Source of the DNA: Halorubrum salipaludis
GTDB taxonomy: Archaea; Halobacteriota; Halobacteria; Halobacteriales; Haloferacaceae
Direction: 5' to 3'
Length of the DNA stretch: 64,000 nt
Assembly (NCBI RefSeq): GCF_002286985.1
Contig: NZ_NSKC01000004.1
Location: 62,001-126,000, forward strand
Shown here: in pieces, positions 1 through 64,000 of the stretch
How the letters are laid out: every line of letters begins with the position of its first letter
How positions within the stretch are numbered: the stretch's first letter is position 1
Notes under the pieces: generated by a model
Seen by the model: the letters and a program-made list of their open reading frames with translations, nothing else
Databases searched by the model: none
Told to the model about the DNA's origin: nothing
Program-made: the position numbers and the translations under genes

Positions 1-104
1 CGCAGGGCGGCCTCGCAGGCACGCGCCACCGCAATTTTGTTTATAAGTAGTGCTGCGCCGTCACTCACACTTGTTTAAATACTCTATCACCACCGCCGAT
101 CTGC
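1..104 (-). repeat. Structured dispersed repeat, copy A (partial, candidate ncRNA 5' end)
   Basis: Read on the minus strand, this is the 5' part of the structured repeat that occurs three more times in the window. Positions 1-32 match the conserved start GCGGTGGCGCGTGCC and most of hairpin 1, with GCGGCC at 7-12, loop AGG at 4-6 and the partner arm cut by the window edge. Upstream on the minus strand lie CTTATAAA (47-40) and the TATA-like box GTATTTAAAC (82-73), preceded by GCAGATCGG (104-96). The same boxes with nearly the same spacing precede copy C. The rest of the copy lies outside the window. Confidence 0.8.
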
Positions 105-185
105 GAGACCCACTCCCACTATCGTCCGTCACCGTCTCCCCGTCACACCGACAAACTACTTATCGGGTCGGCCGTAATCGCACCT

Positions 186-1946
186 ATGCGACGGGTTCTC
201 ACGTTCTCGGTCGTCGTCGCCGCGATAGCCCTCCTCTCGTTCGGCGTCGGCGGGGTGGTCGCCGCCGGGCCCGCGACCGGACCGTCGGTGGCAATTTCGA
301 GTGACGCGCCGGCCAGCGCGACCGCCGCGGAGTGCGACGCGGGCGCCGGAACCGACCTCGTCGGCTGCTGGAACGGGACTCACTACGAGGAGGACCTCTC
401 GTTCAACCAGTCTGACGGCCTGACGGAGGCGGAGCTGGAAGCGCTGACCGACCTGACGATGGCCCGCGTCGAGCACGTCCGCGAGCGCCCCTTCCGCGAG
501 GACGTGCCGGTCGAGACGGTCGCGCGCTCCGAGTTCATGAACGACTCCGCGGGCGGCGGCGCGGGCGGCTCCGGCGCCGAGTTCCAGCGCTGGAACGACC
601 AGGTGTGGAAGGCGCTGTTCGTCGTCGGCGAGGACGAGAACGCCTCGGACGCGATTGACGGCGTCTTCGGCGGCGCGGTCTCGGGGTTCTACTCCCCGGC
701 GGAGGACCGGATCGTCCTCGTCGTCCCGGAGGGCGAAGACCCGCAGATCGACCCGTCGACGCTGGCACACGAGCTGGTCCACGCGATGCAGGACCAGTAC
801 CACGACCTCTCGAACCCCCGCTACGTCGGCGCCACGCAGGACGCCGACCTCGCGGTCGACGGGGTCGTCGAGGGCGAGGCGGTCCACATCGAGGAGCGAT
901 ACGACGAGCGCTGCGCCGCCAACTGGAGCTGTCTCGCGCCGCCCGACTCCGGCGGTGGCGGCGGGACGACGCCCGACTACAACTTCGGCATCCTCCAGAC
1001 CGTGCTCCAGCCCTACGGCGACGGGGCGCTCTACGTCGAACGGCTCGTCGACGAGGGCGGGTGGAGCGCCGTCAACGAGACGATGAACGAGCCGCCGGCC
1101 GCGACCTCCGAGGTGATCCACCGGGAGCCCGACTACGAGACCCGCGAGGTGTCGTTCGAAGACGCGGCCGAGGGCGGCTGGGAGACGTACCCGAACCAGG
1201 GCGTCGACGGCGCCGACACCGCCGGCGAGGCGTCGATGTTCGTGATGTTCTGGTACCAGAGCTACGAGTACCGGCACGCGGTGTTGGACCCGGACGCGAC
1301 GATTCGGGAGAACGTCCAGATCCACACGCAGACGGACGAGCGGCTCCGGACCCGCATGAACTACAACTACGCCCACGAGTCGACCGACGGCTGGGCGGGC
1401 GACGAGCTGTATCCGTACCGGAACGGCGGGAACGCGACCGACGGCGAGGACGGCTACGTCTGGGTGACCGAGTGGCAGACGACCGCGGACGCGGCCGAGT
1501 TCCGCGAGGCGTACCTGCGCATGCTGACCGCCCACGGCGACGACGAGTACGCCGACGGCGTGGTGTACGAGATCGAGGACGGCGACTTCCGCGGGGCGTA
1601 CGGCGTCGAGCGCGACGGGACCACGGTGACGGTCGTGCACGGCCCCGAGCCCGCGGACGTGCTCGAACTCCGCCCCGACGCCGGGTTCGACCTCCCCTCG
1701 ACCGACGACGGTGACGGGGACGAGACTGACGGCGGCGACGAGACTGACGGGACCGACGGCGACGACGAAAGTGACGGGACCGACGGCGACGACACCGACG
1801 AGACCGACGACGGGAGCGACACCGGCTCCGACGGCTCCGGCGGCCCCGACGCCGCCACCGACGACGGCACGCCCGGGTTCGGCGTCCCGGTCGCGGTCGG
1901 GGCCCTGCTCGGGGCGGCCCTCGTCGCGCGTCGCGTGCGGTCCTGA
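186..1946 (+). CDS. Hvo_1808-family surface protein, zincin-like, PGF-CTERM anchored
   Basis: This is a 586-residue exported protein. Residues 1-27 form a signal peptide with a hydrophobic core. HELVH at residues 195-199 matches the HExxH zinc motif, with acidic residues in the EGEAVHIEERY segment about 35 residues downstream as possible third ligands. A long Asp/Thr/Gly linker (about 515-560) precedes a C-terminal PGF motif, a hydrophobic segment and an Arg-rich tail, which is the PGF-CTERM signal processed by archaeosortase A. It is therefore probably an S-layer-associated, lipid-anchored metallopeptidase or a degenerate relative. The architecture matches haloarchaeal Hvo_1808-type surface proteins. 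A TATA-like ACTTATCG at about 158-165 sits near -25 of the ATG, so the mRNA is probably leaderless. Proteolytic activity is inferred. Confidence 0.8.
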   Translation: MRRVLTFSVVVAAIALLSFGVGGVVAAGPATGPSVAISSDAPASATAAECDAGAGTDLVGCWNGTHYEEDLSFNQSDGLTEAELEALTDLTMARVEHVRERPFREDVPVETVARSEFMNDSAGGGAGGSGAEFQRWNDQVWKALFVVGEDENASDAIDGVFGGAVSGFYSPAEDRIVLVVPEGEDPQIDPSTLAHELVHAMQDQYHDLSNPRYVGATQDADLAVDGVVEGEAVHIEERYDERCAANWSCLAPPDSGGGGGTTPDYNFGILQTVLQPYGDGALYVERLVDEGGWSAVNETMNEPPAATSEVIHREPDYETREVSFEDAAEGGWETYPNQGVDGADTAGEASMFVMFWYQSYEYRHAVLDPDATIRENVQIHTQTDERLRTRMNYNYAHESTDGWAGDELYPYRNGGNATDGEDGYVWVTEWQTTADAAEFREAYLRMLTAHGDDEYADGVVYEIEDGDFRGAYGVERDGTTVTVVHGPEPADVLELRPDAGFDLPSTDDGDGDETDGGDETDGTDGDDESDGTDGDDTDETDDGSDTGSDGSGGPDAATDDGTPGFGVPVAVGALLGAALVARRVRS

Positions 1947-2074
1947 ACCGCCGGGCGACGACAGATACCTTTTGGCGACGACCGCGCATCCGCCGGAGGC
2001 GACCGCACAGCGGTCGAAGCGAAATCCCGCCCGACTCGGGTGGCTTTTCCTCCCCGGCGTCCGAACCGTCGGGT

Positions 2075-3250
2075 ATGACCGAGTTCGACATCGTCGACGC
2101 GCCCGCGATCCGCGGGGGGCGGGCGACCGACGCGTACTTCGAGCGGACCGAGGCCGCCTTGGAACACGCGGGGCGGAACCCCCGCGTCGTCGCCGAGGTC
2201 ACCGCCGACCAGTTCCCCGACGGCGACTTCGAGCTGTTCGCCGGGCTGAAGGACGCGGTCGCGCTCCTGGAGGGCCGCGACGTGGACGTCGACGCGGTCC
2301 CGGAGGGCCGCCTGTTCGACGGCGGCCCCGTGATGCGGATCGAGGGGCCGTACCTCGCGTTCGCCCGGCTGGAGACCTCCCTGCTGGGCTTCCTCTCGCA
2401 CGCCTCGGGGATGGCGACCGCGGCCCTCGACGCCCGGGTCGCGGCGCCGGACTCGCAGGTCCTCTCCTTCGGCGCGCGCCACGTCCATCCCTCGATGACC
2501 GCGGCAGTCGAGCGCTCGGCGCTGGTGGCCGGGTTCGACGGCTTCTCGCACGTCGCCGCCGGCGACCTGATCGGCCGGGAGGCGTCGGGGACGATGCCCC
2601 ACGCGCTCGCCATCTGCTTCGGCCGCGGCGAGCAGGAGGCGGCGTGGCGCGCCTTCGACGAGGCCGTCGACGAGTCGGTCCCGCGGATCGCGCTCTGTGA
2701 CACCTACTCCGACGAGGTCGACGAGGTGCTCCGCGCGGTCGAGACGCTCGGCGACCGGCTCGACGGCGTCCGGCTCGACACCACCGGCTCGCGGCGCGGC
2801 GACTTCAGACACATCGTCCGCGAGGTGCAGTGGGAGCTGGACGCCCGCGGCCACGCCGACGTCGACGTGTACGTCTCCGGCGGGCTCGGTCCGGACGACC
2901 TCCGAGCGCTCCGCGACGTGGTCGACGGCTTCGGCGTGGGCGGTTACGTCTCGAACGCCGACCCGGTCGACTTCGCGCTCGACGTGGTCGAAGTCGACGG
3001 GGAGCCCGCCGCCAAGCGGGGCAAGCTCTCCGGCGCGAAGGCCGTCTACCGCACCGCCGACGGCGCCCACGCGGTCGGGCTCGCGGAGCGTGAGGGCCCC
3101 GCGGGCGCCGAGTCGCTCATGGAACCGGTGATCCGCGACGGCGAGGTGGTCGACGGCGCGGCGTCGGCGTTCGACCTCGACGCGGCGGCGGAGCGCGCCC
3201 TCGCGGACGCGGAAGCGGTGGGGTACGGGGCGGAAGGGGACGGGAAGTAG
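2075..3250 (+). CDS. pncB: Nicotinate phosphoribosyltransferase
   Basis: This 391-residue protein has the archaeal nicotinate phosphoribosyltransferase layout of the NAPRTase/QPRTase superfamily. It would convert nicotinate and PRPP to nicotinate mononucleotide in NAD salvage in the cytosol. Family-like segments are GARHVHPSM, the substrate-loop region RLDTTGSRRGDF, and the phosphate-binding strand DVYVSGGLGPDDLRALR followed by GVGGYVSNA. The length suits the archaeal family. It stands alone, 128 bp after the surface protein and convergent with crtI. The first ATG is used, and nothing in the frame looks damaged. Confidence 0.88.
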   Translation: MTEFDIVDAPAIRGGRATDAYFERTEAALEHAGRNPRVVAEVTADQFPDGDFELFAGLKDAVALLEGRDVDVDAVPEGRLFDGGPVMRIEGPYLAFARLETSLLGFLSHASGMATAALDARVAAPDSQVLSFGARHVHPSMTAAVERSALVAGFDGFSHVAAGDLIGREASGTMPHALAICFGRGEQEAAWRAFDEAVDESVPRIALCDTYSDEVDEVLRAVETLGDRLDGVRLDTTGSRRGDFRHIVREVQWELDARGHADVDVYVSGGLGPDDLRALRDVVDGFGVGGYVSNADPVDFALDVVEVDGEPAAKRGKLSGAKAVYRTADGAHAVGLAEREGPAGAESLMEPVIRDGEVVDGAASAFDLDAAAERALADAEAVGYGAEGDGK

Positions 3251-3280
3251 GACGGGGACCGGGGCGGGGACCGGGACGGC

Positions 3281-4819
3281 CTACTGCCCCGCCGTCGTTC
3301 CTGTCTCTTTCTGCCGGCGCCCGCCGCCGAGCGCCTCGGGGTAGTCCTCCCGGAGGGCCGCCGCCGCGTGCTCGCCGCTGATGAGGCACATCGGCATTCC
3401 GATTCCCGGTCCAGTGTACGAGCCGACGTAGTAGAGCCCGTCGAGCCCGGCGCGGTGGCCGGGGCGGAGCGGCCCCGTCTGGAAGAGGGTGTGCGCGAGC
3501 CCCAGCGCCGTGCCGTCGGGGTCGCCGAAGCGCTCGGCGAACTCGCTGACGCAGGCGGTCGTCTCGGAGACGATCCGCCCACGGAGGTCGACGCCGGCGT
3601 TGGCGGCGAGGTCCTCCAACACCGTCTCGCGGTAGCGCTCGCGCACCTCCGGCCCGTCGTCGAGCCCCGGCGCGATCGGGACCAGTGCGACGACGGCGTG
3701 GTGTCCCTCGGGGGCGACCGTCTCGTCGGTCTCGGAGGTGACCGAGAGGTAGTACGCGGGGTCGTCGGGCCAGCGCGGCTCCTCGAAGATCGCCTCGAAG
3801 TGGTCCGACCAGTCGGCCGGCAGGACGAGCGAGTGGTGCGCGAGCGGGTCCACGTCGCCCTCGACCCCGAGGTACAGCATGTACGCGGAGGGGGCATACG
3901 TCCGGTCGCTCCAGTAGCCCGGATCGCGGTCGCGGTCGTCCGGGTCAAGCAGCTCCCGCTCGACGTACGCCGGGTTCGCGTTGCTGACCACGAGATCCGT
4001 GCGGCGCGTCCCGGCGTCGGTCGCGAGCTCGAACGCGCCGACCCGGCCGTCGATCGATTGCACCTCGACGCCGGTCTCGATGTCGACGCCCCGTTCGCGG
4101 GCGAGTGCCGCGAGCCCGTCGACGACCCCGGCGATGCCGCCCTCGGGGTAGAAGACGTTCATGTTCAGGTCGACGTGGCTCATGATGCTGTACAGCGCCG
4201 GGGTGTTGTACGGCGATCCGCCCAGGAAGACGAGCGTGTACTCCAGGAGCTGCTTGAGCTTCGGGTGGTCGACGTACCGCCCGACGTAGTCGTCCATGTT
4301 CCCGAACAGGCGGTACCGCGGTGCCATCGGGAGCAGGTCCGTGTCGACGTAGTCGCGCAGCCGGTCGCGCCCCTCGTACACCACTCGGTCCATCGCCAGC
4401 TCGTAGTTGCGCTCGGCGCGGTCGAGGTACTCGGCGAGCGCGTCGCCGGCGCCCGCCTCGTACGACTCGAACACCTCGTGAACGTTCTCGCGGTTCGGGC
4501 CGATCGTGACGCGGTCCCCGTCCTTCCAGAACACCCGGTACTGCGGGTCGAGCCGCTCCAGCTCGTAGTAGTCCTCCGGCTCGCGGTCGAAGTGCCCGAA
4601 GAACCGCTCGAACACGTCGGGCATGAGGTACCAAGACGGCCCCGCGTCGAACCGGAACCCGTCCCGCTCGATGACCCCCGCGTGACCGCCGACCCGGTCG
4701 TGGCGTTCGAGCAGCTCCACCTCCCCGCCGGCGTCGGCGAGGTACGCGGCCGCCGCGAGGCCGCCGAACCCCCCGCCGACGACGGTGATCGTCGGGTCGT
4801 CGCCCGGCTGGTCCGCCAT
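3281..4819 (-). CDS. crtI: Phytoene desaturase-type FAD oxidoreductase (CrtI family)
   Basis: This 512-residue protein belongs to the CrtI/CrtD carotenoid dehydrogenase family. Residues 11-40 form the N-terminal dinucleotide-binding fold (VVGGGFGGLAAAAYLAD ending in ELLERH), followed by the family segment RVGGHAGVIERDGFRFDAGPS. Near the C-terminus, GLDGLYYVGSYTGPGIGMP is the usual FAD-binding signature. It would desaturate phytoene-derived C40 precursors on the membrane, supplying lycopene to both bacterioruberin and beta-carotene/retinal routes. The ATG at 4819 places the fold near the N-terminus. brp starts about 100 bp away on the opposite strand, so the two genes share a divergent promoter region. 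A CrtD-like role cannot be excluded from sequence alone. Confidence 0.87.
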   Translation of the reverse strand: MADQPGDDPTITVVGGGFGGLAAAAYLADAGGEVELLERHDRVGGHAGVIERDGFRFDAGPSWYLMPDVFERFFGHFDREPEDYYELERLDPQYRVFWKDGDRVTIGPNRENVHEVFESYEAGAGDALAEYLDRAERNYELAMDRVVYEGRDRLRDYVDTDLLPMAPRYRLFGNMDDYVGRYVDHPKLKQLLEYTLVFLGGSPYNTPALYSIMSHVDLNMNVFYPEGGIAGVVDGLAALARERGVDIETGVEVQSIDGRVGAFELATDAGTRRTDLVVSNANPAYVERELLDPDDRDRDPGYWSDRTYAPSAYMLYLGVEGDVDPLAHHSLVLPADWSDHFEAIFEEPRWPDDPAYYLSVTSETDETVAPEGHHAVVALVPIAPGLDDGPEVRERYRETVLEDLAANAGVDLRGRIVSETTACVSEFAERFGDPDGTALGLAHTLFQTGPLRPGHRAGLDGLYYVGSYTGPGIGMPMCLISGEHAAAALREDYPEALGGGRRQKETGTTAGQ

Positions 4820-4921
4820 GTCGATCCCGAGGGGCTCTCGGGCCTTGTCAACGGGTCGCGTTCCCGGGGCGTGAGATTCCGCCCCGACGGGTTTTGTCAC
4901 GGGGGCCGTAGGTGCCGTGCG

Positions 4922-5986
4922 ATGTCCCTGCCCGTTCGGAAGCGCGTGTGGCGGTCGGTCGGCGGCGGGAGCGTTCACCCCTCGCTCGGGCTCTCGCGGG
5001 CGGCGCTCGCGGCGCTCGTCGTCGGGTTCGGCGCGCTCGCGCTCGCCGGGGTCGCGGTCCCGATCGAGGCGCAGATGGCGATATACCTCGTCGGGATGAT
5101 CGCGTTGAACCTCCCCCACGGCGGGTACGAGCACTTCGAGAACCTCCGGCGGCGTCGCCCGTCGTTCCGGGGGCGGTACGTCGCCGCCTATCTGGCCGCG
5201 ATCGCCGGGTTCGTCGGGCTGTTCCTGCTCGCGCCGGCCGCCGGGCTCGCGCTCGCGCTGGTCGTGGCGATGGCGAAAGGCGGGATCGGCGGGCTCAGCG
5301 TCCTCGACGCGACCGTCGGGACCGAGCACCTGCGGACGCGACCCCAGCGCGCCCTCGCCGCCGCAGTCCGCGGCGGGGCCGTCATGCTGGTCCCGATCGC
5401 CTTCCACACCGACACGTTCTACGCGTTCAGCACGCTCATGGTCGGCCTCGTCGACGCGGGGGCGCTGGCGGGGGTCGGCGAGCACCTCGATGCGATCCGG
5501 ACCGCGGTTCTCGTCGGCTACGGCGCCGCGCTCGCCGCGCACGTCGCGCTGGGGTACGTCCGCGGCGGCGGGCGGTCGTGGCTCGTCGACGCCGGCGAGA
5601 GCGTCCTCCTCGCCGCGTACTTCGCGGTCGTCCCAGTGCTCGTGGCCGTCGGGCTCTACTTCCCGTTCTGGTACTCCGCCAGGCAGGTCGCCCGGACGGC
5701 GACCGTCGAGGCCGCCCCCGTCGGCGACGACGAGTGGGACCTCGCGGGCGGTGACTCCGCCTCGGCGACCGCGCTGCGGGCGTGGGAGCTCATGGTTGCC
5801 GGCGCGCTCGCCACCTTCGCCGTCGTCGCCGCGCTCTACTGGGCGTTCCCGAACCCGTTCGCGTCGTCCGGGCTGCTCCCCGGCGCGGTGGCGTTCTGGA
5901 GCGTCGCGATCAGCATCATCGCGCTCCCGCACGTCGTCGTCGGGGAGCTGCTCGACCGAGAGCGGGGGATCTGGTACGTCCCGTGA
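4922..5986 (+). CDS. brp: Brp/Blh family beta-carotene 15,15'-dioxygenase
   Basis: This 354-residue polytopic membrane protein has about eight hydrophobic segments. Family hallmarks are the His-bearing LPHGGYEHF (residues 64-72), FPFWYSARQVAR in the second half, and LPHVVVGELLDRERG near the C-terminus. Brp/Blh proteins cleave beta-carotene to retinal, the chromophore of haloarchaeal rhodopsins. The divergent crtI upstream makes the substrate precursor, so the pair forms a retinal-supply locus. No rhodopsin gene is present in this window. The start ATG follows the divergent intergenic region directly. Assignment is firm at family level. Confidence 0.88.
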   Translation: MSLPVRKRVWRSVGGGSVHPSLGLSRAALAALVVGFGALALAGVAVPIEAQMAIYLVGMIALNLPHGGYEHFENLRRRRPSFRGRYVAAYLAAIAGFVGLFLLAPAAGLALALVVAMAKGGIGGLSVLDATVGTEHLRTRPQRALAAAVRGGAVMLVPIAFHTDTFYAFSTLMVGLVDAGALAGVGEHLDAIRTAVLVGYGAALAAHVALGYVRGGGRSWLVDAGESVLLAAYFAVVPVLVAVGLYFPFWYSARQVARTATVEAAPVGDDEWDLAGGDSASATALRAWELMVAGALATFAVVAALYWAFPNPFASSGLLPGAVAFWSVAISIIALPHVVVGELLDRERGIWYVP

Positions 5987-6096
5987 GGCGTCGCGGAGAC
6001 GGACCCCGAGTTCGGGGATCCGTCGGCGAGGCTCGAGGTGAGAAGCGAGTCGATCCGTCGGCGACCGGAAACCCGATCGGTCGCGCGTCCCGCCCG

Positions 6097-6699
6097 CTAC
6101 AGCTCTTCGACGGCGCCGCCGTCGGCGCGCTCTCGGAACACCTGGCCCTCGATGAGCGTCACCATCGTCTCCTCGTCCTCCCACGCGTTCGGCGCGAGCT
6201 TGGCCTTCCGGCAGGCGCGCGAGAGGAACTCGGCGCCGGACCAGCCGTTCTCGACGGGGACCGTCGGGTAGAGCCAGCCGTGCGAGTTGCCGCCGTCGAC
6301 GGCGACGCCGTGGGTGCCGACCTCGAGGTCGGCGAGGGGGTCGTTGGTGAGCACCGTGTTCGAGACGACGAACACGGAGACGGTGATGTTGTCGAGCTCC
6401 TTCGGCTCGACCTCGGAGCCGCAGGAGTCGTCGGAGGCGGCCTTGATGGCGGCCTCGACGATGGCGTGACCGAGCTGGTCGGAGGTCTCCCACGCGCCGG
6501 CGCAGCCGCGGAGCCGCCCCCGCCCCCTCGTGGACTCCAGCCGGACGAACGCCCCGGTTCGGGCGTAGAACGCCTCGCGCATGCTCCCGGGTTGTTCGCG
6601 CTGTCCGTGTCGGACGAACGACTCGACCGCCTCCCGCGCGAGTTCGACCGCTCGTGCACCGTCGTCGTACGACAGCTGAACGGTCTGAGCCTCGGACAT
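6097..6699 (-). CDS. AMMECR1 domain protein
   Basis: This 200-residue protein fills the whole AMMECR1 fold. The signature LRGCAG is at residues 63-68, and FVRLE just before it, VEPKELDNITVSVFV, and the C-terminal SGAEFLSRACRKAKLAPNAW segment are typical. Members are conserved in archaea and eukaryotes. The biochemical role is unsettled. A radical-SAM/MEMO-linked redox role is discussed for relatives, but nothing here tests it. The gene is monocistronic, convergent with brp, and its ATG lies about 200 bp from the RNase P RNA region. Confidence 0.9.
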   Translation of the reverse strand: MSEAQTVQLSYDDGARAVELAREAVESFVRHGQREQPGSMREAFYARTGAFVRLESTRGRGRLRGCAGAWETSDQLGHAIVEAAIKAASDDSCGSEVEPKELDNITVSVFVVSNTVLTNDPLADLEVGTHGVAVDGGNSHGWLYPTVPVENGWSGAEFLSRACRKAKLAPNAWEDEETMVTLIEGQVFRERADGGAVEEL

Positions 6700-6784
6700 G
6701 ATAGTCCCTTACGTTGCTGACGACTTGAACGCTTCCCTTGCGAACCCGGCCGCTCGCCCCCGCTCGCCGGGGGGATCGGAGCGG

Positions 6785-6863
6785 CGGGCGAGAGTGATTG
6801 GGCCGGCAGGTGAAGGCGATCGGGCCGGCGGGCGAGGGTGATTGGGCTGGCGAGCGATCGGGA
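6785..6863. repeat. Imperfect 22-bp tandem repeats upstream of the RNase P RNA
   Basis: Three adjacent 22-bp units lie at 6785-6806, 6807-6828 and 6829-6850, followed by a partial fourth unit to about 6863. The consensus is roughly CGGGCGAGGGTGATTGGGCCGG, and units 1 and 3 are the closest pair. They fill the gap between AMMECR1 and the RNase P RNA and end about 40 bp before that RNA. They could affect its promoter or be slippage products. Confidence 0.75.
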
Positions 6864-6904
6864 TAGAGGCGGTCACGCCCTTCCCGACCGAACCCCTTAT
6901 TCGC

Positions 6905-7245
6905 GGGCGGCGGCTAGGCGCGACCGGACAGAGGGAGCCCGACTCCCGTGCCTCTGGCATGAGGAAAGTCCCCCCACCGGCCGGACGGGCGACCGGGCAC
7001 ACGCCCGGAGTCGGAGACGGCTGGCTCTGGAACAGCAACGACACCCCCCACCCCGACCCGTGATTCGCGCGAACCGACCCGCAAGGGAAGGGAGTTAACC
7101 CGATGAGGATCGACGGGTGGGAACGGATGGAACGGCGAATCCTCGCCGGTGCAAGTCCGCGCCACAAGGTAGTCCGGCCACGGCGCGGACGCTCAGCCGA
7201 ATGTCGGGACGAACCGAAGGGGGCTTACTCCCCTCAGTCCGCTTG
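6905..7245 (+). ncRNA. rnpB: RNase P RNA
   Basis: This is the catalytic RNA of archaeal RNase P, which removes 5' leaders from pre-tRNAs. The universal CR-I signature GAGGAAAGTCC occurs at 6961-6971, with a P3-like hairpin CAGAGG...CCTCTG just before it. At the 3' end GGACGAACC...GGGGGCTTACTCCCC corresponds to the CR-V/P2 region (compare the bacterial ACAGAA...GGCTTA pattern). P1 can be drawn as GCGGCTAGG at 6910-6918 pairing with CCTCAGTCCGC at 7232-7242, with single-base bulges. CTTATTCG at about 6896-6903 is upstream. The exact ends are estimates of about 10 nt precision. Confidence 0.9.
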
Positions 7246-7335
7246 TACTCGGTAGCGACCGGTACATCGTGTTGTGTCGGCTCTTCGAGTTCGATCCTCG
7301 ATATTCGGATGGCAGTGGATCGGCGGGGAACACCG

Positions 7336-7650
7336 CCAAAGCCCCAGCAGTTCGCTTATAAGCGGTTATCTGCGGGTTCACGGTGAAGATCTCCAAAGCC
7401 CCAGCCGCGAGAGTGGCGCACACTCGTTGCGCGCCTCGCTCGTTCGCATTGCTCACTCGCTGCGGTGCTTACGTCGTCTGCGCCACTCTCGCGGCTGCCC
7501 CTTTGAGTCCCACCCCACACAGCACCGCAGCCTCACACCTCCCCAACCTCGTCGGCCGGCGCTTATAAGCGCCGGCCGACTCCCTCGCGCGTGCTGTCTC
7601 GCGCCCTTATCAGGGCGCTCGCAGGCACGCGCCACCGCCTCTTTATAAGG
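7336..7650 (-). repeat. Structured dispersed repeat, copy B (candidate ncRNA)
   Basis: This copy lies on the minus strand directly after the CPBP protease stop. In element order it has TTATAA at 7647-7642; hairpin 1 with GCGCCC (7601-7606) and GGGCGC (7613-7618); an identical 30-bp palindrome at 7551-7580; and an 18-bp perfect closing stem pairing 7479-7496 with 7403-7420. The stem is framed by CAAAG-GGGC and GGGG-CTTTG. A 3' module follows, in which the CTGGGGCTTT box recurs 57 bp later (7336-7347) around a small CGCTTATAAGCG palindrome. Unlike copies A and C it lacks the GTATTTAAAC box upstream, because coding sequence occupies that position. Confidence 0.85.
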
Positions 7651-7653
7651 TAT

Positions 7654-8595
7654 CTATAAGGGCAGCAGCGACAGCGCCGCGGTCGCCTGTCCCGCGCCCT
7701 CCATCTCGGGGCCGTACGTGATGACGATGTAGCCGATCGTCAGGAGGAGGCTGTTGTACAGCCCGTGCATCACGGCGACGACGACGAGGTTCTCCGTGTA
7801 CTCGTACACCGCGCCGAAGATCAGGCTCGGGACGAAGAGGAGACTGATCGTCGTCAGCATCGCGCTCACGCCCCCGGACAGCGAGACGATGTGAGCGGGC
7901 GCGAACACGGAGGCCGCGAGGAGGATAGCCGGAACCGCGGAGAGCGTTTCCCGCGCGCGACTCTGGATGACGCCGCGGAACAGGAGCTCTTCGCACGGTC
8001 CCACGACGAGCAGCATGGCGACGATCATGATCGGAATGATCGACGGGTTCTCCAGGGTGGTCTGGGCGCCCTGGTTCTGGGCCGGCTCCGGTCCGACCAG
8101 CAACACGACCGAGCTAACGACGAGCACCGTGACGATCACGAGTATCGGGCCGATCAGGGCGATCACGGACTCGACGATGCTCGGCCGCCGGACGCCGAGG
8201 TACGCCACGATCGCGTCGCGGTCGAGCCCCCGGTACCGAAGGTACCCGAGACTGACGCCGACGAACGCGACGACCTGCCCGACGACGAACGGCGCGACGA
8301 ACGAACCGAGAAGCGACGGCTCCCGTCCGGTGACGGTCGAGACGAGGTAGACGACAGCCCCGGCGATCGTGGTGACGGCGAGAAGCCCGAGGATGCCCGC
8401 GATCCCCAGCCCGAAGGCGACGCCGACCGTTCGGAGCGGGGACCCCGTCTCCCGCCCGTCCGGCGAGTCGGCGGCGTCGACCATCGAACGGGCCTCGCCG
8501 GGCTCGCCCCCGTCGCTGGCGGCGGTGTCTACCGGGTCGTCGCGGTCTCGCGCGCCGTCGCCGGCGTCGGCGTCGAACTCGGAGGGATCGCTCAT
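7654..8595 (-). CDS. CPBP family intramembrane metalloprotease
   Basis: This 313-residue protein has an acidic N-terminus (1-50) and about eight hydrophobic segments. The CPBP/Abi motifs are EELLFRG at residues 202-208 (EExxxR), His235 in FAPAHI, and His277 in MHGLYN. These supply the Glu/His active-site set for membrane-embedded proteolysis. Bacterial relatives act in prenyl-protein-like processing or bacteriocin self-immunity. The haloarchaeal substrate is unknown. The start is at 8595 because it gives one complete acidic leader. The stop is immediately followed by structured repeat copy B on the same strand. Confidence 0.82.
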   Translation of the reverse strand: MSDPSEFDADAGDGARDRDDPVDTAASDGGEPGEARSMVDAADSPDGRETGSPLRTVGVAFGLGIAGILGLLAVTTIAGAVVYLVSTVTGREPSLLGSFVAPFVVGQVVAFVGVSLGYLRYRGLDRDAIVAYLGVRRPSIVESVIALIGPILVIVTVLVVSSVVLLVGPEPAQNQGAQTTLENPSIIPIMIVAMLLVVGPCEELLFRGVIQSRARETLSAVPAILLAASVFAPAHIVSLSGGVSAMLTTISLLFVPSLIFGAVYEYTENLVVVAVMHGLYNSLLLTIGYIVITYGPEMEGAGQATAALSLLPL

Positions 8596-8636
8596 TGCCC
8601 CTCGTTCGAACCGATCGGTCAAAGGCCTGTCCGTCG

Positions 8637-9200
8637 TCAGCGATACAGCAGCTCGTACCACAGCACGGCGGTCACGGTCCGGCCGTCGCGGAGCCCCTCG
8701 TCGACGACGGCCTCGAGGAGGTCGTCGTACGGCACCGTCTCGACCGCGATCGACTCGTTGTGGTCGAGGTCCCGCTCGGCGGTCGGCTCGCAGCCGGTGG
8801 CCAGGAAGTGGTGGTGGACCGAGTCCGCCATCCCGTTCGTCGGCTCGACGGTCGTCAGGCGCTCGAAGGCGTCGGCCTCGTACCCCGTCTCCTCGGCGAG
8901 CTCGCGGGCGGCGGCGCGTTCGAGGTCGTCCGCGTCCTCCGGCTCCACCGACCCCGCGGGGAGCCCGCGGTTGACCCGCCCGACCGCCTGCCGCCACTCG
9001 TCGATGACGACCGCGTCGCCGTCGGGGGTGAGGGGAAGCACCACGACCGCCGGCGCCTCGTCGACGTAGTGGTACCCGTCGGTCTCGCCGTCCGGGAAGC
9101 GGACCTCGTCGCGTCGCACGTCGAAGCCGGGACAGCGGTAGTCGATCTCGGTGTCGAGCGTCTCCCACGCGAGCTCGTCGGCGGAGTCGGCGTCGTCCAT
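8637..9200 (-). CDS. NUDIX hydrolase (ADP-ribose pyrophosphatase-like)
   Basis: This 187-residue protein carries a Nudix box around residues 83-106, with the core RELAEETGY supplying the metal-binding glutamates. The preceding WRQAVGRVNRGLPAGSVEP segment resembles ADP-ribose/NADH-type Nudix enzymes, whose substrates are nucleoside diphosphates linked to another group. The insert EPEDADDLERAA lengthens the box slightly against the consensus. The enzyme is probably cytosolic and clears ADP-ribose or a related nucleotide, but specificity cannot be read from the sequence. It lies 41 bp upstream of the CPBP gene on the same strand, so the two may be cotranscribed. Confidence 0.85.
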   Translation of the reverse strand: MDDADSADELAWETLDTEIDYRCPGFDVRRDEVRFPDGETDGYHYVDEAPAVVVLPLTPDGDAVVIDEWRQAVGRVNRGLPAGSVEPEDADDLERAAARELAEETGYEADAFERLTTVEPTNGMADSVHHHFLATGCEPTAERDLDHNESIAVETVPYDDLLEAVVDEGLRDGRTVTAVLWYELLYR

Positions 9201-9304
9201 GCGTCGGGGTCGGCGCTCGGGGACCTAAATCCCCGCACTCGGCCGGCGCCGGGGCCGACGTCGGCTCCGGCGTCGCTCCGTGGGCGCCCGCGGCCGCCTG
9301 ACCG

Positions 9305-9733
9305 TCACACGCGGAGTCGCTCGACCGCGATCGCGGCGAGCGTCCCGACGACCCACGCGATCGTCCCCAGCGCGACGGCCTCGACGCCGAGGAAGACGAG
9401 CCCGTCGGGCGAGAGGAACGCGACGACGCGCTCGCCGAGCGACCGCCCCGAGAGGCCGAGCAGGTAGTGGTCCGCGGTGGAGCCGAGGAGCGCGCCGTAG
9501 ACGCTCGCCCACGCGAGGACCAGCCCGCTCCGTCGGGAGGCGAGGGCCGCGGCCGCGAGAACGCCGAGCGCGGCGGCGTCGACCGGGAGGAACACGACGC
9601 CGCCGGAGACCGCGAACAGGCCCACCGCGTAGGCGGCGAACGAGGCGAGGAAGACCAGCGGCGGGACGAGGAGCCGTCGTCGGTGCGAGCGGGTCCGCTC
9701 CGAGCCGAGGAGGACGCGGCGAGCGAGGGACAT
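9305..9733 (-). CDS. Hypothetical four-helix membrane protein
   Basis: This 142-residue protein starts with a basic cytoplasmic segment (RRVLLGSERTRSHRRRL) and then has four hydrophobic stretches separated by short loops. No catalytic motif is visible and I do not recognise the family. The codon usage is like that of its neighbours. It sits between the Nudix gene and dinB, all on the minus strand, with about 100 bp of non-coding sequence on each side. Confidence 0.6.
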   Translation of the reverse strand: MSLARRVLLGSERTRSHRRRLLVPPLVFLASFAAYAVGLFAVSGGVVFLPVDAAALGVLAAAALASRRSGLVLAWASVYGALLGSTADHYLLGLSGRSLGERVVAFLSPDGLVFLGVEAVALGTIAWVVGTLAAIAVERLRV

Positions 9734-9818
9734 GCCTCCCGATGGTCGCGATACGGCAATAAAACCGGTCGCCGGTCGCGGCGCCGCCGGCCGTCCCGGG
9801 GATCGGCGGCGGACGCCC

Positions 9819-11219
9819 TCAGGCCCAGTCGCCGAGCGACGCCTGGCCGTCTCCGCGCTCGCCCGTCCGTCGGCTCCCGTTCTCGTCCGGTTCGTCCCCG
9901 TCGTTCGCCCGCGGATCGCCGCCGACCCAGTCGGTGAGCTTTCCGCCGTCGCCGGCCGCGGGCGCCGAGCGTCCTCCGGCCGTCCCGCCCTCCTCCCCCT
10001 CGGCCGCGTCGAACCCGCCGAGCGTCGCCTGGTCGCTCTCGGCGAAGTCGAGCTTCGAGACGCGCACCCCGAGCTTGCGGACCCGGTCGCCGGCGAACTC
10101 GTCGAGGAGGTCCAGCGCCGTCGACTCCACGAGGTCGGGGTCGTCGACGGGACCGGGGAGACTCCGGGCGCGGGTGTTCACCTCGTAGGGGGGCTCGACC
10201 GCCTTGATCCCGATGGTGCGGTACAGACACCCCCGCTCGCGGGCGCGGCGGGCCACGTCGGCGGCCAGCGCGCGCACCGTCTCCCGCTTCGCCGCCTCGT
10301 CGGCGGTCGCCGACAGCGACGACTCCCGCGACAGGCTCTTGGGGAGTCCCGTGGGCGTGACCTCCCGGTCGTCCTCGCCCCGCGCCCGCCGGTACAGCTC
10401 CCGGCCGCGGTCCCCGAGCTCGTCGCCGAGCCGGTCGGGGTCGGCGGCGGCGAGGTCGCCCGCGGTCTCGATCCCCAGATCAGCCAGCGTCCGCTCCGTC
10501 ACCGGGCCGACGCCGTGGATCTCCGCGGTCGGAAGGGGCGCGAGGAACGACTCGACCTCGCCCGGCGGCACGACGACGAGCCCGTCCGGCTTGTCGGCGT
10601 CGCTGGCGACCTTCGCGGTCGACATGTTCGGCGCGACGCCGACGCTCGCGGGCACGCCGGCCTCGCGCTCGATGCGCTCCTTGACGTGCCGGGCGTACCC
10701 CTCCGCCAGGGTGCGGACCTCCGCGGGGCCGGCCGCGGCGCTCGGCGGGGGGTCGGTGGTGTCGTCGCCAGAATCGGTCGGGCCCCCCGCGGCGTCCCAC
10801 GCGGTCCGGTCGGTGACGTCGAGGTACGCCTCGTCGACGCTCACCTCGCGGAGGGTGTCGGCGCAGTCGCGGAGGACGCTTTTCACGTCGCTCGCGACCT
10901 CCTTGTAGTAGTCGAGGTCGACGGGGAGGTAGCGACCCGCCTCCTCCGGGTCGGGCGCGTCCGGGTCGTCGGGGTCGGCGTCGGCCCGCCGGGGGAGCAG
11001 GTCGAGCGCCTCCGAGATCGGCATCGCGCTCTCGACGCCGAACGCGCGCGCCTCGTAGCTCGCGGTCGCGACCGCGCCGATCGTCTCGCCCGCCTCGTAG
11101 CCCATGCCGACGACGAGGGGCTCGCCCGCCAGCTCGGGGCGGCGCAGGCGCTCGCAGGAGGCGTAAAAGCAGTCCATGTCGACATGGAACACGACGCGGT
11201 CGCTCCCCGCGTCGCGCAT
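9819..11219 (-). CDS. dinB: DNA polymerase IV (Y family), 5' end replaced by an integrated element
   Basis: This is a translesion polymerase of about 466 residues. FHVDMDCFYAS at residues 11-21 gives the first catalytic Asp, SVDEAYLD at 127-134 the second acidic pair, and helix-hairpin-helix DNA-binding sequence follows. The C-terminus QASLGDWA fits a PCNA-binding box of the QxxLxxW type, and an internal QATLGGF is a second possible one. The chosen start (ATG at 11219) gives MRDAGSDRVVF. The lost ancestral start at 19263 gives MAGGTLPGTDADEDAGSDRVVF, so only the first 14 or so codons were exchanged. A longer in-frame start at 11321 exists inside the element. No clear TATA box precedes 11219, so expression may be altered. 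Confidence 0.9.
   Translation of the reverse strand: MRDAGSDRVVFHVDMDCFYASCERLRRPELAGEPLVVGMGYEAGETIGAVATASYEARAFGVESAMPISEALDLLPRRADADPDDPDAPDPEEAGRYLPVDLDYYKEVASDVKSVLRDCADTLREVSVDEAYLDVTDRTAWDAAGGPTDSGDDTTDPPPSAAAGPAEVRTLAEGYARHVKERIEREAGVPASVGVAPNMSTAKVASDADKPDGLVVVPPGEVESFLAPLPTAEIHGVGPVTERTLADLGIETAGDLAAADPDRLGDELGDRGRELYRRARGEDDREVTPTGLPKSLSRESSLSATADEAAKRETVRALAADVARRARERGCLYRTIGIKAVEPPYEVNTRARSLPGPVDDPDLVESTALDLLDEFAGDRVRKLGVRVSKLDFAESDQATLGGFDAAEGEEGGTAGGRSAPAAGDGGKLTDWVGGDPRANDGDEPDENGSRRTGERGDGQASLGDWA
11170..11213. repeat. attL, 44-bp direct repeat within dinB
   Basis: These 44 bp are identical to 19181-19224. They contain the perfect dyad CCATGTCGACATGG and encode the DinB segment around HVDMDC on the minus strand. 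The sequences on the two sides diverge abruptly outside the repeat, as expected for a site-specific recombination core. Confidence 0.93.
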
Positions 11220-11348
11220 GTCACGCGTAAATGTGTCCAAAGTCACGGTGACGCACCCCGTCTCAGCATCCAACGACGGTGTGTGTCGACGCACGGCGTG
11301 AAAAGACACGTATCGGACCACACGGCGTTCGGGCTTCCCAAACCAACG

Positions 11349-12371
11349 ATGACCGAACTGGAACCCATCACGCCACGAGAAGCGTTAGAATTGTACTGTG
11401 AAGACATTGACGGCGAGCTATCACCAAACTCGGTTCGCGCCAAACGGTATCAACTAAGCAAATTTGTCGAATGGTGCGAAGGTGCGGACACTGACGAACC
11501 GAGAGTGGAGAATCTGAATAACATCACGGGGCGAGACGTGACCCGATTCAAGAACTGGCGGAGTGAGGGAATCAACAAGGTCACGCTCCGCACTAACCTC
11601 TCCGCACTACGGACGTTCATGCGATTCTGTGTGTCCGTTGACGCGGTCTCTCACGCCATGCCAGAGAAAGTGAACGTCCCGAAGCTGGATAGTGGTGCGA
11701 ACCACAACGACGAACACATTGATGCGTCCGAAGCTGAGGCGATTCTTGAGTATCTGAACCGCTTTGAGTACGCCTCACTGGACCACGTACTGTTCAAGCT
11801 TCAATGGACCACCGCCATGCGTATGGGCGGACTCCACAGTCTCGACGTGGGGGATTTTGATGCTGAGAACGGAACCCTCTCAGTCACTAATCGCCCCGAG
11901 AAAGGGACCCGCTTGAAAAACGGTGACGACGGTGAACGCGTCGTCACGCTTGATGCGGAGACGGCGGCGATTGTCGCTGATTACATTGAGTATCAACGTG
12001 TCGGCGTGACGGATGACCACGGGCGAGACCCACTTTTCAGTTCAAAATACGGGCGGATGAACAAGCAAAACCTCAACAAGCGCATCTATCGGGTAACAAC
12101 GCCGTGCTACACCTCACGCGGATGTCCCGCTGATAAGGACCCACTTGACTGTGAACACAGTGGGTCGTATGACAACTACGTCACGTGTCCATATAACACG
12201 CGACCACACGCGATTCGGGGCGGTTCTATCACCTACTGGCTACGGAACGACGTTCCGAAAAAAGCCGTTGGTGATAGGGTCAACGCTTCGATGAAAACAC
12301 TGGATAGACACTACGACGAGCGGAGTGAAGAGGAAAAAGCGGAACAGCGGAGAGACTTCTTCGCTCAATAG
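11349..12371 (+). CDS. Tyrosine recombinase / integrase
   Basis: This 340-residue integrase lies just inside attL. Residues 1-115 form an N-terminal SAM-like core-binding domain (SPNSVRAKRYQLSKFVEW and following helices). The catalytic domain has Arg158 (TTAMRMGGLHSL), the HxxR pair at 287-290 (RPHAIRGG), and nucleophile Tyr322 (RHYDERS). An unusual Cys-rich insertion with Cys253, 259, 268 and 280 precedes the HxxR box and may bind zinc. The gene reads away from the att core into the element. Together with the adjacent direct repeat this makes it the likely enzyme for recombination at the dinB site. Confidence 0.92.
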   Translation: MTELEPITPREALELYCEDIDGELSPNSVRAKRYQLSKFVEWCEGADTDEPRVENLNNITGRDVTRFKNWRSEGINKVTLRTNLSALRTFMRFCVSVDAVSHAMPEKVNVPKLDSGANHNDEHIDASEAEAILEYLNRFEYASLDHVLFKLQWTTAMRMGGLHSLDVGDFDAENGTLSVTNRPEKGTRLKNGDDGERVVTLDAETAAIVADYIEYQRVGVTDDHGRDPLFSSKYGRMNKQNLNKRIYRVTTPCYTSRGCPADKDPLDCEHSGSYDNYVTCPYNTRPHAIRGGSITYWLRNDVPKKAVGDRVNASMKTLDRHYDERSEEEKAEQRRDFFAQ

Positions 12372-12376
12372 AGCTA

Positions 12377-12826
12377 CTATAAATTTTCTCGCTCTTTTTC
12401 CGCTTTCTCTTTCACTGTTTCTGCTTGGTCTCGGGCGTCACGTGCGTCATCAAAAAACCCATTTGGGATACTTCGACCAATAGAGTATTCCTTAACAGTC
12501 TGACAATCTCCTACCAATTTTTCGCAGTCTGCAACAAGGTCCTCACTGACAGAAAGAGGAGCTTCCGCTAAATGGTTAGACAAGTTGGCTTGAACTCCCG
12601 CACAGGTGCTTCTAATAATAGGTGCTTGTTCTTTTCTGGCTTGTTGGGTCATCGTAAGGGGTTGAGAGTTATCTATTCGTTCTGTAAGACGAATTGTTGT
12701 ATCGAACCAAGACCTAATCTCTCGTTCCTCTGATTTTTTATGTCTGTATTCCTCGATTCCGAGACCGACGAGACCGCTAATTAGACCGCCAAGAATCGGT
12801 CCTACTATCGCGGCTACATTTACCAT
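12377..12826 (-). CDS. Hypothetical protein with N-terminal membrane anchor
   Basis: This 149-residue protein is convergent with the integrase, with stops 5 bp apart. Residues 3-24 are hydrophobic (AAIVGPILGGLISGLVGLG), and the rest is charged and probably helical, ending in the KEKAEKEREN stretch. The codons are AT-rich compared with chromosomal neighbours. I do not recognise a family. A membrane-tethered accessory protein of the element is the most that can be said. Confidence 0.55.
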   Translation of the reverse strand: MVNVAAIVGPILGGLISGLVGLGIEEYRHKKSEEREIRSWFDTTIRLTERIDNSQPLTMTQQARKEQAPIIRSTCAGVQANLSNHLAEAPLSVSEDLVADCEKLVGDCQTVKEYSIGRSIPNGFFDDARDARDQAETVKEKAEKERENL

Positions 12827-13171
12827 ATTGGGGATATGTGAACGGGTTTTCTTGAATCTCCCCCAAAGTCTATTTTAAGTATGACCTTTTGCGCTCGTTA
12901 GTATAGGGCGCGAGATTTGTCGGTCAATGACCGCCCACTCTCCACCGAGAGGTGGGGGATGTCAAAGTCAATCTCCTTTCTTGGGGCGACTGCTCATAGT
13001 CGGTGGGGTGGGACCCTCCGCCACGTCTCCCTTTCTACGTTTTCCAAATGTGCGTAGCCGTTGCTATCCGATTTTGAATACAGTAGGAGCAAAGTAGGGG
13101 ATAGCAGGGATTTAGCGGTTGCAACCTTCTCAAGGAATAGGTTATTTCCATTGTCCCACTTTTCAACGGAT
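12827..13171. other. Non-coding gap with dyad and GNRA-type hairpin
   Basis: No gene is supported in this 345-bp AT-rich stretch. It contains the 11-bp dyad GGTCAATGACC (12922-12932), followed by a hairpin with arms CCACC (12942-12946) and GGTGG (12951-12955) around a GAGA tetraloop. The stem can be lengthened by C-G and T-G pairs. The arrangement resembles transposon-end structures of IS605-type elements, but no tnpA or tnpB remnant is visible. Confidence 0.5.
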
Positions 13172-13567
13172 ATGAACCGTTTCAAGCAAATTATCTCAGA
13201 TACGGTACTTGGACAGTTGTACCAAGGAATATCATTTTATCAAAATATGGGGCGTTTGCGTCTAATGCAAAAGGCCTTGATTAGTAGTGTCGTTAGAAAT
13301 ATTTCACTTGTTTGCGTTCTCGTCTTAGTCTTTCAAAATACCAATTCCGTAGGGATTGCTATCGTCGGGTTAGGTGCATCGACATTAGCATACGTAGCAC
13401 TACGAATGAGGGTCCACGCACTTGATTTTGTAGAGCGCCGCGATGACCGATTCGCCAGTCCCTCACGTCGTAAATCCTATTTTGACGTACTAAATGTAGG
13501 AGATTCAATATTTGGATTCCTCTGCGTTGTTGTTGGATTTTCACTAAGGATACTATTCTCCTTGTGA
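13172..13567 (+). CDS. Hypothetical membrane protein of the integrated element
   Basis: This 131-residue protein has hydrophobic segments around residues 35-53 (NISLVCVLVLVFQ), 55-75 (GIAIVGLGASTLAYVAL) and the C-terminal 108-131, with a basic loop between (FVERRDDRFASPSRRK). The ATG at 13172 is chosen over the upstream in-frame ATG at 13061 because the upstream extension is not hydrophobic and overlaps sequence with no coding look. It has a low-GC composition, unlike the chromosome. No family is recognised. Confidence 0.5.
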   Translation: MNRFKQIISDTVLGQLYQGISFYQNMGRLRLMQKALISSVVRNISLVCVLVLVFQNTNSVGIAIVGLGASTLAYVALRMRVHALDFVERRDDRFASPSRRKSYFDVLNVGDSIFGFLCVVVGFSLRILFSL

Positions 13568-13657
13568 TGAACCATCCAACTATCAAACACCCGTCTCCAT
13601 TACTTCCCTATACAACTAACGTGAAAGGGGATACTTAAACGAGAGTGGGGTGGCGCG

Positions 13658-13969
13658 CTATACGAACTGTTCCAGCCCGACGGGTTCGTAGTCACCAAGT
13701 TCACGCTGTTCCAAGTCCATCGCCGTCAGTTTCCCGTTCCGTTGATGGAACGAGAAATTGTCAAACTCATACACAACGCCTTGAAGCGTCTGGCGGGCGA
13801 CGCCGAACAAGTCCGCTATCTCTCTCGTGGAGTATTTCAGTTCCTCGTGGAAATATTGGAGAACACGCTTCGACTTCCACGGACTATCAAGTTCGACTAA
13901 CAACCTCGTGATTTCGTCACTTGGAACGTCGCAATCATACTCGTGGTCCTCCGCAGTGTAGTCCGTCAT
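13658..13969 (-). CDS. Small helix-turn-helix DNA-binding protein
   Basis: This 103-residue protein has a helix-turn-helix at about residues 46-68 (YSTREIADLFGVARQTLQ). It is preceded by a helical segment containing the basic cluster WKSKR and followed by a short acidic tail. The start at 13969 overlaps the stop of the upstream gene as ATGA, which favours translational coupling. It is the last gene of the minus-strand block and could regulate the element or act as a replication or partition accessory. Only DNA binding is supported by the sequence. Confidence 0.68.
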   Translation of the reverse strand: MTDYTAEDHEYDCDVPSDEITRLLVELDSPWKSKRVLQYFHEELKYSTREIADLFGVARQTLQGVVYEFDNFSFHQRNGKLTAMDLEQRELGDYEPVGLEQFV

Positions 13970-14784
13970 GCGGACCACCCCACATTTTCGACCGCGGTTT
14001 TCAGAACAAATCCGTGTTTCTCCGCGACGTTCTCCGCGTCAAGGCGGCGCTGTAGAACGCGCTGTATCCGTTCGTCGTCAGTGACGTGGTGTAAATTATT
14101 CAGAACACGGAACCGTTCAGCGGGCGACGTGGCGCGTTCAAGAGTATTCTGTATCTGTTCAATCTCGTCGCTATCGGCGCTAATACCGCGGATTCTCGTC
14201 GAAACAAACTCGTCGCGGGCGAGGACAAGCGCCGCGCTCGCCGTCGCCTCGAATTTCCGCCCGTTCGTTTCGCTCTCGTCAAGTGAGGCGACGAGAGTCC
14301 GCGCTTCATTCTCGGTCGCCCCGTCGGTGTTCAATTCGTCCGCGACGTTCGAGACGACCGCCATAAGTGTCATACTTCTTATTCGGTCGTTCCCGTTCGT
14401 CTCAACGCCAGCGCCGCGGTGGAGGTTCAGATAGTCCTCACCTTCGGAGTCGTAGCGGTCGCTGTCGAACGTCAGAATCTCCTCGTCGCGTTTGCGGAGG
14501 CGTTCCCACTGTTCAGTGTCGCAATCGTTCTTACTGATTTGTGACCCGAGTGGGCGTCCGCTGTTCTCGCCACGCTTCGGGCTGTCACGGGTCGAGAGTT
14601 TCCGACCGTCGGTCGTACTGGTGTCGTACTCTCGTCCGCGGATTTTTGTTCCACTGTTTTCGTTCGGACGGGAGAACGGCGACGCACTGGCGGGACTACG
14701 GTCTAAACCGTCGTCAATCCACGTCGTTGGTCGCTGTTTGAAAACGATACTGCTGTTGCTGTCGCTTGGGTGCGTACTGCTCAT
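13966..14784 (-). CDS. Hypothetical protein of the integrated element
   Basis: This 272-residue protein is hydrophilic and charged. The first 95 residues are rich in Ser, Asp and Arg and probably disordered. The remainder is predicted helical (ADELNTDGATENEARTLVAS and later EIEQIQNTLERATSPAERF). No membrane segment or catalytic motif is visible and I do not recognise a family. It is coupled by ATGA to the HTH gene downstream, and 68 bp separate it from the gene upstream. Confidence 0.6.
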   Translation of the reverse strand: MSSTHPSDSNSSIVFKQRPTTWIDDGLDRSPASASPFSRPNENSGTKIRGREYDTSTTDGRKLSTRDSPKRGENSGRPLGSQISKNDCDTEQWERLRKRDEEILTFDSDRYDSEGEDYLNLHRGAGVETNGNDRIRSMTLMAVVSNVADELNTDGATENEARTLVASLDESETNGRKFEATASAALVLARDEFVSTRIRGISADSDEIEQIQNTLERATSPAERFRVLNNLHHVTDDERIQRVLQRRLDAENVAEKHGFVLKTAVENVGWSA

Positions 14785-14852
14785 AAATTTGAATTGTGTG
14801 GTACGCCCCGATGGGAAGCCGAGGCGGTGTTCAGAATCGCGTAGTCGTTCGT

Positions 14853-15560
14853 CTATTCGTCGCGTTCGACCGTGACTGACGGGTCACGGGCGACCGCTTC
14901 GGTGTCGATATTCGTTCCGACGTTTCCGCTTTCAGAGAAATTCAGCGACGCTCCGCCCAACTTGTGGGACGGTTCGTTGTCGTCGTTCTCGGTCGCCTCA
15001 ATCAGCCCAACGTTGCGGAGAACACGGCGGACTTGTTCGGGCTTAACCCGTTGGTTGCTGTCGTCGCTGAACACATCCGCGATTTCGTCAGCCGAAAGAC
15101 CGAGTCCCGCATATAGGTTCGAAACAACGAGCGGGTTCGTCGGCGTCACCATGTCGTCTGGATAGTCGTCCGTCAGTTCCGTGAGACGTTCGTCAGTCAG
15201 TCGCTGTTCCCTCTCGTCATCATTGTCGGGGCTTTCTCCACTGAATAACTGAATCGATTTCTCGAACGCCTCACGCCACTCACGGACAATCATACGGTCG
15301 CCCGTCGCTGGCGTCGTCTCCGCGATTGCGTCGTCAATACTACTCACCAAGTCGTGACCGAACAAGTCCGTGACAAACTCTCGTGCTTCGGGCGTCGTCA
15401 AGTCGTCGGGCTGTTCTGGATACTCGTCGTAGTTGTCACCGACGAGAGGGTCCGATTCTTTGTAGCCGAGACGCGGGCGATTCAAGATTTCGTCTATTCG
15501 GTCGCTACGGTCCTCTGCGGCGTCGCCGTTACGCTGTCGGGCGTTCTCAATATCGTACAT
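14853..15560 (-). CDS. Hypothetical acidic protein, possible winged-helix segment
   Basis: This 235-residue acidic protein has a central segment (about 150-190, GLSADEIADVFSDDSNQRV then KPEQVRRVLRNVGLIEA) that reads like a helix-turn-helix or winged helix. This is an inference from pattern only. Its ATG overlaps the stop of the 91-residue gene as TGATG. The C-terminal tail is Ser/Asn-rich. No known family is recognised. It belongs to the same minus-strand operon as its neighbours. Confidence 0.6.
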   Translation of the reverse strand: MYDIENARQRNGDAAEDRSDRIDEILNRPRLGYKESDPLVGDNYDEYPEQPDDLTTPEAREFVTDLFGHDLVSSIDDAIAETTPATGDRMIVREWREAFEKSIQLFSGESPDNDDEREQRLTDERLTELTDDYPDDMVTPTNPLVVSNLYAGLGLSADEIADVFSDDSNQRVKPEQVRRVLRNVGLIEATENDDNEPSHKLGGASLNFSESGNVGTNIDTEAVARDPSVTVERDE

Positions 15561-15835
15561 CAGTTCTCACCCTCGTAGGCGTCCGCTGGCGTCAGAACGT
15601 GAGCGACGCCTTCGCCATAGTCGAGAATCTTCGCCCCGTCCGCGACAGAGAACGTGTCCGCGTCACCGTAGCGGTAGATGGAAAACACGTACTCTCGCTC
15701 GTCGTCGGCGTTGGCGGTATACGCCGCTCGAAGGCGTCCGTCGTCGCGGTCGTAGGTCGGCGTCGCAGATTCGGACACCTCCACAGTGTCGAACGCGCTA
15801 ATCTGTCGGTCAACCACTCGAATCTCGTTACTCAT
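15560..15835 (-). CDS. Hypothetical small beta-rich protein
   Basis: This 91-residue acidic protein is without membrane segments. Alternating hydrophobic residues (EIRVVDRQISAFDTVEV, EREYVFSIYRYGDADTF) suggest beta strands. It is tightly packed: its start overlaps the end of the upstream zinc-finger gene by 8 bp, and its stop overlaps the next start. I do not recognise a family. The tight packing and lack of stops support that it is real. Confidence 0.55.
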   Translation of the reverse strand: MSNEIRVVDRQISAFDTVEVSESATPTYDRDDGRLRAAYTANADDEREYVFSIYRYGDADTFSVADGAKILDYGEGVAHVLTPADAYEGEN

Positions 15836-16004
15836 GATTGCTGTACCTCTCGGTCAGTTCGATTCGACGTTCGTCGTCGGGAACGTGGGAAAACTCGGAG
15901 TCGCCAGTGTAACAGTCTCGACAGTGAAGATAGCCGTTCTCGTCTGGAAATTCCCCGAACTGGTGACATCCGCCATGCGCGCAATCCTCTACGATTTCGC
16001 TCAA
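15828..16004 (-). CDS. Small zinc-finger protein (58 aa, TTG start)
   Basis: This is a short frame with two metal-binding knuckles: CAHGGCH at residues 8-14 and HCRDC at 27-31. The layout suits one treble-clef or zinc-ribbon site. There is no in-frame ATG; a TTG at 16004 overlaps the upstream stop (TTGA), giving LSEIVEDCAHGG at the N-terminus. The following gene's ATG lies within its last codons. Such mini zinc-finger proteins are frequent in haloarchaeal plasmids and viruses. DNA, RNA or protein partners are unknown. Confidence 0.55.
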   Translation of the reverse strand: MSEIVEDCAHGGCHQFGEFPDENGYLHCRDCYTGDSEFSHVPDDERRIELTERYSNHE

Positions 16005-16174
16005 GCGATAGTCACCTCGTTGCTGTCGTCGCTGTCCTCGATAATTTTCCGCGCTCCTACTCGGGCGACATAGCCGAGCGGAACGTCCGCCTCGAACTGT
16101 GCTTTTGCTGATTTCAACATCTGTGCGTCCGTGTCGTTCACGCGAATAGCGTGTTCTCTCGTTTCGTCGGTCAT
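16001..16174 (-). CDS. Small hypothetical protein at the head of the operon (57 aa)
   Basis: This frame runs from ATG at 16174 to TGA at 16001 and overlaps the zinc-finger start. The protein begins MTDETREHAIRVNDTDAQML and continues with a helical, mixed-charge segment ending in a short acidic tail. RVND followed by two helices could be a small ribbon-helix-helix protein, but this is only a guess. It is the first gene of the minus-strand block, next to the motif-rich intergenic region. Confidence 0.5.
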   Translation of the reverse strand: MTDETREHAIRVNDTDAQMLKSAKAQFEADVPLGYVARVGARKIIEDSDDSNEVTIA

Positions 16175-16805
16175 CTCTTCTCGTTGAACGGGGCGTTCAA
16201 CTTCTCCCCCTTCGTATAGTACGTACTGACAAGTTAGAATTAGCCGCTCTACCGCCCGATTTCGCTATCTGGGTTCTCTCGAAGTTCGTCGTCTCGTTCA
16301 ACGCTCGCCCTACTTCTATCGTAGTCAGCTTGAGAGACAGCCCGCGGTCCTCACTACACCCCTTTATATATCCACCTTCAACGTACTTTAGATAGGGAGG
16401 TAGTGGAGAGTGGTATGGGTTGCGGTGAGATAGTAGGAGAACCGCCGTGGGGTTGCGGGACTTCAACGGGGCGGGACCCGAACGGACGGTTCAAGGACTG
16501 TCCGTTGAAAAAAGGGACTTTGCTGGCGATTTATCAGCGTACGTCTATCTACCACGCCCGCCGATAATCGGGCGTCAGTCCGTTCTATGCTGATTCTCTC
16601 TTTTCCGTGACCTTTGACGAGCTATTGATATGGCGACTTCTTTCGAGCGAATCGTTCAGATATTCCGCTGTCCATCCGCGACGTGGCGGACTGGCGTTCA
16701 ACGAATCGCGTTCAACGAGTATGGTGGGAGATGGGATTGCGAAAGCGGTCAAATAGGCGAAGATGCGCCTTCTATGCGGGCGATTTATCGGACGCTTACG
16801 TGACC
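16175..16805. promoter_or_regulatory. Intergenic control region with repeated CGTTCAACG motifs
   Basis: This non-coding 631-bp gap separates divergent gene blocks of the element. The 9-mer CGTTCAACG occurs exactly at 16295-16303, 16695-16703 and 16709-16717, and as its complement CGTTGAACG at 16182-16190. Partial copies lie at 16194-16201, 16375-16383, 16461-16468 and 16502-16509. A TATA-like TTTATATA is at 16373-16380. Spaced copies in both orientations resemble iterons or operators, so this may be the replication origin, the master promoter region, or both. Confidence 0.55.
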
Positions 16806-17504
16806 ATGACAACCACTTGTCCAACTTGTAGCGACGAATACGATAAACTCGGGAATCACTTTCAGTGGCGACCCGACCACCGTCCCGAACTGTCCGACCG
16901 CCAGCACGGAATCATAGACTATCTGATACTCCGCGGCGCGACTGTCCGTGACGAAAACGCAAAATCCCGATTAGAGGTGTATTCAACGTCAGAGGCGTGG
17001 ATTACCGACGTTTCGGACACCCTTGGGTGGGTTGCGGGCGACCCTTGGGTTCAGCAATCCGCCAGCGACGTAGCCGACCGTTCGAGTCGTCGGTACAACG
17101 TCGACGTTGCTGTAGACGACTGTAGCGACTTGTGGGCGTTCACAACGGTCCCACACCCGTCGTTGGACTACGGCGGACCAACGGACGTGGAGGAACTACG
17201 CCCGCTCACGCTTCGCTTACTCGTCTCTACAGTGGGGGAGTGGGTCGGACTACTGTTCGGGTCACTCCACCTCGACGTTCGAGGTTGGGACGTGTCTGGC
17301 GACCACCTCCGCGGGCTACTCTCGAAACGTGGCGTTCCGACCGCGGAGCACAACGGCGACGGCTATGCGGAGGACAGCCCGACGTGTCGCTATCACTACG
17401 ATGACGACGTAGTAGTTGTACCACACTACGACGCGCTTGAACTACTCGACAGCGTTGGGCTGTCGCTGTCCGACGTGGCGGAACCGATTACTTTCCAGAA
17501 TTAG
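16806..17504 (+). CDS. Zinc-finger protein resembling degenerate LAGLIDADG-type nuclease
   Basis: This 232-residue protein is read from the ATG at 16806, which places a CPTC...H zinc knuckle at the extreme N-terminus (TTCPTCSDEYDKLGNHFQ). The next segment, LSDRQHGIIDYLILRGAT, and the later ELRPLTLRLLVSTVGEW follow the spacing of haloarchaeal LAGLIDADG homing-endonuclease-like proteins. However, the expected catalytic acidic residue of the first motif (a GDG-type ending) is replaced by RGATV. If this reading is right it is a DNA-binding protein that has lost cleavage, perhaps a regulator. The longer frame from 16683 is less likely. Homology is inferred from pattern memory only. Confidence 0.45.
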   Translation: MTTTCPTCSDEYDKLGNHFQWRPDHRPELSDRQHGIIDYLILRGATVRDENAKSRLEVYSTSEAWITDVSDTLGWVAGDPWVQQSASDVADRSSRRYNVDVAVDDCSDLWAFTTVPHPSLDYGGPTDVEELRPLTLRLLVSTVGEWVGLLFGSLHLDVRGWDVSGDHLRGLLSKRGVPTAEHNGDGYAEDSPTCRYHYDDDVVVVPHYDALELLDSVGLSLSDVAEPITFQN

Positions 17505-17578
17505 CGATTAATGCGCGTAGTCCGAACGCGGACAGCGAGGGACCGAAGGGACCGCTCCCGACACGCGGTCGCTGTTCC

Positions 17579-18202
17579 TCACACTCGGTCCAAGTGGTCA
17601 TAGACCCGTTCCGTCGTCTGAATCGAACGGTGACGAAGGCGGTTCCGAACGTCATACAGTGTGTTTCCATTCTCGCGGTTCATCATGCGGTAGGCGACGC
17701 TGTGGCGTAGTGCGTGCGGGCTAACGTCCGTTGGGTCGCCAAGTCCTTCGAGAGTGTAGGGTTCTATGTCGGCGTCAGTGGCGGCGTCTCGAACGACGTT
17801 GCGGACACTCTCGGTAGTCATGCGGTCGGACTGACGAGACGGAAAGAGCGCGTCAGATTCTTTCCAGCGATTCGAGAGATACGTTCGTAGCGTGCGAACC
17901 GTCTCGCCCGCCAGTTCAATCTCGGTGTAGTCGGGGCTATTGTCGTTCGGATAGTCTTTCTGAATATCCGCGGGTAGCATCAATACGCCGTCCTCAAAAT
18001 CAATCATATCCACGTCGACGGCGACCGCCTCACCAACGCGTAGCCCCGTGTCTGCCAAGAGGGCTATCAGCGCGTCGTTCCGCGTGGCGAGATAGTCCGC
18101 GCTGTTCTCCACTGTGGCGTTCCGCATGGCGTCTATCTGTTCGGGCTTTAGCCAGACGCGAGCCTTCGGGTCTTGAGTTTGGGAATCTGTAGATTCGGAC
18201 AT
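17579..18202 (-). CDS. Catalytic-domain-only tyrosine recombinase (XerC/D-like)
   Basis: This 207-residue second recombinase of the element has the complete active site: Arg55 (TGLRVGEA), HxxRH at 163-167 (HALRH), His191 (LRHRSIQTT) and nucleophile Tyr201 (RVYDHL). There is no full N-terminal core-binding domain; residues 1-30 are a short leader. Single-domain Xer-like enzymes are common on haloarchaeal plasmids and viruses, where they may resolve multimers or invert DNA. The start at 18202 is chosen over 18238 because it removes an atypical MGCIHLY leader. It is convergent with the zinc-finger gene. Confidence 0.85.
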   Translation of the reverse strand: MSESTDSQTQDPKARVWLKPEQIDAMRNATVENSADYLATRNDALIALLADTGLRVGEAVAVDVDMIDFEDGVLMLPADIQKDYPNDNSPDYTEIELAGETVRTLRTYLSNRWKESDALFPSRQSDRMTTESVRNVVRDAATDADIEPYTLEGLGDPTDVSPHALRHSVAYRMMNRENGNTLYDVRNRLRHRSIQTTERVYDHLDRV

Positions 18203-18368
18203 GTGGGACACCTTCGTATATAAATGAATACACCCCATCCACTAATGAGTTTTGGAGTCTACAAATATAATCCCAAACTCAATATGCTACTACTCCCCCC
18301 GTCGAAATTAGATTTGGGACGGGTCCCATACTCCACGGAATAGGGGGTGGAATTACACCAGAGAACTG

Positions 18369-18935
18369 CTACTCTCTCATCCACAAGACTGCTTGTGTGA
18401 CAAAACCAACTGCTACCATTAGTCCGCCAAAATAAACGCTGTCTGATAGTATAAGACCAATAAATGTGCCTACTGAGAATGCTACACCTCCTGAGAAGAT
18501 GTCAACTTCTATAATATATATTCCATATCTCCAAGCGATTGATAAGCCCCCCCAAAAAATACCATATGACATCAATTCAATTGGAGAGCCCGCATTAAAT
18601 TCAGTTTGAGGTTCTTTTTCGCCAGTAATCTCATCGAGTGGAGGTGAAATCATCCATGTTCCAATAAACAATAATATAGCAATAAAGACAATTCTACTCA
18701 ATAGCAAAGATAATGCATCAATAATTGTTGGTGCCACCAAAACCTCACTTAAAAAGAAAAAGAAAAATATGAGCAATCCTGCTATTATTTGAATTATGAA
18801 TCCGACCAGAGAGAATATCCTTGTAAAAACGGCCCAATCTTTCGTAGACAGAGACTTTTTAGATGCTTTTATTGACTCTACGGGAAACAAGTCATTAAAT
18901 ATGGTCCGCAGAACTGAACGAGGACTCTTGTCCAT
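18369..18935 (-). CDS. AT-rich multi-pass membrane protein
   Basis: This 188-residue protein has about five hydrophobic segments: residues 38-65 (LVGFIIQIIAGLLIFFFFFL), 68-98, 120-140, 150-165 and 168-185. It has a charged N-terminus with KASKKSLSTKDW. Codon and base use are strongly AT-biased compared with every chromosomal gene here, a sign of foreign origin. It resembles neither a holin nor a transporter family that I know. It is the last clear gene before attR. Confidence 0.55.
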   Translation of the reverse strand: MDKSPRSVLRTIFNDLFPVESIKASKKSLSTKDWAVFTRIFSLVGFIIQIIAGLLIFFFFFLSEVLVAPTIIDALSLLLSRIVFIAILLFIGTWMISPPLDEITGEKEPQTEFNAGSPIELMSYGIFWGGLSIAWRYGIYIIEVDIFSGGVAFSVGTFIGLILSDSVYFGGLMVAVGFVTQAVLWMRE

Positions 18936-19179
18936 ATATCAAGTAGTGCCTATTCTAATTTAATAGTTGGAGTGCCGAAGTCCACTCACGTTGCGACGGA
19001 GAAAGTTTCTATACGGTCAAATCTGTAGACACACGTGAAGTCACGGACGGCGTTGGTCTCAGACAAAAACACGCGTCATGCACATGGACCCGCACCCTCG
19101 TTGTCGAAAATCAAGACGCCATAACCGCCCGAAGGCGTCACGGTGTACGGAACACTGTGCGGCGAGCAAAGGCTTCGAT
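18936..19179. other. Non-coding right end of the element
   Basis: I see no gene here. The stretch includes ACACGCGTCATGCACATGG (19069-19087), which loosely echoes the complement of sequence just inside attL (GGACACATTTACGCGTGACATG at 11239-11218). These could be arm-type integrase sites, but the match is weak. Confidence 0.3.
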
Positions 19180-19263
19180 TCAGTCCATGTCGACATGGAA
19201 CACGACGCGGTCGCTCCCCGCGTCCTCGTCCGCGTCGGTCCCGGGGAGGGTTCCGCCCGCCAT
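19180..19263 (-). pseudogene. dinB: Stranded 5' fragment of dinB (27 codons)
   Basis: From ATG at 19263 the minus strand reads MAGGTLPGTDADEDAGSDRV and continues through VFHVDMD, then hits TGA at 19182-19180 at the element border. The last codons are in the 44-bp repeat and are identical to the intact gene 8 kb away. Joining this fragment to the main dinB frame at the repeat restores a normal Y-family N-terminus. It is therefore the displaced original start of dinB, not a separate gene. Confidence 0.93.
19181..19224. repeat. attR, 44-bp direct repeat
   Basis: This is an exact copy of 11170-11213, including the CCATGTCGACATGG dyad. To its left is element sequence, to its right the ancestral dinB codons and promoter. 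Confidence 0.93.
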
Positions 19264-19284
19264 CGCCAGAGGCTCCGCGCCGCG

Positions 19285-19438
19285 CGGCCTTAAGAATCAG
19301 CCACGCGCGGCGGTAGTGGAATCTCCCGGAATCATCCCGTGGTGAACCACCCGGAATCACCCCCGTCGTGAGCGGACGCCGGAGCGGCAGCGGCGCTCAC
19401 GTCCTCAGAACTGATATCGGAGGCGGTATTCGTTTATC
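19285..19438. promoter_or_regulatory. Divergent promoter region of ancestral dinB and the LOV kinase
   Basis: On the minus strand CTTAAG around 19289-19294 sits near -27 of the lost dinB start at 19263. On the plus strand TTTATCC at about 19432-19438 sits near -26 of the kinase ATG at 19461. Between them, two copies of CCCGGAATCA (19325-19334 and 19350-19359) flank the palindrome GTGGTGAACCAC (19339-19350). The palindrome is a plausible operator for either gene, and its regulator is unknown. Confidence 0.55.
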
Positions 19439-19460
19439 CGGGGGGGACCAAGACCGTGTC

Positions 19461-21233
19461 ATGTCCGAACGGATCGACGTGTTACACGTCGACGACGACC
19501 CGTCCGTGCTGGATCTCACGGAGGCGTTCCTCGAACGCGAGCTGGCGTCCGTCGCGGTGACGAGCGTCACGGACCCGTCGGCCGCGCTCGACCGGCTCGA
19601 CGACGGCGAGTTCGACTGCGTCGTCAGCGACTACGACATGCCCGGCACGGACGGGCTGGAGCTCTTCGAGACGATCCACTCGGAGCACCGCAAGCTCCCC
19701 TTCGTCCTCTACACCGGGAAGGGGTCGGAAGAGATCGCCAGTCAGGCGCTCAACGCGGGCGTCACCGGCTACTTCCAGAAGGGCGGCCCCGAGCAGCTCC
19801 GGCGGCTCGCGAACCGCGTCCAGCAGGCGGTCGACGAGCACCGGACCCGCGAGATCGCGGACCGCTACTCGACGGTCATCGACGCGCTCGGCTACCCCGT
19901 GTACGTCGTCGACGAGACCGGCGTCTTCCGGTTCGTCAACGAGCCGTTCGCGGAGCTGACCGGCTACGACCGCGAGGAGATAATCGGCAGCAAGCCGGGG
20001 TTCATCAAGGACGACGAGGCGGTCGCGGAGGCCGAGCACCGGCTCGGCCGGGTGCTGTCGAGCGACGGCCCCGACGTGGAGCGCTTCTCGGTCGACATCG
20101 TCCCGAAGGAGGGCGAGCCGATCCCCTGCCGGGACCACATGGCCGCGCTGCCGTACGAGGGCGAGTGCTTCGAGGGGAGCGTCGGGATCCTCCGGGACGT
20201 CTCCGACGAGCGCGCGCGCCGCGAGGAGCTGGAGACGAAGACGCGGGCGCTCGACGAGGCGCCGGTCGGCATCACGATCACCGACCCGGACCTGCCGGAC
20301 AACCCGATGGTGTACGTCAACGACCGGTTCGTCGAGATGACCGGCTACGACCGTGGCGACGCGGTCGGCGTCAACTGCCGGTTCCTGCAGGGAGACGACA
20401 CCGACGAGGAGCCGGTCGCCCGGCTCCGCGAGGCGATCGACGCCGGGGAGCCGGAGAGCGTGGAGCTGTTGAACTACCGGAAGGACGGCACGCCGTTCTG
20501 GAACCGCGTCAGCGTCGCGCCGATCCGCGACGACGACGGGTCGGTCTCGGAGTGGGTCGGCTTCCAAGAGGACATCACGGCGTTCAAGCAGCGCGAGGCG
20601 GCGCTCCAGCGCCAGAACGAGCGGCTCGACGCCTTCGCGGGCATCGTCTCGCACGACCTCCGGAACCCGCTCAACGTCGCGCAGGGACGCGTGGATATGG
20701 CGCGGGAGCTGGCCGAGGACCCGTCGCACCTCGACGCCGCGGCCGACGCGCTCGACCGCATCGAGTCGATCGTCGAGCACACCCTCACCCTCGCCCGGGA
20801 GGGCGAGACCGTCGGCGACCCGGAGCCGGTCGCGATCGGGCGGATCGCCGCCGACAGCTGGGAGACGGTCGACACCGGGTCGGCGTCGCTGTCGAACGAG
20901 GCGGACGGCGAGGTGCTCGCGGACCCGGACCGGCTCCGGAACCTGTTCGAGAACCTCGTCCGCAATAGCGTCGAACACGCCGGCGACGACGTGCGGATCC
21001 GCGTCGGCGACCTCCCGGACGGGTTCTTCGTCGAGGACGACGGCCCCGGCATCCCCGATTCGATCCGCGACGCCCTCTTCGAGCCCGGGGAGAGCGGGAT
21101 CGAAGGCAACACCGGGTTCGGGCTCGCGATCGTCCAGGAGATCGCCACCGCCCACGGGTGGACCGTCGAGGCGGTCGACGCGGCCGACGGGGGCGCGCGG
21201 TTCGAGATCCGCGGGGTCGAGCGGCCCTCGTAG
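19461..21233 (+). CDS. Hybrid sensor histidine kinase: receiver, PAS, LOV, HisKA, HATPase
   Basis: This 590-residue soluble signalling protein has an N-terminal receiver domain (1-120) with Asp57 as acceptor (CVVSDYDMPG). A PAS domain follows at about 135-250, then a second PAS at about 262-378. The second PAS contains GVNCRFLQG (303-311), LLNYRKDG and PFWN, the signature of flavin-binding LOV domains, with Cys306 as the photo-adduct cysteine. HisKA follows with His398 (SHDLRNPL), and a HATPase ends the protein (NLVRNSVEHA, DDGPGIPD). It has no membrane segments. The ATG at 19461 has a TATA box near -26. It is probably a blue-light or redox sensor; the output partner is not in the window. Confidence 0.9.
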   Translation: MSERIDVLHVDDDPSVLDLTEAFLERELASVAVTSVTDPSAALDRLDDGEFDCVVSDYDMPGTDGLELFETIHSEHRKLPFVLYTGKGSEEIASQALNAGVTGYFQKGGPEQLRRLANRVQQAVDEHRTREIADRYSTVIDALGYPVYVVDETGVFRFVNEPFAELTGYDREEIIGSKPGFIKDDEAVAEAEHRLGRVLSSDGPDVERFSVDIVPKEGEPIPCRDHMAALPYEGECFEGSVGILRDVSDERARREELETKTRALDEAPVGITITDPDLPDNPMVYVNDRFVEMTGYDRGDAVGVNCRFLQGDDTDEEPVARLREAIDAGEPESVELLNYRKDGTPFWNRVSVAPIRDDDGSVSEWVGFQEDITAFKQREAALQRQNERLDAFAGIVSHDLRNPLNVAQGRVDMARELAEDPSHLDAAADALDRIESIVEHTLTLAREGETVGDPEPVAIGRIAADSWETVDTGSASLSNEADGEVLADPDRLRNLFENLVRNSVEHAGDDVRIRVGDLPDGFFVEDDGPGIPDSIRDALFEPGESGIEGNTGFGLAIVQEIATAHGWTVEAVDAADGGARFEIRGVERPS

Positions 21234-21339
21234 CCGGAGCAGTCGAGCCCCTCCGACGGCTGAGGGCGCCCGGCGACGGAACCGGATCGATCCCCGCCGT
21301 TCGCAAACGCCTTTGTGCTCGCGGGCGAATCCGCCCTCG

Positions 21340-22656
21340 ATGGGAGTTCTCTCGGGCATCGTCGACACCGACCGCCGGGTGATCGTGCTCGCGCTCGCCC
21401 GGATGGTCGGCGCCGCCGGCAACTCCTTTCTCATCGTCGTCCTCCCGCTGTACGTCGCCAGCGACCTGGTCGACATCGAGCCGCTCCTCGGGGCGTCGGT
21501 CGGCGTCGGCGCGGCGTCGGTGACGCTCACCGAACCGCTGCTCATCGGGCTCGTACTCTCGCTTTTCGGGTTCCTCAACAGCCTCTCGCAGCCCCTGACG
21601 GGGCGTCTCTCGGACCGGATCGGCGTCCGGCGACCCTTCGTGCTGATCGGGATCCTCCTTCTGGGGACCGCCAGCGGGCTCTACACGGTCGCGGACGCCT
21701 ACTGGCAGCTGATCGCGCTCCGGGCGGCCCAGGGGTTCGGGGCGGCGCTCATCATCCCGGCGACGGTCGCGCTGGTCAACGAGTACGCCGCGAGCGACGA
21801 CGACCGCGGCGGCAACTTCGGCGTGTACAACACCTTCCGGCTGATCGGGTTCGGCTTCGGCCCGGTCCTCGCCGGCGCCGTCGTGGAGCGCGGTCCGTAC
21901 GACCTCTCCGCGGTCGGCCTCCCGATCCTCGACGGGTTCGACGCCGCGTTCGCGGCGGCCTGTTTCGGCGCGTACCTCAGCTTCGCCCTCGTCTTCCTCC
22001 TCGTTCGCGACGCCGCCGAGTCGAGCGAGGCGAGCGACGACCTCTCGATCCGGGTCCGCGGCGAGGGGCGCCTGCTCGACCCGGTGTTCGCGCTCGGGCT
22101 GGCGACGGTGGCGATGGGGATCTGCATCGCGCTGTTCGCGACCCTCCAGAACCAGGTGAACGTCCGGCTCGATCAGGCGCCGGTGTGGTTCGGGCTCCAG
22201 TTCGCGGCGGTCACCATCGCGAACGTGCTCCTCCAGGTCCCCGTCGGGCAGGCCAGCGACCGGATCGGGCGCCGTCCCTTCCTGTTGGCCGGATTCGTGT
22301 TGCTCGCGCCCACGACCCTCTTACAGGGGATCGTCACCGACCCGGTCGTGATGACGCTCGTCCGGCTGGGACAGGGGGTCGCCGTCGCGTGCGTGTTCGC
22401 GCCGTCGCTGGCGCTCGCGGGCGACCTCGCGCGGGAGGGCGAGTCCGGCACGACGCTGTCGGTGCTCACCATGGGGTTCGGCTTCGGCGTCGCGGTCGGG
22501 CCGCTGGCGTCCGGCTGGCTCGTCGGCTTCGGCTTCGTCGTCCCCTTCGCGGTCGGCGCCGGGCTCGCCGTCGTCGCGCTCGTCGGCGTCGTGACGCAGG
22601 TCGAGGAGACGCTCGGGGCCGGCGAGGAGGCCCCGGCCTCGTCCGCGGCGGACTGA
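21340..22656 (+). CDS. MFS transporter
   Basis: This 438-residue protein has about twelve hydrophobic segments. The MFS loop motif GRLSDRIGVRRP lies between helices 2 and 3, and its duplicate GQASDRIGRRP between helices 8 and 9. The transported substrate cannot be told; drug efflux or metabolite export would fit the family. The ATG is preferred over the upstream in-frame TTG because the leader would be non-conserved. It lies 106 bp after the LOV kinase on the same strand, so light-linked co-regulation is possible but unproven. Confidence 0.88.
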   Translation: MGVLSGIVDTDRRVIVLALARMVGAAGNSFLIVVLPLYVASDLVDIEPLLGASVGVGAASVTLTEPLLIGLVLSLFGFLNSLSQPLTGRLSDRIGVRRPFVLIGILLLGTASGLYTVADAYWQLIALRAAQGFGAALIIPATVALVNEYAASDDDRGGNFGVYNTFRLIGFGFGPVLAGAVVERGPYDLSAVGLPILDGFDAAFAAACFGAYLSFALVFLLVRDAAESSEASDDLSIRVRGEGRLLDPVFALGLATVAMGICIALFATLQNQVNVRLDQAPVWFGLQFAAVTIANVLLQVPVGQASDRIGRRPFLLAGFVLLAPTTLLQGIVTDPVVMTLVRLGQGVAVACVFAPSLALAGDLAREGESGTTLSVLTMGFGFGVAVGPLASGWLVGFGFVVPFAVGAGLAVVALVGVVTQVEETLGAGEEAPASSAAD

Positions 22657-22740
22657 CGGTCGCCGGTACCCACGATCGGCGGGCGCCGACGACCCCCGCG
22701 GACTGAACCCTATAAGTCCCCGACGGCCGAACCGGCGCCC

Positions 22741-23019
22741 GTGCCCCGCGACCGCGTCCACTGCGTCGACTGCCGGGAGCCGATCCCGAGCGACGCGCGG
22801 ATCTGCCCCCACTGCGAGACCGTCCAGCCGTCGCCGCTCCTCGACGTCGGTGTCGTCGTCGCCGGCGTGTTCGCGTTCGTCTTCGGCGCGATCCTCGCGC
22901 TGATGACCCTCGGAACGACCCGCATGCTCGGGTTCCTGCTGATCGTGGTCGGATTCGGCCTCGCCGTCGGCGGCTACACCAGGTACATCGACCGGCAGGC
23001 CGGGCGTCGGGGGCGGTGA
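22741..23019 (+). CDS. Zinc-ribbon membrane protein (92 aa, GTG start)
   Basis: The N-terminal residues 8-25 form a rubredoxin-like zinc ribbon (CVDCREPIPSDARICPHC). Two hydrophobic segments follow at about 34-55 and 63-79. The sequence begins with GTG. This zinc-ribbon plus two-TM layout is common among haloarchaeal proteins of unknown role. CCTATAAGT about 30 bp upstream is a fitting TATA box. Confidence 0.72.
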   Translation: MPRDRVHCVDCREPIPSDARICPHCETVQPSPLLDVGVVVAGVFAFVFGAILALMTLGTTRMLGFLLIVVGFGLAVGGYTRYIDRQAGRRGR

Positions 23020-23120
23020 GGACGCGGAGGCGGTGAGGACGCGGGGGCGACCGGCCCGCCGCGGCTGTCGTCGTTCTCGTCTCGCGACCTTTTAAGTCGG
23101 ACCGCATAGCACGTGGAGAC

Positions 23121-23801
23121 ATGATCACGCCACTCTCCGCCGGGCTCGTCGTCGCGGGGCTGCTCCTCGCGTTCGTCGGGGCCGCGGTGTCGGTCTACGC
23201 CGTCACGCTGACCGGGGTCCTCGTCGGCGCCGGCGCGGGGTACCTCGCCGCGCCGAACCTCGCCGGACTGATCGCGGTCGACGGGCTGGTGCTGACCGGC
23301 GCGGCCGCCGCGATCGGCGCCGCGGTCGGCGGGTTCCTCGCGTACGCCGGGCTCTCCTTCGCGGTCGTCGCCATCGGCGGGCTCGTCGGCGGCTTCGCCG
23401 GGCGGTTCGCGGTCGGCCCGATGTACGCGGCCGACGCGGCCGGGATCGAGGGGACGCTCCTCCTCGTCGGCGCCACCCTCGCGGGCGTCGCCGTCGGCGC
23501 GCTGTTCGGGTTCGTGATGAGCCGGACGACGCTGGTCGTCTCCACCGCCTTCATCGGCGCGGCGTTCGCGTCGCGGTCGATCACGCCCGCGACGCTGGAC
23601 GCGGCCGCCGCGGAGACGACGGTCCAGCCGCTCCTGTTCGACGTGACCGCGCCCGCGTTCCTCGCCGTGTTCGCGCTCGGCGCGCTCTCCCAGCTCGGGC
23701 TGTTCAAGTTCGGCTACGTGACGAAGCTCGTCGCCCTCCTCCCCGGCGCGCGGCGGTGGACGGCGAGCGACGACGACGACAAAGGCGCAGAGGGCGCCTG
23801 A
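23121..23801 (+). CDS. Hypothetical polytopic membrane protein (DUF4203-like)
   Basis: This 226-residue protein has about seven hydrophobic, Gly/Ala-rich segments, short loops and an acidic C-terminal tail (ASDDDDKGAEGA). The composition recalls DUF4203/TMEM198-like proteins, but this is only a resemblance. TTTTAAGTC at about 23089-23097 places a TATA box near -28 of the ATG. It is convergent with the dehydrogenase that follows. Confidence 0.65.
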   Translation: MITPLSAGLVVAGLLLAFVGAAVSVYAVTLTGVLVGAGAGYLAAPNLAGLIAVDGLVLTGAAAAIGAAVGGFLAYAGLSFAVVAIGGLVGGFAGRFAVGPMYAADAAGIEGTLLLVGATLAGVAVGALFGFVMSRTTLVVSTAFIGAAFASRSITPATLDAAAAETTVQPLLFDVTAPAFLAVFALGALSQLGLFKFGYVTKLVALLPGARRWTASDDDDKGAEGA

Positions 23802-23834
23802 CGCGTCCGACGGCGCCGCCTCGGCGAGAGCGCG

Positions 23835-24692
23835 CTACTCGTACTCGTAGAACCCCTTCCCCGTCTTCTTGCCGAGGTCGCCGGCCTCCACCTTGCGCTT
23901 GACGAGGTAGGCCGGCTTGTAGCGGTCACCGAGCTCCTCGTGGAGCGTCTCGCTGGCGTCCAAGACCACGTCGAGCCCGATGTGGTCGGCGAGTTCGAGG
24001 GGACCCATCGGGACGTTCGTCCCGAGCTTCATCCCGCGGTCGATGTCCGCCCTGTCGGCGACGCCCTCGTCGTACGCGCGGACGCCCTCGTTGATCCACG
24101 GCATCAGGATCCGGTTCGTGACGAAGCCGGGCTTGTCGTCCGACTCCCACGTCTCCTTGCCGAGGGCCGCCGCGAAGGCGTGCGCGAAGTCGACGACCCC
24201 CTCCGCGGTGCGCTCCCCGACGACGACCTCCACGCCGTCCATGATCGGAACCGGGTTCATGAAGTGGAGCCCGATCACGTCGCCCGCGCGGTCGGTGGCG
24301 CTCGCGATGCTCGTGATCGACAGCGTCGAGGTGTTGGTCGCGAGGGTCACGTCGTCGTCGGTCACCGCGTCGAGGTCGGCGAAGATGTCCTGCTTCACGT
24401 CGAGGTCCTCGACGGCGGCCTCGACGACCACGTCCGCGGCCGCGAGGGCGTCGAGGTCGGTGGTGCCCTCGATCCGGTCGCGGATCGCCTCGGGATCCTC
24501 GTCGAGCCGATCCTTCCCGTCGAGCCGGGCGAGGCTGTCGTCGATGCTCGCGAGCCCGCGCTCGACGTACTCCGGCTCGATGTCGCGCATCACGACCTCG
24601 TAGCCGGCGGTCGCCGCGACCTGTGCGATCCCGTTGCCCATCGTGCCGGCCCCCACAACGCCGACGGTCTCGATGTCGGATAGCTCCCGCAT
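23835..24692 (-). CDS. hbd: 3-hydroxyacyl-CoA (3-hydroxybutyryl-CoA) dehydrogenase
   Basis: This 285-residue, single-domain enzyme has the NAD-binding motif GVVGAGTMGNGIAQ at residues 11-24 and the dehydrogenase signature GLHFMNPVPIMDGVEVV. The C-terminal dimerisation half carries the NRILMPWINEG segment. It oxidises L-3-hydroxyacyl-CoA to 3-ketoacyl-CoA in the cytosol, in beta-oxidation or PHA-related metabolism. The length is that of the short monofunctional enzymes, without a fused crotonase. It is monocistronic. The 244 bp before the next gene are AT-rich around 24795-24825. Confidence 0.9.
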   Translation of the reverse strand: MRELSDIETVGVVGAGTMGNGIAQVAATAGYEVVMRDIEPEYVERGLASIDDSLARLDGKDRLDEDPEAIRDRIEGTTDLDALAAADVVVEAAVEDLDVKQDIFADLDAVTDDDVTLATNTSTLSITSIASATDRAGDVIGLHFMNPVPIMDGVEVVVGERTAEGVVDFAHAFAAALGKETWESDDKPGFVTNRILMPWINEGVRAYDEGVADRADIDRGMKLGTNVPMGPLELADHIGLDVVLDASETLHEELGDRYKPAYLVKRKVEAGDLGKKTGKGFYEYE

Positions 24693-24936
24693 GCGAGACG
24701 CTGCCGCGGCGGCGGTGGTAAGTATTGCGACTCCGGTGGCGGCCCCGCGACCGATCTGGGAAGCGGGTCCGCGCTCGTCGGTCCGCGGAGAGAATTAACT
24801 ATTTGAGTAGTAATACTAGTGGATCTCGGATCGGTCGCTGGGGCGGTCGACGCGGGCGCTACACACCCGATATCGATCTCGGCGACCCTCCGAGTTACCA
24901 TAGTGTTTTTTACCGATGTAACGGGAGTACGAACTG

Positions 24937-25740
24937 ATGCTTCCTCACGCCGACGACGCCATCTCGCGGGACGGTAAGACGCTCATCCTCGCGTACGACC
25001 ACGGGCTCGAACACGGGCCGGTCGACTTCGAGCCGAACCCGTCGACCGCCGACCCGGAGCGGCTCTTCGAGCTCGCCACCCACGACGCGGTCACCGCGCT
25101 GGCCGTCCAGAAGGGGGTCGCGGAGGCGTACTATCCGGACTACGAGGACGACGTGAACCTCCTGTTGAAGCTGAACGGGACCTCGAACCTCTGGATGGGC
25201 GAGCCCGACAGCCCCGTCAACTGCTCGGCGGAGTACGCCGCCGAACTCGGCGCCGACGCGATCGGGTTCACGCTCTACGGCGGCTCGAACCACGAGGTCG
25301 AGATGGCCGAGGAGTTCCGCGAGGCGCAGGAGGGCGCCCGCGACCACGACATGGGCGTCGTCATGTGGTCGTACCCCCGCGGGCAGGGCGTCAAGAACGA
25401 CACGAGCCCCGACACCATCTCGTACGCGGCCCGGCTCGGGCTGGAGCTCGGCGCCGACGTGGTGAAGGTGAAGTACCCCGGCTCCGCCGAGGCGATGGGC
25501 GAGGCCGTCCGGATGGCCGGCCCCACGAAGGTCGTGATGTCCGGCGGCACGATGCGCGACGACAAGGCGTTCCTGCGGAACGTCGCGGACGCGATTGACG
25601 CGGGCGCGACCGGGCTCGCGGTCGGCCGGAACGTCTTCCAGCGGGACGACCCCGAGCGCATCCTCGACGCCCTCGAGGCCGTAGTCTTCCAGGAGGTCGA
25701 CCCGGCGGAGGCGCTGGCGATCGCCGAGAGCGACGACTGA
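24937..25740 (+). CDS. fba: Class I fructose-bisphosphate aldolase (archaeal FbaB/DhnA type)
   Basis: This 267-residue TIM-barrel enzyme contains AYDHGLEHGP (19-28), the substrate-binding YPRGQGVKN, and VVKVKYPG (175-182), which holds the Schiff-base Lys. It condenses or cleaves fructose-1,6-bisphosphate without metal. The fructose-bisphosphatase gene overlaps its stop (TGATG), so the pair is an operon for gluconeogenesis. GTTTTTTACC at about 24904-24913 is a TATA-like box near -28 of the ATG. A DhnA-type aldolase for another pathway (for example aromatic precursor synthesis) is possible, but the FBPase partner favours sugar metabolism. Confidence 0.87.
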   Translation: MLPHADDAISRDGKTLILAYDHGLEHGPVDFEPNPSTADPERLFELATHDAVTALAVQKGVAEAYYPDYEDDVNLLLKLNGTSNLWMGEPDSPVNCSAEYAAELGADAIGFTLYGGSNHEVEMAEEFREAQEGARDHDMGVVMWSYPRGQGVKNDTSPDTISYAARLGLELGADVVKVKYPGSAEAMGEAVRMAGPTKVVMSGGTMRDDKAFLRNVADAIDAGATGLAVGRNVFQRDDPERILDALEAVVFQEVDPAEALAIAESDD

Positions 25741-26672
25741 TGACCGACGCGGACCCCGCCGCCGACGGCGGTGTCGCCCCGGGAGGCACCGATCCCGCCG
25801 TTGAGGCGATCTTCGACGCGGTCGCGGCCACGGCACCCGAGATCCGCGCCGCGCTCCCCGGCCGGCGCGTCGAGAGCGGGACCGACAACCCCTCCGGCGA
25901 GAGCGTGATGGCCGGCGACCTGTACGCCGACGAGCTGCTCGGCGACGCCATCACCGCGGTCGACGGCGTCGGGTCGTTCGTCAGCGAGGAGCGCGAGACC
26001 GCCGTCGACGCCGGCGGTGCGGTCGGAGAGGCGGACGGGGAGCCGCCGTACGCGGTCGCGATCGACCCCCTCGACGGCTCCTCGAACCTCCGGTCGAACA
26101 ACGCGATGGGGACCGTCGTCGGGGTGTACGACGCTCCCCTCCCCGCGACCGGGCGCGACCTCGTCGCCGCCGGGTACGTGCTCTACGGCCCGATCACGAC
26201 GATGGTCGTCGCCGACGACGCCGGGGTCCGCGAGGAGGTGGTCGAGGCCGACGCCGACGGATCCGTCTCCCGCACCGTCGTCGAGGACGACCTCCGGCTC
26301 CCCGACGACCCCCTCGTCTACGGGTTCGGCGGCCGCGTCCCGGACTGGCCCGACGACTTCACCGCCTACGCCCGCGAGATCGAAGACGAACTGAAGCTCC
26401 GGTACGGCGGCGCCATGGTCGGCGACGTGAACCAGGTACTCACCTACGGCGGGATCTTCGCGTACCCCGCCCTGAACAGCGCACCGGACGGGAAGCTCCG
26501 GCTCTCCTTCGAGGCGAACCCCATCGCCTACATCATTGAGCGCGCTGGCGGGGCCGCGACCGACGGGGAGGTCGACATCCTCGACGTCGAGCCCGAGGGC
26601 GTCCACGACCGCGTGCCGCTGTACGTCGGCAACGAGGCGCTGATCGAGCGGCTGCAGGCGGCGCTGGACTGA
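25740..26672 (+). CDS. fbp: Class I fructose-1,6-bisphosphatase
   Basis: This 310-residue phosphatase has the metal site IDPLDGSSN at residues 108-116, preceded by the SEERE loop (82-86). The class I C-terminal signature FEANPIAYIIERAGGAATDG is near 257-276. It hydrolyses fructose-1,6-bisphosphate, the committed step of gluconeogenesis. The ATG overlaps the aldolase stop as TGATG, showing translational coupling. The short Ala/Gly-rich acidic leader (1-18) is typical of haloarchaea. Confidence 0.9.
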   Translation: MTDADPAADGGVAPGGTDPAVEAIFDAVAATAPEIRAALPGRRVESGTDNPSGESVMAGDLYADELLGDAITAVDGVGSFVSEERETAVDAGGAVGEADGEPPYAVAIDPLDGSSNLRSNNAMGTVVGVYDAPLPATGRDLVAAGYVLYGPITTMVVADDAGVREEVVEADADGSVSRTVVEDDLRLPDDPLVYGFGGRVPDWPDDFTAYAREIEDELKLRYGGAMVGDVNQVLTYGGIFAYPALNSAPDGKLRLSFEANPIAYIIERAGGAATDGEVDILDVEPEGVHDRVPLYVGNEALIERLQAALD

Positions 26673-26920
26673 GCGGAGCGGGCGGGTTCGACGTCGGCGG
26701 CTCCGCTTAAACCCGATTTTTAGACACAAAATACGCTGAAACAGCCGATTGCTGAAGGCTGCGTATTGAGTGCCGAGAATTCCACCGGAGAGGTGTTCCA
26801 ATCGTCGTGCGCGATACACCGCGCGTATCCGGCATGCCACTGTTGTCTCCACTACGAGTTACGACAGGGTCTTCGAAGTTCATTCCGAGAAAGCAGCCGC
26901 TTGAAACCGTGTCTCTCGAC

Positions 26921-27748
26921 CTATTTTCCGAGTGACCTCGACGCTATGACGGCGCAGCGGCTGACGACCACATACAGCTCTCGGATGACGACGGCGGCGG
27001 CCGCACCGAGCGACCCGAGTGCGGTTGCAACCACGAGTGCGGGGACGGACCAGCCCGGATCGAGGATGTAGTCAGGGTTAGCGGCGATGAACGCGAATGC
27101 GGTGGTATGTCCCAAGACAACCGCAGCGTTGCCGAGCCACGCGAGCACAATCCCGCGCCAGTACAAGTAGATGAACGTTGCAATCGGGACGCCGAACACG
27201 GCATACGTGAAGGGCTGGTAGGCTGGATACGAGGCGTACAGCCAGAACGTGAACGGGACCGAGAGAACGGCGGCGACAACAATGACGGCGAGCGCTCTGT
27301 AGCGGTCCTCCGGCCGACCGAAGAAGTGTTCCGACACTGAACGCTCGCTCGGCGGCCTCCATCGGCGGAAGACGGACCCAACGACGACGGCGAGAGCGCC
27401 GACGGCGAGGCCGAGCCGGATGTGGGTCGGAAGCGCGACAGTGAAGACATCGATCTCTAAGACGTCTGGCAACGGGCTGAATACTACTCGTGCGAGGGCC
27501 GACGCGACTGGTAGGAGAGGCCCGGCCGCGAGCGTGTAGAGTATAGCGCCACCGTGATACTGGACGAGAATAGCGATCGCCGCTGCGGGCAGGTAGAGGA
27601 TGACGGCAGCATTGGAGTGACCGATACCACTGATTTTTGGAGTGACCGCCCGGATAGCCCTGGATTGGGAGATAATCTCCGTACTCGCACCATAGGCCGC
27701 GTTTGACCGCCAATAGGCGGCATAGAGTAGGAATGAGAAGACGAACAT
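26921..27748 (-). CDS. Hypothetical multi-pass membrane protein, probable N-terminal frameshift
   Basis: This 275-residue protein has about seven hydrophobic segments, including residues 1-14, 45-64, 109-125, 150-172 and 176-200, and resembles Yip1-like or uncharacterised haloarchaeal membrane proteins. The reading frame continues open upstream of the first ATG (RRRLAATIGIM) without a start codon. A different frame starts plausibly at 27816 (MDVRRALLGTPTYAAVSL). A single-base shift near 27765-27775 would join the two into a natural N-terminus. The gene lies in a less GC-rich patch. The flanks 26673-26920 and 27749-28027 hold no gene that I can support. Confidence 0.55.
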   Translation of the reverse strand: MFVFSFLLYAAYWRSNAAYGASTEIISQSRAIRAVTPKISGIGHSNAAVILYLPAAAIAILVQYHGGAILYTLAAGPLLPVASALARVVFSPLPDVLEIDVFTVALPTHIRLGLAVGALAVVVGSVFRRWRPPSERSVSEHFFGRPEDRYRALAVIVVAAVLSVPFTFWLYASYPAYQPFTYAVFGVPIATFIYLYWRGIVLAWLGNAAVVLGHTTAFAFIAANPDYILDPGWSVPALVVATALGSLGAAAAVVIRELYVVVSRCAVIASRSLGK

Positions 27749-28027
27749 AATGCCGATAGTGGCAGCGAGACGGCGGCGTACGTCGGGGTGCCGAGGAGGG
27801 CACGGCGGACATCCATAGAGAATTAATTTCCGAAGGTTTGGTTAAGTGGTTGGATGTCAACTGCCTATTCTGTACTGAGCGATTCCTGAGTTCCCCGTGT
27901 TGAGCGATCCGTGAGTCCTCTGTACTGACCACAGGGGAGGCGAACGCGTCCCTCCGGACCTCAACAGATCTGTATCGCCCAAACCCACATGGAAAACTGT
28001 TTAGGATCTACCGCAAATCTTGCGTCC

Positions 28028-29863
28028 ATGAAAGTCCACGTCGGCGCGGCGGCGACGCCGGAGGAGGCCGAGGCGATAGCGAAGTCGCTCGCGGAGCACC
28101 TCGGGGTCGACGTCGACGTCCACGTCGGAGAGAGCGCGGAGCCCGCCGCGAGCGCGTCCCCGCCCGAAGTCGACTACCCCCTCGACGACGACCTCGGGCC
28201 GACTGACCGGGAGCGCGATCTGCAGGCCGAGATCGACGACATCCTGCAGGGGGGCCCCGAGAAGTACCGCGACCGCCTCCCCGAGCAGGGGAAGCTGTTC
28301 GTCCGGGACCGCCTCGACCTCTGGTTCGGCGGGGAGGGCGGAACGCGCGGCGCGGGCGACGCGAGCGCCGCCGAGGGCGACCCGGCCGGGCTCCACTTCG
28401 AGGACGGGAAGTTCGCCGCGTTCGACGACTGGCACCCGAACGCGCCCGGGCGGGCCGGGCGGGGGGAAGACGGTGAGGACGGCGAGGGCGGGGGCGACGG
28501 CTCCGGCGACCGCCTCCCCGGTGACGGCCTCCTCACCGGCGCGGCCGAGTTCGAGGGGCGCGACGTCCACTTCATGGCCAACGACTTCACCGTGAAGGCG
28601 GGGTCGATGGCGGCGAAGGGTGTCGAGAAGTTCCTCCGGATGCAGCAGCGCGCGCTGAAGACGGGCAACCCCGTGCTCTACCTGATGGACTCCTCCGGCG
28701 GCCGGATCGACCAGCAGACCGGCTTCTTCGCCAACCGCGAGGGGATCGGGAAGTACTACTACAACCACTCGATGCTGTCGGGCGCGGTCCCGCAGATCTG
28801 CGTGCTGTACGGGCCCTGTATCGCCGGCGCCGCCTACACCCCCGTCTTCGCCGACTTCACCGTGATGGTCGAGGGGATGTCCGCGATGGCGATCGCCTCC
28901 CCGCGGATGGTGAAGATGGTCACCGGCGAGGAGATCGAACTGGAGGAGCTGGGCGGCCCGCGGGTCCACGCCGAGGAGTCCGGCTCCGCCGACCTGGTCG
29001 CCCGCGACGAGGAGCACGCCCGCGAGCTCGTCGCCGACCTGATCGGCTACCTCCCAGACAGGGCGGGCGAGAAGCCGCCGAAACGCGAGACGAAACCCCC
29101 AAAGTACTCGCCCGACGGCATCGACGAGCTGATCCCGGCGTCGCCGAACCGCCCCTACGACGTGCGCGACCTGCTCGACCGGATCGCCGACGCGGAGTCG
29201 GTCTTCGAGCTGAAGGAGGGGTACGGCGAGGAGATTCTCACGGCGTTCTGCCGGATCGACGGGCGGCCCGTCGGCGTCGTCGCCAACGACCCCGCGGTCC
29301 GGTCGGGCGCCATCTTCCCCGACGCGGCCGAGAAGGCGGCCGAGTTCATCTGGACCTGCGACGCCTACGAGATCCCCCTGCTGTACCTCTGTGACACGCC
29401 CGGCTTCATGGCCGGTTCGCAGGTGGAGACGGACGCCATCTTGGAGAAGGGGAAGAAGATGATCTACGCCACCTCCTCCGCGACGGTCCCGAAACAGACC
29501 GTCGTCGTCCGGAAGGCGTACGGCGCGGGCATCTACGCGATGGGCGGGCCCGCCTACGACCCCGAGAGCGTGATCGGACTCCCCTCCGGCGAGATCGCGA
29601 TCATGGGCCCGGAGGCCGCGATCAACGCGGTGTACGCCCGGAAGCTCGCCCAGATCGACGACCCGGAGGGGCGGGCGGCCGAGGAGGAGCGCCTGCGCGA
29701 GGAGTACCGCGAGGACATCGATATCCATCGAATGGCCAGCGAGGTCGTCATCGACGAGATCGTCCCACCCTCGACGCTCCGCGAGGAGCTGGCCGCCCGG
29801 TTTGCGTTCTACGAGGACGTGGAAAAGGATCTACCGGACAAGAAACACGGGACGGTCCTGTAG
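28028..29863 (+). CDS. Acyl-CoA carboxylase, carboxyltransferase subunit
   Basis: This 611-residue protein has the crotonase-like double fold of the propionyl/acetyl-CoA carboxylase beta subunit. The signatures are DSSGGRIDQQTGFF and GPCIAGAAYTPVFADF in the N-terminal half and CDTPGFMAGSQVE with KAYGAGIYAMGG in the C-terminal half. These form the acyl-CoA and biotin sites. The first 180 residues contain a haloarchaeal acidic extension and a Gly/Asp-rich linker. It moves CO2 from carboxybiotin to acyl-CoA. The biotin carboxylase/BCCP subunit is not nearby. In haloarchaea this type works in propionyl-CoA and 3-hydroxypropionate metabolism. Confidence 0.88.
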   Translation: MKVHVGAAATPEEAEAIAKSLAEHLGVDVDVHVGESAEPAASASPPEVDYPLDDDLGPTDRERDLQAEIDDILQGGPEKYRDRLPEQGKLFVRDRLDLWFGGEGGTRGAGDASAAEGDPAGLHFEDGKFAAFDDWHPNAPGRAGRGEDGEDGEGGGDGSGDRLPGDGLLTGAAEFEGRDVHFMANDFTVKAGSMAAKGVEKFLRMQQRALKTGNPVLYLMDSSGGRIDQQTGFFANREGIGKYYYNHSMLSGAVPQICVLYGPCIAGAAYTPVFADFTVMVEGMSAMAIASPRMVKMVTGEEIELEELGGPRVHAEESGSADLVARDEEHARELVADLIGYLPDRAGEKPPKRETKPPKYSPDGIDELIPASPNRPYDVRDLLDRIADAESVFELKEGYGEEILTAFCRIDGRPVGVVANDPAVRSGAIFPDAAEKAAEFIWTCDAYEIPLLYLCDTPGFMAGSQVETDAILEKGKKMIYATSSATVPKQTVVVRKAYGAGIYAMGGPAYDPESVIGLPSGEIAIMGPEAAINAVYARKLAQIDDPEGRAAEEERLREEYREDIDIHRMASEVVIDEIVPPSTLREELAARFAFYEDVEKDLPDKKHGTVL

Positions 29864-29876
29864 GCCGACTCCGCCC

Positions 29877-30434
29877 TCACAGCGCCGCCAGCGTCGCCAG
29901 CGCCTCGGCGCCCAGCAGCCCGAGGGCGCCGCCGAACCCGAGCGCCACCGCGACGCCGATCGCCGCGAGCGCGCCGACGTACGCGGCGGAGCCGACGAGC
30001 GACGCGGCGGCGAACCGCGGCGCGGAGACGGAGGAGGCGTTCGCGGTCGGGACGGCGAGCCACCCACGCGTCCCGGGGACCGCGTTCGAGGCCGCCACCG
30101 CCGGGAGCCCCCACCGGTCGAACCAGCGTCCCGCGCCGTCGAGCCCCCCGTCGCCGACCGGAACGAGGGGGAGCGACGTCGGATCCACGTCGAACCGACG
30201 GACGGCCGCGAAGATCGCCGACTGGCCGACGGTCGCGCCGATCACCGCCGCGGCGAACACCGGGAGGACCGCGACCGCCTCGACGCCGACGGCGACGACC
30301 GCGGCGACGAACAGTGTCCGCGCCGGGAGCACCTTGCCGACGAGCGCGCCCTCCAGCGCGAACACCACGAAGACCGCGAGGGCGCCGTAGCTGTCGACGA
30401 GGGCGAGCGCGGTCGCGGCGTGGGAACCGAACAC
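29877..30434 (-). CDS. DedA/VTT-like membrane protein
   Basis: This 185-residue protein has four to five hydrophobic segments. The SNARE-associated/DedA pattern shows in ALEGALVGKVLPARTLFVAA near residues 26-45 and in the conserved RWGLPAVAASNAVPGTRG (about 111-128), which carries the Arg and Gly/Pro residues of the family. DedA proteins are implicated in lipid scrambling and membrane homeostasis, and the archaeal role is untested. It is convergent with the carboxylase, with 13 bp between stops. Confidence 0.7.
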   Translation of the reverse strand: MFGSHAATALALVDSYGALAVFVVFALEGALVGKVLPARTLFVAAVVAVGVEAVAVLPVFAAAVIGATVGQSAIFAAVRRFDVDPTSLPLVPVGDGGLDGAGRWFDRWGLPAVAASNAVPGTRGWLAVPTANASSVSAPRFAAASLVGSAAYVGALAAIGVAVALGFGGALGLLGAEALATLAAL

Positions 30435-30606
30435 GCCTCTCCTCGGTCGTCACCACGTAAAACGTTTACACCGTGAAACGTGCTCTCAGCCCCCATAACG
30501 AGATTTAATCGGATTTTGTTTCCCGTGCGTGTCCCGTCGGGAGCGATCCGTCGGGCTCACCCCGCCGGGGGTGGGTATTTACCGGTCGCACGCGCATGTG
30601 TCACGC

Positions 30607-31134
30607 ATGATAAACGTCGGCGTCAAGGCCCCCGACTTCATCGCGCCCGCGGTCGTCGGCGGCACGGCCACCGAACTGGAGCTGTTCCGGCTAGTCGACC
30701 GACACGAGGCGGTCGTCTGCTGTTTCGCGCCCGCGAACTTCGTCCCGACCTGCACCGCCGCGTTCGCCGCGGTCCGCGACGCGGGCTGGCACGACCGCGA
30801 CGACCTCGCCGTCGTCGGGCTCACCGGCGACTCGCTGTACGCGGGGTTCGCCTACGCCGACCGGTTCGACCTCCCCTTCCCGATCGTCTCCGACTTCCAC
30901 GGGGGCGTCGCGGAGTCGTACGACCTGCTGGCCGACTCGTGGGAGGGGCACTCGGACATCCCGCGCCGGGCGGTCGTCGCGATCGACGGCGACTGGAACG
31001 TTCGGTTCGCGGAGGCGACGACCGACGCCCTCGATCGCCCGGCGCCCTCGCCCGTCCAAAACGCGACCGCGACGCTCCGCGAGATCGGGGTCGACGCCGA
31101 CCGGCCGCGGGTGAACTACGACGGCCCGTGGTGA
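30607..31134 (+). CDS. Peroxiredoxin/redoxin-family protein
   Basis: This 175-residue thioredoxin-fold protein has the AhpC/TSA pattern KAPDFIAP near the N-terminus, then FAPANFVPTCTAAF (40-53), which places the peroxidatic Cys at about 49 with the usual preceding Thr. GDSLYAGFAYADRFDLPFPI matches the later family segment. No distant resolving Cys is evident, so it may act as a 1-Cys enzyme. It reduces peroxides or protein disulfides in the cytosol. GGGTATTTACC at about 30573-30583 is a TATA box near -28. Confidence 0.8.
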   Translation: MINVGVKAPDFIAPAVVGGTATELELFRLVDRHEAVVCCFAPANFVPTCTAAFAAVRDAGWHDRDDLAVVGLTGDSLYAGFAYADRFDLPFPIVSDFHGGVAESYDLLADSWEGHSDIPRRAVVAIDGDWNVRFAEATTDALDRPAPSPVQNATATLREIGVDADRPRVNYDGPW

Positions 31135-31219
31135 GGCCGGGCGAGGGGTCGGCCGGCCGAGACGATCCGACCGCGGGCGTCGCCGGGGTTATTTGACGCC
31201 CCCGCGCCGAGGGGTCGGC

Positions 31220-32323
31220 ATGGAAGCCGACTTCGCGGAGTACCTCGACGAGTTCGCGCGGCGGGACTGGGAGACGCTCGATCCGGACGCCGTCACCGAC
31301 CCCGTCCGGGTCGCGGTCGTCGGCCTCGGCTGGTTCGCCCGCGACTGGGCGCTCCCGGGGATCGCGCGGTCGGCGTACACCGAGGCGACCGTCGTCACCG
31401 ACATCGACGACGACGCGGTGGAGGCGGTCGCCGCCGAGCGCGACCTGACCGGGGTCACCCCCGACGAGTTCCGGTCGGGCGCCGCCGCGGACGCGTACGA
31501 CGCGGTGTACGTCGCGACACCGAACGCGACCCACCTGGAGTACGTCGAAGCCGCCGCGGAACAGGAGAAGGCGGTCCTCTGCGAGAAGCCCCTCGAGGCG
31601 ACCCTCGACCGCGCTCGCCGGCTCGTGGCCGCGTGCCGGGACGCGGACGTTCCCCTGATGGTCGGCTACCGGATGCAGACCGACCCCGCCGTCCGGCGGC
31701 TCCGCGAGCTCCTCGACGCCGGCGTCGCCGGCGACGTGATCGGCGTCCACGCGACGATGTCGCAGACGATGCTCGGCGAGCTCGGCGGCGAGGCGGACCA
31801 GTGGCGCCTCGACCCGGAGCTGTCCGGCGGCTGCGCGCTCATGGACCTCGGCGTCTACCCGCTCAACACGACCCGGTTCGTGCTCGGCGCCGACCCGGTC
31901 CGCGTGTCGGGTCGGACCCAAACGAACCACGAGGCGTTCGCCGGCGTCGACGAGCACGCCACGTTCCGGTTGGAGTTCCCCGGCGGCGTCGACGCGCTGT
32001 GCTCGGTGAGCCAGAACGCCCAGCACGCGAGCCGGCTGGAGGTCACCGGCACCGACGCCAGACTCATTCTGGACCCCGCCTTCTACGAGCGCGAGGACCG
32101 CGGGTTCGCCGTCGTCCGCGACGGCACCCGCGTCGACGTCGACTTCGACCAGGTCCACCAGATCGAAGAGGAGTTCGCGTACTTCGGCCACCAGCTCTTG
32201 GCCGGCGAGCCGTTCCACCCGGACGGCGAGCACGCCCTCGCGGACGCTCGCGCGCTCGACGGCATCTACGAGTCGGCCGAGACCGGGCGGCCGGTCGACC
32301 TCGGGGACGGCGACGCGGCCTGA
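31220..32323 (+). CDS. Gfo/Idh/MocA oxidoreductase, xylose/glucose dehydrogenase-like (Gfo6)
   Basis: This 367-residue enzyme has an N-terminal Rossmann fold (VAVVGLGWFARDWALPGIA, about 30-48) and the family dyad VLCEKPLEA. The substrate domain contains QWRLDPELSGGCALMDLGVY, which closely follows haloarchaeal D-xylose 1-dehydrogenase (Gfo6/XacA). It would oxidise an aldopentose or related sugar with NAD(P). No other xac pathway gene is adjacent, so the true substrate is uncertain. The convergent aldo/keto reductase gene next to it may belong to the same sugar or alcohol context. Confidence 0.8.
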   Translation: MEADFAEYLDEFARRDWETLDPDAVTDPVRVAVVGLGWFARDWALPGIARSAYTEATVVTDIDDDAVEAVAAERDLTGVTPDEFRSGAAADAYDAVYVATPNATHLEYVEAAAEQEKAVLCEKPLEATLDRARRLVAACRDADVPLMVGYRMQTDPAVRRLRELLDAGVAGDVIGVHATMSQTMLGELGGEADQWRLDPELSGGCALMDLGVYPLNTTRFVLGADPVRVSGRTQTNHEAFAGVDEHATFRLEFPGGVDALCSVSQNAQHASRLEVTGTDARLILDPAFYEREDRGFAVVRDGTRVDVDFDQVHQIEEEFAYFGHQLLAGEPFHPDGEHALADARALDGIYESAETGRPVDLGDGDAA

Positions 32324-32336
32324 AGAACGGGGGTCG

Positions 32337-33170
32337 CTACTGTTCGATCCCGTACACGTCGCTCGTCCAGTCGCGGGCCGGCGTGTCGTACACCGGCTCG
32401 TTCCGGTCCCGCTCGTCGAGCCGCCGGCGGTCGGCCGCGTCGAGCTCCCAGTCGAGGTCGGCGTTGGCCCGGACGTGGTCCGGGGTCGACGACCGCGGCA
32501 GCGCGACCACGTCGTTGTCGAGCGCCCACCGGAGCACGACCTGCGCGGGATGTTTGTCGTACGTCTCGGCCAGCTCGGCGACGACCTCGTCGCCGAACAC
32601 GTCCGTCCGCGCGAGCGGCGCCGCCGCCTCGATCACGGTGTCGGACTCGCGGCAGTAGTCGACCAGGTCGGGGCGCTGGAACCACGGGTGGTACTCGATC
32701 TGGTTGACCGCGATCGGCACGTCAGAGACGTGGTGCGCGCAGCTCAGCTGGTACGCGCTGAAGTTCGAGACGCCCACGTCGCGGACGAGCCCCCGATCGC
32801 GGAGCTCGGCCATCGCCCGGAGGGTCTCGCGCAGCGAGATCGCGGGGTTGGGCCAGTGGATCAGGTACAGGTCGAGGTAGTCGGTGCCGAGCCGGTCGAG
32901 CGACGCCTCGCACGACTCGATCACCGACTCGTAGTTGAGGTTCTTCGCGAGCACCTTCGAGGTGAGGAACACGTCGTCGCGGTCGTACTCGGCGAGCGCC
33001 TCGCCGATCGCCGCCTCGTTGTGATACCCCTCGGCGGTGTCGATGTGCGCGTACCCGGCGTCGAGCGCCGCGCGGACGCTGTCTGCCGTCTGGTCGCCCA
33101 AGTCGTACGTGCCCAGCCCGAGCGCCGGTAGCTCCGCGCCGCTCGGGAGCGTCTTCGTTGGAACGGTCAC
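32337..33170 (-). CDS. Aldo/keto reductase
   Basis: This 277-residue TIM-barrel reductase has the complete AKR tetrad: Asp44 and Tyr49 (IDTAEGYHN), Lys72 (LTSKV) and His105 (LIHWP). The NADPH-binding C-terminal part has PRSSTPDHVRANADL, with Arg and Ser in the usual places. It reduces aldehydes, ketones or sugar carbonyls, and specificity is not predictable. It is convergent with the Gfo6-like dehydrogenase, with 13 bp between stops. Upstream, a 784-bp gene-free region holds structured repeat copy C. Confidence 0.88.
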   Translation of the reverse strand: MTVPTKTLPSGAELPALGLGTYDLGDQTADSVRAALDAGYAHIDTAEGYHNEAAIGEALAEYDRDDVFLTSKVLAKNLNYESVIESCEASLDRLGTDYLDLYLIHWPNPAISLRETLRAMAELRDRGLVRDVGVSNFSAYQLSCAHHVSDVPIAVNQIEYHPWFQRPDLVDYCRESDTVIEAAAPLARTDVFGDEVVAELAETYDKHPAQVVLRWALDNDVVALPRSSTPDHVRANADLDWELDAADRRRLDERDRNEPVYDTPARDWTSDVYGIEQ

Positions 33171-33278
33171 ACCGCACGGTTCGGCGGATCGCCGATTGAA
33201 AGTACCGGTCGGGGAACCACGCCGCTGTCGGATCCCTCGATACGGACCCGGCAGCGATCGGGAGCGGGAGTGAGTGTT

Positions 33279-33335
33279 GCAGATCGGTGGTGGTCAGATA
33301 GTATTTAAACGGGCGTGAGCGGCGGCGACGATCGC
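33279..33335 (+). promoter_or_regulatory. Conserved promoter block of structured repeat copy C
   Basis: GCAGATCGGTGGTGG (33279-33293) and the TATA-like GTATTTAAAC (33301-33310) precede CTTATAAAA (33335-33343). Copy A has the same three blocks on its minus strand with the same 30-bp distance from the TATA centre to CTTATAAA. A start site about 25 bp after the TATA would fall just before the structured part. Confidence 0.65.
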
Positions 33336-33770
33336 TTATAAAACCGGGCGGTGGCGCGTGCCTGCGAGCGGCGCGGAAGCGCCGCGAGACAGCACGCGCG
33401 AGGGAGTCGGCCGGCGCTTATAAGCGCCGGCCGACGAGGCTGGGGAGGTGTGAGGTGCTGTGCGGTTCCGGGTGGGAGGGACTCAAAGGGGCAGCCGGGA
33501 GGACGGCTTAGGCGACGCAAGCACCACAACGAAGGAGCGGTAGCGACCGAGTGAGGAGCGTGGTTCGAGACGCCTCCGGCGTCTCGTCATCGCCAGAAAT
33601 CGGAGATTTCTGGCTAGCAGTCAGAACGCTTCGCGTTCTGACGACATCACGAAAGGCGCTTTGCGCCTTTCGAACGACAGCAAGCGTAAGCCGTCCTCCC
33701 GGCTGGGGCTTTGGAGGCGTTCACCGTCGATCCGCAGTCAACCGTTTATAAGTAAACGACTGGGGCTTTA
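33335..33770 (+). repeat. Structured dispersed repeat, copy C (candidate ncRNA, longest copy)
   Basis: This is the longest complete copy. Hairpin 1 pairs GCGGCGC (33368-33374) with GCGCCGC (33379-33385) around GGAA, inside a larger GCGCGTG/CACGCGC stem. The 30-bp perfect palindrome is at 33406-33435. The closing 18-bp perfect stem pairs 33493-33510 with 33687-33704, framed by CAAAG-GGGC on the 5' side and GGGG-CTTTG on the 3' side. The enclosed region carries four extra hairpins. A 3' module repeats CTGGGGCTTT 57 bp later (33760-33769) around GTTTATAAGTAAAC. Sequence from 33771 to 33954 holds no gene, only scattered TATAAAC motifs. Confidence 0.87.
33565..33673 (+). repeat. Array of four perfect short-loop hairpins inside copy C
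   Basis: Four consecutive hairpins have unrelated stems: GAGACGCC-TCC-GGCGTCTC (33567-33585), CCAGAAATC-GGA-GATTTCTGG (33593-33613), GTCAGAACGC-TTC-GCGTTCTGAC (33620-33642) and CGAAAGGCGC-TTT-GCGCCTTTCG (33650-33672). Each has an 8-10 bp perfect stem and a three-base loop. They replace the short variable region found in copies B and D. Confidence 0.9.
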
Positions 33771-33954
33771 CAGATTCTCACCCCAGATCCGTCGATCACG
33801 TATAAACACTCGCCAGAAACACCACAATCCGACTTATAAACAACCGACCCACCGAAATGATTCACCTACTCGCGATATCGCTCACCTGTACGTCCGTATC
33901 GCACCGAAAAAGCCGCGTCGCGGATCGCTCGTTATCGACGCCGATCCGGCCCGT

Positions 33955-36900
33955 CTAACACTCCGACCAGCCGCACGACTCGCACGTCTTGCAGCCTTCG
34001 GAGTAGTAGAGGTTCATCCCGCCGCACTCGGGACACTCGGGCGACTCGCCCGCCGCGATCAGCTCCTGCATTGCGTCGTCGGCGCCGGCCGCGTCGTCCG
34101 CGGCGTCGGGGCCGCCGGCGCCCGAGACGTCCGTCGCGGCGCCCGCGTCGACCGCGCCGCCGTCGGTCTGGCTCGGCGTGTCGACGGCGCCCTCGACGTC
34201 GTCGAGGCTCTGCTGTTGGGGGATCCCCTTGTCGATCTCGTCGTCGAGGTAGCGGCGGAGCGCGGTGCCGATCGCGTCCGGGATCGACTGGATCTGCTCG
34301 CCCTTGTCCCACGCGACCTTCGGGCTCCGCGTGCCCTGCAGCTCGTCGACGATCTCTTCGGGGTCGACGCCGGAGCGGAGCGCCGTCGAGATGACCTTCG
34401 CGAGCGCCTCCGTGAAGGAGTTGGTGTAGCCGCCGGAGTGGCCGATGTTCGCGAACAGCTCGAACGGCAGCCCCTTGTCGTCCTCGTTGATGGTGACGTA
34501 CAGCTTGCCGTAGCCCGTCTCGACCCGCTGCGTGACGCCGTTCAGGGAGTCGGGGCGCGGGCTGCGCTCGCTGTAGTCGATCCGGGGCTGCTCGCTGGCT
34601 TCGAGCAGGTCCGAGATCTCCGCGTCGATCGCCGCCTGCACGTCCTCGTTGTCGAGGAACGACTCGATGCCGCCGAACACCTCGCCGATCTGCTCGACGA
34701 TCGCCTCGGCTGCCTCGCTCTCGTCGGCGAACTCCGTGTTCTTCGCGCGCGTCGTGAGCACCTGCTTCGAGCGGGTGCCGTCGCGGTAGACGGTGACGCC
34801 CTTCCCGCCGTGGTCGTAGATGTAGCGGTACACCTCTTCCATCTCCTCGGCGGTGGCGTCGTTCGGGAAGTTACACGTCTTCGAGATGGCGGAGTCGACG
34901 CCCTCCTGGCAGGCGCACTGGACCGCCGCGTGCTGCTTGCCCGAGAGGTCGCCGGTGACGACGAACAGCTCGCCGATCGCGTCCGGGACCGTCTCCAGCC
35001 CGTCCACGCCGTCGAACTCGTTTTCCGCCATCTGCTCTTGGGCCTCCGCCTTGACGGCGTCGACGTCGACGTCGTTCTCCTCTAGGGTGCGCAGGAAGTA
35101 GTCGTCGAACTCGACGAGCATCTCGTCGCCCTGCACATCGTCGGAGACGTTCTTGTAGTAGGCGACGTTGTAGATGGGCTCGCAGCCGCCGGTGGTGTTG
35201 CCGATCATCGACGTCGTGCCCGTGGGCGCGATCGTCGTCGTGTTGTGGTTGCGTACGGGGAAGCCGTCCGCCCACTCGTCGGCGTCGAGACCGGTGTAGT
35301 GCTCGAACCACTCGCGGTACTCGGTGGGGTTCGCGTACTTCGAGTCCTCCCAGTCGTTGAACGTCCCGCGCTCCTGCGCGAGCTCGTGGGAGGTCTGCTT
35401 CGACGCGTGGTTGATGTGAGTCATCAGCTGGCGGGCGACCTCGTTGCCCGGCTCGGTGCCGTACTGGATCCCGAGCTGGATGTACAGCTGCGCGAGCCCC
35501 ATGACGCCGAGCCCGATCTTCCGCATGTCGCGGACCTTCTCTTCGATCTTGTCGACCGGGAAGTCCGACATCGTGACCACGTTCTCGAGGAAGCGGGTCC
35601 CGTAGTCGATCCGCTCGTCGAACTCCTCGAAGTCGATCGCCTCCTCTAAGAACGCCGACATGGCGGCCTCCTGCGAGTCGTACTCGTCGGCGTGCTCCGC
35701 GGACCAGACCCGCCAGTCCGGCGCGTCCTGCGCCGCGAGCGTCGAGAGGTTGATGTGACCGAGGTTACACGCCTCGTACTCTTCTAACGGCTGCTCGCCG
35801 CAGGGGTTCGTCGCGAGGATCCGGTGGTCCGGGTTCTCTTCCACGTCGAACGAGTGCTCCTTGTTGACGCGTTCGAGGTAGATGACGCCCGGCTCGCCGT
35901 TCTCGTGGGCGCCCTCGATCATGTCGTCCCACAGCTCCTGGGCCGGGATCGACAGCTCCTCGCCGACCTCGACGTGCTCGCCGAGGCCGAACATGTCGTA
36001 GATCTCCTTCGTCTCCGGCGTCGCGATGTGGGGCTCCTCCGTGCGCGGGTTGGTGAAGGTGAACTCCTCGTCGTTGTACAGCGCCTCCATGAAGTCGTCG
36101 GTGACGCCGACGCTGATGTTGAAGTTCGACAGGTGGCCCTCGACCGCGTTCCGGAGGTGTTCGGGGACCTTCCCGTCCTCGTCGATGAGGTCGCGGGCCT
36201 CCTCTAAGGCGTCCGCGAAGGAGTTGTGCGTGAAGTCGTCGGGGTCGTTCAGCCGCAGCGAGTGGGCCAGCGAGACGTCCTTGTTCTTCGCGTGGATGAA
36301 CTGGATCACGTCCGGGTGCGAGACGCGCATGACGCCCATCTGGGCGCCGCGGCGCGCGCCGCCCTGCGCGATCGTCTCGCACATCTGGTCGAACGTCCGC
36401 ATGAACGTGATCGGGCCGGAGGCGATGCCGCCGGTCGAGCCGACGGAGTCGCCGTAGGGGCGGAGCTTCCAGAACGCGTACCCCATGCCGCCGCCGGACT
36501 GGAAGACCTCGGCCGCCTCCTTGGCGGTCTGGTGGATATCCGTGATGTCGTCGTCGGGGGAGTCGACGAAGCAGGCGGAGAGCTGCTGGAGCTCGTCGCC
36601 CGCGTTCATCAGCGTCGGCGAGTTCGGCATGAAGGAGAGCCGTTCCATCCCGTCACGGAACCGGTCCGCGGTCGCCTCGACGTGCTCGCGCACGCTCTCG
36701 GGGAGCTCGGGGACGACCGTGTCGTACGCGAACTTGTTGACGTTCCGCTCCGTGAGCGTCGTCTCCGCGTCGTCGTCGGCGGTGGTCCCCGCGCCGAAGA
36801 CCTCCGCGGCGAGCTCGTCGCGCCGCGGGTGATCGGGCTTGAGCTGGTCGGGCGTGACCGTGACCTCGACGTCCTGTTTCTCCGCCTCGAAGACCGCCTC

Positions 36901-37101
36901 CGCGAGCGCGACGTTGCGCGCGACGCGGTCGAACAGCTCCTCGGGGTCCTCGATCGGCTCCCCGTCCGCGTTCTTCCGGAGGTAGCGCGCGGGCAGGATG
37001 TTGTGGTAGGCGTTGGCCGTGAGGCGCTCCTCCATCGTCTCGCCCGTGGTGCGTTTGATCGGCAGTTCGAGTTCGTCGGCGGCGACGCCGTCGCTGCTCA
37101 T
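33955..37101 (-). CDS. nrdJ: Adenosylcobalamin-dependent (class II) ribonucleotide reductase
   Basis: This 1048-residue reductase makes deoxyribonucleotides using a B12-generated thiyl radical. Visible class II features are SFMPNSPTLMNAG, LSACFVDSPDDD (first redox Cys), the FQSGGGMGYAFWKLRP glycine-rich segment, NPCGEQPLEEYEACNLGHINL (radical Cys region), and APTGTTSMIGNTTGGCEP. The C-terminus has a Ser/Asp/Ala linker and then a zinc-ribbon-like tail with CPECGG and CKTCESCGW, whose cysteines re-reduce the active site. The ATG at 37101 starts the conserved LELPIKRTTGE region; the 64-residue upstream open extension has no coding look. No B12 riboswitch is recognised upstream. Confidence 0.93.
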   Translation of the reverse strand: MSSDGVAADELELPIKRTTGETMEERLTANAYHNILPARYLRKNADGEPIEDPEELFDRVARNVALAEAVFEAEKQDVEVTVTPDQLKPDHPRRDELAAEVFGAGTTADDDAETTLTERNVNKFAYDTVVPELPESVREHVEATADRFRDGMERLSFMPNSPTLMNAGDELQQLSACFVDSPDDDITDIHQTAKEAAEVFQSGGGMGYAFWKLRPYGDSVGSTGGIASGPITFMRTFDQMCETIAQGGARRGAQMGVMRVSHPDVIQFIHAKNKDVSLAHSLRLNDPDDFTHNSFADALEEARDLIDEDGKVPEHLRNAVEGHLSNFNISVGVTDDFMEALYNDEEFTFTNPRTEEPHIATPETKEIYDMFGLGEHVEVGEELSIPAQELWDDMIEGAHENGEPGVIYLERVNKEHSFDVEENPDHRILATNPCGEQPLEEYEACNLGHINLSTLAAQDAPDWRVWSAEHADEYDSQEAAMSAFLEEAIDFEEFDERIDYGTRFLENVVTMSDFPVDKIEEKVRDMRKIGLGVMGLAQLYIQLGIQYGTEPGNEVARQLMTHINHASKQTSHELAQERGTFNDWEDSKYANPTEYREWFEHYTGLDADEWADGFPVRNHNTTTIAPTGTTSMIGNTTGGCEPIYNVAYYKNVSDDVQGDEMLVEFDDYFLRTLEENDVDVDAVKAEAQEQMAENEFDGVDGLETVPDAIGELFVVTGDLSGKQHAAVQCACQEGVDSAISKTCNFPNDATAEEMEEVYRYIYDHGGKGVTVYRDGTRSKQVLTTRAKNTEFADESEAAEAIVEQIGEVFGGIESFLDNEDVQAAIDAEISDLLEASEQPRIDYSERSPRPDSLNGVTQRVETGYGKLYVTINEDDKGLPFELFANIGHSGGYTNSFTEALAKVISTALRSGVDPEEIVDELQGTRSPKVAWDKGEQIQSIPDAIGTALRRYLDDEIDKGIPQQQSLDDVEGAVDTPSQTDGGAVDAGAATDVSGAGGPDAADDAAGADDAMQELIAAGESPECPECGGMNLYYSEGCKTCESCGWSEC

Positions 37102-37570
37102 TCGACGGCCACCCCGCTCGGTTTGCGTGGGATACGGATCATCTGTAGTGTTGGTGTACTGGCGAGGCGGGCCCTTGTACGTTCGGATGTTCGGACCCGA
37201 CAGGCGTCTATATGTACGATTCGTTATGCAACGTCGGTTCCGCGCGTCTGACGCTGGATTCCGGTACGTCGGCAACGAACGGACTCCGGACACATAAGCG
37301 TAGCCAGACCGGAGTGAAACTGATCGCTGATCGACGAAACCGCATCACAGAGGCGTCTCCCCACCGGAACAGAAGGGGGGGTCGATCGGCGGCGATTCGG
37401 GCGGCAGCCGCGGGCGTCGGCGCCCTCGGGGCGATCGCGCCGGTGATCGATCGTCTGACTTCGCCGCGGTTCTTGCCGTGAACCTATCAAAATTCGAGAA
37501 CCGGTCGGCGCCCCCCGCGTCCGCTCCGCCCTCCCACAAGCTTATGCCCGGCCTCACCGTGGGCCCGGAC
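37102..37570. other. Long gene-free region upstream of nrdJ
   Basis: No gene is supported in these 469 bp. On the minus strand ACATATAGAC at about 37206-37215 is a TATA-like box, which would give nrdJ a leader near 80 nt. CCTATCAAAAT at 37482-37492 is AT-rich and could serve the small membrane-protein gene downstream. I see no cobalamin riboswitch B12-box. Confidence 0.4.
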
Positions 37571-37783
37571 ATGACCGCTTCGCTCGCCGCGCTCGCCGCG
37601 TCGGTACCGCTTCAGGCCGGCATCCTCGCCAGCCCGACCGGACAGCTGCTCGTCGCACTGGTCGCCGTCGCGGTCGTGATCGTCCTCGGGAAGTTCGTGT
37701 TGAAGCTCGCGTGGCGGCTCGTCACGATCGGGATCGTCGTCGTCGCCGCGCTCTACCTGCTGTCGACGGCGGGACTCATCTGA
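37571..37783 (+). CDS. Small membrane protein (70 aa)
   Basis: This short protein has two hydrophobic segments (about residues 20-38 and 45-65) around FVLKLAWRL. The ATG at 37571 is preferred; CAAGCTTATG at about 37537-37546 lies near -30 and could be the TATA region. An ATG at 37544 is an alternative that adds nine residues. It is convergent with cdc48. No family is recognised. Confidence 0.6.
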   Translation: MTASLAALAASVPLQAGILASPTGQLLVALVAVAVVIVLGKFVLKLAWRLVTIGIVVVAALYLLSTAGLI

Positions 37784-37853
37784 AAAAAACCGCGGCCGCA
37801 CCGGTTCGACTCCGGCCGGCGATCCGACCGCTACCGGCGGTCCGTCGCTCCGA

Positions 37854-40121
37854 CTACTGGAACGCCGTGCCGGGCTCGGTCTCCGCGCGGTCGACCTCCG
37901 ACCGCCGGAACTGCTTTTCGATCTCCTCGTAGCGCTCCCGCGTCTCGGGAGTGACGCTCGGATTCACCTCGCTCAGGGCGTCCTCGAAGTGCTGCATCGT
38001 CACGCGGACGTTGCCCACGGACTCGCCGACCTCCTCGCGCGAGACGCTGCCGATGAACTCCCGGGAGGCGTTCATCGACGCCTCGCGGGCCACCGCCTCG
38101 ATGTCGGCGCCGACGTAGCCCTCGGTCTTCCGGGCGATGGCGTCGAGGTCGACGTCGTCGGCCAGCGGCTTGTTCCGGGTGTGGACCTCCAGGATCTTCC
38201 GGCGCGCGTCCTCGTCGGGCACGGGGACGTGCACGTGGCGGTCCAGCCGGCCGGGGCGGAGCAGCGCCGAGTCGATCAGGTCCGGGCGGTTCGTCGTCGC
38301 GATGACGACCACGTCCTCCAGCGATTCGAGCCCGTCGAGCTCGGTCAGCAGCTGGGAGACGACCCGCTCGCCGACGCCGGAGTCGCCGGAGTTCTGGCCG
38401 CGCTCGGTCGCGATCGAGTCGATCTCGTCGAAGAACACGATCGTCGGCGCGTTCTCGCGGGCCTTGCTGAACACCTCGCGGACGCCCTTCTCGGACTCGC
38501 CCACGAACTTGTTCAGCAGCTCGGGCCCCTTGATCGAGATGAAGTTCGACTCGCTCTCGTTGGCGACCGCCTTCGCGAGCAGGGTCTTCCCCGTGCCCGG
38601 CGGGCCGTACATCAGGACGCCCTTGGCGGCCTGCATGTCGAGCTCCTCGAACACCTCGGGGTACTCAAGCGGCCACTGGATCGTCTCGCGGAGCCGCTCT
38701 TTGGTGTCCTCCAAGCCGCCGACCTGGTCCCAGCTCACGTCGGGCACCTCGACGAACACCTCGCGGAGCGCGGAGGGTTCGATCCCCTTCATCGCCTCCT
38801 TGAAGTCCGTCTCGGTGACCTGGATGCTGTTGAGCACGTCGGCGTCGATCTCGTCGGATTCGAGGTCGATCTCGGGGCGGATGCGCCGCAGCGCGTGCAT
38901 CGCGGACTCCTTCGCCAGCGACTCCAAGTCCGCGCCGACGAAGCCGTGAGTGTTCTCGGCGTACTCGTCCAAGTCGATCTCCTCGACCAGCGGCATGTTC
39001 CGCGTGTGGACCTGCAGGATCTCCTTGCGGCCGTCGCGGTCGGGGACGCCGACCTCGATCTCGCGGTCGAACCGGCCGCCGCGCCGGAGCGCGGGGTCGA
39101 TGGCGTCGACGCGGTTCGTCGCCCCGATGACGACGACCTCGCCGCGCTCCTCGAGCCCGTCCATCAGCGAGAGCAGCTGGGCCACGACGCGGCGCTCCAC
39201 GTCGCCGCCGGCCTCCTCGCGTTTGGGCGCGATCGAGTCGAGCTCGTCCATGAAGATGATCGCGGGCGACTCCTCGGACGCCTCCTCGAACACCTCGCGG
39301 AGCTTCTCCTCGGACTCGCCGTAGTACTTCGACATGATCTCCGGACCGGAGATCGTATGGAAGTTCGCGTCGATCTCGTTGGCGACGGCCTTGGCGATCA
39401 GCGTCTTCCCCGTGCCCGGCGGACCGTGCAGGAGGACGCCCTTCGGCGGGTCGATGCCGAGCCGCTTGAACAGCTCCGGGTGCCGCATCGGCAGCTCGAT
39501 CATCTCGCGGACCTGTTCGAGCTCGCTGTCGAGCCCGCCGATGTCCTCGTAGGTCACGTCGGGGCCCTCGCTCGCGCCCTCGCCGGCCTCGCTCCGTTCG
39601 GTCAGCTCCTCGGCCGGGACCTCCGAGATCTCGATCTCGGTGTCGTCGGTGATGACGACGGTCCCCGAAGGGGTCGTCGAGGCGACCTTCATCGGCACCG
39701 CCTGCGACTGGCCGCCCATCAGCCCGAAGCCGAGCGACGTGCGGATGGTCTGTCCCTCGGTCACCGGCTGGCCGGAGAGCTTGTCGCGGATGAACGGGGC
39801 GATCTGCCCGCGGACGCGGAGCTGGCTCGGGAAGGCGATAGTGACCGACTCCGCCCGCGAGACGTCGACGTCCTCGACGGTCACGCGGTCGTCGATCCCG
39901 ACGTTGGCCTCCTGACGGAGGCGGCCGTCGATACGCACGACGCCGGTCCCGTCGTCCTCGGGGTAGCCGGGCCAGACGCGGGCGATCGCGGCCCCGTCCG
40001 GTCCCTCGACGCGGACGATGTCCCCGCCGGAGAGCCCGAGCTCCTCGGCGGCGACGCGGTCGATCGCCGCGAGGCGGCGCCCGGCGTCCTTCTGCTTGAG
40101 GGGCCTGACCGTGAGCTTCAT
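37854..40121 (-). CDS. cdc48: Cdc48/VAT family AAA+ ATPase
   Basis: This 755-residue protein has the full p97/VAT layout. An N-domain (1-185, double-psi barrel beginning [20 protein letters not shown]) is followed by two AAA modules. D1 has HGPPGTGKT and the Walker [14 protein letters not shown]2 has YGPPGTGKT and [13 protein letters not shown]. The D2 SRH segment is [20 protein letters not shown]. It unfolds proteins for the proteasome as a cytosolic hexamer. Its ATG overlaps the upstream Hsp20-like gene stop as ATGA, so the two are cotranslated, consistent with a shared protein quality-control role. Confidence 0.95.
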
Positions 40122-40369
40122 CGCTGCCCCTCCACGGTGACCACGCCGTTCTCGACGGCGACCGCGTCGGCCTCGCCCGGGAGCTCGAACTCCGACTCGA
40201 CGGGCTCGCCCTCGCCCTCGATCACGACGATCGCGGTCTCGCCGACGGTGTCGACGGAGACGTTCTCGGCGTCGGCGCCCAGATCGGCGGCGACGACCCA
40301 CCCGTCCTCGTACTCGTACCGGCGGAGCAGCGCGCCGTCGCCGGTCGATCGGGTCTGTTGGTGATTCAT
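40118..40369 (-). CDS. Small Hsp20-like (DUF7127-type) protein
   Basis: This 83-residue acidic protein has the pattern [18 protein letters not shown] followed by strands ending in IVVIEGEGE and [20 protein letters not shown]. The latter recalls the end of an alpha-crystallin domain. It is shorter than true Hsp20 proteins. It is translationally coupled to cdc48 (ATGA), which suggests an adaptor or holdase for that ATPase. The family label is from memory and moderate. Confidence 0.7.
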
Positions 40370-40370
40370 G

Positions 40371-40402
40371 CTAACTACAAGTTAGGCGCGAGAGTATATA
40401 AA
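40371..40402 (-). promoter_or_regulatory. TATA box and operator-like dyad of the cdc48 operon
   Basis: On the minus strand TTTATATA (about 40402-40395) lies near -28 of the ATG at 40369. The perfect dyad CTAACT-ACA-AGTTAG occupies 40371-40385, covering the expected transcription start. A protein bound there would block initiation. Confidence 0.65.
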
Positions 40403-40567
40403 TCTGTCGCCAAAAATCGCATGACGTGAGATACCGGCAGCGTATCGGTGGTGTTGCGGTTCGGGGGAAGGCGACGGGAAGCGGCGGCTCGCGGGACGGC
40501 GGAAAGCGGCGGAAGCGATCGCGGTGCGGCGGCGACCTTTATGAGCTCGCGCGGGGGAGCAACGCCC

Positions 40568-41401
40568 ATGGAACGGGTCACCCACCACGGCCGCGACACC
40601 GCCTACCGTGTCTCCGACCGCGGCGGCGACGGTCCGACCGTCTGTTTCGTCCATGGGAGCGGCGGGAGCAAGGACATCTGGAAGGCGCAGGCGCGCGTGA
40701 GCGACCGGTTCCCGGTCGTCGCGCTCGACCTGTCGGGCCACGGTGACAGCGGCGATCTCGACGACAGCAGCCATCTCGACGACATCGAGAGCGACACCGG
40801 CGACAGCGACACCACCGCCGCCCCCGGAGCGCTCGACGCGTACGCGGACGACGTGGTCGCGGTCGCCGAGGAGACGGGCGCGACCGTGCTCTGCGGCAAC
40901 TCGCTCGGCGGGGCCGTCGCACTGTGGGTCGCCTTAGAGCGCGACCTGGCGCTCGACGGGCTCGTGCTCGCCGGGACGGGCGCGAAGCTGGCGGTCGCCG
41001 AGCCCCTCCGCGACGCGCTCGCGAACGACTTCGCGGAAGCGATCGACCTGCTCCACGAGCCCGACCGGCTGTTCCACGACGCGCCCCCCGAGTACGTACA
41101 GCTGTCGCGCGCAGGGATGCGCGACTGCGGACGGGCGGTCACCGAGCGGGACTTCCTCACGTGCCACGCCTTCGACGTGCGCGACCGGCTGGGCGAGATC
41201 GCGGTCCCGGCGCTCGCGGTCGTCGGCGAGCACGACGCGCTCACGCCCGTCGAGTATCACGACTACCTCGCTGACGGGATTGACGACTGCGAGCGCGCGG
41301 CGATCGAGGGCGCGGCGCACCTCGCGATGCTCGAGCGGCCGGCGGCGTTCAACGCGGCGCTCGCGGCGTTCTGCTCGCGGCTCTCGACGACGTCGACGTA
41401 G
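40568..41401 (+). CDS. Alpha/beta hydrolase
   Basis: This 277-residue hydrolase has the oxyanion strand CFVHGSGGSKDIW, nucleophile Ser in GNSLGG, catalytic Asp in VGEHDALTP, and His in GAAHLAMLERP. This is a complete Ser-Asp-His triad. A low-complexity acidic insert (DLDDSSHLDDIESDTGDSD) sits after the second strand; a DNA slippage expansion is likely. The substrate is unknown; esters or peptides are typical. The ATG follows a CTTTATGAG box near -30. It is divergent from the cdc48 operon. Confidence 0.85.
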   Translation: MERVTHHGRDTAYRVSDRGGDGPTVCFVHGSGGSKDIWKAQARVSDRFPVVALDLSGHGDSGDLDDSSHLDDIESDTGDSDTTAAPGALDAYADDVVAVAEETGATVLCGNSLGGAVALWVALERDLALDGLVLAGTGAKLAVAEPLRDALANDFAEAIDLLHEPDRLFHDAPPEYVQLSRAGMRDCGRAVTERDFLTCHAFDVRDRLGEIAVPALAVVGEHDALTPVEYHDYLADGIDDCERAAIEGAAHLAMLERPAAFNAALAAFCSRLSTTST

Positions 41402-41778
41402 CGGTCACTCGTCGCGCGTTGTGCGTCGTGCGCTTTCGGTCGCTCCGCCGATCCACGTCAGTTTAAAAAGCTGCGGCGAGCGAAGCGGTCGTCCGAGGCG
41501 CGTCCCGAGACGGGGACGCGACCCGTGCCTGGAAGCCGGTTGGACAGAACTCGATTCGATGCGACTCGGTCGTCGGCCGCTGTCGGGTTCGGTCCTCGAT
41601 GTCTGCTGTACTCACCTCGTGTTATGCGTTAACACACGACAGTACTTAAATCGTTCGGCGATCGCTGGCGTCGGTACCCGAGACGACCGGCGTCGATACC
41701 GCGGACGACGGATCCCGACCGAGCGGGAGCGTCCCCCCTTTCCACACCTTTTTCGCCGCGGCGACCGTATCCGTGTCC
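41402..41778. promoter_or_regulatory. Gene-free region with TATA box, hairpin and TAACAC dyad
   Basis: No gene is supported here. A TTTAAAAA box (41462-41469) is followed by the hairpin GCGTCCC-GAGACG-GGGACGC (41500-41519), which could mark a small RNA or a 3' end. Further down, the inverted repeat GTGTTA (41619-41624) / TAACAC (41630-41635) lies just before TACTTAAAT (41641-41649), a second TATA-like box, about 130 bp before the hsp20 ATG. Confidence 0.5.
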
Positions 41779-42225
41779 ATGTCAGCGTTACGCGACGCGC
41801 TCCGGGACCTCCCGGACGCGGTGTTTGCGGACCTGCTCGAATCCGACGAGGGGTACGTGCTCGTCGTCGACCTCCCGGGCGCGACCGCCGAGACCACCGA
41901 GGTCCTGGCGGAGGACGGCCGGATCGTCATCGAGGGGCGCCGCGAGAAGGAGGTCCCCGAGGGGTTCCGGTACGTGCGCGAGGACCGGCCCCTGTTCCTC
42001 GACGCGGAGCTCCCGCTCCCCGGCGACGCGGACGGCAGCGGCGCCGACGCCGAGATGGACCGCGGGGTGCTCGAAGTGACGATCCCCAAGCGGACCGGCG
42101 GCGCCTCCCGCACGATCCCGGTCGACGAGGCCGAGGAGGGGACGGAGGGCGACGGCGGCGCCGCGGCCGAGAGCGATCGGGACGACGACGGGACGCCGAG
42201 CGACGGTGACGAGGCCGGCGCCTGA
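41779..42225 (+). CDS. Hsp20/alpha-crystallin family small heat-shock protein
   Basis: This 148-residue protein has a compact alpha-crystallin domain at about 20-115. GYVLVVDLPGATAETTEV and IVIEGRRE are typical strands, and RGVLEVTIPKR is the end strand of the fold. The usual C-terminal IxI anchor appears as RTIPVDEAE, and the tail is Asp/Gly-rich. It would hold unfolded proteins as an oligomer in the cytosol. It lies 3 bp before the ABC1 kinase gene, so the two are likely one operon. Confidence 0.82.
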   Translation: MSALRDALRDLPDAVFADLLESDEGYVLVVDLPGATAETTEVLAEDGRIVIEGRREKEVPEGFRYVREDRPLFLDAELPLPGDADGSGADAEMDRGVLEVTIPKRTGGASRTIPVDEAEEGTEGDGGAAAESDRDDDGTPSDGDEAGA

Positions 42226-42228
42226 CGG

Positions 42229-43902
42229 GTGGTCACGCTGGTCAACCTCCGCGCCTACTGGCGATTCTTCGTGGTCATGCGGCGCTTCTCGCCGCTGATC
42301 GTCGCCTACTGGCGAGACCGGAAGCGGTACTTCCTGTTCGGCGGGGGCCGCGAGGTCGACGCCGAGACCCAGCGTGAGCGCGCCGCCGTCCTCCTCGACA
42401 TCCTGCTCACGCTCGGGCCCACGTTCATCAAGCTCGGCCAGATCCTCTCGACCCGCCCAGACATCCTCCCGCCGGCCTACATCGAGGTGTTGGAGGGGCT
42501 CCAAGACGACGTGCCGCCCGCCCCGTGGGAGGAGTCGAAGACCGTCCTCGAAGACGAGCTCGGCCCGGTCGACGAGACGTTCGACGACTTCGACCGGGAT
42601 CCGATAAGCGGCGCGAGCCTCGGGCAGGTGTACACCGCCCGCTACGAGGGGACGGACGTGGCGGTGAAGGTCCGGCGTCCCGGGATCGAATCGCTCGTCG
42701 AGGCCGACCTCCGGACGATCCGGTGGTCGATCCCGCTGGTCCGCCAGTTCATCGGCAGCGGGCGGGCGTTCTCCTTAGAGAACCTCGCCGACGAGTTCGC
42801 GAAGACGATCCGCGAGGAGATGGACTACAAGCGCGAGCGCGAGATGCTCGAGGAGATCCGCGCGAACTTCGCCGACGAGGACCGGATCCGGATCCCGACC
42901 GCCTTCGAGGCGGTCTCCGGGCCCCGCGTGCTCACGATGGAGTACGTCCCGGGGACCAAGATCAGCGACGTCGACGCCCTCGACGAGGCGGGGCACGACC
43001 GGAACGCCATCGCCGAGACGCTCCAGGAGGTGTACCTCCAGATGATCATCGAGGACGGCGTGTTCCACGCCGACCCGCACCCCGGAAACCTCGCGGTCGA
43101 CGACGCCGGGGCCGTGATCTTCTACGACTTCGGGATGGCGGGCCGGGTGGACCCGTTCATCCAGGAGAAGATCGTCGACTTCTACGTCGCGGTCGCCCGC
43201 CAGGACATCGATGGGATCCTCGACACGCTGATCGCGATGGGCACCCTCTCGCCGGAGGCCGACCGCGAGGTGATGGGCAACGTGATGGAGCTGGCCATCG
43301 CGGACGCCAGCGGCGAGGACATCGAGCAGTACCAGGTGAACCAGATCATCGAGCAGGTGGAGTCAACCATCTACGAGTTCCCTCTCCGGCTCCCGCCGAA
43401 CCTCGCGCTCGTGTTGCGCGTCGCCACCGTCGTCGAGGGGGTCTGTGTCACCTTAGACCCCGAGTTCGACTTCATCTCGACCGCGACGGAGTACCTCAAG
43501 GAGGAGGGGTACTACGAGCGGACCGCCCGCAACCTCGCCGAGGACGCCGGACGGCAGGCCCAGAAGACCGCGGAGGCGCTGTTCACGGTCCCGCCGAAGG
43601 CCGACGACTTCCTCGAGCGGGCGAACCGCGGCGACCTCCACGTCGACGTCACGATCGACGACGGCTCGAACGTCCTCGATAAGCTCGCGATGCGGATCGC
43701 CTACTCGGTGCTGCTCGCCGTCGGCGTGCTCTCCGCGACGATCCTCTACTCGTTCGCCCAGTCGTGGCGGCTCGCGGCGATCGTGCTCCTGCTCGCCGCC
43801 CCGCTCGCCGTCGCGCTCTACCGGTCGTTCCGGAAGAAGCGCGGGATCCGGGCGACGCCCCAGTTCACCAGACAGGGGATGAAAAAGCGGCGCGAGGACT
43901 GA
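42229..43902 (+). CDS. ABC1/UbiB family atypical kinase
   Basis: This 557-residue protein carries the UbiB motif FIKLGQILSTRPD (KxGQ at residues 68-71). The ATP-binding segment is SGASLGQVYTA with VAVKVRRPG, the catalytic region is FHADPHPGNLAV, and the metal site is FYDFGMAG. Two C-terminal hydrophobic segments (about 485-525) anchor it to the membrane, followed by a basic tail. Family members support quinone biosynthesis; in haloarchaea menaquinone or lipid homeostasis is a guess. It starts with GTG three bases after the hsp20 stop. Confidence 0.88.
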   Translation: MVTLVNLRAYWRFFVVMRRFSPLIVAYWRDRKRYFLFGGGREVDAETQRERAAVLLDILLTLGPTFIKLGQILSTRPDILPPAYIEVLEGLQDDVPPAPWEESKTVLEDELGPVDETFDDFDRDPISGASLGQVYTARYEGTDVAVKVRRPGIESLVEADLRTIRWSIPLVRQFIGSGRAFSLENLADEFAKTIREEMDYKREREMLEEIRANFADEDRIRIPTAFEAVSGPRVLTMEYVPGTKISDVDALDEAGHDRNAIAETLQEVYLQMIIEDGVFHADPHPGNLAVDDAGAVIFYDFGMAGRVDPFIQEKIVDFYVAVARQDIDGILDTLIAMGTLSPEADREVMGNVMELAIADASGEDIEQYQVNQIIEQVESTIYEFPLRLPPNLALVLRVATVVEGVCVTLDPEFDFISTATEYLKEEGYYERTARNLAEDAGRQAQKTAEALFTVPPKADDFLERANRGDLHVDVTIDDGSNVLDKLAMRIAYSVLLAVGVLSATILYSFAQSWRLAAIVLLLAAPLAVALYRSFRKKRGIRATPQFTRQGMKKRRED

Positions 43903-43920
43903 CGCTGCTGTCAGCACCGC

Positions 43921-45075
43921 TCACGCCGAGACGACCTCGATCGGAACGAGGAGGAAACAGAGCGCGCCGACGGCGAACGTCCCGAGCCCAATCGCGAGCC
44001 GCGGCCAGCCGAGCCGCTCCTCGTCGGCCGGGTCCGCGGGGCCGTTGAACGCGATCACGAGCGCGAACACGCCCCAGAACGCCCACAGCCCCACCGACTG
44101 GTCGAGCCCGAAGCCGCGCCAGAAGTAGAGGTACCCGGCGATCGAGAGGAGCGCGCCCGGGACCAGCGCCGCGATCGTCTCCTGTCGCGGACCGACCATC
44201 GCCCGGACCATGTGCCCCCCGTCGAGCTGGCCGACCGGCAGGAGGTTGAGCAGGGTGAAGAACATCCCCACCCAGCCGCCGATCACCACCGGATGCGCGG
44301 TGAGGCTCGGGTCGTCGTACGCCGTCGGCTGACCGAGGAGATCGGCGATGATCCCGAGAAGCGGCGGGTTGTTGAACCGGATCATCGTCCCCCCCGACGC
44401 GTTCGCGATCTCGGCCGGAACCCGGAGCGGGTCGAGCGAGAGCCCGATCGCGGTGACGGCGACGGTCGCGACCAGCCCCGCGATCGGGCCGGCGACGCCG
44501 ATGTCGAACAGCGCCCGCCGGGAGGGCATCCGCCCACGCATCCGGATGATCGCCCCGAGCGTCCCGAACGGGAAGACGAACGGGATGACGTACGGCAGGG
44601 AGACGTCGACCCCGTGGTACCGGCCGGCGGCGTAGTGGCCGAGCTCGTGGGTCATCAGGACGCCCAACACCGCGGCCGTGAACGGCCACGCCCGCAGCAT
44701 GACCAGCGGGTTCGCCGCGATCTCCTCCCAGCCGATGTAGTACCACCCGTACGCGCCCACGAACAGCGTCGACAGGACCGTCGCCGCGAACATGGCGGCG
44801 TTGACCCACGGGATCCCCTCGCGCCCGCGGTCGAAGGGCGTCGCGACGACGACGTGGCCGTCTTCGACCGTCTCCACGTCGACGTCGTACCCGGCGTCGC
44901 GGAACTTCGGGACCAGCTTCCGCAACAGCGTGCGCTCCGGGACGTACGACTCCCCGACGTACCGAACGCGGCCGTTCTCCCGGCGGACCTCGTCGATCCG
45001 GAAGAACGTCCGGAGCGGCTCCGGACGCGGAACGTCGGATCCCCCCGACAGCTCCCCGTCCTCGTGTTCTGGCAT
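43921..45075 (-). CDS. Site-2 protease family intramembrane metallopeptidase
   Basis: This 384-residue membrane protein has HELGH at residues 143-147 and the second zinc-site motif LLPVGQLDGGH at 278-288, together making the S2P active site. The cytosolic N-terminal region (1-85) is soluble and contains RTFFRIDEVRR and YDVDVETVEDGHVVV. About seven hydrophobic segments follow. S2P enzymes release membrane-bound regulators; no anti-sigma-like partner is nearby. A GAGTATAAAC box near 45094-45103 lies about 25 bp upstream of the ATG. It is convergent with the ABC1 kinase. Confidence 0.88.
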   Translation of the reverse strand: MPEHEDGELSGGSDVPRPEPLRTFFRIDEVRRENGRVRYVGESYVPERTLLRKLVPKFRDAGYDVDVETVEDGHVVVATPFDRGREGIPWVNAAMFAATVLSTLFVGAYGWYYIGWEEIAANPLVMLRAWPFTAAVLGVLMTHELGHYAAGRYHGVDVSLPYVIPFVFPFGTLGAIIRMRGRMPSRRALFDIGVAGPIAGLVATVAVTAIGLSLDPLRVPAEIANASGGTMIRFNNPPLLGIIADLLGQPTAYDDPSLTAHPVVIGGWVGMFFTLLNLLPVGQLDGGHMVRAMVGPRQETIAALVPGALLSIAGYLYFWRGFGLDQSVGLWAFWGVFALVIAFNGPADPADEERLGWPRLAIGLGTFAVGALCFLLVPIEVVSA

Positions 45076-45332
45076 CGTCGGTCGTAGCTGGTCGGCGAGT
45101 ATAAACCCCGCGTCGGGCGAAGCGCCCGCGGATCGCGTCGGACGAGAGCCCGACCCGCGGATCGCAAGGTATTGTCCGTCAGCGAGACCGGACGGAGGGG
45201 CCGGTCGTCAGCGGAGAGAAGGGGACCGGAGGGCAGTCGTGGGCCGGTTCGAGTGGGAGTCGTGGGCCGATGCAAGCGGGAGTCGGCGGAGCGGTGCGGG
45301 GACACGCGCGAGCGCGTCGTCAAGCGGCGGTT

Positions 45333-45381
45333 CTTCGGGCGGTCAGGGGGGCTAGCGGCGCTTCGGGCGGTCAGGCGGGCT
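45333..45381. repeat. Short direct duplication spanning a stop codon
   Basis: CTTCGGGCGGTCAGGGGGGCT (45333-45353) recurs at 45361-45381 as CTTCGGGCGGTCAGGCGGGCT with one mismatch. The second copy contains the stop codon and last codons of the minus-strand gene 45371-45631. The surrounding 45076-45370 gap is otherwise gene-free and has further degenerate GC-rich repeats (GTCGTGGGCCG twice near 45240-45270). Confidence 0.75.
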
Positions 45382-45631
45382 CGACGCGCCAGGTCGTCGC
45401 GCCCGTGTACGACCACTTCTCGACGGTGAGTTCCGTGGCGGAGTCGCGGAGCTTCACCATCAGGGCGCCGATCTCCTTCGGCGAGAGGTCGACGTCCTCG
45501 GAGATGAACTTCCCTTTGAAGTACATCTCGCCGTCCTCCGCGCGGTCGAGCAGGTACCGCTTCAGCCGCTCTTCCTTGCTGAGGTCGTCGGTCGGTGTCG
45601 CGGTCGTGGAGGGGTTCGCAGTCGCGCTCAT
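45371..45631 (-). CDS. Haloarchaeal DUF7123-like winged-helix protein
   Basis: This 86-residue protein has a disordered Thr/Ala-rich leader (1-17), then LSKEERLKRYLLDRAEDGEMYFKG (split helix) and DLSPKEIGALMVKLRD, a winged-helix-like DNA-binding pattern. A C-terminal strand pair reads VEKWSYTGATTWRV. Proteins of this length and order are widespread in haloarchaea and uncharacterised. A CTTTATAAC box at about 45660-45668 precedes the ATG by roughly 33 bp. The stop lies in a short duplicated segment. Confidence 0.75.
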   Translation of the reverse strand: MSATANPSTTATPTDDLSKEERLKRYLLDRAEDGEMYFKGKFISEDVDLSPKEIGALMVKLRDSATELTVEKWSYTGATTWRVEPA

Positions 45632-45807
45632 GGTACACTCACCGCTTGCCGCCGGAGGGTGTTATAAAGGTACCACCGTTGGGTGACGTTCAGGGGGTTT
45701 CAGGGCGTTTCACGGTCGGTCGGCGGGCTAAAACATGTCTGACAGACGTTTCATAGAACCCTCAGAAACCGCTAGACGTTTTATAATTGATTCTAAAGAG
45801 TTTCTGG

Positions 45808-46011
45808 ATGGCGTCGAATCTTCGAACGGTCACCGACGGTCAGCCCATTGATCCGGCAATTTTTGACACAATCATGTCGGAGTCGCGCGCATCCGCACGC
45901 GACGACGCCGCCCCCGCGGCCGAGAATCTCGTCTCGCGCGCCAACGGATCGCGGCTCCTCAGTCCCGGCGATGGACCCAGAACGTCTCCGATTCCGTCGC
46001 CTCCTTTTTGA
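45808..46011 (+). CDS. Possible small protein with well-placed leaderless promoter (67 aa)
   Basis: This frame begins MASNLRTVTDGQPIDPAIF. A strong TATA-like TTTATAAT at 45779-45786 is centred 25 bp upstream of the ATG, the ideal place for a leaderless haloarchaeal mRNA. Its last 53 bp are antisense to the end of moaE, and the C-terminal Ser/Pro-rich residues look like shadow translation. It could be a real short protein, an antisense regulator of moaE, or only a promoter for a non-coding RNA. Confidence 0.35.
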   Translation: MASNLRTVTDGQPIDPAIFDTIMSESRASARDDAAPAAENLVSRANGSRLLSPGDGPRTSPIPSPPF

Positions 46012-46846
46012 AGATCGGCACCTCGTCTTTCAGGCGGTCGATTCCGTCTTCGACGGCGCGGAACGCCTCCCGGCGGTGCCCCGCGAGCACGACGACGAAC
46101 ACGATGTCCTCGCCGGCCTCGATCACGCCGGTCCGGTGGTGCATCCGCACGTCGAACACCCCGTCGCGGTCGGTGATCTCGTCGGCGATGGCGTTCAGCC
46201 GGTCCTCGGCGACGCCCTCGTACTTCTCGAACGCGAGGTGCGTCGTCGGGTCGTCGTCGGGCGCGTCCCGCGCGCGAACGCGGCCGGTGAAGCTGGCTAT
46301 CGCACCCGACCGGTCCGCGTCCGCCGACGCCTCGACGCGCCGCACGAGCGTCTCCCGGGTGATCCACGGCTCCGCGTCGGCCAAGTCCGCGACGAGCCGG
46401 TCGAGCTCGACCCCGTCGGGCGCGTCGGCGGCGGCGAGGACCGACCCGGGAACGTCCGACGGCTCCGCGTCCGCGCCGAGCAGGACCGTCGGGACGCGCA
46501 GACGCGACTCGCCGACAGCGACGAGGTAGTCGTGCTCGGGCGCGAGCCCGTCGAGGAGGTCGTCGAGCCCGTCGACGCGCCCCCGACCCGTCCACGAGCC
46601 GTCGGGGCCGAGCGCGAGCGTCGTGTCGGCGGCCGTCGCCGTCCGCCCCGTTCGCTCCTCGCCGTCGGGGTCTCGTTCCAGCGCGACGCCCCCGTCGGTC
46701 GCCTCGGAATCGGCCGTGCGGCCGGCGGCTCCGTCTCCCGCGCCGGCCGCCTCGCAGTCGACGACCGCCACCCGCCCGTCGAGCCGGTCCGCGAGGGGTC
46801 CCGCGAGGTCCGTCGCCCCCGGGCCGACGATCGATATCGGTTGCAT
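45959..46846 (-). CDS. moaE: Molybdopterin synthase catalytic subunit with MobB-like N-terminal region
   Basis: This 295-residue fusion has a C-terminal half (about 155-290) that is MoaE: SFTGRVRARD, the HLAFEKYEGVAEDRL segment, VRMHHRTGVIEAGEDIVFV, HRREAFRAVEDGIDRLK, and VPIFKKEATESETFWV with the catalytic lysines. It transfers sulfur to precursor Z to make molybdopterin. The N-terminal region begins PISIVGPGATDLAGPLADRL and recalls MobB, but the phosphate loop is altered (no GKxT), so nucleotide binding is doubtful. A MobB-MoaE fusion is known in haloarchaea. Confidence 0.87.
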   Translation of the reverse strand: MQPISIVGPGATDLAGPLADRLDGRVAVVDCEAAGAGDGAAGRTADSEATDGGVALERDPDGEERTGRTATAADTTLALGPDGSWTGRGRVDGLDDLLDGLAPEHDYLVAVGESRLRVPTVLLGADAEPSDVPGSVLAAADAPDGVELDRLVADLADAEPWITRETLVRRVEASADADRSGAIASFTGRVRARDAPDDDPTTHLAFEKYEGVAEDRLNAIADEITDRDGVFDVRMHHRTGVIEAGEDIVFVVVLAGHRREAFRAVEDGIDRLKDEVPIFKKEATESETFWVHRRD

Positions 46847-46958
46847 ACCCGAACGCGGGCTGCGAGGGGCTTAGGCGTTTCCCGGGTGCCGCGGGCAGCC
46901 GGGAGAGCCCGGTTCCGCTTGATAATCCTTAAGAGCGCGACAGGGGTATTCGACCGTA

Positions 46959-47684
46959 ATGAGAGTCGTCGTTTCTGTCGGCGGGAGCGTGCTCGCGCCC
47001 GATCTGGACTCCGGCCGGGTGGCCGCGTACGCCGAGGCGATCGAGCGGCTGGCGGCGGACGGCTGCGAGCTCGGCGTCGTCGTGGGCGGGGGCGGCGTCG
47101 CGCGCGAGTACATCGGAACGGCGCGCGAACTGGGGGCGAACGAGGTCGAGCTCGACCAGCTCGGCATCGGGACGACCCGGCTCAACGCCCGGCTGCTGAT
47201 CGCCGCGCTCGACGGGGCCGCGAACCTCTCGCCGGCGACGGGGTACGACGAGGCGGCCGCCGCCCTCCGCCGCGGAGAGGTGTCGGTGATGGGGGGCGTG
47301 ACTCCCGGCCAGACCACGGACGCGGTCGCCGCCGCCCTCGCGGAGTCGATCGACGCCGATCTGCTCGTCTACGCCACGAGCGCCGACGGCGTGTACGACG
47401 CCGACCCCAACGCCGATCCGGACGCGACCCAGTTCGAATCGCTGTCGCCGTCGGAGCTCGTCGACATCGTGCTCCCGATGAGTCGGGACGCGGGGTCGTC
47501 GGCGCCCGTCGACCTGCTCGCGGCCAAGCTGATCGACCGCGCCGGGATCCGCTCGATCGTCCTCGACGGCACCGACCCGAGCGCGGTCGTCGACGCCGTG
47601 CTCCGCGGGGAACACACCGGGACCGACGTGATTCCGACCGGCACGGACGAGCCGACCTACTGGACGGGGGCGAGCGACGCGTGA
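46959..47684 (+). CDS. pyrH: UMP kinase
   Basis: This 241-residue amino-acid-kinase-fold enzyme has MRVVVSVGGSVL at the start and GVVVGGGGVAREYI for phosphate binding. The archaeal UMP-kinase segment is VMGGVTPGQTTDAVAA, and the nucleotide-binding end is YATSADGVYDADPN. It converts UMP to UDP in the cytosol. AATCCTTAAGAG at about 46924-46935 is a TATA-like box near -29. The downstream lysyl-tRNA synthetase start overlaps its stop (GTGA), so the pair is cotranscribed. Confidence 0.9.
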   Translation: MRVVVSVGGSVLAPDLDSGRVAAYAEAIERLAADGCELGVVVGGGGVAREYIGTARELGANEVELDQLGIGTTRLNARLLIAALDGAANLSPATGYDEAAAALRRGEVSVMGGVTPGQTTDAVAAALAESIDADLLVYATSADGVYDADPNADPDATQFESLSPSELVDIVLPMSRDAGSSAPVDLLAAKLIDRAGIRSIVLDGTDPSAVVDAVLRGEHTGTDVIPTGTDEPTYWTGASDA

Positions 47685-49429
47685 GCGCCGACGACGACGC
47701 CCCGGACGCGGAAGCGGACTCGACGCCCGCCGACTCGCCCCACATCCTCTCCGAGCAGGCGCGCGGGGCCGACGGCGAGGTGGGCGCCGGAGACGAGACC
47801 GGCGACGGCGGCGGTAAGGGATTCCACGCCTTCTGGGCCGACGTGGTCGCCGACGAGATCGAGGCCCGCGACCCCGACGAGCCGATCGTGATCAAGGGCG
47901 GCGTCTCCCCCTCCGGGGTCGCGCACCTCGGGAACTTCAACGAGATCATCCGCGGCTACTTCGTCGCGGCGGTGCTGCGCGAGCGCGGCCACGAGGTCCG
48001 GCAGGTGTTCACCTCCGACGACAAGGACCCGCTCCGCAAGCTCCCGCGGAAGCTGGCGAACGCCGACGGCGAGATCGTCGGCCTCGGCGAGGTCGACGCC
48101 GGCGCGCTCGGCCGGAACCTCGGGAAGCCGTACACCGCGATCCCGGACCCGTTCGGGGAGCGCGAGTCGTACGCCGCCCACTTCGCCGCCCTGCTGAAGG
48201 CCGACGCCGACCGGCTGTCGATTCCGGTCGAGATGGTCTCGAACACGGAGCTGTACGCCGACGGCGCCTTCGACGAGGTGACCCGGACCGTCCTCGCTGA
48301 CCTCGACGGCGTCCGCGAGGTGCTCTCGGAGTACCAGGACAAGGTCGACGGCGAGTACGTCCCGTTCAACCCGGTGTGTTCCGAGTGCGGAAAGATCACA
48401 GAGACGGTGACGAGCGTCGACCTCGACGCCGAGACCGTCGAGTACGTCTGTACCGACATGGACGTCGGCGACAACACCATCGAGGGCTGCGGCCACGAGG
48501 GCACGGCCACGTTCCGCGAGGGGAAGCTCCCGTGGCGGCTGGAGTGGCCCGGCCAGTGGGACGTGCTCGGCGTCGACTTCGAGCCGTTCGGGAAGGACCA
48601 CGCCGAGGGCTCGTGGCCCTCCGGCGTCGATGTGGCGCGGAGGGTCTTCGGGACCGAGCCGCCGGTGCCGATGGTGTACGAGTGGTTCACGCTCAACGGC
48701 GAGCCGCTCTCCTCGTCCGCGGGGAACATCGTCACGGTCCCCGAACTCCTGGAGCTGCTCGAACCCGCGGTGCTCCGGTACTTCTTCGCGCTCCACCCGA
48801 AGAAGGCCCGCGACCTGGACATCGAGCGGCTCGACCAGCTCGTCGACCGGTTCGACCGGTTCGAGCGCGCGTACTTCGGCGAGGTCGACGACGAGGATCT
48901 GACCGCCTTCGCCGAGCGCGCCTACCCGTTCGTCGTCGGCCGCGCCGACGACCCGCCCGAGGAGAAGCCCGTGCGGCTCCCGTACACCTTCGCGGCCGTG
49001 CTCGGGATGGTCGACGACCCCGACTTCCGCGAGCGGCTCGCCCGCGACGAGGGGCACATCCCCGAGGACGCCTCGGACGAGGTCGTCGAGGCCGCCCTGG
49101 CCCGCGTCGAGAAGGCGCGCAGCTGGGCGGAGCGAACCGGCAACGAGTACGACTACCGGCTCCAAACGGAGCTGCCCGACGCGGACTTCGACGACGACAT
49201 TGCGGCCGCGCTCGACGACCTCGCCGACTTCGTCGCGGCCGGCCACGACGGCGACGCGATCCAGTCGGAGATGTACGAGACGGCGCGCGCGCACGACGTG
49301 GAGGTGAGCGACTTCTTCGCCGCGGGCTACCGGCTCTTCTTCGACGACACGCAGGGGCCGCGGCTCGGCGAGTTCCTCGGCGAACTGGAGCGCGACTACG
49401 TCGTGGCCCGGCTCCGTCGGGAGGCGTAG
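47681..49429 (+). CDS. lysS: Class I lysyl-tRNA synthetase
   Basis: This 582-residue enzyme has an acidic leader (1-50). The class I HIGH-type motif is SPSGVAHLGNFNE, and the KMSKS-type loop is LSSSAGN. A zinc knuckle lies between (CSECG...C...CGHEG). It charges tRNA-Lys with lysine and is the class I form used by most euryarchaea instead of class II LysRS. It starts with GTG at 47681, overlapping the pyrH stop as GTGA. The next small zinc-ribbon gene starts directly after the stop, extending the operon. Confidence 0.93.
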   Translation: MSADDDAPDAEADSTPADSPHILSEQARGADGEVGAGDETGDGGGKGFHAFWADVVADEIEARDPDEPIVIKGGVSPSGVAHLGNFNEIIRGYFVAAVLRERGHEVRQVFTSDDKDPLRKLPRKLANADGEIVGLGEVDAGALGRNLGKPYTAIPDPFGERESYAAHFAALLKADADRLSIPVEMVSNTELYADGAFDEVTRTVLADLDGVREVLSEYQDKVDGEYVPFNPVCSECGKITETVTSVDLDAETVEYVCTDMDVGDNTIEGCGHEGTATFREGKLPWRLEWPGQWDVLGVDFEPFGKDHAEGSWPSGVDVARRVFGTEPPVPMVYEWFTLNGEPLSSSAGNIVTVPELLELLEPAVLRYFFALHPKKARDLDIERLDQLVDRFDRFERAYFGEVDDEDLTAFAERAYPFVVGRADDPPEEKPVRLPYTFAAVLGMVDDPDFRERLARDEGHIPEDASDEVVEAALARVEKARSWAERTGNEYDYRLQTELPDADFDDDIAAALDDLADFVAAGHDGDAIQSEMYETARAHDVEVSDFFAAGYRLFFDDTQGPRLGEFLGELERDYVVARLRREA

Positions 49430-49762
49430 ATGCCCGAGGACCGCTCACTCGACGAGTTCGGGGGGTCGGACGCGGCGACCGATCGCGTCGAAACCGAACC
49501 CGCGGAGACCGATCCCGGCGAAACCGAACCCGCGGACGACGACTCGGCGGCCGCGGAGTCCGACGGCGACGCGGTCGAGGGCGGTGATGGAGACGACGGT
49601 AGTGACCGCCACGAGGGCGGCGACGGCGACGAGGTGACGCCCGCGACCGCGACCGCGACGTGGACCGCCGGGGGCGCCGACTGCGAGCGGTGCGGCGACC
49701 GCGTCGAGCGGCGCTGGCTCGACGACGGGGACCGCGTCTGCCCCGACTGCAAGTCGTGGTGA
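49430..49762 (+). CDS. Acidic protein with C-terminal zinc ribbon (DUF7573-like)
   Basis: This 110-residue protein has about 75 N-terminal residues rich in Glu, Asp, Thr and Gly, likely disordered. The C-terminal 30 residues form a zinc ribbon with CERCGDRV and VCPDCKSW. It begins immediately after the lysS stop with no gap. Such acidic zinc-ribbon proteins are frequent in haloarchaea and of unknown role. RNA or protein binding is an inference. Confidence 0.65.
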   Translation: MPEDRSLDEFGGSDAATDRVETEPAETDPGETEPADDDSAAAESDGDAVEGGDGDDGSDRHEGGDGDEVTPATATATWTAGGADCERCGDRVERRWLDDGDRVCPDCKSW

Positions 49763-49839
49763 TTCCTGTCAAAGTTTAATACGTCTCGGAGACTGCCGTT
49801 ACGTACGCTAAAAATCGGCCGAGGATTAGTGAAATATAA

Positions 49840-50859
49840 ATGAAACTAGAATCCGCTCTCGTCTTCGACCGCTCCCCGCGAGAGATCGCCGTCGCCTACC
49901 TGTGTCTCGGGGCGTCGTTCGTCGTCGCAGCCGATCTCGCGGTGGCGTCGGCGGTCGGGACGCTGTCGGCGTGGACGCCGGTCCGCGCCGTCGGCGGGTG
50001 GACGGTCGTCGCCGCCTCGTCGCTCGTCGTCTACGGCGCGACCGCGCATCACCGACGGCGAGCGGCGACCGCCCGGAGCAATCTCGAGACGTCGAACCAG
50101 CAGCTCCAGGTGTTGAGCCGGGTGTTCCGACACAACGTGCGGAACGACCTCAACATCATTCAGGGGTACACGGACCTGCTCGTCGACCGGGTCGACGACG
50201 AGCGGAGTCGAGAGTGCCTGGAGACGATCCGGGAGACGACCGACGATGTGGTCGAGATCAGCGAGAAGCTGCGCGTCATCGAGGACGCGTCGCCCGCCGC
50301 ACCGGAGGGGCGGGTCGACCTCGTCGACACGGTCAACGAGGCGGCCGCGGAGATCGACCGCGCCGACGTCGCGCTCACCGTCGACGCGCCCGCCGAGGCG
50401 TGGGTCCACGCGGACGAGTCGATCGAGTACCCGGTCCGCGAGGTGTTCGAGAACGCCGTCACGCACAACGACGAGTCGGTGCGTCGGGTCGACGTCCGGA
50501 TCACCGAGACCGGGTCGACGGTCTGTCTGGAGGTCCGCGACAACGGACCGGGGATCCCCGAGGACGAGCGGGCAGTGTTGCGTGCCGAGGAGGAGACGCC
50601 GCTGTCGCACGCGAGCAGCATCGGGCTGTGGCTCGTCAAGTGGATGTGCGAGACGCAGGGCGGCACCGTCGGGTTCGAGACGAGCGACGGCGGGACGACG
50701 GTCCGCCTCCGGTTCGAGTCGTTCGACGGTCCGACGGGGGCGGGAGCCGACAGCGCGCCTGCGAGAGAGAGTGGGCGAGAGGGATCGCGAGCGAGCGGAA
50801 CCCCCGAGGGCGACGCCGTCGCGGACGGAATCGGTAAAGGGGCAGCCGACGACGACTGA
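49840..50859 (+). CDS. Membrane sensor histidine kinase
   Basis: This 339-residue kinase has two hydrophobic segments at about 17-37 and 44-66, with a very short external loop. A coiled linker follows, then HisKA with the phosphorylatable His in FRHNVRNDLNIIQGYTD, and a HATPase (NAVTHND, DNGPGIPEDE, GLWLVKWMCETQGG). There is no PAS or other input domain. A TATA-like AAATATAAA at about 49830-49838 lies only about 6 bp from the ATG and is probably not the promoter. No cognate regulator is adjacent. The acidic tail is Ser/Gly-rich. Confidence 0.87.
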   Translation: MKLESALVFDRSPREIAVAYLCLGASFVVAADLAVASAVGTLSAWTPVRAVGGWTVVAASSLVVYGATAHHRRRAATARSNLETSNQQLQVLSRVFRHNVRNDLNIIQGYTDLLVDRVDDERSRECLETIRETTDDVVEISEKLRVIEDASPAAPEGRVDLVDTVNEAAAEIDRADVALTVDAPAEAWVHADESIEYPVREVFENAVTHNDESVRRVDVRITETGSTVCLEVRDNGPGIPEDERAVLRAEEETPLSHASSIGLWLVKWMCETQGGTVGFETSDGGTTVRLRFESFDGPTGAGADSAPARESGREGSRASGTPEGDAVADGIGKGAADDD

Positions 50860-50921
50860 GGAGGAAACGCAGTCGGGCCAAGACGGAGGGACGGTGAGAC
50901 GGGGGAGGGCGAGCCGCGACG

Positions 50922-51056
50922 CTAGTCGAGCTCCGTGATCGTCACCGCGTACACCGCGCCGCAGTTCCCGCATTCGACGTGAACCCCGCGGCTCGTCTCG
51001 CCGCGGGTGAACTCGGAGATCTCCTCCGAGCACGAACACTCGAACTGAACTTTCAT
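50922..51056 (-). CDS. Mini zinc-ribbon protein (44 aa)
   Basis: This very small protein begins MKVQFECSCSEEISEF and ends VYAVTITELD. Two cysteine pairs (CSC near residue 7 and CGNC near 30) would form one zinc site. TAGTATTTAAAAG at about 51073-51085 is a strong TATA box near -24 of the ATG, supporting a leaderless transcript. It is convergent with the histidine kinase. The function is unknown; haloarchaea express many such mini zinc-finger proteins. Confidence 0.72.
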   Translation of the reverse strand: MKVQFECSCSEEISEFTRGETSRGVHVECGNCGAVYAVTITELD

Positions 51057-51207
51057 TACTTCCAATAGCGCGTACTAGTATTTAAAAGAACCCGTCTCAA
51101 AATCGCGTCTGAAAATCGGTGTGGCGCGACCGGATCCGATCGCCGGAGACCGACGGCGATCGCCCGGTGGCGGCGATCAGTTGGCGGTAGCGATTGGTCG
51201 GTGACGC

Positions 51208-51501
51208 TCAGTCGTCGTCGACGATCACTTCGACCGGCTCGTCGTCCGCGGCCGCGTCGTCGTCGGACGCGCCGCCCGCTCCGGCCGACTGCGTCTGCTG
51301 GTAGTAGAGCCCGCCGGCGACGGCGAGGACGATCCACGACCGCCAGTTCGCGAGGTTCAGCGTGTAGCCGATGCCGAACGGCTTCTCCACCAACATCCCC
51401 TTGCCGGGCTGCCAGTACGACGAGAGCAGCCGACCGAGGCTCGGCCGCTCGAAGTTGTACGGGATCCCGAGGATCTCCCCCGAAGACGGTTTGTCTGCCA
51501 T
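51208..51501 (-). CDS. DUF5808 domain protein
   Basis: This 97-residue protein contains GIPYNFERPSLGRLLSSYW and the adjoining PGKGMLVEKPFG, followed by GYTLNLANWRSW. This is the DUF5808 motif set found in bacteria and haloarchaea. One hydrophobic segment (about 55-67, IVLAVAGGLYY) and an acidic tail follow. The role is unknown. GCATATAAAGC at about 51522-51532 is a TATA box near -26 of the ATG at 51501. Confidence 0.8.
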   Translation of the reverse strand: MADKPSSGEILGIPYNFERPSLGRLLSSYWQPGKGMLVEKPFGIGYTLNLANWRSWIVLAVAGGLYYQQTQSAGAGGASDDDAAADDEPVEVIVDDD

Positions 51502-51589
51502 ACCGGCACATCGCCCGCCGGGCATATAAAGCGTGGCGCAACACCGCGCCGGTCGGGAGGGCCGGCCACCCAGCTCCCCCGCCGACCGC

Positions 51590-53350
51590 TCACCGATACC
51601 GTCCGCGGCCCTGCACGTCGCGGAGCCGGTCGAGAACATCGTCGTCGCCGAGTTCGGCGTAGCCGGCCTCGAACGCCTCTATCAGCGGGTCTGGATCGGT
51701 CGCGGTCGCCCGAACGGACCCCTCGAACACGTGGAGGTCCATCGCGTGGTCCTCGACGTGACCCGTGTGGTAGGCGAGGCCGAAGTCGATGAGCGCGGCC
51801 CGGTCGTCGGGGGCGGACACCTCCTCCCCGGTCGTCGCCCTCTCCTCGGTCGTCGATCTCTCCCCAAGCGCGTCGGTCCACACCCGCGCGTTCCGCGTCG
51901 TCGGATCGCCGTGAACGATCCCCGTGTCGTGGAGCCGCGCGAGGTGCCGGCCGACCGCGGCGGCGCGCTCCGTCCCGTCGTCGAGCGCGGCGGCGAGGTC
52001 GCAGTCCCCGACGTGCTGGAGGGTCAGCGTCGCGTTCGGCACGTCGGCGTCGTACACCAGCGGGGTCGGCACCCCCGCCCGGCGCGCCTCGCTCGTCAGC
52101 CGGGCCTCCGCGACGGTCCGGTCGCGCCTGAGCGTCCGGTCGAGCTCGGGGTGGCGGTACTCCTTGGGGACGCGGCGCTTGATCACGCGGCGGTCGGCGG
52201 CGTCACCGTCCTCGGCGCCGGCCCCGGCCTCGCCGCTGTCTCCCCCCGCCGCGACGATCTCCACCGTCGCCTCGGCGCCTCGCCGGTCGGCGTCCGTCCC
52301 GTCGTCGCTCCCGGGAGCGCGCCCGCGAGCGACCGACTCGCCGTGCCGCCACGTCACGGGCACCTGATCCGGGCGGAAGTTCGGGTCGATCGCGGACTCC
52401 CGGACGGGGAGCGTGTCGCCGGCCGCCGCCATCTTCGCGCCCAGCACGGCGATCATCCCGGCGTTGTCGCGGAGGAACCGCGGCTCCGGAGCGTGGAACC
52501 GCGCGCCGCGGGCGTCGCACATCGACGCCAGCATCTCGCGGAGCCGGTCGTTCTGCGCGACCCCGCCGCCCAACACGAGCTCGTCGGCGCCCGTGAGCGA
52601 GAGGGCGCGCTCCGAGACCTCCGTCAGCATCGCGAACACGTGCTCCTGCAGCGAAAAGCAGATCTCGTCGACCGGAACGCCGTCGTCGTACGCGTCGTTG
52701 GCGGCGGAGCTGATCCCGGAGAACGAGAAGTCCATCCCCTTGACGACGTACGGGAGGTCGAGGAGGCCCCCCAGCCCGTCGCTCCCCTCCGCGTACCGCC
52801 GCGCCGCCGCCTCGACCTTGGGGCCGCCCGGGTGGTCCCAGCCGACGTGGCGGGTGAACTTGTCTATCGCGTTGCCGACGCCGGCGTCCATCGTCTCCCC
52901 GAGCACGCGGTAGCGCCCGTCGTGGTAGCCGAGCAGGTGGGCGTTCGCGCCGGAGGCGTTCAGACACACCGGGTTCTCGAAGCCTGACCGGTGGCGACCG
53001 ATCTCCAGGTGCGCCACCATGTGGTTGACCCCGACGAGGGGCACGTCGAGCGCCCCCGCGAGCGACCGGGCGGCGGTGCCGACCGTGCGGAGACAGGGAC
53101 CGAGTCCGGGACCCCTGGAGAAGGCGACCGCGTCGACCGCGTCCGGCCCGTACTCCTCCTCGGCCGCAGTCAGCGCCGCGTCGACGACCTCGGGGATCGC
53201 CTCGGACATGTGCTCGGCGGCCTCGCGCGGGTGAATGCCGCCGCTGTCCGGCTCGTAGGGGTTCGATTCGATGAGAACGGAGTCGGTCTCGGCGTCGTAC
53301 AGGGCGGCGCTCGCGCACCACGCCGTCCCCTCGATGCCGAGAACGCGCAT
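51590..53350 (-). CDS. kae1: Kae1-Bud32 fusion: tRNA t6A threonylcarbamoyltransferase and kinase/ATPase
   Basis: This 586-residue bifunctional protein has residues 1-330 as Kae1: MRVLGIEGTA, the metal-binding VNHMVAHLEIGRH (His110 and His114), PGLGPCLRTVG, and VLGGGVAQNDRL. Residues 375-586 are Bud32: KRRVPKEYRHPELD, the catalytic VHGDPTTRNARV, and metal-binding LIDFGLAYHTGHVEDHAMDL. It makes the N6-threonylcarbamoyl group on A37 of ANN-decoding tRNAs within the KEOPS complex. Fusion of the two subunits is common in euryarchaea. A Ser/Gly/Glu-rich linker (about 335-370) is haloarchaea-like. Its start lies 8 bp from the S24e stop, so they share an operon. Confidence 0.94.
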   Translation of the reverse strand: MRVLGIEGTAWCASAALYDAETDSVLIESNPYEPDSGGIHPREAAEHMSEAIPEVVDAALTAAEEEYGPDAVDAVAFSRGPGLGPCLRTVGTAARSLAGALDVPLVGVNHMVAHLEIGRHRSGFENPVCLNASGANAHLLGYHDGRYRVLGETMDAGVGNAIDKFTRHVGWDHPGGPKVEAAARRYAEGSDGLGGLLDLPYVVKGMDFSFSGISSAANDAYDDGVPVDEICFSLQEHVFAMLTEVSERALSLTGADELVLGGGVAQNDRLREMLASMCDARGARFHAPEPRFLRDNAGMIAVLGAKMAAAGDTLPVRESAIDPNFRPDQVPVTWRHGESVARGRAPGSDDGTDADRRGAEATVEIVAAGGDSGEAGAGAEDGDAADRRVIKRRVPKEYRHPELDRTLRRDRTVAEARLTSEARRAGVPTPLVYDADVPNATLTLQHVGDCDLAAALDDGTERAAAVGRHLARLHDTGIVHGDPTTRNARVWTDALGERSTTEERATTGEEVSAPDDRAALIDFGLAYHTGHVEDHAMDLHVFEGSVRATATDPDPLIEAFEAGYAELGDDDVLDRLRDVQGRGRYR

Positions 53351-53357
53351 TCGGCCG

Positions 53358-53666
53358 TTAGGCTTCCTCGGCGTCCGCGTCGCCCTCGCCGCCGATCTTG
53401 TTGCGTTCGAGCATGTGCTCCTGCTCGACGTCGAGCGCGTCCTCCGCGCTGTCGTACACCTTCGCGTAGCCGACCGTCTTCCGCATGCCGAACTTCGTGT
53501 CCAGCTCGTGAACGACGACCTCCTCGGAGGCCTTGTCGAGCTTGGCCGCGAGGGAGTCGCGGACCGACAGCCGCGAGGGGGTCGCCTCCTCGTGGGTCGT
53601 CTCGAAACGGATGTCCGTGCGGTGCAACATCGGGTTCTCCTCCTCGGAGATGATATCGACGTCCAT
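53358..53666 (-). CDS. rps24e: Small-subunit ribosomal protein eS24
   Basis: This 102-residue ribosomal protein begins MDVDIISEEENPMLHRTDIR and contains FGMRKTVGYAKVYDS, the conserved eS24 core. It ends with a short acidic tail. It precedes the Kae1-Bud32 gene with an 8-bp spacer, a gene order seen in many euryarchaea. The S27e-like gene often found beside it is not visible here. A dyad AGGGG-TATAT-CCCCT sits just upstream. Confidence 0.9.
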   Translation of the reverse strand: MDVDIISEEENPMLHRTDIRFETTHEEATPSRLSVRDSLAAKLDKASEEVVVHELDTKFGMRKTVGYAKVYDSAEDALDVEQEHMLERNKIGGEGDADAEEA

Positions 53667-53675
53667 GGTTCAGTT

Positions 53676-53690
53676 AGGGGTATATCCCCT
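53676..53690 (-). promoter_or_regulatory. 15-bp perfect dyad upstream of rps24e
   Basis: AGGGGTATATCCCCT is a perfect inverted repeat about 10 bp before the rps24e ATG at 53666. TTTTACAG further upstream (about 53700-53706) may be the TATA region. The dyad would lie in the short leader or over the start site. Confidence 0.45.
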
Positions 53691-53761
53691 CGAAAGCTGT
53701 AAAAGGATTTCGAAGCGGGGGTGTCGCCGGCGACGAGCGTCCGGCGGTCTCCGCCCGACGC

Positions 53762-54340
53762 TCACCGATCGTCGTCCGGGATCCGACCGAGCGCCTCGTA
53801 GGCCGCCTCGACATCGCCGTCGAGCGCCTCGAACAGCTCGCGCGCCTCCGCGCGGGATTCCGGCGTGACCGGGACGCGGACCATCCCCTCGCCGGGCTGG
53901 CCGTAGACGACGCTCGAACCGTCCGGCGCCGCGAGGATCGCCGGCAGGGCGGCCAGGTCCTCCTCGCCGGTCACCTCGATGATGACCGGGTCGGCGTCGG
54001 CGAGCGCCGCGGCGAGCGCGGAGAGCAGCTCCGCCGACAGGGACGCGGCGGGGTTCTCCACCCGTATCCGGCGGTCGTCCGCGGCCGCGAGCGCGGACTC
54101 GATCGCGGCGTCGACCGCCTCGCGCTCGGTCTTCCCGTCGATCAGCGCGACGTCGGGGACGCGGCCGGCCTCCCGCAGGTGGTACGTGACCACGTCGCCG
54201 ACCGCGACGATCGGGGCGTCGGGCGCCACCCGCTCGCCGCGGGTCTCCGCGGCGCCGGCGAGCAGTTCGGCGGCGTCGGTCGTCACCGGGCCGAGCGGCT
54301 CCTTGAAGGCGTCGCGCAGGGAGTCGGGGAGCGTGAGCAT
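53762..54340 (-). CDS. DUF359 family GTP-dependent dephospho-CoA kinase
   Basis: This 192-residue protein belongs to DUF359. It begins LTLPDSLRDAFKEPLGPV and contains IVAVGDVVTYHLREAG, DVALIDGKTERE and the acidic/hydrophobic VIIEVTGEEDLAALPAI. The VYGQPGEGMVRV segment is typical of the C-terminal part. Archaeal members use GTP to phosphorylate dephospho-CoA, the last step of CoA synthesis. The ATG at 54340 is preferred over an upstream open frame. Spt4 ends 38 bp upstream on the same strand, matching the usual archaeal order rpoE'-spt4-DUF359. Confidence 0.87.
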   Translation of the reverse strand: MLTLPDSLRDAFKEPLGPVTTDAAELLAGAAETRGERVAPDAPIVAVGDVVTYHLREAGRVPDVALIDGKTEREAVDAAIESALAAADDRRIRVENPAASLSAELLSALAAALADADPVIIEVTGEEDLAALPAILAAPDGSSVVYGQPGEGMVRVPVTPESRAEARELFEALDGDVEAAYEALGRIPDDDR

Positions 54341-54378
54341 AGTGTGTCGGGGACCTCGGGGGAACCGCTTCTGCGCCG

Positions 54379-54576
54379 TCAGCGGACCTTCAGCGCGTAC
54401 GAGCCGGGCTTCGTGACGTTCATCTCCTCCGCGATCTGGCTCTCCTCGGGCTGGGTGATGATGACGTAGCCCGCCCAGTCCTCGGTGAGCGACGACGACC
54501 CGCAGTGCTCGCAGGTCTGGGAGTCCGGGTCGTTGACGTGGTGGCACTCACGACACGCCAGGCGGTCCTCGGCCAT
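54379..54576 (-). CDS. spt4: Transcription elongation factor Spt4 (RpoE'')
   Basis: This 65-residue zinc protein has CRECHHVN (residues 8-15) and CEHCGSSSL (22-30) binding one zinc, followed by the WAGYVIITQPEESQIAEEM core. Spt4 pairs with Spt5 on RNA polymerase to increase processivity. The start overlaps the rpoE' stop by one base (ATGA), so the genes are co-translated. The length and order are those of other archaea. Confidence 0.93.
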   Translation of the reverse strand: MAEDRLACRECHHVNDPDSQTCEHCGSSSLTEDWAGYVIITQPEESQIAEEMNVTKPGSYALKVR

Positions 54577-55151
54577 CAGTCGGCCTCCTCACCGGTCTGT
54601 TCGCGGTGTTGTCGCTGGCCCTCCAGCCACTCGTGTTTGCCGAGCCCGGGCTGTTTCGCGGTGAGCCCGATCTTCGAGTCGCGGGGGTTGCGCTCGTCGA
54701 TGCTCTTGGTCACCACGCGCACCCGGACGGCGTCGTCGACGCCGAGGGTCTTGTCGGAGTCCGAGGAGGCGAGCTGCTGGTTCGCCCCGTCGAACGTGAG
54801 GTACTCGTCGGTGATCTGGGAGACGTGCAGCAGGCCGTCGACCGGCCCGATGCCGACGAAGGCACCGAACTCGACCGTCTCGACGACCGTGCCGTCGGCG
54901 ACCTCCTGCATGTCGGGGTCGTAGGTCAGCGCGTCGAACTCGGCCTCGTAGTAGACGCCGGGGCGGTTGTGCAACACCGCGCCCTCGCCGATGTCGTGGA
55001 CCTCGATGACGCTCACGACGCTGCCCACGTCCTCGTCCATTCGTCCTTCCAGTTTGTCCTGCAGCAGGGCTTTCACCCGCTCGTCGGTGACGTCCGCCAG
55101 GTGTTTCGGCGGCACCTCGACCGTATCCTTGAGTCGAACTCGTTTGTACAT
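54576..55151 (-). CDS. rpoE1: DNA-directed RNA polymerase subunit E' (Rpo7)
   Basis: This 191-residue protein has an N-terminal RNP-like domain (YKRVRLKDTVEVPPKHLADV), then an S1 domain with TVVETVEFGAFVGIGPVDGLLHVSQ and VTKSIDERNPRDSKIGLT. Rpo7 pairs with Rpo4 to form the stalk of the archaeal polymerase and binds emerging RNA. The acidic, Gln-rich tail is haloarchaeal. It lies in the classical aIF2-gamma, PIN protein, rpoE', spt4 cluster, read on the minus strand. Confidence 0.93.
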   Translation of the reverse strand: MYKRVRLKDTVEVPPKHLADVTDERVKALLQDKLEGRMDEDVGSVVSVIEVHDIGEGAVLHNRPGVYYEAEFDALTYDPDMQEVADGTVVETVEFGAFVGIGPVDGLLHVSQITDEYLTFDGANQQLASSDSDKTLGVDDAVRVRVVTKSIDERNPRDSKIGLTAKQPGLGKHEWLEGQRQHREQTGEEAD

Positions 55152-55170
55152 GATTGGTTGTCCGCGTCCG

Positions 55171-55590
55171 CTAGGGTTCCGTTATCGCCAGTGTGTTCCG
55201 ACCCCTTAAACCGATTACTGGTGCGCCCGCCTCCAGCACCCGGTTCGCCAGCGGTCGATCGTTGGTGACGACGCCGTCGACCCGGCCCTCGGCGGCCAGC
55301 TCGACCAGCGCGTCGTCGGCGTACGATTCGTCCGTTGCCACCGTCTCCGCCCGCGTCGCGAGGTCCGCGCCCACGCTCGCCGCGGTCGCCTCCTCGCCGT
55401 TCCCGCCCTGCAGCCGGTCTAACTCCGAGACGACCGCGGCCGGGACGACGGCCTCGTAGGCGCCGAGAAGCCGATCGAGCTCCTCGAACAGCCGCAGGTC
55501 CGCCTCGACCGGCGCCATCAGGGCGCTCGCGTCGAGCGCGACGACCTCGATGTGGGCGGTCCCGTCGGCCTCGCGGGCGGCGTCGGTCAC
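55171..55590 (-). CDS. PIN domain protein (archaeal VapC9/Fcf1-like)
   Basis: This 139-residue protein has the PIN acidic set: ALDASALMAP (first Asp), VPAAVVSELD (Glu), and the C-terminal ADDALVELA and VVTNDRPL with further aspartates. It is a likely Mg-dependent RNase. Its place between aIF2-gamma and rpoE' is conserved across archaea, which argues for a house-keeping RNA role rather than a toxin; no antitoxin gene is next to it. It overlaps neither neighbour, and the gap to aIF2-gamma is 1 bp. Confidence 0.85.
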   Translation of the reverse strand: MTDAAREADGTAHIEVVALDASALMAPVEADLRLFEELDRLLGAYEAVVPAAVVSELDRLQGGNGEEATAASVGADLATRAETVATDESYADDALVELAAEGRVDGVVTNDRPLANRVLEAGAPVIGLRGRNTLAITEP

Positions 55591-55591
55591 G

Positions 55592-56836
55592 CTACGAGAG
55601 CGTCCCGACGCCGATGAGCCGCCAGCGCGCGCCGACGCGCCGGTTGATCGCGATCTGCGCGCCCTCCTCGGCGCAGACCGGTCGCTTGAGGCTCACCTCG
55701 CACTCGCCGTCGCGCGCGCTCGTCACCGCGCCGACCGTCGTCGCGGTGCCGACCGTGAGCATCAGCGGCTCGCCGGTGCTGATCTCCTCGATGTCGCTCT
55801 CGCCGCTCTCGTCGTCCTCCTTCCCGACGACGCGGTCGAGGAGGTCGACCTGCATCTCGAACTCGTTGCGGGTCGGCGGGAGCGTGCCGGGCTCGCCGGC
55901 GACCTGCCCGGCGAGCGCGTCGCCCTTCGTCAGGCTCGGGTCGAGTCCGGTGCCGACGCCGAGCAGTCCGCCCGGTCGGGCGGACTCCACGTCGTTGCTG
56001 CCGGCCTGCAGCGAGCGCACCGTCGTCTCGAGGGGGCGCCACTCCGTCTGGCCCTCCTCGTCGACCTCGCGGCCCGGTCGGATCTCCAGCCCGTCGCCGA
56101 CCGACAGCTCGCCCGCGACGAGCGAGCCGCCGACGACGCCGCCCTTGAGGTCCGCCGCGGTCGCGCCCGGGCGGTTGATGTCGAACGAGCGGGCCGCGTA
56201 CATCCGCGCGTGTTCCGACGGGTCGCGGTCGGGGGTCGGGATCTCCGACTCGATCGCGTCGATGAGGAGGTCGAGGTTGACCTCCTGTTGCGCGGAGACG
56301 GGGACGATCGGCGCGTCCTCCGCGACGGTGCCCTCGACGAACTCCTGAATCTGCCGGTAGTTGTCGACGGCGCGGTCGCGGTCGACTAAGTCGACCTTGT
56401 TCTGCGCGATGACGATGTTCTCGATGCCGATGAGATCGAGCGCCATCAGGTGCTCTTCCGTCTGCGCCTGCGGGACGTCCTCGGTCGCGCTCACGACCAA
56501 GACGGCCCCGTCCATGATCGAGGCGCCGGAGAGCATCGTCGCCATCAGCGTCTCGTGGCCCGGCGCGTCGACGAACGAGACCGTCCGGACCGGCTCGCTC
56601 GCGGAGCCGTCCTCGCACTCCTCGTCGACGGTGTAACACTCGGGCGCGTCGACGCCGGGACAGCGCCGGAACGTCGCGTCCGCGTACCCCAGCCGGATCG
56701 AGATGCCGCGCTTCATTTCCTCGCTGTGCTGGTCGGTCCACGAGCCGGACAACGCCTGCACGAGCGTCGTCTTCCCGTGGTCGACGTGACCGACGAGACC
56801 GATGTTCACCTCCGGTTGTGTGTTGGCTTCAGTCAC
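55592..56836 (-). CDS. eif2g: Translation initiation factor aIF2, gamma subunit
   Basis: This 414-residue GTPase has G1 GHVDHGKTT (16-24), G3 DAPGHE, and G4 QNKVD. A zinc knuckle lies around CPGVDAPEC and C...EC. EF-Tu-like domains 2 and 3 follow, with RSFDINRPG and [13 protein letters not shown]. It delivers Met-tRNAi to the small ribosomal subunit. The GTG at 56836 is chosen because it is followed by the conserved [14 protein letters not shown] leader and is preceded 6 nt upstream by GGAGGT (56848-56843), a strong Shine-Dalgarno that is unusual in this otherwise leaderless window. A CTTTATCA box near 56895-56888 fits a short leader. Confidence 0.94.
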
Positions 56837-56842
56837 TGTTGG

Positions 56843-56848
56843 ACCTCC
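56843..56848 (-). promoter_or_regulatory. Shine-Dalgarno site deciding the aIF2-gamma GTG start
   Basis: GGAGGT on the minus strand is 6 nt before GTG 56836. It is the clearest anti-16S match in the window. Together with a TATA-like box about 50 bp upstream it implies a leadered mRNA. Confidence 0.7.
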
Positions 56849-56962
56849 TAACGGAGTAGTCTTATGCGAAATTCGCCCCGTGCGAGTGATAAAGTTGCTG
56901 TTATAGGTGCGGTGGCGTGCGCGGTGAGGCGGCGACGAGGGGCCCGGAGCCACCGACACGGT

Positions 56963-57217
56963 GCGGTGGCGCGTGCCTGCGAGGCCGCTTTGCGGCCGAG
57001 CAGCACGCGCGAGGGAGTCGGCCGGCGCTTATAAGCGCCGGCCGACGAGGCTGGGGAGGCGTGAGGTGCGGTCGCTGTGCGGTGCGGGGTGGGACTCAAA
57101 GGGGCAGTCGGGAGGACGACGCTCGACGACCAAGCACCGCAACGAGAGAGCGAACAGCGTGAGCGACCGAGTGAGGAGCGCAGCGAGTCATGCGAGTCCT
57201 CCCGACTGGGGCTTTGA
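56963..57217 (+). repeat. Structured dispersed repeat, copy D (candidate ncRNA)
   Basis: This copy sits between divergent aIF2-gamma and DUF5810 genes. Hairpin 1 pairs GGCCGC (56983-56988) with GCGGCC (56992-56997) around TTT. The identical 30-bp palindrome is at 57017-57046. The closing stem is AGTCGGGAGGAC (57106-57117) with GTCCTCCCGACT (57196-57207), 12 perfect bp, framed by CAAAG-GGGC and GGGG-CTTTG. It differs from B and C at stem pairs but keeps pairing. A degenerate second GCGGTGGCG start lies upstream (56910-56925), and GTGCGAGTGA at 56880-56889 matches the spacer before TTATAA in copy A. There is no 57-bp 3' module. Confidence 0.85.
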
Positions 57218-57377
57218 CGGAGTTAGCCGTCCAGTGCCGATCGTGTACAGGAAAGCAGCCGTAACCAGATCCGCGTTCACCGTGTCGGCGTCAGCGACGA
57301 CCCTCAGACGAATCGGTGATCGCGAGCGACCCACGTCCGACGCGGCTTTACGCCTCACGACCGAACCCGCGTCCGAC

Positions 57378-57899
57378 ATGGGATACGCCTGCCCCGTCTG
57401 CGAGACGCCCCAGCGCGACGGCGAACACCTCGCGCATCACCTCGCGTTCACGGCGATGCTACACGGCGGCGACCACGAGGCGTGGCTCGACGACCACGCC
57501 CCCGACTGGAGCGATCGGGAGCCGGCGACGCTCGCGGCCGAGGTGACGCCCCACGCCGAGGACGCCGAGTACCACGAGGTGTTCGAGGACACCGTCGACC
57601 GCGGTCGTCCCGACGTCGACCTCGGAGCGCACGACGGCGTCGGGTCGGGCGGTCACGACCACGCCGGTCACGGTCACAGCCACGACCATGCCGACCACGG
57701 CCACGCCGCTGGCGGCGGCCGGGGCGCCGTCAACCCGACCGGCGGAAACGGCGGAACCGATCCGGCGGTCGCCGACGCGATCCGCGAGGCCCGCGAGATG
57801 GCGCGGGAGGCCGGGGAGAGCGAAGGCGACGCGAACGACGGGGACAGCGAGAGCGACGGCTCCGACGGCTCCGACGACCGCGACGACTCGTCCGCGTAA
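57378..57899 (+). CDS. DUF5810 protein with His-rich segment
   Basis: This 173-residue protein starts with a zinc-finger-like CPVCETPQRDGEHLAHH (residues 5-21), then HGGDHEAWLDDHAPDW, the conserved DUF5810 core. A dense His stretch (HDHAGHGHSHDHADHGH, about 92-108) could bind metal ions. The remainder is acidic and disordered. The downstream gene is DUF5809, and the two occur together in haloarchaea, so they probably act in one process, which is unknown. The ATG at 57378 gives the conserved N-terminus. Confidence 0.82.
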   Translation: MGYACPVCETPQRDGEHLAHHLAFTAMLHGGDHEAWLDDHAPDWSDREPATLAAEVTPHAEDAEYHEVFEDTVDRGRPDVDLGAHDGVGSGGHDHAGHGHSHDHADHGHAAGGGRGAVNPTGGNGGTDPAVADAIREAREMAREAGESEGDANDGDSESDGSDGSDDRDDSSA

Positions 57900-57935
57900 C
57901 GGAACGCCCTTTTCAGTCGGCGGCGAACGACGGGT

Positions 57936-58373
57936 ATGGAGACCAGAGGGACGTTCGCCCCGGAGACTCGCGCCGACGCGCTCGAACGCTACGAGGAGGT
58001 CGGCCCGGTCGCGCAGGTCGTCGTCCGCGAGGCGACGAAGGCGATGTCGTTCGACGCCGACGAGTACGACGAGCGAGTCACGCCCGAGGTGATCCGGACC
58101 GCCCGCGACGCGACGTTCGCCGAAATGCTCGCGGTCCACGTCGGCGAGGCGGGGGAGTTCGACGAGTGGCTCGCCGAGAGCGCGTTCGACGAGGACGAAG
58201 TGGTCCAAATCGGCTCCGACAACGTCGACAACGTGGTGTGGCACCCGATCCCCTTCGCCGACACCGTGGTCGCGGCGACGTATCAGGAGGAGCCCGACGC
58301 AGCCGCCAGCACCCTGCGCCGGAACGCGTTCGGGCGGGTGTACCGCGAGGAGTTCTACGAGTCCGGCCGGTAG
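57936..58373 (+). CDS. DUF5809 protein
   Basis: This 145-residue soluble protein begins METRGTFAPETRADALERYE. It contains the family segment DEVVQIGSDNVDNVVWHPIP and ends TLRRNAFGRVYREEFYESGR. There is no membrane segment or metal motif. It pairs with DUF5810 upstream (36 bp apart), a pairing conserved in haloarchaea. CGCCCTTTTCAG 30 bp before the ATG may provide a weak internal promoter. Confidence 0.82.
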   Translation: METRGTFAPETRADALERYEEVGPVAQVVVREATKAMSFDADEYDERVTPEVIRTARDATFAEMLAVHVGEAGEFDEWLAESAFDEDEVVQIGSDNVDNVVWHPIPFADTVVAATYQEEPDAAASTLRRNAFGRVYREEFYESGR

Positions 58374-58462
58374 TCAGCTATAAACCGCACAGCCGTCGCT
58401 CGCGAACGAGCGTTAAAAGAATCAGAGCGACCGCAGATGGGGAGTGTCGATGACGCCTATTT

Positions 58463-59011
58463 CTATTCGAGCGTGCCCTGGCTGACGAGGGTGTCGTCCT
58501 CCAGGTAGTGCTCGATGTGGTGGCCGTGTTCCTCGACGCCTTCGAGGATCTCGCGGAGCTGCTCTTCGGTGGTGTAGTCGCCGAGGTTGTTGGCGAGCTG
58601 GATGTGCTCGCGGAGCTGCTCGATGATGTCGCCGAAGATCTCCAGGTCGTTCTCCAGCGAGGTGCGGATGTCGTAGGCGTCGGCGTCCTCGGCGCTCACC
58701 GGCGCGTGCTCCTCGTAGTTCGCGCCGCCCGAGAGCGGCACGCCCCCGAGCGCCTGCGCGCGCTCGGCGATCACGTCGGCGCCCTCCTCGAGGTCCGCGG
58801 CGACCTCACCGAGGTACTCGTGGATGTCGTGGAACTCCGCGCCCTCGACGAGCCAGTGGTGCTTTTTCACCTGGTGGTAGAGGACGTACGTCGCGGCGAG
58901 ATCGGAGTTGAGCGCGTCGACGAGCTGCTCCGCCTTCTCCTCGGGGATGCGCAGCGCTTCGCTCTCGTGGACGTCGCCGTACCGCTGACGGGCCTCTTTC
59001 TGAGTGCTCAT
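58463..59011 (-). CDS. dpsA: DpsA, iron-storing DNA-protection ferritin
   Basis: This 182-residue protein has the Dps four-helix bundle. YVLYHQVKKHHWLVEG (41-56) and FHDIHEYLGEVAADLEEGAD provide the His, Asp and Glu ligands of the inter-subunit ferroxidase centre. EHGHHIEHYL near the C-terminus is typical of haloarchaeal DpsA. It forms a dodecamer that oxidises Fe(II) with peroxide. The start at 59011 has a TTAAGTGG-like box about 30 bp upstream and a metal-type dyad further upstream, suggesting iron or oxidative regulation. Confidence 0.92.
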   Translation of the reverse strand: MSTQKEARQRYGDVHESEALRIPEEKAEQLVDALNSDLAATYVLYHQVKKHHWLVEGAEFHDIHEYLGEVAADLEEGADVIAERAQALGGVPLSGGANYEEHAPVSAEDADAYDIRTSLENDLEIFGDIIEQLREHIQLANNLGDYTTEEQLREILEGVEEHGHHIEHYLEDDTLVSQGTLE

Positions 59012-59035
59012 GTCTATTTACACGTACACGCGCGC

Positions 59036-59095
59036 ACCACTTAATAGTTTCCACAATAACAACCAGATTTTTTGATGTGGAAAACTATTTTTCCA
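59036..59095 (-). promoter_or_regulatory. dpsA promoter with TGGAAAA/TTTTCCA operator dyad
   Basis: On the minus strand CTATTAAG (about 59046-59039) sits near -30 of the ATG at 59011. Upstream, TGGAAAA (59078-59084) and TTTTCCA (59089-59095) form an inverted repeat separated by CTAT. A second half-site, TCCA, is at 59050-59053, with the broader pairing ATAGTTTCCACA/TGTGGAAAACTAT. The dyad overlaps the last codons of the nitrilase gene. Placement upstream of TATA suits an activator or iron-responsive factor. Confidence 0.6.
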
Positions 59096-59951
59096 TATCT
59101 GACACGGCGCCGACGAGGTCGCGCTGATCGGCGAGCAGGTCGCGGTCCAGCGTCGCGACGAGGTCCCGCTCGCCGCGACCGAGTTCCGCGGCGACCCGAC
59201 CGTCGGGTCGCGCAACGAGGGAGTTGCCGGCGTACCGGCGACGCTCGCTCCGGTCGCCGCGCTCGCCGTCGCCACCACCGTCTCCGTCGCCGTTCCCGCC
59301 CGCGCTCCCCGTCCGACCAGCGCCGACGACCCACCGCACGCCGTCGAGGGCGCGGGCCCTGAGGAGGAGCCGCCAGTTCCGGACGTGCGCCGCGGGCCAC
59401 GCGCCGGGGACGAACAGCGCGTCGACCAAGCGGTCGGCGAACCACGCGCTCTCCGCCACGAAGTTGAGGTCGTAACACGTTAGCAGTCCCGTCCGGCCCG
59501 CGGGCGTGTCGACCACGACGCGCTCGGACCCCGCCGCCATCCGCTCCGCCTCCTCGCCCCAGAGGTGCCGCTTCCGGTAGACGGTCGCCTCCCCGTCGCG
59601 GTCGCTCGAACCGCCGGTGAACGCCTCCGGCGACACGTACGCGGTCGCGTTGAACAGTTCGTCGCCGTCGCGCTCCGCGTACCCCGCCGTTAGCGCCACA
59701 CCGGTGTCGTCGGCGATAGCGGACAGTCGGTCGAGCGCCGCGTCCCTGTCGAGCGCGACCGCCCGGATCCGGTCGTCGTCGACGAACCCCGTGAGCGCGT
59801 ACTCGGGGAGGACGGCGACGTCGACCCGGTCGGGGAGGGCGGCGACGCGACTGCGGATCCGGTCGAGGTTCCGTTCGACGGCGCAGTCGTCGACGGGGAT
59901 CTGCGGCACGGCGATCGTCGGTCCCGCGCCGGTGTCGTCGGTCTCGGTCAC
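59085..59951 (-). CDS. Nitrilase-superfamily carbon-nitrogen hydrolase
   Basis: This 288-residue enzyme has the Glu-Lys-Cys triad: Glu50 in LPEYALTG, Lys128 in YRKRHLWG, and Cys159 in LTCYDLNF. AHVRNWRLLLRARALDG is the usual helix before the insert. The C-terminal half has a haloarchaeal Gly/Asp/Arg insert (about 218-240), probably a slippage expansion. It hydrolyses an amide or nitrile; omega-amidase or beta-ureidopropionase-like activity is possible. The stop lies within the upstream operator region of dpsA. Confidence 0.87.
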   Translation of the reverse strand: MTETDDTGAGPTIAVPQIPVDDCAVERNLDRIRSRVAALPDRVDVAVLPEYALTGFVDDDRIRAVALDRDAALDRLSAIADDTGVALTAGYAERDGDELFNATAYVSPEAFTGGSSDRDGEATVYRKRHLWGEEAERMAAGSERVVVDTPAGRTGLLTCYDLNFVAESAWFADRLVDALFVPGAWPAAHVRNWRLLLRARALDGVRWVVGAGRTGSAGGNGDGDGGGDGERGDRSERRRYAGNSLVARPDGRVAAELGRGERDLVATLDRDLLADQRDLVGAVSDMEK

Positions 59952-60094
59952 GGGGAGACGTTGGCGAGGCGGGGGCTAAAGGGCGGGGTCGTCGCGTCCG
60001 GGCGCGTCGACCTCGTCGTCTCCGCGACGTGGTCGCGCTCGCCCCGCCGGCGAAGGGAAACGTCTTAATGGATTACGCGCGCAGTTCGTGGTGT

Positions 60095-61468
60095 ATGAGC
60101 AACGGCGACGACGACCCGGCCGACGCCTCCGAGGGGGCCGACGCCGCGGACGACGCGGAGGAGGCGGGCGGCGCCGGCGAGTCGACGGACGCGGCCGCCG
60201 CGCCGACGCTTCCCGACGAAGTGACCGAGGACTCGTTGAACGAGTACCTCGACGAGATCGCGGGCCGACTCGACGGCGCCGAGACCGAGGCGGATCTCGA
60301 CGACGTCGAGGCGCTCCTCGACGACGCCGAAGCGGGGCTCGACGAGGCCGATCTCCCGGAACCGGACGAGGACGACGACGACGCCGACGACCCGCGCGGC
60401 GATCTCGAAGACCGGATCGCGGAGCTCCGCGACGGCGTCGAGGAGGCGCGAGGGCCCTACGCCGAGGACGTGATCGACGCGATCGAAGCGGCCGCGTCGA
60501 CGCTCGAAGACACCGAGTGGACCGCGGACGGGCGCGACGACGCCGCCGACGCCGTGGACGTCTTCGTCGAGGCGGCGTCCGAGTCGGTTTCCGTCGATTC
60601 GTTCCCCGATCACGAGGGGATCGACGACCTCGTCGAGGCGCTCGACGCGGTGGCCGAGGCGGTCGCGGACGCCGGTCTCGACCCCGACGACGACGCCGAG
60701 ACGATCGCGGCGCTGCTCGACGCGACGGACGGCCTCGAGGCGGGGCTCGACGACGCGGAGGAGTGGGACGACCTCGAGACGCACGAGCAGCTCCGCGCAC
60801 AGGGGTACTACGACGTGCTCGGCCACTACAAGGACTACCCGGTCGAGTGGGCCGCGCTGAAGGAGCACGAGAAGCGCGGCAACGTCGACATGATCCTGCT
60901 CGCGCTCGACTCCCTGCAGTCCGACTTCATGGAGCGCCACTGCCTCGAGGCGTTCGAGCGGATGGGGAAGCGCGGGAAGACCGAGGCGTCGGTCGAGGAG
61001 CTGCTCGGCCGCGCCGAGAAGCGCGACCAGCCGTCCGTCCGCATCCTCGGGAAGATGGCGGCCGACGAGGCGACGGAGACCCTCGTGGAGTACGTCTCCG
61101 AGGACTCGAACCCGCAGCTCCAGAAGGTCGTGTTCAAGGCGCTCGGCGAAATCGGCGCGACGGAGGCCGTCCAGCCGCTCGCGAACCAGCTCGACCCCGA
61201 GGGCGACACCGAGGATCTCGTGCGCCCCCACGCCGCCCGCGCGCTCGGGCTCATCGGTGACACGCGCGCGATCGATCCCCTCGCCGACGCGCTCGCCGAC
61301 GACGCCTCCGACGACGTCCGGGCCGCCGCCGGGTGGGCGCTCCGACAGATCGGCACGCGCGAGGCGCTCGAAGCGGTCGCCGAGTACGGCGACGAGCACT
61401 CCTTCATCGTCTCCACCGAGGCCGAGAAGGCCGAGCGCGCGCTCGACGAGGCGGCGCCGACCGCCTGA
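60095..61468 (+). CDS. HEAT-repeat / PBS-lyase repeat protein
   Basis: This 457-residue soluble protein has an acidic first half (1-255) with long helices and Asp-rich loops. The second half has HEAT-like helical pairs such as EDLVRPHAARALGLIGDTRA and DVRAAAGWALRQIG, the PBS-lyase HEAT pattern. The DYPVEWAALKEHEKRG segment (about 245-260) is conserved in haloarchaeal homologues. It is probably a protein-protein scaffold; no enzyme motif is present. CGTCTTAATGG at 60061-60071 is a TATA-like element near -30 of the ATG at 60095. Confidence 0.8.
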   Translation: MSNGDDDPADASEGADAADDAEEAGGAGESTDAAAAPTLPDEVTEDSLNEYLDEIAGRLDGAETEADLDDVEALLDDAEAGLDEADLPEPDEDDDDADDPRGDLEDRIAELRDGVEEARGPYAEDVIDAIEAAASTLEDTEWTADGRDDAADAVDVFVEAASESVSVDSFPDHEGIDDLVEALDAVAEAVADAGLDPDDDAETIAALLDATDGLEAGLDDAEEWDDLETHEQLRAQGYYDVLGHYKDYPVEWAALKEHEKRGNVDMILLALDSLQSDFMERHCLEAFERMGKRGKTEASVEELLGRAEKRDQPSVRILGKMAADEATETLVEYVSEDSNPQLQKVVFKALGEIGATEAVQPLANQLDPEGDTEDLVRPHAARALGLIGDTRAIDPLADALADDASDDVRAAAGWALRQIGTREALEAVAEYGDEHSFIVSTEAEKAERALDEAAPTA

Positions 61469-61522
61469 CGGCGACCCCGATCCGAGCGACCTTTCTTATC
61501 TGATGCCGCGGGCAGACACTCC

Positions 61523-63289
61523 GTGTCGCCCGAACCGTCCCGTCTCGCGAGCGGCTCGGTCACGAGCGCCGCCGCCGTCGCGCTCGCGCTGCTCGTCCTG
61601 ACGACCGCTGTGCCGGTCGCCGCTGCGGCGGGCACCGAGATCGGTTCAGAGGCCGCGGGAACCGATCCGGGAGGCGCCGTCGCGCAGTCGAGCGACGGGA
61701 CGGCGAACCGAACGCTCGTGGCGGAGCAGCCGCGGATCCTCGAGCTGTTCCCGAATCCGACAGCGGCGGGGAACCGCGGCGAATACCTAGTCGTTCGACT
61801 CCCCGAGCGCGGGAACTGGTCGCTCTCCGACGGCTACTACGAGGCGGATATTCCGGCGAACGCGAGCGGCGTCGTCGCCCTGTCGATGGATCCCGCGAAC
61901 TCGACGCCCCTGCTCGACGACGGGACCACGGCCGCCGGCACCGGCGGCGTCGGCGACCCGGAGCTCCGGACGCTCGACGACCACTTCCCGCTCGCCGCGT
62001 CCGGCGACCGGATCGAGCTCAGGCGAAACGGGACGGCGGTCGCCGCGGTCGAGTACGACCGCGCGCCCGAGGGGCACCGCTGGCGCGCGGACTGGGGCGA
62101 GTGGCGGCCACGCGGCCACGAGCCGCAGGCGGCGATGCGAACCGCGAACGCGACCGTGAGGCCGTTCGTGTTGCCGGACAGCCCGGACGTTCCCGTCGAG
62201 CCGCTCCGCGCGGCCGACGACCGGCTGCTGCTCGCCGGCTACACGCTCGAGTCGGAGCGCGTCGCCGACCTGCTGGTCGCGGCCGCCGACCGCGGCGTCG
62301 AGGTGCGGGTCCTCGTCGAGGGGTCGCCGGTCGGCGGCTTCTCCGCGCGGAGCGCGCGGCTCCTCGACCGGATCGCGGCCGCCGGGGTCGAGGTCCGGGT
62401 GCTCGACGCCGACCCCGAACGGTTCCGCTTCCACCACGCGAAGTACGCGGTGGCCGACGACCGCGCGGTCGTCCTCACGGAGAACTGGAAGGCGTCCGGG
62501 ACGGGCGGGCGGACCAACCGCGGCTGGGGCGTCGTCACCGGCGAGTCCGGGTCGTCGGACGGCGGCGAGGCGACCGGCGGCGATGTCGACGACGAGACGG
62601 CCGCAGACGACCTCGCCGCCCTCTTCCGAGAGGACGCGACGGCACCCGACGCCCGGACGTGGTCGTCGTTCCGGAGCGACACCGAGTTCCACGGCTCCGG
62701 GACGGCGAACGCGTCGTATCCGACGCGGTTCGAACCGCCGAGCGCGACGGGGGCGGACGTCCAGCTCCTGACGGCGCCGGGGAACGCCGCCGACCGCCTG
62801 GTCGCGCGGATCGACGCCGCCGACGACCGCGTGCTGGCCGTGGTCCCGCGGACCGGCGGGCCGGACGATCGGATCGTTCGCGCGCTCCGACGAGCGGCCG
62901 ACCGCGGCGTCGACGTGCACCTCCTGGTGTCCGGCGCGTGGTACGACCGAGAGACGAACCGCGCGCTCAGAGCGGCGCTGGCCGACGAGCCGATCGAGGT
63001 GGCGATCGCCGAGCCGAGGGGCCGGTTCGGGAAGGTCCACGCGAAGGGGCTCGTCGTCGACGACACCGCCGTGGTCGGCAGCCTCAACTGGAACGAGGGC
63101 GCGGCGACGGAGAACAGGGAGGTGTTGCTCGCGGTCGAAGACGAGTCGGTCGCGGACTTCTACGCCCGCGCGTACGCCGCCGACTGGCGCGGCGGCGGCG
63201 TCCATCTGCCGGTTGGACTACTCGGCGGGGTAGGGCTCGCATTCGCGGGGGCCGGCGCCGTCGCGAGACGCGAGGTGGCGTTCGCGTGA
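61523..63289 (+). CDS. Secreted phospholipase D-like protein with LTD-like domain
   Basis: This 588-residue exported protein starts with GTG. Residues 14-36 are a signal peptide. A lamin-tail-like beta domain (about 66-180, RILELFPNPTAAG) precedes two HKD modules: FHHAKYAVADDRAVVLTENWK (split at His305, Lys307) and VHAKGLVVDDTAVVGSLNW (His506, Lys508). The two motifs form one phosphodiesterase site. A C-terminal hydrophobic segment and Arg pair suggest a membrane anchor. Substrates may be phospholipids or nucleic acid outside the cell. A CTTTCTTATC box near 61491-61500 is about 28 bp from the GTG. Confidence 0.87.
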   Translation: MSPEPSRLASGSVTSAAAVALALLVLTTAVPVAAAAGTEIGSEAAGTDPGGAVAQSSDGTANRTLVAEQPRILELFPNPTAAGNRGEYLVVRLPERGNWSLSDGYYEADIPANASGVVALSMDPANSTPLLDDGTTAAGTGGVGDPELRTLDDHFPLAASGDRIELRRNGTAVAAVEYDRAPEGHRWRADWGEWRPRGHEPQAAMRTANATVRPFVLPDSPDVPVEPLRAADDRLLLAGYTLESERVADLLVAAADRGVEVRVLVEGSPVGGFSARSARLLDRIAAAGVEVRVLDADPERFRFHHAKYAVADDRAVVLTENWKASGTGGRTNRGWGVVTGESGSSDGGEATGGDVDDETAADDLAALFREDATAPDARTWSSFRSDTEFHGSGTANASYPTRFEPPSATGADVQLLTAPGNAADRLVARIDAADDRVLAVVPRTGGPDDRIVRALRRAADRGVDVHLLVSGAWYDRETNRALRAALADEPIEVAIAEPRGRFGKVHAKGLVVDDTAVVGSLNWNEGAATENREVLLAVEDESVADFYARAYAADWRGGGVHLPVGLLGGVGLAFAGAGAVARREVAFA

Positions 63290-63320
63290 GGCGTGGTCGC
63301 GAGACGCCGGCGGACCCGCG

Positions 63321-64000
63321 TCAGTCGTCGATCACGGCCGTCGACGAGAGCGCCTCGTCGATCTCCGCGCCGGCCATCTTCTCGACGAGCGCCTCGATGA
63401 CCTCGCTCCGCCGGCCCTTCACGAACTTGATCGAGCCGACGACGAGGTGACCGCCCCCGGAGACGCCCGCCTCGGGGAGCTCCTCGTTCAGCTCGGTCAC
63501 CATGTTCGGGATGTCGAGGCGGACCCCGTCGGACCGGAGCACGCAGAAGTCGGGACCGTAGCCGATCGTGATGACCGGATCGCCGGTCTCCTTGACGCGG
63601 GTGTCGTGGAGCTCGCCGGTCGTCTTCCCGGGCGCGGGGTAGGTGAACCGGTGGGCGTACTCGTCCAAGTCGATGCGGTAGAGGTGCGCGCCGGAGGCGA
63701 GCCGCTCGTGGTCGACGTGGTCGTCGACCGCGTCGAGCTGGCGTTGCACGTCGCGGTCCGCCCGCTCGGAGAGGAACTCGACGAGCTCCTCGTGGCGCTC
63801 CTCGTCCTCGCAGCCCACGTTGAGGGCGTCGTTGACGAGCGTCTTCCCCTCGGAGTAGCGCAGCCAGTGGGCGGCGTAGTCGAGCGCCTCGCCGATGTCG
63901 AGCAGGTCCGACTCGTCGTAGCCGGCGTCTTCGGCGAGAGCGATGTAGTCGTCCATCGCCTCCGCCTTCGAGCGGTCGGAGAGCCCGGCGACGGCCGGGA
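63321..64000 (-). CDS. DHH/DHHA1-family phosphoesterase (RecJ-like), 5' end outside window
   Basis: The minus-strand frame runs from the window edge to TGA at 63321. The DHHA1 motif is GVSGGGHLVVGSIKFVKGRR near the C-terminus, and TIGYGPDFCVLRSDG fits the domain core. The frame is open upstream of the first internal ATG at 63956 (PAVAGLSDRSKAEAM), so the N-terminal DHH catalytic domain lies beyond 64000. Archaeal RecJ-like proteins are ssDNA or RNA exonucleases, and some associate with the replicative helicase. Only the C-terminal domain is seen here. Confidence 0.82.
   Translation of the reverse strand, partial: PAVAGLSDRSKAEAMDDYIALAEDAGYDESDLLDIGEALDYAAHWLRYSEGKTLVNDALNVGCEDEERHEELVEFLSERADRDVQRQLDAVDDHVDHERLASGAHLYRIDLDEYAHRFTYPAPGKTTGELHDTRVKETGDPVITIGYGPDFCVLRSDGVRLDIPNMVTELNEELPEAGVSGGGHLVVGSIKFVKGRRSEVIEALVEKMAGAEIDEALSSTAVIDD

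Follow-up and report, generated by a model that had tools for sequence, protein, structure and literature searches.

A modular, structured interspersed element on the chromosomes of haloarchaea

The 64-kb stretch of DNA analysed here (the window) carries four copies of a structured repeat that we read, with a probability of about 0.55 and judging from sequence comparison, as a non-autonomous, modular, BOX/REP-like interspersed element whose RNA product would act in trans or for the element itself. Compensatory changes preserve its stems, to a degree exceeding both shuffled and slid controls, and the fold and the linker are apparently held by selection while the hairpins are swapped freely. An earlier note on this DNA had called the repeat undescribed, and either mobile or selected in place. 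No description was found in the open-access literature, and both of the suggested fates apply, as insertion-site polymorphism occurs together with strong constraint on the core.

Copies in the window and anatomy of the element

Searches with GCGGTGGCGCGTGCC, with a 30-bp palindrome and with GGCTGGGGCTTTG agreed on the four copies as they had been placed before. GCGGTGGCGCGTGCC was found free of mismatches in each copy (Table 1), the exact palindrome was found three times with 0 expected from shuffles, and the GGCTGGGGCTTTG ends gave 6 matches against 0.65 expected. Copy A itself crosses the window edge, and its complete version contains the palindrome with one difference. The palindrome had been described as identical; this is true of copies B, C and D, but it is not constant in the family, in which hairpin 2 had 64 different sequences in 94 copies. 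Likewise, copies A and C lie where the earlier note put them, but not with the extents that it gave: copy A, placed at about 1–104, reaches window position 119, and for copy C, given as 33279–33770, the terminal arms indicate approximately the longer extent in Table 1. The differences among copies include hairpin swaps and nested modules as well as drift. The claim that no copy encodes protein was borne out, the distance between fixed anchors modulo 3 being 0, 1 and 2 in 23, 35 and 31 copies, respectively.

Table 1. Positions of the element copies, their parts and their neighbours in the window
Feature	Positions	Strand	Description
Copy A	1..119	-	5′ part of a long-form copy, remainder just beyond the window edge; TATTTAAA and TTATAAA present, core start at 32
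Copy A, terminal arm	96..119		
Copy A, GCGGTGGCGCGTGCC	18..32	-	mismatch-free
RNase P RNA gene	6927..7239	+	neighbour of copy B, convergent with it
Copy B	7337..7650	-	short form: TATA-like box, hairpin 1, hairpin 2, linker, P3, one 3′ module; between CAAX-protease-like gene and RNase P RNA gene
Copy B, palindrome	7551..7580		exact
Copy B, GCGGTGGCGCGTGCC	7624..7638	-	mismatch-free
Copy C	33264..33874	+	complete long form, both inverted terminal arms present
Copy C, 5′ terminal arm	33264..33287	+	GCGGGAGTGAGTGTTGCAGATCGG
Copy C, upstream AT box	33302..33309	+	TATTTAAA; 35–36 bp before the second box in most long forms
Copy C, TTATAA box	33336..33341	+	14 bp before GGTGGCG; 13–18 bp in most copies
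Copy C, GCGGTGGCGCGTGCC	33348..33362	+	mismatch-free
Copy C, hairpin 1	33354..33399	+	covarying stem, invariant tandem G-A internal loop
Copy C, hairpin 2	33406..33435	+	30-bp palindrome version, exact
Copy C, G-rich linker	33436..33455	+	invariant, unpaired, GAGGCTGGGGAGGTGTGAGG
Copy C, P3	33483..33713	+	CAAAG/CTTTG closing stem, conserved GGG/GGG internal loop, long covarying stem
Copy C, nested module	33560..33679	+	four hairpins, inserted in P3
Copy C, 3′ module	33714..33770	+	TTCACCG...TTATAA...GGGGCTTTA; tandem repeats of the module in some copies
Copy C, 3′ terminal arm	33851..33874	+	inverse of 5′ arm, diverged
Copy D, partial duplicate of 5′ end	56909..56923		
Copy D	56963..57217	+	short form, no TATA-like box nearby; in divergent gap between aIF2-gamma-like gene (-) and downstream gene (+)
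Copy D, GCGGTGGCGCGTGCC	56963..56977	+	mismatch-free
Copy D, palindrome	57017..57046		exact

On the + strand, the first part of the element runs from an AT box (TTATAA) through GCGGTGGCG, hairpin 1, CGAGGGA and hairpin 2 to the linker GAGGCTGGGGAGGYNYGAGG, which is followed by a short variable stretch, GGGTGGGACTCAAAGGGG, the stem P3, GGGGCTTTGG, and at least one 57-bp module with TTATAA. About a third of the copies are long forms of ~430–610 bp with inverted arms (GCGGGAGTGRGTATTGCARATYGG) at the ends, and these arms carry two AT boxes, 34–36 bp apart in most. A scripted comparison paired inverted arms in 30 of 101 copies, some of these being loose matches, and the rest had no arms. Fifty terminal sites GCGGGAGTGRGTATTGCARATYGG were found in the genome, in inverted orientation at long-form ends, against 0 in the control. 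Short forms are without arms, and in many the start lies no more than a few tens of bases from a stop codon. Of 103 copies, 78 had a TATA-like box in the 60 bp upstream, mostly 13–18 bp before the core, as against 0 of 112 control stretches.

Small modules nested inside stems of the element, seen in copy C and at L003, L017, L021, and L024, consist of two or four perfect hairpins whose loops have three bases. Related hairpin modules were also seen next to an IS200 TnpA gene and close to the 3′ end of a TnpB-like gene (L262:2001-2058, L265:3115-3171). The nested modules have stems that vary between copies and look like independently mobile units. Beside a tRNA-Gly gene, repeated fragments resembling the tRNA-Gly 3′ end (GCACCGGCCGAGA...) are fused to GC-rich hairpins (L112, L116, L118, L120), and a two-hairpin module is inserted into some of them. 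At one orthologous site in several species, the 5′ half stands alone (hairpins and linker), followed by, for example, CGAGAGAAA (L108, L112, L118, L120). In Halorussus and a related MAG, an alternative 3′ end, GGCTCAAGGAGTAGCTAGC, replaces CAAAGGGGC/GGGGCTTTG (L130, L137, L142, L144, L156), and paired copies may face each other. Core-less remnants also occur, in which arms or AT-box modules are joined without hairpin 1, linker, and P3 (L243, L126); decay therefore seems to proceed by internal deletion, not by point mutation.

Host range, genomic placement and movement

Copies were counted with the 20-base linker at up to one mismatch, and the reversed pattern was used as the control. The element's own genome (3.5 Mb, 27 contigs, with the window at C22:62001-126000) gave 133 matches, a family of ~130 copies; the earlier note had expected many more copies from their density in the window. 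A search of other haloarchaea, which had also been proposed, revealed the family in all 51 other species of the genus that were tested, with 8–193 copies each (control, 0–1), and in other families. When the limit was raised to three mismatches, only ~3 more forward matches were gained against 22 on the control, indicating that linkers with further point mutations are very scarce. The covariance model search placed the family in 17 of 57 genera in the order. Halorussus, Haloparvum, Haloarchaeobius, Natronococcus, Halosimplex, and Halobaculum are among the named carriers, as are many named Halorubrum genomes. Consistent with the earlier failure to recognise a known archaeal RNA, Rfam had no match to the element: above the gathering cut-off, RNase P was the sole match in the window, and the others were weak chance matches.

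The element is nearly absent from plasmids and viruses. No exact linker copy was present on 18 contigs of 473 kb in total, where ~21 were expected; four records of the plasmid collection, and none of the phage collection, carried the element. Two IMG/VR motif matches, which might have been virus-borne elements, and two bacterial MAG matches were rejected, being without hairpins and looking like chance coding matches. In the assembly G000, contigs C23 and C27 begin with nearly identical copies (99% over 347 bases; first 350 bases; L029, L030), and the repeat probably broke the assembly at both starts.

As judged with a simple gene caller, none of 94 copies lay inside a gene. Between convergent genes we found 44 of 91 copies, whereas of 48 pairs of adjacent genes in the window, 9 were convergent; divergent gaps held 13 copies; in tandem gene pairs, 15 copies pointed with the genes and 19 against them. 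These counts fit promoter avoidance and argue against a sense 3′-UTR role. A tRNA gene was present at 7 of 104 element loci. Regular spacing was considered and rejected, the gaps being near random, and so was a replichore-oriented motif: the copies of G019 lie mixed on both strands, and no replichore strand bias was evident.

When the flanks of the copy at C12:24715 were joined without the element, they matched a stretch that was contiguous, or nearly so, in G024, G032, G020, G039, G018, and G036. The site is a short intergenic gap without the element in G032, G039, and G018, and a small TTTATAA-containing stretch remains in G020. With respect to target-site duplication, empty sites were present, but the flanking intergenic DNA was too diverged for the junction to be read. 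Where both flanks of copy C were found in relatives, they were tens of kb apart or on separate contigs, sometimes inverted, and in several relatives the element adjoined one or both of them. Two more of the four loci tested behaved in the same way. Recombination between copies is the simplest cause of such split flanks, with mis-assembly at repeats as a caveat, although copies usually differ from each other by 10–20%.

No transposase or partner protein was found for the element. Terminal sites without a listed core, read for a parent transposon, proved to be further copies or internal-deletion remnants, none with a transposase between its arms. Against its ~130 copies, the element's own genome had two TnpB matches and one TnpA match. 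PF01797 (Y1 transposase) had no match in G016, G019, G028, G049, and G005, each with 82–128 copies, which contradicts mobilisation by IS200/IS605 or RAYT proteins. At eight TnpA/TnpB loci, besides short weak matches, the nested hairpin modules alone were matched, and the core and arms shared no element ends.

Covariation and constraint on the folded strand

The paired arms, for which random drift had been considered beforehand, showed compensatory change instead, both in hairpin 1 and in P3. For 52 copies of hairpin 1, 96.3% of the cells were paired compared with 78.1% in shuffles, and 133 were double-changed compared with 47.6 (double changes in 10 of 17 pairs); because related copies are not independent, these counts and those for P3 below overstate the number of events. 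The covariation score was 0.434, compared with 0.144 in shuffles and 0.05–0.11 in slid controls. The tandem G-A loop was intact in 51 of 52 copies. P3 had 59 distinct outer stems in 98 copies, with Watson-Crick pairs in 1491 of 1666 cells, and its GGG/GGG internal loop was intact in 93 of 98. In nine copies, CGAAG/CTTCG replaces CAAAG/CTTTG as the closing stem of P3; across genera this stem was GAAAG/CTTTC (30), CAAAG/CTTTG (10), CGAAG/CTTCG (4), or GGAAG/CTTCC (1), with one wobble. All three folded parts lay far below shuffles in folding, with mean z values of -4.9, -6.2, and -7.1.

G-T exceeded A-C among the paired cells, with 28 versus 11 in hairpin 1 and 38 versus 11 in P3, which, together with the tandem G-A loop, identifies the + strand as the one that folds. 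In P3, the + strand folded better than the other strand in 93 of 98 copies. For the conservation profile, 20 copies were picked by their termini and not by the linker. Pairwise identity was 0.97 in the linker, 0.98 in CTTATAAA, and 0.95 and 0.94 in the P3 feet CAAAGGGG and GGGGCTTTG, but 0.81 and 0.78 in the termini and ~0.45 just outside the element. An element requiring nothing but its ends for movement would be expected to show the opposite pattern.

Nature of the element and rival explanations

The folded product of the + strand is probably RNA. It would consist of hairpin 1 with its tandem G-A loop, hairpin 2, the unpaired G-rich linker, and P3 closed by CAAAG/GGG-GGG/CTTTG, and might arise by transcription from the AT-box region of the element itself or through read-through. 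Considering that orientation to the neighbours is random, we infer that it would act in trans or for the upkeep of the element, not on a neighbouring gene. Some enzyme may have mobilised the long forms in trans by way of their inverted arms, and recombination between copies would swap hairpins and rearrange the chromosome. With the usual haloarchaeal promoter spacing, the TTATAA ~15 bp before the core would start transcription inside hairpin 1. A full RNA would then need the upstream box of the long forms or read-through, or else the box has another role; the upstream TATTTAAA is the sole box whose start would include the whole of hairpin 1. A Shine-Dalgarno-like role for GGGGAGGYG was rejected, as many copies have C where pairing needs U.

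The same signatures would be expected if the folded form were a single strand of DNA instead of RNA, and folded DNA is the main rival. Here single-stranded or cruciform DNA, like that of REP/BIME or IS200/IS605 ends, would present the hairpins as substrates or protein sites, and transcription would be unneeded. Bacterial REPs are intergenic, chromosome-bound, and rarely between divergent genes, as is the element; G-A-rich mini-hairpins are very stable in DNA, and the TATA spacing is at odds with hairpin 1 being transcribed. We nevertheless regard this explanation as unlikely, considering the five copy-rich genomes without a Y1 transposase match, the G-T excess, which fits RNA at least as well, and the lack of an evident replichore strand bias.

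The convergent excess would also suit a cis-acting 3′-end element that, placed between convergent genes, terminates transcription in both directions or stabilises mRNA. However, insertion tolerance away from promoters explains that excess, tandem contexts are used in either direction about equally, some copies sit between divergent genes, and relatives lack the element at one of the sites tested, which together make the proposal improbable. A plain MITE, neutral after insertion and without a selected product, would account for inverted arms, insertion polymorphism, and absence of coding, but it is very improbable when conservation is far stronger in the core than in the arms, stems are compensated across copies and genera, and many copies have no arms at all. 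We give the least credence to descent from a PATE or another IS200/IS605 transposon. The element is indeed haloarchaeal, non-coding, palindrome-rich, and ~500 bp long, with insert-like hairpin modules near a TnpA gene and at a TnpB-like gene end; but TnpB and TnpA matches are few in its own genome, no ends are common to its core and the TnpA/TnpB loci examined, and its long forms have inverted termini, which are absent from PATEs (PMC3119063).

The repeat appears to work like REP/BIME or BOX repeats, a likeness in behaviour and not a demonstrated membership in those families. With the REP/BIME sequences of bacteria that go with RAYT it shares more than 100 intergenic copies per chromosome (PMC2817692 gives more than 100 REPs per genome), hairpins, mosaic composition, a disfavour of divergent gaps, and rarity on plasmids and phages. 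Unlike them, it has a fold that is much larger, comprises three domains and includes an unpaired, invariant linker; it also has inverted terminal arms on part of its copies and no cognate Y1 transposase in several element-rich genomes. BOX elements of Streptococcus pneumoniae are, like this element, modular, structured, non-autonomous intergenic repeats with a variable number of modules. To our knowledge, there is no sequence or host relation between the two, and the element differs in being haloarchaeal and in that no mobilising transposase was found.

The PATEs and SMRs of Haloquadratum walsbyi are likewise non-coding haloarchaeal mobile repeats (PMC3119063), and the nested modules sit in stems much as SMR-A elements insert in near-terminal palindromes (PMC3119063). 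PATEs, however, have no inverted termini and have ends in common with IS605 transposons (PMC3119063), and neither trait holds for the element core. The long form resembles MITEs in its inverted termini, absence of coding, and insertion polymorphism, but the core is more conserved than the termini, many copies are without termini, and no parent transposon was found, the flanks of the empty sites being too diverged to show a target duplication. The omega RNAs of haloarchaeal IS200/IS605 elements (sotRNA, RF02656 and RF02657, named in PMC12558985) are also structured RNAs tied to haloarchaeal mobile DNA, as is predicted for the element, which differs from them in having no Rfam match and in its ~130 copies versus two TnpB matches in the genome.

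More tentatively, and on balance we think this rather unlikely, the element may represent a new class of large haloarchaeal non-coding RNA that is encoded by more than 100 self-propagating chromosomal copies and acts in trans in a role tied to the main chromosome. Such an RNA might, for example, form a ribonucleoprotein; alternatively, as potassium is molar in the cytoplasm, its conserved GGG tracts might support a fold based on G-quartets. The element is common to every genome of the genus tested and to other haloarchaeal families, and has apparently escaped annotation. It marks sites of insertion and rearrangement and thereby bears on the evolution of haloarchaeal chromosomes, and its conserved fold with freely swapped hairpins constitutes a natural experiment on RNA (or DNA) structure.
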